From: an uncultured Bacteroidota bacterium | GTDB lineage: Bacteria; Bacteroidota; Bacteroidia; Bacteroidales; VadinHA17 | Assembly (NCBI GenBank): GCA_937864815.1 | Contig: CALMJY010000079.1 | Span: 1-36,059 of the forward strand | Reading direction: 5' to 3' | DNA: 36,059 bases | Shown: positions 1 to 36,059 of the stretch, in pieces | Numbering within the stretch: the first letter of the stretch is position 1 | How the letters are laid out: every line of letters begins with the position of its first letter | Notes under the pieces: model-generated | What the model was told of the DNA's origin: nothing | Databases searched by the model: none | The model's input: the letters and a program-made list of their open reading frames with translations, nothing else | Translations under genes and position numbers: made by a program

Positions 1-64
1 TAAATATAGAATGTTATCTTTGCGGCTCGCCGCTTCTTTCCCTCACATTTTACCACAAAAGAAC

Positions 65-103
65 CTGTCATCCCGATTCCGCTTCAGCGGGAGAGGGATC
101 TCC
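65..103 (+). repeat. GTCATYCCGA/GAGGRATCTCC palindromic repeat, partial composite copy
   Basis: The unit starts CTGTCATCCCGA, contains a small stem-loop (CCGC-TTCA-GCGG) and ends GAGGGATCTCC. It matches the right outer arms of the complete elements at 22052-22213 and 24445-24625. The preceding bases AAAAGAAC also match the second of these (AAAAGAAT). The left half of this copy is not seen and is probably beyond the window edge. Confidence 0.7.
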
Positions 104-197
104 TTCTTATAGTGAGGAAATATATAAATAATATGTGACTAAAGATTAGCTTTTTAAGGTGAGCCTGCCCCGCGTGGGAGAGGGGTTGGGGTGAGGT

Positions 198-230
198 AAA
201 AAAATGGATTGTCAAAACTGACAACCCATT
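198..230 (-). terminator. Rho-independent terminator of eno
   Basis: On the minus strand an 11-bp stem (AATGGGTTGTC / GACAATCCATT, one G-U pair) with a 6-nt loop is followed by a run of seven T. It lies 20 bases past the eno stop codon, so it should end eno transcription. Confidence 0.85.
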
Positions 231-250
231 TATTATTAAATAGTTTCCTA

Positions 251-1534
<1,284 letters not shown>

Positions 1535-1566
1535 TTAATTAATAATTAAACAATAATGCAATATAC

Positions 1567-1602
1567 AAAAAATGGGATAGAATCTTAATGATTTATCCCA
1601 TT
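1567..1602 (-). terminator. Rho-independent terminator after rplQ
   Basis: On the minus strand AATGGGATA and TATCCCATT form a 9-bp stem with a 14-nt loop, followed by six T. It sits 24 bases past the rplQ stop codon and marks the likely end of the main ribosomal transcript, before eno. Confidence 0.8.
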
Positions 1603-1626
1603 CGAATAAAATATTCTTAAATCATT

Positions 1627-2181
1627 TTATTTTTCCTCAGCAGCTGAATCTGCATCTGCTCCTTCTGTCTTTTCTGCAGTTGCTTCAGGTTGCTCAGCTT
1701 TTGCCGCTTTTGGTGTCTTTGGTGCCTTAGTTTCTGCTACCGCTCCTTCTTCCTTCTTCTTTGAAGATTTTCTCCTTCTGGTGGTTTTTGTTTTGGCAGC
1801 TTCACCTCCACCGAGCATGCCTTCATTGTAATCAACAAGCTCGAGGATGCACATATCGGCATTGTCGCCAATCCTGTTACCGGTTTTAAGTATCCTTGTA
1901 TATCCTCCGGGGCGTTCGCTGATTTTTGGGGAAATCTCCCTGAAAAGCACGGCTACTGCCTCTTTATCCTTGAGGTAACTGAATACCAGTCTTCTCGAAT
2001 GAGTTGAATCGTCCTTTGATTTTGTTATAAGTGGCTCAACATATGTGCGAAGCGCTTTTGCCTTTGCAGTAGTGGTTGTAATCCTTTTATGAAGGATAAG
2101 TGATGTAGCCATGTTAGCAAGCATCGCTTTCCTGTGTGAGCTTGTTCTTCCCAGATGGTTAATAACTCTTGAATGTCGCAT
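1627..2181 (-). CDS. rplQ: 50S ribosomal protein L17 with long acidic tail
   Basis: Large-subunit protein near the exit tunnel. The start [20 protein letters not shown] and the core to about residue 125 are clear L17. The protein is 184 aa, against about 127 in E. coli. The extra ~56 residues begin with a basic stretch ([10 protein letters not shown]) and become an Ala/Glu/Lys/Pro-rich, low-complexity tail ending SAAEEK. Such tails are familiar in Bacteroidota L17, and their role is unknown to me. Last gene of the alpha cluster, 26 bp after rpoA. Confidence 0.97.
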
Positions 2182-2207
2182 TTCTATTTTAACTTAACCA
2201 GTTTTAT

Positions 2208-3200
2208 TTAATCTTTATCTAACTTATACTTGCTTACATCCATGCCGAATGAAAGGCTCATTGTGTCGAGCAGTTCATCAAGCTCTGTAAGTGATTTCTT
2301 GCCAAAGTTCCTGAATTTGAGGAGGTCATTCTTATTGAACTTCACGAGATCTCCGAGTGTCTCCACTTCAGCAGCCTTAAGGCAGTTGAGTGCCCTTACA
2401 GAAAGGTCAAGGTCAACCAGTTTTGTCTTAAGCAGCTGACGCATATGGAGTACTTCCTCATCGAATTCCTCATTAGCCAGTTTCTCGTCTGAATCGAGAG
2501 TAATCTTTTCATCTGAGAATAGCATGAAATGGTATATCAGAATCTTTGCGGCTTCCTTAAGTGCATCTTTCGGGTGAATAGATCCATCCGTTTCGATCTC
2601 AAGCAGAAGCTTTTCATAGTCTGTTTTCTGTTCAACACGGTAGTTCTCAACCGAGTATTTAACATTGCGGATAGGAGTAAAAATGGCATCGATGGCAATC
2701 AGTCCGAACTCACTGTCAACAGGTTCATTTTCCTCTGCAGGAACATAACCTCTACCTTTGCTAATTGAGAGTTCCATCTGAAGCTTGACATCAGATTCCA
2801 TTCTGAAAATAACGAGTTCAGGGTTCAGCACTTCGAAACTGCTGAGAGCATTGTTAAGGTTCCCTGCCTTGAAAACTTCCTGGCCGCTTATTTTGATGCT
2901 GATCTTTTCATGATCCACATCTTCCACAGTCCTATTAAAACGGACCTGCTTCAGGTTCAGGATTATCTCGGTTACATCTTCCATCACACCGGTGATGGTT
3001 GAGAACTCGTGGTCAATGCCTTCGATCTTAACTGTTGTGATGGCAAAACCTTCAAGTGAAGAGAGAAGTATTCTTCTCAGTGCATTGCCCACAGTAATAC
3101 CATAGCCAGGTTCAAGCGGGCGGAATTCAAATTTTCCGCGTTTTTCGTCCGCTTCCAGCATTATTACTTTATCAGGCTTCTGGAATGATAAAATGGCCAT
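2208..3200 (-). CDS. rpoA: DNA-directed RNA polymerase alpha subunit
   Basis: Assembly platform of RNA polymerase and contact point for activators. It has the usual length of 330 aa. The N-terminal dimerisation domain (about 1-235) has [19 protein letters not shown] and [15 protein letters not shown] linker leads to the C-terminal helix-hairpin-helix domain (about 250-315) with [15 protein letters not shown] and [19 protein letters not shown], which binds UP elements. It lies between rpsD (18-bp gap) and rplQ, the standard alpha-operon position. Confidence 0.99.
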
Positions 3201-3218
3201 AGGATTTATCTTAGATTA

Positions 3219-3827
3219 TTATTTAGAATATAATTCAACTATAAGCTGTTCTTTAATATCTTCAGGAATATCTGTACGTTCAGGCACACTCATATATTTA
3301 CCTGCCATTTGTGTCTCATCCCACTCCAGCCATGTAAGCTTACTGTACTTCCTTGTTGAGAGTGAATCAACTATCACCTCGAGAGATTTTGATTTTTCAC
3401 GGACACCGATAATATCACCTGGTTTCAGCTGGTATGAAGGTATGTTAACCACTGAACCATTCACTGTAATATGACGGTGTGAAACAAGCTGGCGTGCACT
3501 TGACCTTGAAGGAGCCACACCAAGACGGTAAACAACATTATCGAGGCGTGATTCGAGAAGCTGAAGCAATACCGCACCGGTAACGCCCTTGCTTCTTGAT
3601 GCCTTTTCAAATGTATTACGGAACTGACGTTCAAGAATTCCATAGGTATATTTTGCTTTCTGCTTTTCCCTGAGCTGAACTCCGTATTCCGATGTCTTTT
3701 TTCTTTTCTTGTTTACTCCATGCTGTCCGGGAGGAAAATTTTTCCTGTCCAGGTGTTTGTCGGGACCGAAAATAGGTTCACCGAATTTTCTTGCTATTCT
3801 TGATTTTGGGCCGGTATATCTTGCCAT
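3219..3827 (-). CDS. rpsD: 30S ribosomal protein S4
   Basis: Primary 16S rRNA-binding protein and, in E. coli, the alpha-operon translational repressor. It is 202 aa. The N-terminal part ([20 protein letters not shown]) lacks the zinc-binding cysteines found in some S4 proteins, so this is the zinc-free form. The S4 RNA-binding domain covers about residues 90-155 ([30 protein letters not shown]). It sits between rpsK and rpoA. Whether it represses this operon cannot be told from the sequence. Confidence 0.99.
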
Positions 3828-3860
3828 TTCTTATATGATATTTTAAACTTAATGAATTTT

Positions 3861-4250
3861 TTACACTCTTCTTCTACCGGGAGCACGGCAACCGTTGTGA
3901 GGCATTGGAGTAACATCAACAATTTCGGTAACTTCAATACCGGCATTTGCCAGTGATCTGATAGCTGATTCACGACCTGAACCCGGACCTTTCACAAAAA
4001 CCTTAACTTTCCTCAGACCAAGGTCATATGCCACTTTGCTGCACTCTTCTGATGCCATCTGGGCTGCATAAGGCGTATTTTTCTTTGAACCCTTGAATCC
4101 CATTTTTCCTGCCGATGCCCATGAGATGACCTGACCTGAATTGTTAGTCAGTGTTACAATTATATTATTGAACGATGAATGAACATGCGCCTGGCCTGTA
4201 GGCTCTACTTTAACGACTCTCTTCTTTAATGCTCCAGTCTTCTTTGCCAT
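3861..4250 (-). CDS. rpsK: 30S ribosomal protein S11
   Basis: Platform protein of the small subunit, near the mRNA exit and E site. Its 129 aa match the family. Hallmarks are [15 protein letters not shown], the [16 protein letters not shown] motif and the C-terminal [11 protein letters not shown] that contacts 16S rRNA. It starts 7 bp after the rpsM stop and is followed by rpsD, so it is clearly co-transcribed. Confidence 0.99.
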
Positions 4251-4257
4251 ATTCTAT

Positions 4258-4635
4258 TTATTTAGTAGCTTTTTTCTTGTTTGCAACGGTCTTCTTTCTT
4301 CCTTTACGGGTCCTGGCGTTGTTCTTGGTGCTCTGACCTCTTACAGGCAGCCCGAGACGGTGACGGACACCACGATAGCAACCAATATCCATAAGCCTCT
4401 TTATATTGAGCTGTGTCTCAGATCTGAGTTCACCTTCGAGCTTATAGTTATCGTTAAGAATCCTGCGGATAGAGTTGATTTGCTCATCTGTCCATTCCTG
4501 AACCTTTGCATTCCTGTCAACACCAGCCTCATCGAGTACTCTTTGTGCGGTACTTCTGCCTACCCCATAAATATAGGTCAGTCCTACTTCGCCTCTTTTG
4601 TTTCTTGGTAAATCTACACCAACAATACGTGCCAT
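4258..4635 (-). CDS. rpsM: 30S ribosomal protein S13
   Basis: Head protein of the small subunit that contacts the P-site tRNA and bridges to L5. It is 125 aa. It begins [26 protein letters not shown] and has the C-terminal [25 protein letters not shown] region followed by a Lys-rich tail reaching the decoding region. A possible internal promoter lies in the 39-bp gap upstream (see 4660-4667). Confidence 0.99.
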
Positions 4636-4659
4636 ATAATCCTTTTCTTAAATAATTTG

Positions 4660-4667
4660 CAAAGTTA
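4660..4667 (-). promoter_or_regulatory. Possible internal promoter (-7 box) before rpsM
   Basis: On the minus strand TAACTTTG, followed by CAAAT, matches the Bacteroidota -7 box TAnnTTTG. It closely resembles the rpsL promoter context (TACCTTTGCAAAC). Transcription would start about 18 bases before the rpsM ATG. No clear TTTG lies 19-21 bases upstream, so this rests on the -7 box alone. Confidence 0.4.
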
Positions 4668-4674
4668 GTTAAAA

Positions 4675-4791
4675 TTATCCCTGCCTCTGTTTGAACTTGG
4701 GATTTTTCTTATTAATAACGTAAATGCGTCCTTTCCTTCTGACGATCTTACAGTCAGCGCTGCGCTTTTTTACAGATGCTCTTACTTTCAT
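4675..4791 (-). CDS. rpmJ: 50S ribosomal protein L36 (zinc-free type)
   Basis: A 38-aa protein too short for usual ORF cut-offs, read directly. It starts [15 protein letters not shown] and ends NPKFKQRQG, and lies at the expected place between infA and rpsM. The four zinc ligands of classical L36 (Cys11, Cys14, Cys27, His33) are here Ser11, Cys14, Asn27 and Phe33. Only one survives, so zinc should not be bound. Confidence 0.97.
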
Positions 4792-4855
4792 TACCTTAAT
4801 ATTTCATGTGTTTATAATTCTATTTTCAAAGGTCACATGTCCCGCCATGACGGGA

Positions 4856-5074
4856 TTATTTATACCTGAATGTTATTCTTCCTTTTGTCAGATCGTATGG
4901 TGACATTTCAACCTTCACTTTATCTCCGGGAAGAATTTTTATATAATGCATTCTCATTTTCCCTGAGATATGGGCAGTGATCACATGTCCGTTTTCCAGC
5001 TCAACCCTGAACATTGCATTGGATAAAGCTTCGATGATAGTGCCGTCCTGCTCAATTGAAGATTGTTTCGCCAT
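4856..5074 (-). CDS. infA: Translation initiation factor IF-1
   Basis: An OB-fold protein that occupies the ribosomal A site during initiation. It is 72 aa, the standard length. The start [20 protein letters not shown] and the motif [20 protein letters not shown] are diagnostic, followed by [20 protein letters not shown]. It sits between map and rpmJ, as is usual in spc/alpha clusters of this phylum. Confidence 0.99.
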
Positions 5075-5080
5075 ATAATC

Positions 5081-5857
5081 TCATTTTTTATTTAGTACCT
5101 GGTCAATATATTCAAACGTTGTCAGTACATCTGCTTTTCCCCTGTCAACTGCCACAGCATATTCAAAATGTGCTGAAGGCATGCCGTCAGCTGTTTTGAT
5201 TGTCCAGCCGTCACCCATCTGCAAAGTCTCCTTCTTTCCGGCATTGATCATGGGTTCGATACAGATCACAAGTCCTTTTTCCATTTTCGGACCGCTTCCT
5301 TTTTTACCCCAGTTAGCTACCTCAGGCTGCTCATGCAGTTTCCTTCCAAGTCCGTGCCCCACAAGTTCTCTCACCACTGAATAGCCTCCGCTTTCTGCTT
5401 TAGACTGAACTGCAAAGGAGATATCTCCCACCCTGTTTCCTGCAACAGCTTCCTTTACTCCCTCCTCCAGTGCAGCCCTGGTATAATCGAGAAGACGCTG
5501 AACATCTTCGCTGATATGACCAACGGCAAACGTGTATGCACTGTCTCCGTACCATCCGTTTAGTATTACCCCGCAGTCGATCGATATTATATCACCCTCC
5601 TTCAGCATATACCCGGATGGTATACCGTGTACCACTTCGTCGTTGACAGATGTACAGAGTGTACCCGGAAAACCACCATATCCCTTAAAGCCCGGAACTG
5701 CACCGTTATCGCGGATGAATTCCTCGGCTATTTTATCGAGATAAAGAGTGGTTACCCCCGGTTTTATCAGAGCAGCAATTTCACCAAGTGTGCGTGACAC
5801 CAGCAAATTGCTTTCCCTTAAAAACCCGACCTCTTCATCAGTCTTAAAATACAACAT
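5081..5857 (-). CDS. map: Methionine aminopeptidase, type I
   Basis: Removes the initiator Met from new proteins in the cytoplasm. With the ATG at 5857 (the reading frame also offers a TTG just upstream at 5860) it is 258 aa. All metal and catalytic residues of the family can be placed: H78 (VVHGIP), D94 (SIDCGV), D105 (YGDSAYTF), H168 (GHGLGR), H175 (LHEQPEV), E201 (CIEPMI) and E232 (FEYAVAV). No N-terminal SH3-binding zinc extension is present. It lies 17 bp after secY and 6 bp before infA, a common arrangement in which protein export, maturation and initiation genes share the spc transcript. Confidence 0.98.
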   Translation of the reverse strand: MLYFKTDEEVGFLRESNLLVSRTLGEIAALIKPGVTTLYLDKIAEEFIRDNGAVPGFKGYGGFPGTLCTSVNDEVVHGIPSGYMLKEGDIISIDCGVILNGWYGDSAYTFAVGHISEDVQRLLDYTRAALEEGVKEAVAGNRVGDISFAVQSKAESGGYSVVRELVGHGLGRKLHEQPEVANWGKKGSGPKMEKGLVICIEPMINAGKKETLQMGDGWTIKTADGMPSAHFEYAVAVDRGKADVLTTFEYIDQVLNKK

Positions 5858-5874
5858 CAAAGAACGTAAAATAT

Positions 5875-7203
5875 TTAAACTGTCTGGACAGCACCGGATC
5901 TACCCTTGACCCGGCCTGATTTCATCAGACCATCATAATGACGCATAAGCAAATGGCTTTCAATCTGCTGGAGAGTGTCAAGCACTACTCCCACGAGAAT
6001 GAGAAGCGTTGTTCCGCCAAAAAATTGTGCGAACTGAGGTGTGATGCCAGCCTGAACTGCAATAGCAGGAAGAATGGCAATAGTAGCCAGAAATATTGAT
6101 CCGGGTAATGTGATCTTCGACATTATGGAATCAATAAATTCAACTGTTTTCCTTCCGGGTTTTATACCGGGGATAAATCCTCCGTTTTTCTTCATATCCT
6201 CAGCCATCTGTACAGGATTAATCGTAATAGCTGTATAGAAGTATGTGAATACCACTATTAGCAGACCTGTAACCAGGTTATACCAGAATCCGTACATATT
6301 GGTGAATGCCACCACAAATCCTGAACCTGAATCAGAATAACCTGCAATGATTATTGGAAGCATCATTATAGCCTGGGCAAAGATAATAGGCATAACTCCG
6401 GCAGCATTAACCTTTAGCGGAATATACTGTCTTACACCACCGTACTGTTTGTTGCCTACAATTCTTCTTGCATACTGTACAGGTACTCTGCGGGTTCCCT
6501 GAACCAGAAGTATTGTACCAAGTACAACTACAAAAAGGAAGACAATCTCAACAATAATAGCTACAGCACCACCAGCACCATTCATCCGGGCGCCTGCTTC
6601 GAATATGAAGTTTGCCGGGAGTCGGGCAATGATACCTATCATAATAATTAATGAAATTCCGTTTCCGATTCCTTTATCAGTAATTCTTTCCCCCAGCCAC
6701 ATTACAAACATGGTACCTGCAGTAAGGATGATGACAGATGATACTGTAAAGAAGGTTCCTGAAAGAATAAATGCTGAAGCGGGAAGCTGGGCATGCAGGT
6801 TTACGAGGTACGTGGGAGCCTGCAGAACAAGTATAGCCACTGTTAAATACCTGGTATACTGATTCATCTTTCTCCTGCCGCTTTCACCTTCCTTCTGAAG
6901 TTTCTGGAAATAGGGAAAAACTATACCAAGCAGCTGAACTACGATTGAAGCAGAGATATATGGCATTATTCCCAGGGCAAAGATAGAAGCCTGTGAGAAT
7001 GCTCCTCCGGAGAACATATCAAGGAGACCCATTATACCTGATGATGTCTGGCTTTTCAACCCGGCGAGCTGAGATGGATCGATTCCCGGAAGGGAAACAT
7101 ATTTACCAAGCCTGTACAATAAAATGATACTAAAAGTATAGATAAGCCTTGCGCGAAGATCTTCTATCTTAAAGATATTCTTTATAGTCTGAATCAGTCT
7201 CAT
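5875..7203 (-). CDS. secY: Protein translocase channel subunit SecY
   Basis: Central pore of the SecYEG translocon in the inner membrane. It is 442 aa with ten predicted membrane segments. Recognisable parts are the N-terminal RLIYTFSIILLYRLGKYVSL, the plug region near GIMGLLDMFSGGAF, the cytoplasmic loop QGTRRVPVQYARRIVG (SecA/ribosome contact) and KKNGGFIPGIKPGRKT in the loop before the last segments. It begins 4 bp after the rplO stop codon. Confidence 0.99.
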   Translation of the reverse strand: MRLIQTIKNIFKIEDLRARLIYTFSIILLYRLGKYVSLPGIDPSQLAGLKSQTSSGIMGLLDMFSGGAFSQASIFALGIMPYISASIVVQLLGIVFPYFQKLQKEGESGRRKMNQYTRYLTVAILVLQAPTYLVNLHAQLPASAFILSGTFFTVSSVIILTAGTMFVMWLGERITDKGIGNGISLIIMIGIIARLPANFIFEAGARMNGAGGAVAIIVEIVFLFVVVLGTILLVQGTRRVPVQYARRIVGNKQYGGVRQYIPLKVNAAGVMPIIFAQAIMMLPIIIAGYSDSGSGFVVAFTNMYGFWYNLVTGLLIVVFTYFYTAITINPVQMAEDMKKNGGFIPGIKPGRKTVEFIDSIMSKITLPGSIFLATIAILPAIAVQAGITPQFAQFFGGTTLLILVGVVLDTLQQIESHLLMRHYDGLMKSGRVKGRSGAVQTV

Positions 7204-7207
7204 GAAA

Positions 7208-7654
7208 TTACACTATTACAACGGTTCCCTGTTTTGCTTCAATTGCTTCCTTAGCTGATTTGCTGAATGCATGTGCATGTACTTCGATCTTTCTTTCGAG
7301 AGTTCCGTTTCCGAGAATTTTAACAAGAGCATTCTTGTTTATAAATCCTGTTTTGATGAGAACCTCAAGATCGATTTTCTCCACGTTATGTTTTTCAGCA
7401 ATAGTCTGAAGTGTACTGATATTGATACTCTTATATTCTATGCGATTGACATTTTTGAAACCGGATTTTGGAACACGCCTCTGAAGCGGCATCTGGCCTC
7501 CTTCAAAACCGACTTTTTTGCTGTAACCTGAACGGGCTTTAGCACCTTTATGTCCCCTGGTGGAGGTACCACCTTTACCGGAACCCTGTCCGCGACCTAA
7601 ACGCTTACCTCTTTTAACCGATCCTTTAGCAGGCCTTAAGTTACTCAAATCCAT
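7208..7654 (-). CDS. rplO: 50S ribosomal protein L15
   Basis: Late-assembly large-subunit protein. It is 148 aa. The Gly/Arg/Lys-rich N-terminal extension (GSVKRGKRLGRGQGSGKGGT) threads into 23S rRNA. GFEGGQMPLQRRVPKSGF and a C-terminal globular part ending GTVVIV complete the family pattern. It is placed between rpmD and secY as in most bacteria. Confidence 0.99.
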   Translation of the reverse strand: MDLSNLRPAKGSVKRGKRLGRGQGSGKGGTSTRGHKGAKARSGYSKKVGFEGGQMPLQRRVPKSGFKNVNRIEYKSINISTLQTIAEKHNVEKIDLEVLIKTGFINKNALVKILGNGTLERKIEVHAHAFSKSAKEAIEAKQGTVVIV

Positions 7655-7683
7655 AACTTTGAATAATAAATATGGTTTATATC

Positions 7684-7863
7684 TTAAATATTTTCAACTT
7701 TTACCAGGTGTCTTACTTTTGTCACCATTCCCAGAATCTGGGGAGTGGCTTCATGTTCAACACTATGGTTTAATTTACGGATACCAAGAGCCTCAAGAGT
7801 TCTTCTCTGCCTCTCCGGTTTTCCGTTTTTGCTTTTCACCTGGGTGATACGAATTTTTGCCAT
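7684..7863 (-). CDS. rpmD: 50S ribosomal protein L30
   Basis: A 59-aa protein read directly from the gap between rpsE and rplO. It begins MAKIRITQVKSKNGKPERQR and continues TLEALGIRKLNHSVEHE, the typical L30 pattern, ending VKVENI. The ATG at 7863 lies 14 bp after the rpsE stop. Size and position match bacterial L30. Confidence 0.96.
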   Translation of the reverse strand: MAKIRITQVKSKNGKPERQRRTLEALGIRKLNHSVEHEATPQILGMVTKVRHLVKVENI

Positions 7864-7877
7864 CGTAATGTTCTTTA

Positions 7878-8393
7878 CTAACCGTTAAAAACTTTTTCCA
7901 TTGAAACTCCTCTGTGTTCGGCAACCGAGAAAGCATCTCTCATTTCGAGAAGAGCTGCGAATGTAGCCTTTACAAGGTTGTGAGGGTTTGAAGAACCCTT
8001 TGACTTTGCAAGTACGTTTTTCACTCCAACACTTTCAAGAACTGCGCGCATAGCACCACCGGCCTTTACTCCTGTTCCGTCAGATGCGGGCTTGATAAAT
8101 ACTTTTGCACCACCGAATTTTGCCACCTGCTCATGAGGTATGGTACCATTGATAACAGGAACCTTGATCAGGTTTTTCTTTGCATCTTCAATTCCCTTGG
8201 CTATTGCAGTTGTTACTTCACTGGCTTTACCGAGACCGTGACCAACAATTCCGTCTTCATTGCCGACTACGACAATTGCTGAAAAACTGAATGTACGACC
8301 TCCTTTGGTAACTTTGGTTACTCTCTGTATACTTACAAGCCTGTCTTTTAATTCCAGGTCGCTGGTTTTTACTTTTCTTATACCGTTTCCCAT
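7878..8393 (-). CDS. rpsE: 30S ribosomal protein S5
   Basis: Small-subunit body protein involved in decoding fidelity and mRNA unwinding. I chose the ATG at 8393 (171 aa) over a TTG two codons upstream at 8399. Motifs are the double-stranded-RNA-binding-like region [40 protein letters not shown] and the C-terminal [21 protein letters not shown]. It lies directly after rplR with a 6-bp gap. Confidence 0.98.
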
Positions 8394-8399
8394 GATCAA

Positions 8400-8759
8400 T
8401 TAGAATTTTAATCCGCCTTCGCGTGCTGCATCAGCCAATGATTTTACCCTGCCATGATATTTGTAACCGCTTCTGTCGAAAACTACTTTTTCGATACCTT
8501 TCTCTTTGCACTTGGCAGCGAGGAGTTTTCCCACAAGTTTAGCCTGTTCAATTTTCTTAATTCCTGTCTGGGCAGCTATATCTTTTTCTTTTGAGCTTGC
8601 TGACAGGATAGTTTCACCTTTCAGGTCGTTTACAACCTGAACATAGATCTGTTTATTGCTACGATAAACTGCAAGACGCGGAGCCTCGGCAGTACCGTTT
8701 ATCTTTTTGCGGATCCGCATTCTGATCCTTGATCTTCTTTCCAACTTAGTTAAGGCCAT
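8400..8759 (-). CDS. rplR: 50S ribosomal protein L18
   Basis: Binds 5S rRNA together with L5 and helps to form the central protuberance. It is 119 aa. The Arg-rich start [19 protein letters not shown] is followed by [18 protein letters not shown] and the C-terminal [20 protein letters not shown], which is diagnostic of L18. It sits between rplF and rpsE. Confidence 0.99.
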
Positions 8760-8780
8760 GATTTTATTACTTTAACCAGA

Positions 8781-9335
8781 TTAAACACTAGCAGATTTTC
8801 CAGCCTTTCTTCTGAGCTGTTCTCCGACAAACTTGATACCCTTTCCTTTATATGGCTCAGGCGGACGAAGCGATCTGATCTTTGCTGCAACATGACCGAT
8901 GAGCTGTTTATCGATACATGTAAGAGTTATTATGGGGTTTGCCCTTCTTTCAGTCTTGGTTTCAACTTTTACTTCTTTTGGAAGCAAAATATTGATATCA
9001 TGTGAGTAACCGAGACTCATCTCGAGGTTCTGGCCTTTTGCTTCAGCGCGGTAACCAACACCTACGAGTTCGAGTTCCTTCTTATATCCCTGGGAAACAC
9101 CAACAACCATATTATGAAGCAATGAACGGTACAGACCGTGCAAAGACTTATGGTTTTTTGATTCTGTAGGCCTTGTTATTATTAACTCGTTCCCCGCAAC
9201 TTCCACCTTCAGATCCTTGTCGACTGCCTGGGTCAACTCACCGAGGGGGCCTTTCACACTAACCATATTGGTGTCGCTGACATTAACAGTGACGCCTTTT
9301 GGCAGGTTTACAGGTAATTTTCCTATTCGTGACAT
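8781..9335 (-). CDS. rplF: 50S ribosomal protein L6
   Basis: Large-subunit protein near the factor-binding site. It is 184 aa with the duplicated L6 fold. It starts MSRIGKLPVNLPKGVTV. The second repeat has GVGYRAEAKGQNLEMSLGYS, and the C-terminal signature RSLRPPEPYKGKGIKF is intact. It lies between rpsH and rplR. Confidence 0.99.
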   Translation of the reverse strand: MSRIGKLPVNLPKGVTVNVSDTNMVSVKGPLGELTQAVDKDLKVEVAGNELIITRPTESKNHKSLHGLYRSLLHNMVVGVSQGYKKELELVGVGYRAEAKGQNLEMSLGYSHDINILLPKEVKVETKTERRANPIITLTCIDKQLIGHVAAKIRSLRPPEPYKGKGIKFVGEQLRRKAGKSASV

Positions 9336-9351
9336 TAAGCTATCCTTTTAA

Positions 9352-9750
9352 TTAATAAACATAACATAGTATCTCACCACCTATATTCTCTTTTTTGGCC
9401 TCCTTGTCAGTCATAAGCCCTTTTGATGTGGATATTATAGCGATCCCGAGTCCGTTAAGAACTCTCGGCATCTCATCAACACCTGTATACTGGCGCAAAC
9501 CCGGACGGCTGATTCTCTGAATATCTTTAATGGCAGGCTGTTTGCTTTTGGGGTTATACTTAAGAGCAATCTTAAGTGTACCCTGCGGACCATCACCCTC
9601 TGTAACCTTATAGCTGAGGATATACCCTTTTTCATAAAGAATTCTGGCAACCTCTTTCTTAAGATTGGATGCTGGAGCCTCTACAACCTTATGACCAGCC
9701 ATGATGGCATTTCTTATTCTGGTCAGTAAATCTGCAATTGGATCAGTCAT
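9352..9750 (-). CDS. rpsH: 30S ribosomal protein S8
   Basis: Early-binding 16S rRNA protein, and the translational repressor of the spc operon in E. coli. It is 132 aa. It begins [20 protein letters not shown]. The C-terminal RNA-binding signature is [20 protein letters not shown], and it ends GGEILCYVY. It lies between rpsN and rplF. Confidence 0.99.
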
Positions 9751-9787
9751 CTTTAAATATTTAATAGTTTATAGTTATTCCTTTTAT

Positions 9788-10057
9788 TTACCAGCTTGCT
9801 TTTTTAAGACCCGGGATGAGTCCCTGGAGTGCCATTTCCCTGAAAGTAATCCTGCTGATACCGAACTGTCTCATATATCCTCTGGGACGGCCGGTCAGTT
9901 TGCACCTGTTATGCATCCTGTTCGGATTAGAGTTCCTTGGAAGGCGGCTGAGTGCTACAAAGTTGCCATCAGCCTTGAGCTGTGCACGCTTTGCAGAATA
10001 TTTCTGTGCCAGTTTAGCGCGTTTTACTTCGCGGGCCATCATTGATTCCTTAGCCAT
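9788..10057 (-). CDS. rpsN: 30S ribosomal protein S14 (zinc-free long form)
   Basis: Small-subunit head protein. The start at 10057 gives [16 protein letters not shown] and 89 aa. The longer reading frame would add 12 residues and overlap rplE. It has the S14 signature [20 protein letters not shown] and ends KKASW. Only one Cys is present, so the zinc ribbon (CxxC...CxxC) of short S14 proteins is absent. It lies 4 bp after rplE. Confidence 0.98.
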
Positions 10058-10061
10058 ATCT

Positions 10062-10613
10062 CTAGTTTTTAGAAGTTTTAAATGGTAAACCAAAGTGTTT
10101 CAGAAGAGCAAGAGCTTCTTCATCGTTATCAGCCGAGGTTACAAATGTTATCTGAAGACCCATGATCTTTGCAATTTTATCAAGGTCAATTTCAGGGAAT
10201 ATAATCTGCTCGGTAATCCCAAGTGTATAATTTCCACGACCGTCGAGTTTGGAATTGATACCTTTGAAGTCACGGATACGTGGTAAAGCAACACTGATCA
10301 GTCTCTCAAGAAATTCATACATCCTGTCGCGGCGTAATGTCACCATTATACCGATAGGCATATTTTTTCTCAGCTTGAAGTTTGAAATATCTTTTGATGA
10401 CATTGTCTGCACGGCTTTCTGGCCAGCGATATCTGTCAACTCCTTTACACCGAATTCCAGAAGTTTCTTGTCGGCAATAGCCTGTCCTACTCCCTGGTTG
10501 ATAACAATCTTTTTCAACTTCGGAACCTGCATTACAGTCTTGTAACCGAACTCCTTCATTAACGCGGGGACGATCTCGTCTTTATACCTGTTTTGTAGAG
10601 CGGGTGTGTACAT
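10062..10613 (-). CDS. rplE: 50S ribosomal protein L5
   Basis: Binds 5S rRNA and contacts the P-site tRNA and S13. It is 183 aa. The signature [19 protein letters not shown] is near residue 30, and the [20 protein letters not shown] segment and the C-terminal [20 protein letters not shown] are typical. Its start codon overlaps the rplX stop by one base (TAATG), which suggests translational coupling. Confidence 0.99.
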
Positions 10614-10936
10614 TATTTGATCTCCTCTCCTGATTTTTTTGAATAACGCACTAACTTATTTTTCTCATTGAGTTTCCTTCCAACCCTGGTAGGTTTTCCT
10701 GAAGCAGGATCAATAACCATAAGGTTTGAGATATGTACCGGGGCTTCTTTCTTAAGAATTCCACCCTGCGGAGCTTTTGCATTTGGCTTGGTATGTTTCG
10801 ATACCATATTGATACCTTCAACAAGCACTCTTTCCTTCTCCCTGTTTACCTCGAGAACTCGGCCTTTCTGGCCTTTGGATTCACCGGTTATAACCATAAC
10901 CTGGTCACCCTTCTTTATTTTCAGTTTCTTCTGCAT
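10613..10936 (-). CDS. rplX: 50S ribosomal protein L24
   Basis: Assembly-initiator protein at the tunnel exit. It is 107 aa. The KOW motif is at about residues 8-35 ([20 protein letters not shown]). [20 protein letters not shown] follows and the protein ends in a basic tail. It lies 21 bp after rplN and overlaps the rplE start by one base. Confidence 0.99.
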
Positions 10937-10957
10937 CGTTGTCTTGCTTATAATATA

Positions 10958-11323
10958 TTACAACACCTCGGGTGCCAATGATACAATCTTCATATACTTG
11001 TCACGGAGCTCCCTTGCAACCGGACCGAAGATACGTGTTCCGCGTACTTCGTTCAAGTTGTTAAGCAGAACCACTGCATTATCATCGAATCTTATATAAG
11101 AACCATCGGGGCGACGGATCTCTTTGGTTGTTCTTACCACAACTGCCTTGCTGACAGTTCCTTTCTTGGCTTCGCCTGATGGGAGTGCTGATTTCACACT
11201 TACCACAATCTTGTCGCCAACTGTAGCATATCTCTTTTTGCTACCACCGAGTACCCTGATGCACAAAACCTCTTTTGCTCCCGAGTTGTCGGCTACGGTC
11301 AATCTGCTTTCCTGCTGTATCAT
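10958..11323 (-). CDS. rplN: 50S ribosomal protein L14
   Basis: Large-subunit interface protein that forms bridges to 16S rRNA. It is 121 aa, the usual length. It begins [20 protein letters not shown], has [20 protein letters not shown] and the [20 protein letters not shown] motif, and ends LAPEVL. It starts 2 bp after the rpsQ stop. Confidence 0.99.
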
Positions 11324-11325
11324 GA

Positions 11326-11580
11326 TTACTTAGCTCTTTCGATTATTTCAATTAATCTCCAGGTTTTGTTTTTGCTCAGAGGCCTGGTCTCCGATATACG
11401 TACTGTATCACCTACATTGCATGTATTCTCCTCATCGTGAGCCATCAGCTTTTTTGTTTTGTTGATAAATTTGCCATAGATAGGGTGTTTTACCTTTCTC
11501 TTAACGGCAACGGTGATCGACTTGTCCATTTTTGTACTTACGACAACACCAATACGTTCTTTTCTAAGATTCCTTTCCAT
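11326..11580 (-). CDS. rpsQ: 30S ribosomal protein S17
   Basis: OB-fold 16S-binding protein. It is 84 aa. It begins [20 protein letters not shown], continues [20 protein letters not shown], and has the signature [20 protein letters not shown]. It sits between rpmC (7-bp gap) and rplN (2-bp gap). Confidence 0.99.
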
Positions 11581-11587
11581 TGCTGAA

Positions 11588-11794
11588 CTAGCTATTTGAT
11601 TTCTTATCCAACTCTCTTTTGCGCAATTCGGTTAACAGACGTGCAATCGTCAGTTTTGCTTCCCTCAGTTTCTTGGGATTGTCAAGGGGAGTGATTGCAT
11701 GGTTAAGCTTCATACGAACGAGCATGCTCCTCTCAGTATCAATTCTCTCGAGGAGGTCCGGTGTGCTTAATTCTTTTATCTCTGAAGTTTTCAT
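11588..11794 (-). CDS. rpmC: 50S ribosomal protein L29
   Basis: Small helical-hairpin protein beside the tunnel exit. It is 68 aa. The start [20 protein letters not shown], the centre [18 protein letters not shown] and [14 protein letters not shown] match L29. It lies 14 bp after rplP and 7 bp before rpsQ, the usual S10 order. Confidence 0.98.
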
Positions 11795-11808
11795 CTGTGT
11801 TTATTATA

Positions 11809-12231
11809 TTATTCCTGTATGTAATCGCGTCTGACAACAAATTTTGTAGTAATAGGAAGTTTCTGTGCTCCAAGGCGAAGAGCCTCTTTTGCAACTTCAT
11901 ATGGTACACCTTCTGCTTCGAGAATGATTCTGCCCGGTGTAATAGGAACAACAAAACCTTCAGGAGCTCCTTTACCTTTACCCATACGAACCTCTGCAGG
12001 TTTTTTGGTTATAGGTTTGTCGGGGAATATCCTGATCCACAGCTGACCTTCACGTTTCATATGACGTGTAACTGCCTGACGTGCTGCTTCAATCTGCCTG
12101 CCGGTGATCCAATGCTCCTCAAGCGCTTTGATACCAAATGATCCGAATGCCAGCTGGTTGCCTCTCTGTGCATTTCCTTTCATTCTTCCCTTCTGGGCTC
12201 TCCTGAATTTGGTCCTTTTCGGTTGTAACAT
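11809..12231 (-). CDS. rplP: 50S ribosomal protein L16
   Basis: Helps position A-site tRNA and organises the peptidyl-transferase region. It is 140 aa. It starts [20 protein letters not shown], has the [20 protein letters not shown] stretch and the [12 protein letters not shown] loop near residue 82 that points to the tRNA. It lies between rpsC and rpmC. Confidence 0.99.
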
Positions 12232-12265
12232 TGCTGATATATATTATATATTGTATACTAAACTC

Positions 12266-12964
12266 TTATTTCTTTGCTTTCCTTTTAAGACTCTTGGTCT
12301 TTGCGTTTCTTGCACCGATGTTCGGGCTGAGATCTCTCTTACCGTATACTTCTCCGTTACAGATCCATACTTTGATTCCAAGTAAACCTACTTTTGTATG
12401 GGCTTCAGCAAGAGCATAATCGATGTCGGCTCTCAGTGTGTGAAGAGGAATACGTCCCTCTTTGTATGATTCCTGACGTGCCATTTCAGCACCACCCAGA
12501 CGACCTGAGATCATTATCTTAATACCTTCAGCTCCCATACGCATTGTGGATGCGATTCCCATTTTGATAGCCCTGCGGAAAGAGATCTTTCCTTCAAGCT
12601 GACGGGCAATATTGTTTGCAACAATGTTTGCATCCAGTTCGGGACGTTTTACTTCAAAGATGTTGATCTGAACTTCTTTCTTGGTGATTTTCTTAAGTTC
12701 TTCCTTAAGCTTGTCCACCTCCTGGCCACCTTTTCCGATGATGATACCCGGACGTGCGGTATTTACAGTTACAGTGATAAGTTTAAGAGTCCTTTCAATT
12801 ATGATCTTTGAAATGCTGGCTTTTGCCAATCTGGCATTCAGGTATTCCCTGATCTTAGTGTCTTCAACCAGTTTTCCGGAGAAATCTTTTCCGCCGTACC
12901 AGTTAGAATCCCAACCTTTGATTATACCTAATCTGTTGCCTATCGGATTTGCTTTTTGTCCCAT
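12266..12964 (-). CDS. rpsC: 30S ribosomal protein S3
   Basis: Head protein at the mRNA entry channel with helicase activity in E. coli. The start at 12964 gives [13 protein letters not shown], the universal S3 beginning, and 232 aa. The longer frame would add 8 residues and run into rplV. The KH domain has the GKGG loop in [20 protein letters not shown]. The C-terminal domain has [20 protein letters not shown], and it ends in a basic tail. Confidence 0.98.
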
Positions 12965-12968
12965 TATA

Positions 12969-13391
12969 CTATTTTGATGTAGTTTCAACTTCTTCTTTAA
13001 CCTTGCTGTCGAGCACGAGAGTCACATGATTTGACCTCTTTCTGATCCTGTATGCCCTTCCCTGGGGAGCTGTCTGGAGTCTTTTAAGTGAGCGGCCGCT
13101 GTCAACGTGAACAAGTTTCACATAGAGATTGCTTTCCTCCACTCTTACCCCTTCATTCTTTGACTGCCAGTTAGCAATTGCTGAAAGGAGTAGTTTCTCC
13201 ATCCTTCGTGATGCTTCCTGTGAACTGAATTTGAGGACATCAAGTGCTTTTTTAACATCCATTCCGGAAATCATATCTGTAACAAGACGCATCTTGCGTG
13301 GTGATGTTGGACAGTTTCTGAGTACCGCCTGGTATCTAGATTTAGCGGCCTCTTTTTTCTGTTCGGCTGTATTTCTTTTTCTTGCACCCAT
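12969..13391 (-). CDS. rplV: 50S ribosomal protein L22
   Basis: Lines the exit tunnel at its constriction with a long beta hairpin. It is 140 aa, slightly longer than E. coli L22 (110 aa) owing to an N-terminal [20 protein letters not shown] extension and a C-terminal KEEVETTSK tail. [20 protein letters not shown] and the hairpin [20 protein letters not shown] are diagnostic. The gap to rpsC is 4 bp. Confidence 0.98.
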
Positions 13392-13422
13392 TTCTGATTC
13401 TTTTTTTCAATCCTTACACTTA

Positions 13423-13686
13423 CTATTTATTACCAGAGTGACTCCTGAAGGTACGGGTAGGTGAAAACTCGCCAAGCTTGTGTCCAACCATGTTCTCGGT
13501 AACATAAACAGGGATAAATTTATTCCCGTTGTGAACTGCTATAGTATGTCCGACAAAATCAGGTGATATGACTGACCTTCTTGACCATGTCTTGACTACT
13601 GATTTTTTATTTGCTTCGTTCATCTCGAGAACTCTTTTCTCAAGTTTAAAGTCTATGAACGGTCCTTTCTTAATCGATCTGCTCAT
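13423..13686 (-). CDS. rpsS: 30S ribosomal protein S19
   Basis: Head protein that pairs with S13 near the A site. It is 87 aa. The start [40 protein letters not shown] and the signature [18 protein letters not shown] are all intact. It lies 10 bp after rplB. Confidence 0.99.
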
Positions 13687-13696
13687 AATATATCAG

Positions 13697-14521
13697 TTAT
13701 TTTTTCCTTCTTTCAACAATAAATTTTGCAGAATATTTCTTTGTATCCCTTGTTTTGAAACCTTTTGCAGGAATACCTTTTCTGGATCTCGGATGACCTC
13801 CTGAAGCTCTTCCTTCGCCACCACCCATCGGGTGATCAACAGGGTTCATAACAACACCTCTTACTCTCGGACGACGACCCTGCCAGCGCGTGCGGCCTGC
13901 CTTGCCCGATCTTTCAAGGTTATGATCAGGATTTGATACTGTTCCGATTGTTGCACGGCATGATGTAAGGACCATCCTTGATTCTCCCGATGGCAGCTTT
14001 ATAGTAGCATATTTACCATCACGTGCCGAAAGCTGTGCGTATGTACCGGCGCTACGGGCAATAGCTGCTCCTTTACCGGGCTTAAGTTCAATATTATGAA
14101 TAATGGTACCGAGAGGAATATCGTTCAGGAACATTGTATTTCCTATCTCCGGTGTGGCATCCTTGCCGGAAAGAATTGTCTGTCCGACCTGAAGCCCAAC
14201 CGGGGCAACAATATATTTCTTCTCGCCATCATTGTAAAGAACAAGTGCAATCCTCGATGAACGGTTTGGATCGTATTCAATTGTCTTTACTGTTGCGGGC
14301 ATACCATCTTTATCCCTGCGGAAATCGATGATTCTGTACATCTTCTTATGACCGCCTCCGATGTATCTCATAGTCCGTTTGCCGTTAACGTTCCTTCCTC
14401 CTGTTTTCTTGAGCGGCTGAAGCAAGGATTTCTCCGGCACAGCACTTGTGATATTCTCAAAAGTGCTCGCGATTTTGTGTCGCTGACCTGGTGTTACAGG
14501 TTTTATTTTTCTTACTGCCAT
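13697..14521 (-). CDS. rplB: 50S ribosomal protein L2
   Basis: Primary 23S-binding protein needed for subunit joining and near the peptidyl-transferase centre. It is 274 aa. It has [16 protein letters not shown] at the start, the [20 protein letters not shown] motif, and the functionally important [20 protein letters not shown] segment near residue 225 with its conserved His. It lies 5 bp after rplW. Confidence 0.99.
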
Positions 14522-14526
14522 TATAA

Positions 14527-14817
14527 TTAAATATTGCTATAGAAATCTATTTTGTTTCCTTCTGCAAGAGTAACCACAGCTTTTTTTGTAGCAGCTGTTT
14601 TTCCAACCAGAAGGCCTGACTTTGTATTGCGTGTTTTGATTTTGCCACCATAACGCATGGTGTTAACTGAGTCAACTGAAACACTGTACAGTTCTTCCAC
14701 GGCTTTCTTAATCTGCAACTTGTTTGCATTTTTAGCAACGATGAATCCGTAGCGATTGAATTTATCGCCCTGACTTGTCATCTTTTCCGTTACGATCGGT
14801 TTAAGTAAAATTTCCAT
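14527..14817 (-). CDS. rplW: 50S ribosomal protein L23
   Basis: Docking site at the tunnel exit for trigger factor and SRP. I chose the ATG at 14817 ([20 protein letters not shown], 96 aa) over a GTG one codon upstream. The motifs [20 protein letters not shown] and [13 protein letters not shown] are typical. The preceding gene rplD stops at 14831. Confidence 0.97.
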
Positions 14818-14830
14818 CACTCAAAGTTTT

Positions 14831-15460
14831 CTAGTTTTCAAATGTTGCCTGCAAAACGTCAACTGCACTCTCCACGAGTACCAGAGTTGAAGCCTTCATT
14901 ATATTGTAAGTGTTTAATTCACTGGCTGTTACAACTTCAACCCCTTGTACATTTCGGGATGACAAATATATATTTTTATTTTGTTCCGGGAAAACAAATA
15001 CTGATTTTTTATTGGCAATATTAAGGTTATTGCTCATTTTGATCATCTCTTTGGTTTTCGGAGCATCAAAAGTGAAGTCTTCCAGAACAATAATATTTTT
15101 TGCAGAAGCCTTATATGAAAGGGCTGATTTTCTTGCAAGCTGTTTCACCTTTTTATTAAGCTTGAAGCCATAGAACCTGGGCTGCGGACCGAATATACGG
15201 CCTCCTCCACGGAACAGGGGGTTCTTAATGCTTCCTGCACGTGCAGTACCGGTTCCTTTCTGCTTTTTGATCTTCCTGGTACTACCGGCTACCTCACCAC
15301 GCTGCTTGGATTTGTGGGTACCCTGGCGCTGATTAGCGAGGTACTGCTTTGTATCCAGATAAATAGCATGGTCATTAGGTTCAATACCGAAAATAGAATC
15401 GTTAAGTGTAACTTTCCTTCCGGTTTCCTTGCCACTGATATTAAGAATCGATAATTCCAT
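14831..15460 (-). CDS. rplD: 50S ribosomal protein L4
   Basis: Tunnel-wall protein, and the S10-operon repressor in E. coli. It is 209 aa. The extended internal loop that reaches the tunnel is visible at about 45-100 ([40 protein letters not shown]). The C-terminal globular domain follows. The start overlaps the rplC stop by one base, which suggests coupling. Confidence 0.98.
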
Positions 15461-16080
15461 TATTTTGTAATTATTACGTAACCACCTTTAGGACCGGGAA
15501 CTGATCCTTTTACTATTAATATATTCTCCTCAGCCATAAGCTTGACAACCCTGAGGTCCATTGACTCGACTTTGTTTCCGCCCATACGGCCTGCCATTCT
15601 CATTCCGGGAAGCACCCTTGAAGGGAATGATGATGCACCGAGTGAACCCGGAGCTCTGCCCCTGTTGTGCTGGCCATGAGTCTGTCCTCCAACGCCGCCA
15701 AAACCATGACGTTTAACAACACCCTGGAATCCTTTTCCCTTAGACCAGCCTCTGACATCAACAATTGTGTCGCTTGCAAAGAAAGCAGCTGTTAAAATCT
15801 CACCAACCTGAACCTGGCCTTCTTCAAAACCGGTGAACTCCATAACTTTCCTTTTGGGAGTTGTATTAGCCTTTTTAAAATGGCCCATTTCAGCTTTTGT
15901 GGTGTGCTTTTCCTTCTTTTCTTCAAATCCTAGCTGTACAGCATTGTAACCGTCCGTCTCAACAGTCTTTATCTGTGTAACAACACACGGACCGGCCTGA
16001 AGAACCGTACATGGAATGTTCTTCCCGTTTTCATCGAAAACGGAGGTCATTCCTACCTTTTTACCAATTAATCCCTGCAT
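15460..16080 (-). CDS. rplC: 50S ribosomal protein L3
   Basis: Early-assembly protein whose loop reaches the peptidyl-transferase centre. It is 206 aa. It begins [20 protein letters not shown] and has the loop [20 protein letters not shown]. In E. coli a Gln in GSIGQNQTPG is methylated by PrmB. Here the same place reads [10 protein letters not shown], without Gln, so that modification is not expected. It lies 21 bp after rpsJ. Confidence 0.98.
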
Positions 16081-16101
16081 TTGTATATTGCTTTACTGGT
16101 T

Positions 16102-16407
16102 TCACACTTTAATTTCTACTTCAACTCCACTGGGAAGTTCAAGCTTCATAAGTGCATCGATTGTTTTCGGAGTTGAACTGTAAATATCGAGCAGTCTTTT
16201 ATAGGATGACAGTTCGAATTGTTCCCTGGCCTTCTTGTTCACGAAAGGCGAACGAAGCACTGTATAAATCTTTTTATGGGTTGGCAGTGGAATCGGACCG
16301 CTGACAACTGCACCAGTAGATTTCACTGTTTTTACGATCTTCTCTGCGGACTTATCCACCAGATTATGATCATAAGATTTCAGTTTGATACGAATTTTCT
16401 GACTCAT
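16102..16407 (-). CDS. rpsJ: 30S ribosomal protein S10 (NusE)
   Basis: Small-subunit head protein that also acts as NusE, linking NusG and RNA polymerase to the ribosome. It is 101 aa. It begins [20 protein letters not shown] and has the signature [20 protein letters not shown]. It sits 3 bp after fusA, which shows the direct fusion of the str and S10 clusters without tuf. Confidence 0.99.
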
Positions 16408-16410
16408 CTT

Positions 16411-18513
16411 TTAAACAATTTTTCCTTTTGTTATTTCCACAATTCTGTTTGATATTTCTGCAGGCACCTTTTCGTAGTGAGAGAACTCCATTGTTGAAGT
16501 TGCTCTTCCCGAGGTAAGGGTTCTGAGTACTGTAACATAACCGAACTTCTCGGCCAGAGGTACTTTTGCTTTGATAACCCTTGCTCCTGCTTTCGATTCC
16601 ATTCCTTCCACCTTGCCTCTTCTCCTGTTGAAATCACCTATAACGTCACCTACATACTCCTCGGGAGTAACAACTTCAGTGGACATAATAGGCTCGAGTA
16701 TCACCGGGTTGCATTTGCCGGCAAATTTCCTGAAAGCCTGTTTTGCTGCGATTTCAAAAGAAAGAGAATCAGAGTCAACCGGATGGGATGAACCGTCTTT
16801 GAGTATAACCTTCAGACTGTCGAGAGGGAATCCGGCAAGCGGACCATTGTCCATAGACTCACGGAATCCTTTTTCAACAGATGGAATATACTCCTTGGGA
16901 ACATTTCCGCCCTTAACTGCATTCACAAACTGAAGGCCCCTGATACCATTATCTGTCGGGCCAAGTTCAAATATAATATCGGCAAACTTACCACGCCCGC
17001 CTGACTGTTTCTTGAATACCTCGCGGAATTCGCCGGAAGTGGTAATTGCCTCTTTGTATGCTACCTGGGGAGCTCCCTGGTTACATTCTACCTTAAATTC
17101 TCTCTTAAGCCTGTCAATAAGAATCTCCAGGTGAAGTTCGCCCATACCATGAATGACAGTCTGTCCGCTGTCGGGATCAGATTTAACCTGGAAAGTCGGA
17201 TCCTCTTCTGCCAGTTTTCCGAGTGCCATTGAAAGCTTGTCAATGTCAGCCTGTGTTTTAGGCTCTATTGCAACTCCGATTACCGGATCGGGGAAATCCA
17301 TTGATTCAAGAAGTATCGGTTTATTAATTGCGCAAAGTGTATCGCCTGTTTTGATATCCTTGAATCCAACCCCGGCACAAATATCTCCGGCTGCTATTTT
17401 GTCTTTGGGATTCTGCTTGTTTGCATGCATCTGGAAGAGACGGTTTATACGCTCTCTTTTACCAGTACGAACATTCAGGACTGTGTCACCTGCATTGAGT
17501 GTTCCGGAATATACCCTGAGGAAAGCAAGACGTCCGACAAAAGGATCGGTTGCAATCTTGAATGCAAGAGCTGCCAGGGGCGCCTCGTCATCCGGTCCAC
17601 GGGTAATAACTCCATCATTTCTCGGGTCAGTTCCTGTTACTTCGCCTTTATCTACCGGTGAAGGAAGAAAAGCTACAACTGAATCGAGAAGGCTCTGAAC
17701 ACCTTTATTTTTAAATGCTGATCCGCAAATCACCGGGATTGCGTGTCCCAGGATCGCTGTTTTTCTTAAAGCGAGAATAATCTCTTCTGGTGTTATTGAA
17801 TCGTGGTCTTCAAGGAAACGTTCAAGAAGAGTATCATCAACCTCAGCAACTGTTTCAACCAGTTTAGCCCTGTATTCTTCTGCTTCCTCACGAAGATCAG
17901 CGGGTATTTCCTCAACAACAGGCTTTGTTCCGTTTTCACCATCAGGATAAAAAACGGTAGCTTTCATACTGATCAGGTCGATGATTCCCCTGAAGTTCTC
18001 CTCTGCGCCTATCGGAAGCTGAACAGGTATAGGGTTGGCACCGAGCTTTTCCCTGATCTGCTGAACCACGCTGAGAAAATCAGCACCGGCCCTGTCCATC
18101 TTATTTACAAAAGCAATACGGGGTACACCATATTTGTCAGCCTGTCTCCAGACAGTTTCCGACTGTGGTTCAACACCGCCTACTGCACAGAAAACCGCAA
18201 CGGCTCCATCGAGTACCCTGAGTGATCTTTCAACTTCAACAGTAAAGTCAACGTGCCCCGGAGTGTCGATTATATTGATCTTATAATCTTCCGAGTTGTA
18301 TTTCCAGTATGTTGTTGTAGCAGCAGATGTAATTGTAATCCCTCTCTCCTGTTCCTGAACCATCCAGTCCATCGTTGCATTTCCGTCATGAACTTCACCC
18401 ATGCGATGGGTACGACCGGTATAGAACAGAATACGTTCTGTTGTGGTGGTCTTACCGGCATCGATGTGAGCCATGATTCCGATGTTCCTTGTATATTTCA
18501 GGTTCTTGTCCAT
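16411..18513 (-). CDS. fusA: Elongation factor G (canonical, GTPase-competent)
   Basis: Drives ribosomal translocation and, with RRF, recycling. The start at 18513 ([20 protein letters not shown]) gives 700 aa. The open frame extends 38 residues further but would overlap rpsG. All G motifs are intact: P-loop AHIDAGKTT (15-23), switch I ERGIT (56-60), DTPGH (83-87) with the catalytic His87, and NKMD (137-140). Domain II follows, and domain IV begins near [12 protein letters not shown]. It lies between rpsG and rpsJ. It is the active counterpart of the divergent paralogue at 19834. Confidence 0.99.
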
Positions 18514-18544
18514 CTGTTTTCTTTTCCCTGCTGCCTGATTAATA

Positions 18545-19021
18545 TCAGAATCTGAAATGTGCAAAAGCTTTATTGGCTTCAGCCATCCTGTGGGTGTCTT
18601 CTTTTTTCTTATATGCACCGCCCTCAAGCTTATATGCTGCCATTAATTCAGCTGCAAGTTTCTCAGCCATTGAATGACCGGTCCTTTTCCTTGCGAAAAG
18701 AATCATATTCTTCATGCTTATGGCAACTTTCCTGTCGGGTCTGATTTCCATAGGAACCTGGAATGTGGCACCACCTACGCGGCGGGCTTTAACCTCTACC
18801 TGAGGAGTTACATTATCAAGAGCCTGCTTGAATATTTCAAGAGGGGTTTTTCCTTCGTTCCTGAATTTATCTCCGACGATATCAAGTGATTCGTATAAAA
18901 TCTTGAAAGCCAGATTCTTTTTACCACTGAACATAAGATTATTCACAAACCTTGTTACATACGGATCTTTGTATTTTGGATCCGGTAACAGAATCCTCTT
19001 CTTTGGTCTTGCTTTTCTCAT
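18545..19021 (-). CDS. rpsG: 30S ribosomal protein S7
   Basis: Head protein that initiates assembly of the 16S 3' domain and lies near the E site. It is 158 aa. It begins [20 protein letters not shown], has the helical signature [20 protein letters not shown] and [20 protein letters not shown], and ends AHFRF. It sits 19 bp after rpsL and 31 bp before fusA. Confidence 0.99.
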
Positions 19022-19040
19022 TATCTTATATCTTTAACTG

Positions 19041-19415
19041 TTACTTCTTAGGCCTTTTGGCACCATATTTTGATCTTCTCTGAGTACGGCCATCAACACC
19101 TGATGTATCGAGAGCACCACGAACAAGGTGATAACGAACACCCGGCAGATCTTTAACCCTGCCACCTCTGATCAGAACGATAGAGTGCTCCTGGAGATTA
19201 TGGCCCTCTCCCGGGATATAGGCATTTACTTCTTTCTGGTTGGTCAGCCTTACCCTGGCTACCTTCCTCATAGCTGAATTAGGCTTCTTTGGTGTGGTTG
19301 TATAAACGCGCACACATACACCCCTTCTCTGAGGACATGAATCCAGAGCAGGTGCTTTACTTTTGTCGATCAGTTTTTTCCTGCCTTTTCTTACTAACTG
19401 CTGAATTGTGGGCAT
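19041..19415 (-). CDS. rpsL: 30S ribosomal protein S12
   Basis: Decoding-centre protein. It is 124 aa. The loops [20 protein letters not shown] and [19 protein letters not shown] are intact. The two lysines whose mutation gives streptomycin resistance in E. coli, K43 and K88, are both present, so no such resistance allele is seen. D89 is the residue that RimO methylthiolates in E. coli. First gene of the 33-gene transcript, with a strong promoter about 50 bases upstream. Confidence 0.99.
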
Positions 19416-19461
19416 AATTCCAATTATTTTAGCATTAAATTTTACTCAAAAAAATGGTTTG

Positions 19462-19492
19462 CAAAGGTATTATAATTATTTTTTAATTCAAA
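19462..19492 (-). promoter_or_regulatory. Bacteroidota-type promoter of the ribosomal operon (rpsL)
   Basis: On the minus strand TTTG (19492-19489), exactly 19 bases, then TACCTTTG (19469-19462) matches the Bacteroidota consensus TTTG-N19-TAnnTTTG in full. Transcription should begin near 19455, leaving a leader of about 40 bases before the rpsL ATG. Confidence 0.85.
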
Positions 19493-19769
19493 ATCAATAA
19501 TATAAATTTTTTCAAACTATTTATTTCACTACACATAAACAACCTGACAATTGCCATTAATCAGGCCCTTATACATGTTTTTCAAAAAAATATCTTACTT
19601 AAATTGTAAGTTATAAACAGGTTTTGCTTCCCGACCTTTCCCGCTGAAATGCCTTTTGTAAACTTACGGTGAAGGAAAAACCGGTACTCCTGTATTTCAA
19701 AAAACTGGTGCAAAGAAAATAAAAATTTTCGAATTATGCACTCTTTTCTATTCTGTTTTAAAAAATTAT

Positions 19770-19777
19770 TATTTTTG
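19770..19777 (+). promoter_or_regulatory. Candidate promoter (-7 box) of the EF-G paralogue
   Basis: TATTTTTG is a full match to TAnnTTTG, and would start transcription about 50 bases before the ATG at 19834. The -33 region shows no TTG at the right distance, so the promoter may be weak or activator-dependent. Confidence 0.4.
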
Positions 19778-19833
19778 TCACCTTCATTATTGGTATATAA
19801 TATAATTGTATAACATATAATAACCAGAGAAAT

Positions 19834-21990
19834 ATGAAAACATACCAGGCGGACCAGATTAAAAACATTGCCCTTCTCGGCAACTCGGGGTCAGGAAAGA
19901 CAACGCTTGCTGAAGCAATGCTTTTTAATGGTGGCGTTATCGAAAGAAGGGGAACTATTGAAGGAAAAAATACTGTTTCCGACTATCGGCCGATTGAACA
20001 TGAGAACGGAAACTCAATCTATTCAACAGTTCTCTACACCGAATTCCAGAATAAAAAGATTAACATCCTGGATACACCGGGTCTCGATGACTTCAGTGGT
20101 GGTGTTATTTCATCTCTCTTCGCTGCAGACTCTGCACTTATGACCATAAACGTTCAGAACGGTGTTGAAGTGGGAACTGAAATACATTTCAGACATTCTG
20201 AAAAGAATAATAAACCTCTCATTCTGGTCATAAACGGGCTGGATCATGAAAAGGCACATTTCGAGAAAGCAGTTGAAATGATGAAGGAGAGGCTGAGTAC
20301 AGATATTATACTACTGCAATATCCGGTTAATGAAGGAACCGGCTTCAACTCAATAATTGATGTCCTTAAAATGAAAATGCTCCGTTATTCAAAGGACGGA
20401 GGAAAGGCAGAAGTGGTTGAAATCCCTGCTGACCAGGCTGATAAGGCTGGTGAGATGCGCAGTGCCCTTATTGAGAAAGCTGCCGAGAGTGATGAATCAC
20501 TTATGGAGCTCTTCTTTGCAAATGATACACTTACTGAAGAAGAAATAAAGAAAGGCCTTGCAAAAGGAATCATCAAACGGGGTATTTTCCCAGTTCTGTG
20601 CTGTTCTTCCAAAAACAATATAGGGGTTGACCAGGTAATGGAATTCATTGTAAATGCTGCACCTTCAATTACAGATATGCCTGCAGTTAAAAACAATAAA
20701 GGTGCTGAAGTCAAACCAAATCCTGCCGGACCAGCATCTGTTTATGTTTTCAAATCAGCAATCGAGGAGCATATTGGTGAAATAAACTATTTCAGGATTC
20801 TCTCAGGAAAAATTACTGAAAACCTCGATGTTGTCAATACAAGCAACGGTGGTAAGGAAAGACTTTCCCAGCTTTATGTCTGTGCAGGTAAAAACAGGAC
20901 TAAAGTACCTGAACTTAATACCGGCGATATAGGTGCGTTTGTAAAACTCAAGAACACAAAAATGGGTCATACCCTGAATGCATCCGGTAATGACTGGAAA
21001 TATGAAGGTATTTTATTCCCTGAACCTAAATACCGAACTGCAATCAAAGCCCAGAGCGAAAGTGATGATGAAAAGCTTGGTGAAACACTCAACAAGATCC
21101 ACCTCGAAGATCCGACAATAATCATCGAGTATTCAAAAGAATTAAAACAGATCATCGTTCATGGACAGGGAGAATATCACCTTAACATAATGAAATGGCA
21201 TCTTGATAACATATACAAGATCCCGACAAATTTCTTCCCTCCGAAAATTCCTTACCGTGAGACAATAACCAAAACCGCACAGGCCGATTATCGGCATAAG
21301 AAGCAGTCGGGTGGTGCAGGTCAGTTTGGTGAAGTACATATGGTAATTGAACCTTTTGAGGAAGGTTCAAAAGAACTTTCAATGATAAAGATTGGAGGAA
21401 AAGAGCAGAAGATATCAGTCCGCGACAAGGAAGAGATAGCTCTGCCATGGGGAGGTAAACTTGTTTACTGTAACTGTATTGTTGGTGGTTCAATTGATGC
21501 CAGGTTCATGCCTGCAATTCTCAAGGGTATAATGGAAAAGATGGAGGTAGGTCCTCTTACCGGTTCATATGCACGCGACATAAGGGTTTATGTGTATGAT
21601 GGCAAGATGCACCCTGTTGACTCCAATGAAATTTCATTCCGTCTTGCAGGAAGAAATGCATTCAGCACAGCATTCAGGAATGCCGGTCCGAAAATCATGG
21701 AACCTGTTTATGATGTGGAAATTTTCGTACCATCTGACCGTATGGGTGATGTGATCAGCGACCTGCAGGGTAGACGCGGTATGGTTCTGGGAATGGCCAG
21801 TGAGAAAAGGTTCGAAGTGATAAAGGCCAAGGTTCCACTTGCTGAAATGAACAAGTACTCCACAGCACTCAGTTCAATAACCGGAGGACGTGCAATGTAC
21901 ACAATGAAATTTGCTGAATATTCCCAGGTTCCGGGCGATGTCCAGGATTCTGTTATCAAGGCTTACTCGGAGGAAGAGGAAGAGGAATAG
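19834..21990 (+). CDS. fusA2: EF-G paralogue (EF-G2) with altered GTPase site
   Basis: A full-length elongation factor G homologue (718 aa). It has a P-loop GNSGSGKTT (16-24), domain III/IV elements such as KKQSGGAGQFGEV, and the domain V end SITGGRAMYTMKFAEYSQVP followed by a poly-Glu tail. Three catalytic features differ from EF-G. The switch I ERGIT reads ENGNS (57-61). The DTPGH motif reads DTPGL (80-84), losing the catalytic His. NKxD reads NGLD (134-137). It is therefore likely to bind GTP weakly or not to hydrolyse it. From memory, an EF-G2 of Bacteroides thetaiotaomicron supports translocation without GTP hydrolysis and matters in starvation and gut colonisation; orthology here is inferred. 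It diverges from rpsL and converges on the NapH-like gene. Confidence 0.93.
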   Translation: MKTYQADQIKNIALLGNSGSGKTTLAEAMLFNGGVIERRGTIEGKNTVSDYRPIEHENGNSIYSTVLYTEFQNKKINILDTPGLDDFSGGVISSLFAADSALMTINVQNGVEVGTEIHFRHSEKNNKPLILVINGLDHEKAHFEKAVEMMKERLSTDIILLQYPVNEGTGFNSIIDVLKMKMLRYSKDGGKAEVVEIPADQADKAGEMRSALIEKAAESDESLMELFFANDTLTEEEIKKGLAKGIIKRGIFPVLCCSSKNNIGVDQVMEFIVNAAPSITDMPAVKNNKGAEVKPNPAGPASVYVFKSAIEEHIGEINYFRILSGKITENLDVVNTSNGGKERLSQLYVCAGKNRTKVPELNTGDIGAFVKLKNTKMGHTLNASGNDWKYEGILFPEPKYRTAIKAQSESDDEKLGETLNKIHLEDPTIIIEYSKELKQIIVHGQGEYHLNIMKWHLDNIYKIPTNFFPPKIPYRETITKTAQADYRHKKQSGGAGQFGEVHMVIEPFEEGSKELSMIKIGGKEQKISVRDKEEIALPWGGKLVYCNCIVGGSIDARFMPAILKGIMEKMEVGPLTGSYARDIRVYVYDGKMHPVDSNEISFRLAGRNAFSTAFRNAGPKIMEPVYDVEIFVPSDRMGDVISDLQGRRGMVLGMASEKRFEVIKAKVPLAEMNKYSTALSSITGGRAMYTMKFAEYSQVPGDVQDSVIKAYSEEEEEE

Positions 21991-22051
21991 AAAGAGTAAA
22001 TTTAATTGTGAGATACTCCGGTTAAATATGTATAGCAACTTCATGTATGTT

Positions 22052-22213
22052 GGGGAAGATTCCTCGCTATGCTCGGAATGACATACTATTCAGGGAGTTG
22101 ACAGGAAATGAAAGGGAGGTGCGCTGAGCGCACCTCCCTTTCATTTCCCCATTAATACTGCAAACTAACTGTCATTCCGAATCCCGCAAAAGCGGGATGA
22201 GGAATCTCCACCC
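22052..22213. repeat. Composite palindromic element, copy 1
   Basis: The outer arms are 22052-22082 (ending CGGAATGAC) and 22171-22213 (GTCATTCCGA...GAGGAATCTCC), in inverted orientation. Inside is a perfect 21-bp inverted repeat, arms 22104-22124 and 22128-22148 with a 3-base loop TGA. The inner and outer arms are separated by 21 and 22 bases. The right outer arm has its own stem-loop (TCCCGC-AAAA-GCGGGA). No T-run follows the inner hairpin, so it is not a typical terminator, but it lies between two convergent genes. The layout matches the element at 24445-24625. Confidence 0.8.
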
Positions 22214-22223
22214 TAATGGTTAT

Positions 22224-23486
22224 TCATTCAGCCACACCACTCTGCAGCTTAAACAACATTTCTTTCAAAGCCGCTTCGTCTATAAACCTTTCTCCATCAT
22301 ATAAGACTTTTACAGAATGTTTACCAACGTAGGTTGCCACGCCATATACACCTTCAATCTCCTTAAGCCGGTCTGAATACATAACCGATGTTCCGTAACA
22401 TTTAACATTATTCAAACCCTCCACTGTTACTGTCATCGCCTTTTCCAACTGAGCAGTATTGCCCCATTTAACATTTATTGTAGGCAGTTCAAATACAGAA
22501 CCTGCAACCAGACCCGAAATAATAAGGATTCCCAGGACAGTTCCGGGCAGCCACCTCACATTTCTTTTATTTATCTGAAGCGTATCTTTCTCAGGACATA
22601 CACAGAGGCAATCTCCGCAAAGGTTGCAGTCAATATGTGCTACCTTTTCCATGGCTGCAACATCTATCTCCTGGGGACAAGCTTTTGAACATGAACCACA
22701 GCCCGTACATGTTGTGGTACTCCTTGATATGTAAGTAAGCAAAGGTTTAACCTTCTTTATATGTACAATTTCAAGTATATATCCTGCACATATGAATGCC
22801 AGTAGAGGATAAATAAATGGTATCTCAATTCCTGTAAATGACAGTAATAAAAACAGTACCGCAATACCTGCAAACCACCAGAAGTATCTGAATATATTGG
22901 TCAAAGCTCCAAAGGGGCAGAGGTACCTGCACCAGAAAAATCTGAAAATAACCGATCCGGCAATAAGTATAATAATTGCTGCAAGGGCATACCAGAGGAC
23001 CACATCCGAACCAAAACCGGAAGCTACAGCATAATAGGGGTCGAATTTCCTGCAGAAGAGCTCACTGGATGTAAGTGTGAAATAGAATGTTATAAAAAGG
23101 AGCATATATTTGATGGCGCGTAATGAACTGTCAAAGGATTCACTGACATTTACCTTTGTTTTAAGTCTGTTTCCAAGCTTACCAAGCCATTCACTGAAAG
23201 TGCCAAGAGGGCAGATATATCCGCAGAAAAGTTTACTGAACAGCGCTGCTCCGGCAAAAAGCATTACTCCCATCATTATCTGCATGGTAGTCATCGAACA
23301 GGAAAGAGAATTCAGATTAAAAAAACTTCCCAGTGCCTGTAATCCACCAAAAGGACAATATGCTTCAAAGTCGGCAACATATGCCTTGTCGTACAGCAGC
23401 CGGAGTCCCATAAAAAATAATGCAGCAAAAACTGCAAGCTGATAAATAATCTTAAAATAGTTTGTTTGTTTCTCGGTGCCGGGCAT
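22224..23486 (-). CDS. NapH/NosR-like polyferredoxin membrane protein with degenerate HMA-like tail
   Basis: Inner-membrane iron-sulfur protein, 420 aa, probably carrying electrons between quinones or a membrane donor and an unknown partner. It has several predicted membrane segments (about 13-31, 68-86, 126-141, 163-182, 202-240, 314-332). It carries CPFGG (44-48) and two CxxxCP motifs, CGYICP (88-93) and CRYLCP (186-191), typical of the NapH/NosR/CcoG group. Two [4Fe-4S] ferredoxin motifs follow: CTGCGSCSKACP (260-271) and CNLCGDCLCVCP (287-298). After the last membrane segment, residues 350-415 resemble a heavy-metal-associated domain, but the CxxC metal site is missing and only C363 remains. 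No partner redox gene is adjacent. The exact role is unknown. Confidence 0.85.
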   Translation of the reverse strand: MPGTEKQTNYFKIIYQLAVFAALFFMGLRLLYDKAYVADFEAYCPFGGLQALGSFFNLNSLSCSMTTMQIMMGVMLFAGAALFSKLFCGYICPLGTFSEWLGKLGNRLKTKVNVSESFDSSLRAIKYMLLFITFYFTLTSSELFCRKFDPYYAVASGFGSDVVLWYALAAIIILIAGSVIFRFFWCRYLCPFGALTNIFRYFWWFAGIAVLFLLLSFTGIEIPFIYPLLAFICAGYILEIVHIKKVKPLLTYISRSTTTCTGCGSCSKACPQEIDVAAMEKVAHIDCNLCGDCLCVCPEKDTLQINKRNVRWLPGTVLGILIISGLVAGSVFELPTINVKWGNTAQLEKAMTVTVEGLNNVKCYGTSVMYSDRLKEIEGVYGVATYVGKHSVKVLYDGERFIDEAALKEMLFKLQSGVAE

Positions 23487-23638
23487 TATGTTTTGTTATT
23501 TCTTTAACAATAAGCGGTAAAAATATAAAAAAGGAAACAGTAATAAAATCTGATCAGCACCGACTCTCTTATAAACCTGCGGATACGACATCTTCAGTCG
23601 AAATCAAATTTTCAGGGTTTCAACATTTTGCAGCATTA

Positions 23639-23668
23639 TTTGTTATTATTAATAGGGATATAGATTGG
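23639..23668 (+). promoter_or_regulatory. Candidate promoter of the NADP oxidoreductase gene
   Basis: TTTG at 23639-23642, 18 bases, then TAGATTGG at 23661-23668 (7 of 8 with TAnnTTTG). It would give a short leader of about 14 bases before the ATG at 23689. Confidence 0.4.
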
Positions 23669-23688
23669 TGTAACCAAAACATTAAAAT

Positions 23689-24381
23689 ATGAAAATAGCA
23701 GTATTTGGAACAGGAAGCGTCGGACAGACAATTGCTTCAAAACTTGTAAGTCTGGGATATGATGTGATGATAGGAACCCGGGATGTAAAAGAGGCAAAAT
23801 CAAGGACTGCAGCTGACATGTACGGAAATCCGGGATTCGGTAAATGGCTTGAATCGAACAGCAAGGTAAAACTTGGAACTTTTAACGAAGCAGGATCATT
23901 TGGAGACCTTTTTATTAATGCCACTAGTGGCGGCAGCTCAGTGAAGGTATTTAAGTCAGTAAAATCAGATGATATGAAAAACAAAATTCTGATTGACATA
24001 GCCAATCCACTTGATTTCAGTAAAGGGATGCCTCCCTCTCTGATTCCTTCACTATCTAATACTCATTCCCTGGGTGAAGAAATTCAGAAAGAGTTTCCAG
24101 GGACAAAAGTTGTTAAAACATTAAATACCATGTGGTGCGGATTAATGGTTAATCCGGGAATGATCGGAGGAGGTGACCATGTTAATTACCTGTGCGGTAA
24201 CGATTCAGATGCGAAGGAAAAGGTTAAGGAAATACTGAGGAAGTTCGGCTGGAAGGATGAGAACCTGCTTGACCTGGGAGATATAACCAATTCAAGAGGT
24301 TCTGAGTCTGTCCTTCCGATCTGGCTCAGAGTGTGGGGAGCAACCGGAACCGGAGCCTTCAACTTTAAAATAGTTAAATAG
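23689..24381 (+). CDS. NADPH-dependent F420 reductase-fold oxidoreductase
   Basis: A 230-aa Rossmann protein of the family that includes NADP:F420 reductases and related dinucleotide-binding enzymes. The nucleotide motif GTGSVG (7-12) is at the very start. GTRD (29-32) follows the second strand, where an Arg usually favours NADPH. Other family-like segments are VVKTLNTMWCGLMVNPGM and NYLCGNDSDAKEKVKEIL. Bacteroidota are not known to make F420, and no F420 gene is in the window, so another substrate is more likely. It appears to be a single-gene unit between two gaps. Confidence 0.75.
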   Translation: MKIAVFGTGSVGQTIASKLVSLGYDVMIGTRDVKEAKSRTAADMYGNPGFGKWLESNSKVKLGTFNEAGSFGDLFINATSGGSSVKVFKSVKSDDMKNKILIDIANPLDFSKGMPPSLIPSLSNTHSLGEEIQKEFPGTKVVKTLNTMWCGLMVNPGMIGGGDHVNYLCGNDSDAKEKVKEILRKFGWKDENLLDLGDITNSRGSESVLPIWLRVWGATGTGAFNFKIVK

Positions 24382-24444
24382 GATTTATTTATATCTAAAA
24401 TATATGAGTATCGGCAATCATAAACAAATTTCCTGAAATGTTTT

Positions 24445-24625
24445 GGAGATTCCTCGCTAACGCTCGGAATGACAAGCTATTAGTGTGGAGAGAGGGGTGA
24501 AAAGCGGCGATTCGCCTTCATACTTTAAGAGTTTTATTGAATATTGCACGAATCGCTGCTTTTCACCCAAATAAACTCAAAAGAATCTGTCATTCCGATC
24601 CGCCGGTTGGCGGAGAGGAATCTCC
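24445..24625. repeat. Composite palindromic element, copy 2
   Basis: The left outer arm 24445-24473 (GGAGATTCCTC...CGGAATGAC) and right outer arm 24589-24625 (GTCATTCCGA...GAGGAATCTCC) are inverted, with 11 and 9 terminal bases identical. The inner inverted repeat has arms 24495-24514 and 24549-24568 (19 of 20 bases complementary) and a 34-base loop. Spacers between outer and inner arms are 21 and 20 bases. The inner sequence is unlike that of copy 1, although the plan and spacing are the same. Confidence 0.8.
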
Positions 24626-24680
24626 AGCCAAATATCACCAAATATTTTATGTTAATCATTCCCGACACTCATATTAAAAT

Positions 24681-24720
24681 AAAAGAGGCTATCTCAATTC
24701 AGTCAGAGACAGCCTCTTTT
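24681..24720. terminator. Bidirectional rho-independent terminator
   Basis: AAAAGAGGCTATCTC and GAGACAGCCTCTTTT form a 15-bp stem with one mismatch and a 10-base loop. T-rich sequence follows in both directions. It starts 5 bases past the stop codon of the minus-strand gene at 24725 and would end both convergent transcripts. Confidence 0.88.
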
Positions 24721-24724
24721 TATT

Positions 24725-25018
24725 CTATACTGTTTTCAGTACATCCCAGACGAAAGCCCTGATGCCTACTTCTTCATTAATGGCATCAATCTTTTTTATT
24801 GTATCAAGTACCTTGTCCACAAGCTCATCGTCTATAATGGTAAGGATACTTTTATTGATCTCAGGCCAGGTATGGGTACCCAGATGAGGTAATCCGGTTT
24901 TTGTACCTCTCCCCTGTACGTTTTCCCACAGCGAATATCCCCTGATACCAAGCTTTTCAAGCATATACTCCAGCTTTTCAGTATTTGCCTGATTATATAT
25001 TATCATTACTGCTTTCAT
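24725..25018 (-). CDS. PG0541-like, PII-fold transporter-associated protein
   Basis: A 97-aa protein starting at the ATG 25018 (MKAVMIIYNQANTEKLEYML); a TTG two codons upstream is less likely. The sequence (LGIRGYSLWENVQGRGTKTG, TIIDDELVDKVLDTIKKI, GIRAFVWDV) resembles the small GlnB/PII-like protein found after RND efflux genes in Bacteroidota, such as PG0541 of Porphyromonas gingivalis. Last gene of the efflux operon, 25 bp after the pump. It may sense a metabolite and adjust the pump, but this is inference. The classical PII nucleotide-binding T-loop is not evident. Confidence 0.75.
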   Translation of the reverse strand: MKAVMIIYNQANTEKLEYMLEKLGIRGYSLWENVQGRGTKTGLPHLGTHTWPEINKSILTIIDDELVDKVLDTIKKIDAINEEVGIRAFVWDVLKTV

Positions 25019-25043
25019 ATTCAAATAATTATACTAATTAATA

Positions 25044-28000
25044 CTAGTGCTTGTTATTCTCCCCATTCATGAAATCCATTTCTGAATAGACTGCCAGGTT
25101 CTTGTTTCGTTCCCCATGCTTTGCAAATATGGCATAAACTACAGGAACAAGTACCAGCGTAACAACTGTTGAGAAAATAAGTCCTCCGATAACAGATACA
25201 CCCATCGGACTCCAGAGTTCAGATCCTGATCCTTTGCTCATTGCCAGAGGGAACATACCGAGAATAGTTGTGGCTGATGTCATTATTACAGGTCTTAGCC
25301 TTGAACGTCCTGAAATAGATATGGCTTCATATAATTCATATCCCCTGTCCCGCATAAGGTTGATAAAGTCAACAAGAACAATTGCGTTCTTTACGACGAT
25401 ACCTATAAGCATTACTGCGCCAATAGCCGAAATCACACTAAGAGTGGTATTTGTCAGGAACAGTGCAAGTGCAACTCCCGAAAAAGCAAACGGAATTGAG
25501 AACATGATTATAAATGGCATTTTAAGAGATTCAAACTGTGATGCCATTATAAGATATACCAGTACAAGGCTGAGAAGAATTAGCATTGCTATATCCATGA
25601 ATGCTTCCATCTGCTCCTTAATGGCACCGGAAATCTGCACCATAACACCTGAAGGCATAATTGTCTCATCAATTATTTTCTGCACATCAATCTGAATATC
25701 TGTAAGTGAACGTTTATACGGTGTAAAGCTTACTCTTACAATACGTTCCTTACGTTTACGTTCGATACTTGGCGGAGACCAGTATTCTTTAATCTGGGCT
25801 ATTTCTCCCAGTCGTATGACCTGGCCCATCGGATTGGTAATGCCTATATTTTCAATTTCCGTAATTGTGCTTCTTGCATCTTTTTTCAGTCGTACTACAA
25901 CATCATATTCATCACCAAACTGCCGCAGACGGGTCGCCGTCATACCATCCACCCTGTTCTTTACAGCCATCGATGCCATCGCGGTATTCAAACCATTGGC
26001 ACTCATTTTATTCTGATCGAATATGATCTGAAGTTCCGGCTTTGATCTTGCACGGCTGATAGTCACATCCGTACATCCGGGAACTGCTTTGATTTTCCCG
26101 GAGAGCTCTTCAGCTACGAGGTTTGTCTCGGCAATATCGTACCCGTATACTTCAACATCAACCGCACTGCCTCCGAAACTACCCATATTATCGGATGTTG
26201 AGACCTTATATGTTACAATCTCTGACATTTTTGCCAAATCTGCCCTCATTTCATCCGCAAGTTCAAATACACTTTTCTTTCTTTCTTCTATGGGTACAAG
26301 ACTGAGGTTATAGGTTATTTTATGAGTACCCCCCGACTGGAAGATTGAAGCGAATCCACCCTGGTCATCAGCTCCGGAGGAAGTTGAAATTATACGGACT
26401 TCAGGGTATTTTTCCTTTATCAGCTTATCGATATTATCTGCAGTAATTACTGTCTGTTCCACTCTTGTACCTGTCTGCAATTCAACAGTAATCGACATTG
26501 TTGATTCATCAGCCTGTGGGAAGAATTCTGTTTTAATGACGGCGAATAATCCCATCGAGGTGACAAATATTATGAATGCCACTATTGATACAAATGTTTT
26601 ATGATGAAGGGCCCATCTGAGTGTTCTCTCATAATAATGGTCGAGCCAGTCGAGACCTTTCCTTATACTTCCGTCATAAGTCCAGAACGGAGCGTCTTTT
26701 TTAATAGGATACCATTTCAGCATAAGAGCACTCAGTGTTGGTGTGAGAGTGATAGCGGCAAACACTGAAGTAACGATAGTAATTGTAACTATCATACCAA
26801 GCTGCTTGAAAAGTACACCGGTAAGTCCTGTAACAAATGTAAGCGGGAAGAATACTGCAACAACCGTCATTGTAGTGACAATAACTGCAAGCCACACCTC
26901 GTTGGTAGCATAAATGGAAGCTTCCCTTGGCCGGCTCCCCCTTTCTATATGCTTTGTAATATTCTCGAGTACAACAATTGCGTCATCCACCACCATCCCT
27001 ATGGCGATAGAGAGAGAAGTAAGAGATATTATATTTATTGAGGCATCTGTAACAAACAGGTATATAAATGCCACAATAAGAGAAATTGGTATTGTGAGTA
27101 TTATTATGAATGTGGCACGCCAGCGTCCCAGGAAGAACAGGACGACCAGAATAACAAATATTGCCGCGTACATAAGAGTATCGGTAAGGTTGCTTATTGA
27201 TCCTTTGATGAAAGAGGCACTATCGAACAGTTTCTCTATTTTAACATCTTCAGGAAGATCCCTGATAAGAGTTTCAAGCATCTTGTCCACTTCTTCCGTA
27301 ACTTCTACCGTGTTCCCTCCCGACTGTTTCTGGACAAACATCGCCATACCCTTTTCGCCGTTGATTTTTGTATCGAGCTTCGATTCACGGATAGTGTCTC
27401 GTACCTCTGCCACATCTTTGAGATAGACATTGTTTCCGTTATAGCTGCTTATAACCAGATTCTTAACTACATCACTCTCGGGAAATTCTCCCTGGATACG
27501 CAGGGGATAATCTGTTTTTCCCATCTCAATATAACCGGCAGGCATGTTCATGTTTTCTGCACGCAACACATTGCCTATTTGTTCAATAGTGAGATTGTAA
27601 GCCTCCATCTTCTGAGGGTCGACATCGATATAAACCTTACGGCCAGGAACCCCTGCCAGCGCAACTGAACCTACACCTTCGATCCTGTTAAGGGGATTCA
27701 CAATCTTTTGATCAAGGATCTTCTCAAGACCTGCATAACTCTCCTTTGCTGTTACTGCATAGAAGACAATGGGCATGAAACTCGTGCTGAACTTGATAAT
27801 AGTAGGTTTTTCACAATCGTCAGGCAGAGCCCGTTCAACAAAGCTCAGTAAACTCCGGATGTCATTGGAGGCTTCGTCGAGATTGGTGCCATATTCAAAG
27901 TTCATGAATATTACTGAATTGGCATCACTCGAAGTAGATGTGATCTCCTTAAGATTACTGACAGAGTTAAGTGAGTTTTCCAGCAACCTGGTCACATTTG

Positions 28001-28181
28001 TTTCAATATCCGATGCGCTTGCACCAGGATAGGTAGTATAAACAACCACAAAAGGCAATTCCATCTCCGGATAAAGATCCACAGGCAATTGCTTAAGAGA
28101 ATAAAGTCCCATCACCATTAATCCCACAAAGATCAGAATGGTTGTTACAGGACGTTTTACGGATGAACTATATATACTCAT
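25044..28181 (-). CDS. RND multidrug efflux permease, HAE1 family
   Basis: Inner-membrane proton-driven pump, 1045 aa, of the AcrB type. It should form a tripartite complex with the two upstream-encoded proteins. Twelve membrane segments and two large periplasmic loops are expected. The proton-relay residues are present: D399 and D400 in GMVVDDAIVVLEN (segment 4), and K931 in GIVVKNAIVLVDF (segment 10). The N-terminus SSVKRPVTTILIFVGLMVMG and KQLPVDLYPEMELPFV are typical of HAE1. No heavy-metal (CusA-type) methionine motif stands out, so organic compounds are the likelier substrates. It starts 29 bp after the membrane-fusion gene. Confidence 0.95.
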   Translation of the reverse strand: MSIYSSSVKRPVTTILIFVGLMVMGLYSLKQLPVDLYPEMELPFVVVYTTYPGASASDIETNVTRLLENSLNSVSNLKEITSTSSDANSVIFMNFEYGTNLDEASNDIRSLLSFVERALPDDCEKPTIIKFSTSFMPIVFYAVTAKESYAGLEKILDQKIVNPLNRIEGVGSVALAGVPGRKVYIDVDPQKMEAYNLTIEQIGNVLRAENMNMPAGYIEMGKTDYPLRIQGEFPESDVVKNLVISSYNGNNVYLKDVAEVRDTIRESKLDTKINGEKGMAMFVQKQSGGNTVEVTEEVDKMLETLIRDLPEDVKIEKLFDSASFIKGSISNLTDTLMYAAIFVILVVLFFLGRWRATFIIILTIPISLIVAFIYLFVTDASINIISLTSLSIAIGMVVDDAIVVLENITKHIERGSRPREASIYATNEVWLAVIVTTMTVVAVFFPLTFVTGLTGVLFKQLGMIVTITIVTSVFAAITLTPTLSALMLKWYPIKKDAPFWTYDGSIRKGLDWLDHYYERTLRWALHHKTFVSIVAFIIFVTSMGLFAVIKTEFFPQADESTMSITVELQTGTRVEQTVITADNIDKLIKEKYPEVRIISTSSGADDQGGFASIFQSGGTHKITYNLSLVPIEERKKSVFELADEMRADLAKMSEIVTYKVSTSDNMGSFGGSAVDVEVYGYDIAETNLVAEELSGKIKAVPGCTDVTISRARSKPELQIIFDQNKMSANGLNTAMASMAVKNRVDGMTATRLRQFGDEYDVVVRLKKDARSTITEIENIGITNPMGQVIRLGEIAQIKEYWSPPSIERKRKERIVRVSFTPYKRSLTDIQIDVQKIIDETIMPSGVMVQISGAIKEQMEAFMDIAMLILLSLVLVYLIMASQFESLKMPFIIMFSIPFAFSGVALALFLTNTTLSVISAIGAVMLIGIVVKNAIVLVDFINLMRDRGYELYEAISISGRSRLRPVIMTSATTILGMFPLAMSKGSGSELWSPMGVSVIGGLIFSTVVTLVLVPVVYAIFAKHGERNKNLAVYSEMDFMNGENNKH

Positions 28182-28210
28182 AACAGTTCTTTTTATTTAA
28201 ATCACGACAA

Positions 28211-29275
28211 TTAGTTTACAAGTTCTGTTTTGTCGCCGTTAATAAGACGTGCCTGGCCTTGAGTTACCAGCATATCACCTTCTTTTATATCTGAAGCAAT
28301 AATCTCAAGCTGGTCATCGAATCTTTTACCGAGCTGCACTTCTATTCTCTCGGCAACATTGTTCCTGTTGATAAAGACATAGCGTGTGTTTGTGCCTTCC
28401 TGTACCATCACGGTATTTGCAGGAACTACAAAAGTTTCAACCTCACCAAGGTCCATGGAAACTCTCACAAACATCCCTGGTTTTAGCATTTCATTCCTGT
28501 TGGCAAGCTCAAGTTCCACATTGAAAGAACGTGTTGCCGAATTGATTGTCGGAGCTATCCTGAATACCTTACCAATGAATTTTTCATTTTTATAAACATC
28601 CGCGGCTATCTCTGCATTCATACCTTTTTTTATCAGAGGATAGTATTGTTCGGAGATACTTACATTCACCTTGAGAGGGTTGATCTGCATTACCGTCACA
28701 ACAGCTGACCTTCCTGTAGAAGTAGTGGGTGCACCCGAATACATTTCACCATTCTCAAAATATTTGCCTGTTACAATACCGTCAAAAGGTGCCTTCATAA
28801 GAGTATTCTGCTTCATGAAATCCACATTTGTCTTTGTCACATCATATTGTGTTTTCAGCTGGTCATACTGTTGCTGCTTAGCGCTTCCTGATCTGAGCAG
28901 GGTATCAAGCCTGGAAAGGTCTTTTGAAAGATTACTGAGTTGAAGCTCCATCTGGTAAAGCTGGGTTCTGTCCATCAGAAAGAGATCATCTCCCTTTTTT
29001 ATCCTGTCGCCAACCTCAACATATATCTTATCAACTCTACCCGGTGTGGAAGGTGCCATATTTACCTCTTCAAATGGCAGAATTGTAGCTGTATAATCAA
29101 TTGTACGCGAGATTCTGGATTTTGCGAGACTCATTGTTTTTATGGGTATAGTACCCCTTTCACCTGTTACTGCTGCCTGCTGAACAGTATCAGCTGGTTT
29201 ATCACTTTTTGAGGAACATCCTGCTAAGATAAGGAGGCTGAAAAGTATTACCGGAATTGTTCTTAAGTATTTCAT
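28211..29275 (-). CDS. Membrane-fusion (periplasmic adaptor) lipoprotein of RND pump
   Basis: Links the pump to the outer-membrane channel. It is 354 aa with a lipoprotein signal ending LILAGC, so Cys20 is lipidated. The barrel-sandwich (lipoyl-like) parts are at about 65-95 (MAPSTPGRVDKIYVEVGDRI) and about 160-180 (LMKAPFDGIVTGKYFENGEM), separated by a short coiled-coil hairpin. The beta-barrel region contains KVNVSISEQYYPLIKKGMNA, followed by the membrane-proximal domain (LKPGMFVRVSMDLGEV). It is the second structural gene after the channel. Confidence 0.94.
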   Translation of the reverse strand: MKYLRTIPVILFSLLILAGCSSKSDKPADTVQQAAVTGERGTIPIKTMSLAKSRISRTIDYTATILPFEEVNMAPSTPGRVDKIYVEVGDRIKKGDDLFLMDRTQLYQMELQLSNLSKDLSRLDTLLRSGSAKQQQYDQLKTQYDVTKTNVDFMKQNTLMKAPFDGIVTGKYFENGEMYSGAPTTSTGRSAVVTVMQINPLKVNVSISEQYYPLIKKGMNAEIAADVYKNEKFIGKVFRIAPTINSATRSFNVELELANRNEMLKPGMFVRVSMDLGEVETFVVPANTVMVQEGTNTRYVFINRNNVAERIEVQLGKRFDDQLEIIASDIKEGDMLVTQGQARLINGDKTELVN

Positions 29276-29302
29276 TATTTTAATTTTACAGGTTTTTGTA
29301 TT

Positions 29303-30640
29303 TTAAATATTATTAAGTAGTTTATCAAGTGCTATTTTGGTCTGTAGCAGGTTCAGCAAAGCAGATACATAGTTGTTTTCCGATTGCAGGTAAAGCTGGT
29401 TAGCCTGGGTCAGTTCAAGACTCGAAGCCATACCCTGCCGGAACTTATTCTCGGTACTGGCGTAAACCCTCTTTGAAACCTCGACATTTTCTTTCTGACT
29501 GAGATACTGCTGATTTGCATTCACAAGGTTAAACCTTAGCTGTTTTTCCTGTAGCAGCAGTTGCTCGGTAACCATGTCCTTCGTAGTCTTTGCCTTATCA
29601 AGATTTATCTGAGCTTTTTTAATCCTGGAATACCTCTGTCCGCTGGCAAAAATGGGTACCGTGATCTGAAGTCCTGTCATGGAATTGGGGAACCATTGAA
29701 GATCTCCTATCTTATCTCCCATACCATTTGTTCCATATGTATAGAAGCCTGATAATGTAGGTAAAACTGCTGCCTTTTGTGTTCTAAGGTTTAGTGCAGA
29801 CAGCTGCTCCTGTCCTTCTATCAGCTGATAGTTAACATTCTGTCTGTGGTCAAATTCCTGTACCATAAGTGCATCAACATTAATCATTGCAGTAAGGCTT
29901 TCGAGAGTCTCGGTAATTATAATCTTTGTCTCAGGAGTAACTCCCAACTGGAATCTCAGAAGGTTATAGTTTAATTCTATTGTTCTCTGCATGGAGCTTC
30001 TTGCATTTTCAACAAGCGTAACGTTCGATATCATCTGGTCCACATCTGTAGCTTCAGCCATTCCTGCTGAGTACATAGCCCTGGTAGATTTAAGGGTCTC
30101 TTTCAGGTTATTAATATTAACATCGAGGATTCTAAGTGATTCCTCCGATACAATTATCAGAAAATATGCAGTACTGACCGACTCCCTTGTATCCTGTTCT
30201 GACTTCACGAGATTTTTCTCACTCAGCTTATTTGCAAGCTTTGTGGTTTCAATACCAACATAAAGCGGTGCATTAAAGAGAAGCATACTTGCCTGAATGG
30301 TACCTCCCGAGTTGAACTGTGAACCAAAAGTTACCGGAACCTTTTCCCCCGGCTTTCCAAAGAAATCACCAGGTAAAAGAGTTGTCATGAGTTTAAGGTT
30401 ATCTGCAAATGAACCTGTTGCATCGACTGAAGGAAGAGCTGCCGAGATTGTCTCCCATATAGCCTCTCTTGATGCAGCAATATCGTATCTGGCTGTTATC
30501 ACACTCTTATTGTTCTGAATGGCATAGTCCTGAGCCTCTTTCAGTGATAGCTTTAATTCAGTAGTGTCGCTTTGTGCAAATAGCGATGACACTGTTATGA
30601 TTAACAGAATCGCAGTATTAATAAGTAATTTGTGTTTCAT
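29303..30640 (-). CDS. TolC-family outer-membrane efflux channel
   Basis: Outer-membrane exit duct for the RND pump. It is 445 aa. The signal peptide is about residues 1-22 (MKHKLLINTAILLIITVSSL...FAQ), with no lipobox. The two-fold repeat of long helices is visible, each half with an LSLKEAQDYAIQNN- or ANQLYLQSENNYVSALLNLL-like element. The family features of alternating heptads and small residues are present. First structural gene, 47 bp after the regulator. Confidence 0.93.
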   Translation of the reverse strand: MKHKLLINTAILLIITVSSLFAQSDTTELKLSLKEAQDYAIQNNKSVITARYDIAASREAIWETISAALPSVDATGSFADNLKLMTTLLPGDFFGKPGEKVPVTFGSQFNSGGTIQASMLLFNAPLYVGIETTKLANKLSEKNLVKSEQDTRESVSTAYFLIIVSEESLRILDVNINNLKETLKSTRAMYSAGMAEATDVDQMISNVTLVENARSSMQRTIELNYNLLRFQLGVTPETKIIITETLESLTAMINVDALMVQEFDHRQNVNYQLIEGQEQLSALNLRTQKAAVLPTLSGFYTYGTNGMGDKIGDLQWFPNSMTGLQITVPIFASGQRYSRIKKAQINLDKAKTTKDMVTEQLLLQEKQLRFNLVNANQQYLSQKENVEVSKRVYASTENKFRQGMASSLELTQANQLYLQSENNYVSALLNLLQTKIALDKLLNNI

Positions 30641-30687
30641 ATATTAAAGATGTTTTCTGAATAGTTTCTATTTTGACATTAATATTT

Positions 30688-31293
30688 TTAAATTTTGGCG
30701 GCACGTTTCTCTATCAGCTGTATTCCTTCACTGGTTGATATTCCCCGCAGATAATTGATCATGCCGTTTTTTACCACTTCCTGCCTGGTAAAATCTTCAA
30801 ATGGATACAATTTGTCATCCATAACCGACAATGCCAGTGAATAGAGACAACGGTTTACAATGTCCGGATTAATGTCTTTCCTGAAGAGCTTTTGCTTTAT
30901 TCCACGTTCTATTACCTCAATGTTGTTCCTGTAGTCAGGCATTTCATATTTCTCTGACTTATTCATGAGCACCTCATTGTGATATTTCTTCATGTCCGCA
31001 TGGAATGAAGGACTCATAGACATGTAATGATCCCTGTTCATCTCAATGACACGGAAAATTGCTTCAATTGCATTATCTGAATCATCAAGGATCTTCCTGA
31101 TAAGTAATTTGTGCTTTTCAGCCATATGTCTGAGTACACCTTCAAATATTTCATCCTTATCCTGAAAGTTCTCATAAATTGTTCTCTTGGAAATGCCGAT
31201 ATGGCTTGCCAGTGAGTCCATAGTAACAGATCTGGTTCCATACATTTTAAAAAGTTGTGATGCCCCTTCAATTATTCTTTCCTTTATTTCCAT
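30688..31293 (-). CDS. TetR-family transcriptional regulator of the efflux operon
   Basis: One-component repressor. The ATG at 31293 (MEIKERIIEGASQLFKMYGT) gives 201 aa; an upstream TTG at 31317 is unlikely. The helix-turn-helix is at about residues 24-45 (TMDSLASHIGISKRTIYENF), with the KDEIFEGVL segment typical of TetR proteins just after. The C-terminal ligand domain is variable. As first gene of the operon it is likely to be autoregulated. The palindrome at 31325-31350 is the candidate operator. Confidence 0.93.
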   Translation of the reverse strand: MEIKERIIEGASQLFKMYGTRSVTMDSLASHIGISKRTIYENFQDKDEIFEGVLRHMAEKHKLLIRKILDDSDNAIEAIFRVIEMNRDHYMSMSPSFHADMKKYHNEVLMNKSEKYEMPDYRNNIEVIERGIKQKLFRKDINPDIVNRCLYSLALSVMDDKLYPFEDFTRQEVVKNGMINYLRGISTSEGIQLIEKRAAKI

Positions 31294-31324
31294 AGTTGTA
31301 ATCAAATTATGATACAAAAATGAG

Positions 31325-31350
31325 AAAACTATTTGAGTTTACATAGTTTT
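31325..31350. promoter_or_regulatory. Candidate TetR operator palindrome
   Basis: AAAACTAT (31325-31332) and ATAGTTTT (31343-31350) form a perfect 8-bp inverted repeat with a 10-base centre. It lies just upstream of a near-consensus minus-strand -7 box (31315-31322), in what would be the spacer of the operon promoter. That is a suitable place for repression. Binding is inferred from position and symmetry only. Confidence 0.5.
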
Positions 31351-31411
31351 TTTAGTTTACTGACGTATTTTTTTCCATGAATGGATGATTTTTACCGGTG
31401 AATGGCATAAC

Positions 31412-31510
31412 GGCTCAAGGGCTCAAGGGCACAAAGGCGCAGTGGCGCAGTGGCGCAAAGGTGTTCACATTGCAATTGCCATTGTGCCGTTGCGCCGTTG
31501 CGCCTTTTTG
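31412..31510. repeat. Tandem octamer repeat with inverted partner
   Basis: Six octamers run without a break from 31412 to 31459: GGCTCAAG twice, GGCACAAA, GGCGCAGT twice and GGCGCAAA. After a short spacer, 31481-31504 reads as three octamers on the other strand (GGCGCAAC, GGCGCAAC, GGCACAAT). The two halves can pair into a long imperfect GC-rich hairpin, and five T follow. There is no open frame across it. Confidence 0.8.
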
Positions 31511-31538
31511 TAAATAGCCCTGAAATTTCCTAACTTCG
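31507..31538 (+). promoter_or_regulatory. Candidate promoter of the RidA-like/PLP enzyme genes
   Basis: TTTG at 31507-31510, 20 bases, then TAACTTCG at 31531-31538 (7 of 8 with TAnnTTTG). The predicted start leaves about 22 bases of leader before the ATG at 31567. The -33 box overlaps the end of the octamer hairpin. Confidence 0.45.
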
Positions 31539-31566
31539 TTAAAAGAAACCTTATAAATACACTGCT

Positions 31567-32034
31567 ATGAAATACAACCCTGAACTCCGGATTAAAGAAC
31601 TTGGTATTATCCTTCCATCTGCTCCGAAACCTGTCGGAGTATATAAGCCGGTACTTATCGTTGATAATCTGCTTTATGTCTCGGGGCACGGCCCCTTTAA
31701 ATCAGATGGTACTCTGATTACGGGGAGAGTAGGTGCAGATCTGGAGCTCGAAGAGGGAAAACAGGCTGCCAGGCAAACGGGACTTGCAATGCTTGCTTCA
31801 ATAAAAGCTCATATCGGGGATCTTAATAAAATAAAAAGGATAATAAAAGTACTGGGAATGGTTAATTCCGTGCCCGGATTTGATAAACACCCTGCTGTGA
31901 TAAATGGTTTCAGTGAACTTATTGCCGAGCTTTGGGGTGATGAAAACGGAATTGGTGTGAGAAGCGCTGTGGGAATGATGCTCCCTTCCAATATTGCTGT
32001 TGAAATTGAAGCTGTTTTTGAGTTAAATCATTAA
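31567..32034 (+). CDS. RidA/YjgF-family protein (enamine/imine deaminase-like)
   Basis: A 155-aa protein of the RidA superfamily. Family members hydrolyse reactive enamines such as 2-aminoacrylate released by PLP enzymes. It has the N-terminal strand region VLIVDNLLYVSGHGPFKSDG and the C-terminal GVRSAVGMMLPSNIAVEIEA. R132 corresponds to the substrate-carboxylate Arg of RidA (Arg105 in E. coli). It is somewhat longer than E. coli RidA (about 128 aa) and fits the larger YjgF-like subgroup. It is followed after 8 bp by the PLP enzyme at 32043, so the two are surely co-transcribed and probably act on the same chemistry. Confidence 0.88.
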   Translation: MKYNPELRIKELGIILPSAPKPVGVYKPVLIVDNLLYVSGHGPFKSDGTLITGRVGADLELEEGKQAARQTGLAMLASIKAHIGDLNKIKRIIKVLGMVNSVPGFDKHPAVINGFSELIAELWGDENGIGVRSAVGMMLPSNIAVEIEAVFELNH

Positions 32035-32042
32035 TAATAAAG

Positions 32043-33167
32043 ATGAAAGACACAAAATCAGACATCAACTGGTACGAGGCAGAAAATATCCATGAGGTTC
32101 CCTCTCCTGCCCTCCTTGTTTATCCTGACAGAATCGAAAGTAATATCAGGAAAATGATTGAGATAAGCGGAGATGTGAACAGACTCCGGCCTCATGTCAA
32201 AACACATAAGATGCCTGAAATCATCAGATTGCAGATAAAACACGGCATAACTAAATTCAAGTGCTGCACTATTCCGGAGGCTGAAATGTGTGCAAAAAAC
32301 GGAGCGGCGGATATCCTTCTTGCCCTACAGCCTGTAGGACCAAACATCGACAGGTTTTTTTCGCTCAAGCATATTTTTCCGGAGGTAAAGTTCTCATGTA
32401 TTACAGATAATGAATCCGTAATCAGACAGTTTGCTGACAGAGCAGTAAAACATGGAACTGAGACACACCTCTGGATTGACATCAATAACGGGATGAACCG
32501 TACGGGCATAGCTCCTGATGATAATGCCGCTAAACTATTTGAGCTCATTTTCATGCTCCCGATGCTTAAGGCTGAAGGACTTCATGTTTATGACGGACAC
32601 ATCAGAGACAAGGATTTTTCTGTCAGAAAGAAGAAGAGTGATGAGGGATTTGAAGCAGTTTACAAGCTGGCAGAAAAACTCAGAAGCCCAGCAAATCATG
32701 AAATAAAAATTGTTGCCGGAGGATCTCCTACCTTCAGAGTTCATGCTATGCGTGATGGTGTAGATTGCAGTCCGGGAACCGTTCTTTTATGGGATTATGG
32801 CTACAGTAGTTCACTTCCTGATATGAATTTCCTTCATGCAGCAGTTTTAATGACACGTATAGTCAGTAAACCGGCAGAAGGTCTTATCACAGTCGATCTC
32901 GGACATAAAGCCATTGGATCAGAGATGCCTCATCCGAGGATAGCATTTATGAGAATAGATGAATATACCGTCTCCAACCATAGTGAGGAACACCTAGTGA
33001 TAAAATTCAAAGGTTCGGAAAAGATGAATGTAGGAGATGTTCTTTACGGCATTCCCTGGCACATATGTCCTACAGTGGACCGGCATGATTTTGTAACAAT
33101 TGTTACAAATAATCATGCAGGTGGACAATGGGCTGTGGAGGCACGAAAAAGGTTCATTACAATATGA
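32043..33167 (+). CDS. Fold-type III PLP enzyme, D-threonine aldolase / D-serine dehydratase family
   Basis: A 374-aa enzyme with an N-terminal alanine-racemase-type barrel and a C-terminal beta domain. The PLP-binding Lys is K53 in RPHVKTHK, the family signature. GLHVYDGHI and VAGGSPTF are phosphate-binding-type loops. Near the C-terminus, WHICPTVDRHD places His340 and Cys342 as H-x-C, the arrangement of the Zn site in eukaryotic-type D-serine dehydratase; D-threonine aldolases usually have H-x-D. Dehydratase activity on D-serine or a D-hydroxy-amino acid would yield 2-aminoacrylate, which suits the RidA neighbour. D-threonine aldolase activity remains possible. Confidence 0.88.
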   Translation: MKDTKSDINWYEAENIHEVPSPALLVYPDRIESNIRKMIEISGDVNRLRPHVKTHKMPEIIRLQIKHGITKFKCCTIPEAEMCAKNGAADILLALQPVGPNIDRFFSLKHIFPEVKFSCITDNESVIRQFADRAVKHGTETHLWIDINNGMNRTGIAPDDNAAKLFELIFMLPMLKAEGLHVYDGHIRDKDFSVRKKKSDEGFEAVYKLAEKLRSPANHEIKIVAGGSPTFRVHAMRDGVDCSPGTVLLWDYGYSSSLPDMNFLHAAVLMTRIVSKPAEGLITVDLGHKAIGSEMPHPRIAFMRIDEYTVSNHSEEHLVIKFKGSEKMNVGDVLYGIPWHICPTVDRHDFVTIVTNNHAGGQWAVEARKRFITI

Positions 33168-33185
33168 ACGACAAGATGTGCAAGA

Positions 33186-34409
33186 CTACCTGTAAAGATA
33201 TACGAATCCACGCTGCTCCCTGCTGTCGTATTCCACTTCATCCCACCCTATTGCACGGATAATATAGAAATAAACACCCGGACTGGCATCGGCTGATGAT
33301 TTATTTACTTTTCCATCCCAACCCTCCCAGTCCCGCAGAGCTTCACCTTCGCCCGAAAAGTTGTATACCATCTTTCCGCTCCGGCTGAACACCTCAACCG
33401 AAATAAATTTTAATGACTTTTTCTGTACCATAAACCGGTCGTTAAGTCCATCATCATTAGGAGTGAAGACATTCGGGATATCAAGTTCAGAAGGCTCAAC
33501 AACTATTTTTTCAAAACGCATTGAATCGATACAATGGAGATCACTTTCAATTGTGAGCTTAACTGAGTACTCACCAGGTATATAATATATGTGAGGAGGA
33601 GGATCCTTCAGGACGGAGATACTGTCCTTGCTGTCTCCAAACTCCCATTTATAGACTGAACCCCGAACCGATTTATCAGTAAAAGAAACTTCCAGGGGAG
33701 CTTCTCCCTTATCCGGATCAACTGAGAAATCAGCCTTTACATGTATCGATTCATAAAAGAATGAAGACTCGCTTACACAGCCAAAACTATCAGTAACCTG
33801 TATTTTATATGTAACATCCACAAGCGGAGGGACAAATGTCTGCGGATCAAGTTCCAGATCAGGGAATGGTATTATTGACGCAGGATTTGAAGACCACAAA
33901 AACTTTACCCTGTTAGGTAGCCGGATCGCAGTTCCGCTCAATGGATTTTTATAGAAAAAAGTATCAACTGCAGCCTCACCGTTCAGTGCAACATAATCGC
34001 AGGTACGGTTCAGAAGAGCTGCATATGCATAGGGTTTGTCGGTAAATATCCAGCCTGTAAAACTTGTGTCCGCACCTCCTGATATTAAAACCCTGTACCC
34101 GCCTTCTGAAAGGTTAGTCACAGTTGAAGATGTCACTGCAGTTTCATTTTTTACAGGGATCGAGAAGCTCTTATCGGCATCACTCCACCGGAACCATGAA
34201 AAATCTGAAGCCGGAGTAGCTGCCGGAAGAGATGCAACAAGTGTTCCCTTCTGTGTTCCCGAAGTATTGCAATAGATAAAAACGGGATCTCTGATTTCAG
34301 GATTTGCTATGAATACAGTATAGCGAACAGCGTTATTTCCGGGCGCAGTCAGCTGGGCTGAAGCAGTTAAAGTAAAAAACATGCTAAGTATCAGAAACAG
34401 GTAACGCAC
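33186..34409 (-). CDS. Secreted PKD-domain protein with type IX (gliding-motility type) C-terminal domain
   Basis: A cell-surface or secreted protein of unknown ligand. The GTG at 34409 gives a good signal peptide (MRYLFLILSMFFTLTASAQ) and 407 aa. The open frame continues to a TTG at 34508, but that would overlap rhaM and put charged/aromatic residues before the signal. A weak -7 box (TATACTTG, minus strand, 34468-34475) fits the inner start. Residues about 225-305 form a PKD domain (APLEVSFTDKSV, YKWEFGDS, PGEYSVKLTIESD). Residues 309-407 form the type B sorting domain, beginning IPNVFTPNDDGLNDRF and ending in YLYR, which directs export by the type IX system and surface attachment. The middle part is unrecognised. 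Confidence 0.82.
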   Translation of the reverse strand: MRYLFLILSMFFTLTASAQLTAPGNNAVRYTVFIANPEIRDPVFIYCNTSGTQKGTLVASLPAATPASDFSWFRWSDADKSFSIPVKNETAVTSSTVTNLSEGGYRVLISGGADTSFTGWIFTDKPYAYAALLNRTCDYVALNGEAAVDTFFYKNPLSGTAIRLPNRVKFLWSSNPASIIPFPDLELDPQTFVPPLVDVTYKIQVTDSFGCVSESSFFYESIHVKADFSVDPDKGEAPLEVSFTDKSVRGSVYKWEFGDSKDSISVLKDPPPHIYYIPGEYSVKLTIESDLHCIDSMRFEKIVVEPSELDIPNVFTPNDDGLNDRFMVQKKSLKFISVEVFSRSGKMVYNFSGEGEALRDWEGWDGKVNKSSADASPGVYFYIIRAIGWDEVEYDSREQRGFVYLYR

Positions 34410-34500
34410 GGGCAATAACTTATTACTTACAGAAACGGAATTGTTACAACTTTGGTATTTTCCACTGCAAGTATAATAAAAACAGAAGTAATAGAAGTTC

Positions 34501-34824
34501 TTAGTCAAGATGAAAAACTTCTTCCATATTAGCCCACCACTCCCCTTCCTTCCTGGTGGCTACAGGCGATTGCATCGGCTCCATTACTGCCCACCATTCC
34601 TGCGTTTTCGGATCTGCAGCCATTTTTGCCATATCTGCTGCAAAATCAGTTCCGGTATATTCCATGTAGGCATAAAGCATCCCGTCCTTATGGAATATCG
34701 AATAGTTTCTGATATTGCATTTCTTTATCATATCGAGTATCTCAGGCCATACAGCAGCATGATACTTTTTATACTCTTCAAAATGTTCAGGCTTTACACC
34801 TATTACCTGTCCGAATCTTTTCAT
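34501..34824 (-). CDS. rhaM: L-rhamnose mutarotase
   Basis: Interconverts alpha- and beta-L-rhamnopyranose, feeding L-rhamnose isomerase. It is 107 aa, the usual length of about 104. His22 in KYHAAVWPEI matches the catalytic His of E. coli RhaM. NIRNYSIFHKDGMLYAYMEY and the double Trp in TQEWWAVMEPMQ are further hallmarks. It is 41 bp after rhaT on the same strand. Other rhamnose genes (isomerase, kinase, aldolase) are not in the window and may lie to the right. Confidence 0.96.
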   Translation of the reverse strand: MKRFGQVIGVKPEHFEEYKKYHAAVWPEILDMIKKCNIRNYSIFHKDGMLYAYMEYTGTDFAADMAKMAADPKTQEWWAVMEPMQSPVATRKEGEWWANMEEVFHLD

Positions 34825-34865
34825 ATATAAACTTTTGGTTAATTCTCAGTATCTGATTAAGTATT

Positions 34866-35909
34866 TTAAACTGATCCGCTTATACCTATAATATATGAGG
34901 AAATGATTATGATCATCAATGAGAAGATCATAAACAGTGTTATTGATACTGAAGCGCCCTTCCATTCCCGCCTGTAGAAGCCCCACAGTGTAGCAAAGAC
35001 AATTGTAAGTCCCATCAGGATACCCCAGGAAGTGAATGTGAATGGCCCCATTTTGCTTTTTCCCATTCCAAACAGGATGAACTGTCCGAACCACAGTAAG
35101 CCTGCCAAAAGAGAAAAGATGTAATTGATGGCAAGCACTCCTTTTTTATCAGTGCTGATATAGTCTGTCAGGGATTTATTCTTTACACCGAGATAAATGC
35201 AATAGACAATTGTTGTAGCCAGAGTACCTGTAAGCAGAAGCAGCATAACCGGCATTGAAGTGAATAGTGGATCGATACCTTTGGCTGAAGCAGCTTCATT
35301 AATTGGTATAGCCTGTTCAAACCCAAGCGACATTGCTGATCCCGTGATACCAACAAGAAAAGCAGCCATTATTCCTTTTATAAAACTAAACTCTGAGATG
35401 GCAACTTTCTTTTCAGTATCCGAAATGCTTTTATCTTTCAGATATCCCGCCCAGCCTGAAAATGCAATACCGATACATGCTATAATAACACCGGCAATTA
35501 ACAGAGTGCCCCCTGAACCCTCAATCATTATATTCAGCCTTCCGTCGAGGACAGGTGGTATAAGTGTTCCAATGGCCAGCATGAGGCCAAGCGACATTGC
35601 GTAGCCAAGTGATATTCCAAGATATCTCAGTGATAATCCGAATGAAAGGTTTCCGACTCCGTAAACTGCTCCCAGAAGGAATACCTTTACCAGAACATTT
35701 CCCGGAACCTGCCTGTAAATGTCAGGGAAGGACGGGGCAAAAACAAGGCAGGCAATAAGGGGGAAAATTGTATATGCTCCAAAACAGTATATAAGCCAGT
35801 ATGTTTCCCATTTCCAGCCTTTAACCATACCGAAAGGCATAGCAAAACTTCCTGCAGTGAATGCTCCGCTGGCAATAAGCAGAATCCCAAGAAAAATATT
35901 TGTTTCCAT
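34866..35909 (-). CDS. rhaT: L-rhamnose/H+ symporter
   Basis: Inner-membrane permease of the RhaT family (drug/metabolite transporter superfamily). It is 347 aa with ten predicted membrane segments. The start NIFLGILLIASGAFTAGSFA followed by MPFGMVKGWKWETYWLIYC is characteristic of RhaT, as are VKVFLLGAVYGVGNLSFGLS and the C-terminal TSWGILMGLTIVFATLWGFY. Its pairing with rhaM supports uptake and mutarotation of L-rhamnose as a carbon source. A palindrome upstream (35960-35974) may bind its regulator. Confidence 0.94.
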   Translation of the reverse strand: METNIFLGILLIASGAFTAGSFAMPFGMVKGWKWETYWLIYCFGAYTIFPLIACLVFAPSFPDIYRQVPGNVLVKVFLLGAVYGVGNLSFGLSLRYLGISLGYAMSLGLMLAIGTLIPPVLDGRLNIMIEGSGGTLLIAGVIIACIGIAFSGWAGYLKDKSISDTEKKVAISEFSFIKGIMAAFLVGITGSAMSLGFEQAIPINEAASAKGIDPLFTSMPVMLLLLTGTLATTIVYCIYLGVKNKSLTDYISTDKKGVLAINYIFSLLAGLLWFGQFILFGMGKSKMGPFTFTSWGILMGLTIVFATLWGFYRREWKGASVSITLFMIFSLMIIIISSYIIGISGSV

Positions 35910-35959
35910 AAGGGGAAATGAGGAAAATGTTGTTAGTCTGTTCTGTTATACCAAATGAT

Positions 35960-35974
35960 TTTAACCAGGTTAAA
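35960..35974. promoter_or_regulatory. Candidate operator upstream of rhaT
   Basis: TTTAACC-A-GGTTAAA is a perfect 7-bp inverted repeat with a one-base centre, 51 bases upstream of the rhaT ATG. This is where a LacI- or GntR-type dimer might bind. A clear -7/-33 pair was not found beside it. Confidence 0.4.
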
Positions 35975-36059
35975 TTACCTATACAATAATAATAAAAATA
36001 TACCTCACTTTCCAACAGATCCTGTCTCTGTGGTAAAGGGTGATTAATTAGTTAATATC

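Follow-up and report, generated by a model that had tools for sequence, protein, structure and literature searches.

A Bacteroides thetaiotaomicron-type elongation factor G2 divergent from the str operon of an uncultured Bacteroidales bacterium, and a conserved RNA candidate between them

Two copies of elongation factor G that lie side by side, one of them lacking the catalytic histidine, raise the question of what the altered copy does on the ribosome and how the pair is controlled. Here, we address this question for a locus in a window of 36,059 nucleotides (the whole stretch of DNA analysed) from an uncultured member of the Bacteroidales. The original prediction, made from the letters alone, had placed the two copies within 5.6 kb in divergent orientation, and this holds: the two EF-G genes together span 16411-21990 (5.58 kb), and fusA2 and rpsL-rpsG-fusA are divergently transcribed, with 418 bp between rpsL and fusA2. 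In a profile search of the whole genome, only two places, fusA and fusA2, matched Pfam EF-G domain III, and NCBIfam models confirm S7, S12, S10 and L3 in the window. The genes concerned are:

16411..18513, minus strand: fusA, canonical EF-G (TIGR00484, 1036.5 bits, cut-off 659.4)
18545..19021, minus strand: rpsG, ribosomal protein S7 (TIGR01029)
19041..19415, minus strand: rpsL, ribosomal protein S12 (TIGR00981)
19834..21990, plus strand: fusA2, EF-G2 of the Bacteroidota EFG II type (718 amino acids, ATG start)

The listed fusA reading frame starts from a TTG and covers 16411-18627 on the minus strand; we place the start at MDKNL, at about 18513, where it fits the family.

The two proteins of the window are 34.1% identical in alignment. 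As had been claimed, the canonical copy keeps ERGIT, DTPGH and NKMD (aligned as EQERGITIT, DTPGH and VNKMD), and EF-G2 reads EHENGNSIY, DTPGL and INGLD at the equivalent places. Aligning the catalytic position, a check proposed with the prediction, gave Leu84 and no His, and the G4 Lys is changed as well. The switch I Thr, which had been counted among the changed residues, is replaced conservatively by Ser and not lost, Ser being the residue of 242/247 EF-G2 rows in the comparison below (14/14, 78/83 and 150/150). The remaining parts that the prediction had listed as present, namely the P-loop GKTT, domains II-V and a poly-Glu tail, were all recovered, with EF-G domains I-V each matched by Pfam models. 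The altered and retained features are:

19879..19905, plus strand: P-loop GNSGSGKTT, residues 16-24, intact (K22 in 149/149 readable rows of the window's clade)
19996..20016, plus strand: switch I EHENGNS, with Asn58 at the Arg-equivalent and Ser61 at the Thr-equivalent position (Arg in 68/68 canonical rows and in 5/150 rows of the window's clade)
20071..20085, plus strand: G3 DTPGL, catalytic His replaced by Leu84 (alignment, residue counts)
20233..20244, plus strand: G4 NGLD, Lys replaced by Gly135 and Asp137 retained (alignment, residue counts)
21358..21453, plus strand: domain IV insert region, residues 509-540 (segment-length comparison)
21970..21987, plus strand: acidic tail EEEEEE, with the C-terminus YSEEEEEE (read from the sequence)

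The acidic tail is shared by the window's clade, where Asp and Glu make up on average 4.66 of the last 8 residues (150 rows) versus 0.91 in 66 canonical rows.

Regarding family identity, the NCBIfam model NF058620 (EFG2_Bacteroid) covers residues 1-717 of the protein with 1195.1 bits (cut-off 1000), and the canonical EF-G model reaches 499.3 bits, below its cut-off of 659.4. The marks of canonical EF-G (EFG I), that is RGITI, DTPGH, NKMD and a place inside the str operon, are all missing from EF-G2; the canonical copy of the same window shares its five-domain architecture and domain IV tip but keeps the His, RGIT and NKMD and is without the insert. The best PDB chain is 7uvp/8dmf, EF-G2 of Bacteroides thetaiotaomicron, with 966 bits over residues 1-718 and 58.8% identity over 718 columns. 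The molecule name of these entries, TetQ, would suggest a tetracycline ribosomal-protection protein, a reading that we regard as scarcely credible: the title of 8dmf names ribosome-bound B. thetaiotaomicron EF-G2, the tet_protect model gives 258.9 bits against a cut-off of 775, and that for Tet(Q) 120.3 against 1425. Judged from its sequence, the window protein is an orthologue of B. thetaiotaomicron EF-G2 (BT_2167). The two are colinear over their full length, have insert segments of the same size (56 residues), fall into the same clade, and have both lost the His and the switch I Arg and replaced Thr by Ser. They differ in that the B. thetaiotaomicron protein has Ser at the His site (Leu in the window), DCPG for DTPG, NQLD for NGLD and EYGYS for ENGNS. 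The type is thus already known from B. thetaiotaomicron, and the window protein adds another member. An AlphaFold2 model built from 22 sequences (mean pLDDT 79.8, pTM 0.66) also had 8dmf as its top Foldseek match (E 4.1e-86, TM 0.64, rmsd 25.6), and the high rmsd indicates that the domain arrangement of the model differs from that of 8dmf.

Both proteins belong to the wider EFG II subfamily, in which Ser for Thr is given as a rule (G2 motif xxxSx) and YGYSV as the Bacteroidetes form (Margus 2011, PMC3150367). Ser61 of the window protein follows this rule, and the protein further resembles the subfamily in its lack of the catalytic His and in retaining the P-loop, DxPG and NxxD. A second characterised relative, Thermus thermophilus EF-G-2 (1wdt), is less similar. 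It reads DAPGY at G3, so that it differs from the window protein by Tyr at the His site, as well as by TKLD at G4 and a reported GTPase activity, and the two align in two stretches only, which we read as T. thermophilus EF-G-2 having no insert to match that of the window. Its combination of Tyr and no insert is absent from the window protein, which has Leu84 and an insert.

To place these changes, 320 distinct rows (68 canonical and 252 EF-G2; 348 before removal of the window's copies and identical cores) were compared, drawn partly from the nearest 80 loci (best 80 of 560) and otherwise from order- and phylum-level collections, and these rows are not independent because the two collections overlap in assemblies. 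The His column holds H in 68/68 canonical rows and in 0/249 readable EF-G2 rows. Sorted by how long one segment of domain IV is (27-28 residues in canonical EF-G), the EF-G2 rows form classes of 27 (14 rows, fetched from low-scoring EFG II matches), 47-49 (83 rows), 56-58 (154 rows, including the window and B. thetaiotaomicron 7uvp, both with 56) and 72 residues (a single row); the three larger ones are called the 27, 47 and 56 classes below. At the His site, the 27 class has Tyr in 13/14 rows, the 47 class is mixed (Y39 F22 T11 L8 S1 P1 A1) and the 56 class is mostly small or aliphatic (L71 A33 S30 M9 F2 G2 P2 N1 T1). Switch I has R or K in 97/97 rows of the 27 and 47 classes and R in 5/150 of the 56 class, and the G4 Lys is kept in 14/14, 32/83 and 5/153 rows of the 27, 47 and 56 classes, respectively. 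The 47 class, found in other lineages of Bacteroidota, is thus like the window protein in having no His and an insert of about 19 residues in domain IV, but differs from it in a His site that holds Tyr, Phe or Thr (72/83), in a switch I Arg or Lys (83/83), in the NKxD Lys (32/83) and in being without a further extension of 9 residues. The insert is accordingly two-layered, with about 19 residues common to the 83 other EF-G2 rows and 9 (about residues 517-525) added in the 56 class, and in the AlphaFold2 model it forms beta strands (about residues 511-538) with moderate confidence. In 2023, Han et al. reportedly blamed a 26-residue region unique to EF-G2 for the missing GTPase, and we take the insert of the window protein to be the site of that region.

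Other positions of the 56 class hardly vary. Those of the nucleotide pocket are K22 in 149/149, D80 in 151/151, G83 in 151/151, N134 in 153/153 and D137 in 150/153 rows, and at the tip of domain IV H593 and D596 are each found in 153/153. From these counts, nucleotide binding and the translocating tip appear to be constrained, with the catalytic position left to drift. On the residues compared, the window's clade is distinguished by a combination of features: the His site is occupied by a small or aliphatic side chain, the switch I Arg is lost, the insert is longer and the nucleotide-binding residues are retained.

The same divisions appear in a tree of 104 rows (IQ-TREE quick search with SH-aLRT and no bootstrap; two long-branched rows, T. 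thermophilus EF-G-2 not included). Canonical EF-G is separate (SH-aLRT 100), followed by the 27-class rows and then by a clade of 82 insert-bearing rows (95), inside which all 39 rows of the 56 class, including the window and B. thetaiotaomicron, form one clade (99). This clade is still at 99 after the insert and His columns are dropped, and the single 72-residue row groups with the 47 class. The phylogenetic check proposed with the original prediction thus places the window protein with B. thetaiotaomicron EF-G2. Counted on the tree, the His site shows one change between H and not-H and 23 changes of residue, and the G4 Lys 4 changes. Read from the tree, the comparison suggests an order of steps. 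The His would have been absent from the base onwards, with Tyr or Phe, the switch I Arg or Lys and often NKxD retained; the 19-residue insert may have been gained next, and a single clade may later have acquired the 9-residue extension while losing both the aromatic residue and the switch I Arg. The EF-G2 classes are, in this regard, natural intermediates for finding which change turns off GTP hydrolysis.

Does the window protein, then, hydrolyse GTP? Published descriptions present B. thetaiotaomicron EF-G2 as a factor that makes GTP-independent translation possible (PMC10294740) and that translocates with no hydrolysis of GTP (PMC12775393); the latter paper also calls the need for hydrolysis in translocation still debated. 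The original prediction of a hydrolysis-free factor of this kind is strengthened by the orthology and the shared clade, but its central argument, the missing His, is not diagnostic alone because the Tyr-bearing T. thermophilus EF-G-2 reportedly both binds and hydrolyses GTP and is active in poly(Phe) synthesis (Connell et al., as given in Margus 2011, PMC3150367). Loss of the His as the sole cause of GTPase loss was rejected for this reason, with the His absent from every readable EF-G2 row and activity reported for a Tyr-bearing member. We consider it probable that the window EF-G2 binds GTP, enters the A site and translocates without ribosome-triggered hydrolysis, providing slow and cheap translation at low energy. 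GTP-bound EF-G2 would occupy the ribosomal A site as EF-G does, would shift tRNA and mRNA by means of domain IV and binding energy, and would depart without hydrolysis, which may have been lost through the combined effect of Leu in place of the water-placing His, the missing switch I Arg and the long domain IV insert. Its likely role would be slow, cheap translation under energy shortage. The loss of GTPase activity is carried over to the window protein by orthology, as the two proteins differ at the key sites (L/S, N/Y and G/Q in the window and B. thetaiotaomicron, respectively).

The main alternative, in our judgement an unlikely one, is that the window EF-G2 is still a GTPase, only slower than EF-G, with backbone or rRNA contacts compensating for the His and the Arg. 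Such an enzyme would agree with the conserved nucleotide-contacting residues of the window's clade and with the hydrolysis reported for T. thermophilus EF-G-2 with its DAPGY (PMC3150367). The window's clade has, however, diverged further, with no Tyr at the His site (2 Phe in 151 rows), the switch I Arg and G4 Lys mostly gone and a longer insert, and its characterised member is without hydrolysis according to the papers that cite it (PMC10294740, PMC12775393). It is more improbable still that the protein serves chiefly to recycle, split or store ribosomes, in the manner of mitochondrial EFG2, and not in elongation. Duplicated EFGs have divided translocation and recycling elsewhere, for example in Borrelia (Margus 2011, PMC3150367), and B. 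thetaiotaomicron fusA2 is described as required in gut colonisation and otherwise dispensable (PMC6989115); against this, chains of mitochondrial ribosome-releasing factor 2 match the window protein with 227-239 bits, compared to 966 for B. thetaiotaomicron EF-G2, and the latter is described as supporting translation (PMC10294740). Translocation without hydrolysis is thus the reading that we prefer.

The protein is widespread in the order of the window. Matches above the NF058620 cut-off were found in 134/148 genomes of the order and in 93/117 of the window's family, with several of the remainder being pieces at contig edges, and in 15/296 genomes of the phylum, where many more have lower-scoring full-length relatives. 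The 9-residue extension was rejected as an order-wide mark, since one group of Bacteroidales genomes is of the 47 class. The nearest 80 loci (best 80 of 560) come mostly from uncultured Bacteroidales, and several bear fen, lake or sediment isolate names, on which grounds EF-G2 of the B. thetaiotaomicron kind is not a gut specialty but is also present in uncultured Bacteroidales. A known gut-colonisation factor is thereby extended to free-living uncultured members of the order.

A possible control site was sought upstream of the gene. Under carbon limitation of B. thetaiotaomicron, fusA2 mRNA is reported to rise 238-fold and fusA mRNA to fall 10-fold, and the regulator Cur (BT4338) to bind CCTTATGTTACATAACATTGTT upstream of fusA2 (PMC6989115). 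We scored 191 upstream regions of at most 420 bp against the published Bacteroides consensus, counting its 14 fixed positions, with 100 shuffles each. Scores of 12-14/14 at -96 to -176 were found in 10/27 Bacteroides-type loci (L174, L179, L181, L183-L186, L188, L189 and L194), with 0/100 shuffles as good, and the other 17/27 scored 8-11. Outside the Bacteroides type, L062, L199 and L200 reached 12/14, a score matched by 1, 3 and 8 of 100 shuffles, respectively. Upstream of the window fusA2 the best score was 11/14, equalled by 19/100 shuffles, and Cur control was, under this consensus only, rejected for the window's clade. The Cur site is a regulatory trait of Bacteroides species and not a defining feature of the protein, and starvation control of the window gene is not supported by its sequence because no Cur site stands above chance; a use in starvation would be carried over from B. 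thetaiotaomicron. Opposite regulation of the two genes between growth and starvation, which the original prediction had seen as allowed by the divergent layout, is documented in B. thetaiotaomicron, but in the window it would lack the known regulator site. As a separate observation, the window genome encodes 8 proteins with a cNMP-binding domain.

The layout seems to differ from that of B. thetaiotaomicron. The window fusA2 adjoins rpsL and has no Cur site found upstream, while in B. thetaiotaomicron fusA and fusA2 seem to be non-adjacent, going by their locus numbers (BT_2167, BT_2729). Among the nearest 80 of 560 loci, an opposite-strand rpsL is present upstream in 62, absent in 10 and unreadable in 8. 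It occurs in 17 of 91 order-level rows, every one of them of the 56 class (present in 17 rows of length 56, absent from 52 and unreadable in 2; absent also from the single row of length 58; absent from 17 rows of the 47 class and unreadable in 1; and unreadable in the 72-residue row). In 3/79 rpsL-bearing loci, rpsL is 2.9-4.3 kb distant (L049, L217 and L227). The arrangement was absent from the flanks, mostly about 1.5 kb, of the 26 readable among 28 Bacteroides-type rows, and in the 47 class from all of the 77 rows (of 83) with enough flank to be read. From these counts, the divergent layout is a mark of the window's branch, with scattered occurrences elsewhere.

Within the 418 bp gap, promoter-like boxes and an RNA candidate were found:

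19770..19777, plus strand: TATTTTTG, a Bacteroidota-type -7 box (TAnnTTTG) for fusA2, conserved in the window's group
19711..19718, minus strand: TTTCTTTG, a weak -7-like box upstream of the RNA candidate (TATCTTTG in L031; alignment A2)
19601..19722, minus strand: a conserved pseudoknotted RNA candidate of about 120 nt, sense to rpsL-rpsG-fusA and not part of fusA2 (comparative evidence)
19462..19469, minus strand: TACCTTTG, a -7 box near rpsL (box scan)

The motif TAnnTTTG, which we take to be the Bacteroidota -7 consensus, stands at -95..-35 of fusA2 in 54/61 divergent loci (shuffle mean 3.1). For the weak box upstream of the RNA candidate, GCAAAG is present at -180..-85 in 36/61 (shuffle mean 0.86). 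On the minus strand, a perfect TAnnTTTG upstream of the RNA candidate was found in 3/61 loci, below the shuffle mean of 5.06, and for lack of this enrichment the promoter of the RNA candidate is unsure.

A profile made out of first-round matches recovered the stretch at 19601-19722 in 43 other loci, with E values from 3.8e-25 to 2e-34; its 46 matches in total include the window itself twice (L002 and L085) and a repeat of L030 (L230). Single-sequence folding of the intergenic region was no better than shuffles on either strand, and the case for an RNA structure accordingly rests on comparison. The structure used for the counts was hand-drawn on the basis of the window itself. On the minus strand it includes the pairings CAGG/CCTG and CCGGTTTTTCC/GGAAAGGTCGG, as well as a pseudoknot of GTAAGTT with AACTTAC across the other helices, and helix 2 contains GU pairs that are impossible on the opposite strand. 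Pairing holds in 97.2% of the cells of 37 sequences, compared to 30-56% with the partner slid, and the covariation score is 0.168 versus 0.109 in shuffles, with 0/500 shuffles as high. Further pair types number 17, a count reached in 9/500 shuffles, and the other three measures in 0/500. Helix 1 is invariant and helix 3 nearly so, and helix 2 holds all of the two-sided covariation: 4 of its pairs have changed on both sides, a number that 116/500 shuffles reach and that becomes 5 when the helix is slid by -1. Its non-pairing cells are 19/407, with at most 6/37 sequences at one pair. The RNAalifold consensus on alignment A2 is weak (energy -5.29, 1/15 pairs changed on both sides) and misses helix 2.

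A covariance model of the candidate found one copy in the window's genome. With stricter filters, it matched 3/294 order genomes, the window's own included and all of the same genus, and 78/117 family genomes with a single copy each. In eight other family loci, taken from genomes without a match, nothing convincing appeared with filters off either (best 17 bits, E 0.31). In 73/78 genomes the candidate lies 67-849 bp from fusA2 on the opposite strand, and in the remaining 5 the two are on separate contigs or fusA2 was not found. In one of these 5 (G670), the candidate is upstream of rpsL and fusA2 is on another contig, with about 2 kb before fusA2 free of rpsL; if that draft assembly is correct, the candidate belongs with the ribosomal operon.

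Known families offer no name for it. At gathering level, no Rfam family was found in the window or in four relatives. The only match at permissive settings, to rli43, was taken as chance (11.9 bits and E 1.9, where the gathering score is 100), and identity with 6S RNA was rejected, as there is no 6S match in the genome and no Rfam match at gathering level. A consensus scan called no terminator at the candidate. Leaders in front of rpsL are described in other phyla; the portions consulted of PMC7247131 (20 new ribosomal leaders), PMC2864571 (104 motifs) and the review PMC10931766 name no S12 or str leader of Bacteroidota, and one may still be in print. The candidate is in this light a possible control of the ribosomal operon in Bacteroidota.

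A tentative and rather doubtful extension is that the 418 bp act as a two-way translation switch, with the hydrolysis-free EF-G2 expressed one way and the str operon the other, under a leader RNA outside Rfam and without Cur. The leader would set the output of S12, S7 and EF-G in response to a ribosomal protein, a nucleotide or an energy-state signal, and the 3' arm of its pseudoknot would alternatively pair with the hairpin that follows. Growth and starvation factors would, if this were true, be set from one site, and the Cur of gut Bacteroides would be dispensed with. A downstream stretch able to pair with the 3' arm of the pseudoknot instead is present in 31/37 sequences, a count without a shuffle control of its own, and the alternative hairpins are modestly above shuffles, with a median of 22/200 shuffles as good.

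Upstream of rpsL, in the space between the divergent str operon (rpsL-rpsG-fusA) and the EF-G2 gene fusA2, the window holds a candidate structured RNA and two possible promoter elements resembling the Bacteroidota-type -7 box (consensus TAnnTTTG).

19601-19722, minus strand: conserved pseudoknotted RNA candidate of about 120 nt, upstream of rpsL and sense to the str operon
19462-19469, minus strand: possible perfect -7 box near rpsL, for the ribosomal operon
19711-19718, minus strand: possible weak -7 box upstream of the RNA candidate, for the ribosomal operon

The RNA candidate had no match in Rfam, and it was found in 78 of the 117 genomes of the window's own family. Copies also occur among the loci L003-L056 and L290-L321 of the compared genomes, though not in all of them, and in one genome (L321/L322) the candidate remains with rpsL, with fusA2 residing on a separate contig. 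Perfect boxes were not enriched upstream of the candidate (3/61 loci).

Members of Bacteroidales do not all seem to regulate fusA2 in the same way. Near-perfect sites for Cur (BT4338), the regulator of fusA2 starvation induction in Bacteroides, were present at -96 to -176 upstream of fusA2 in 10 of 27 Bacteroides-type relatives (L174, L179, L181, L183-L186, L188, L189 and L194), and none was found upstream of fusA2 in the window.

The EF-G2 proteins of other Bacteroidota (L086-L171) are candidate natural intermediates: the catalytic His position, Leu84 in the window, is mostly Tyr, Phe or Thr, the switch I Arg/Lys is retained and the insert is shorter. The domain IV segment, 56 residues in the EF-G2 of the window, is longer still in the EF-G2 of L266 (72 residues), and at the same site the canonical EF-Gs of L287 and L288 carry approximately 12 additional residues (segment length 40). 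In PDB entries 7uvp and 8dmf, the B. theta EF-G2 chain is named "Tetracycline resistance protein TetQ", likely an annotation error, and one that can spread.

Two further features lie downstream of fusA2.

22224-23486, minus strand: membrane-protein-like ORF, convergent with fusA2, with two Cys-rich iron-sulphur-type motifs judged by eye
25044-30640, minus strand: RND efflux permease, whose hits to NCBIfam subfamilies fall short of the cut-off, and TolC-like protein (also below cut-off)

The ORF had no NCBIfam match at 1e-20, and a similar ORF also follows fusA2 in L033, L034, L043 and L079. The permease and TolC-like genes share their strand with the ribosomal cluster.
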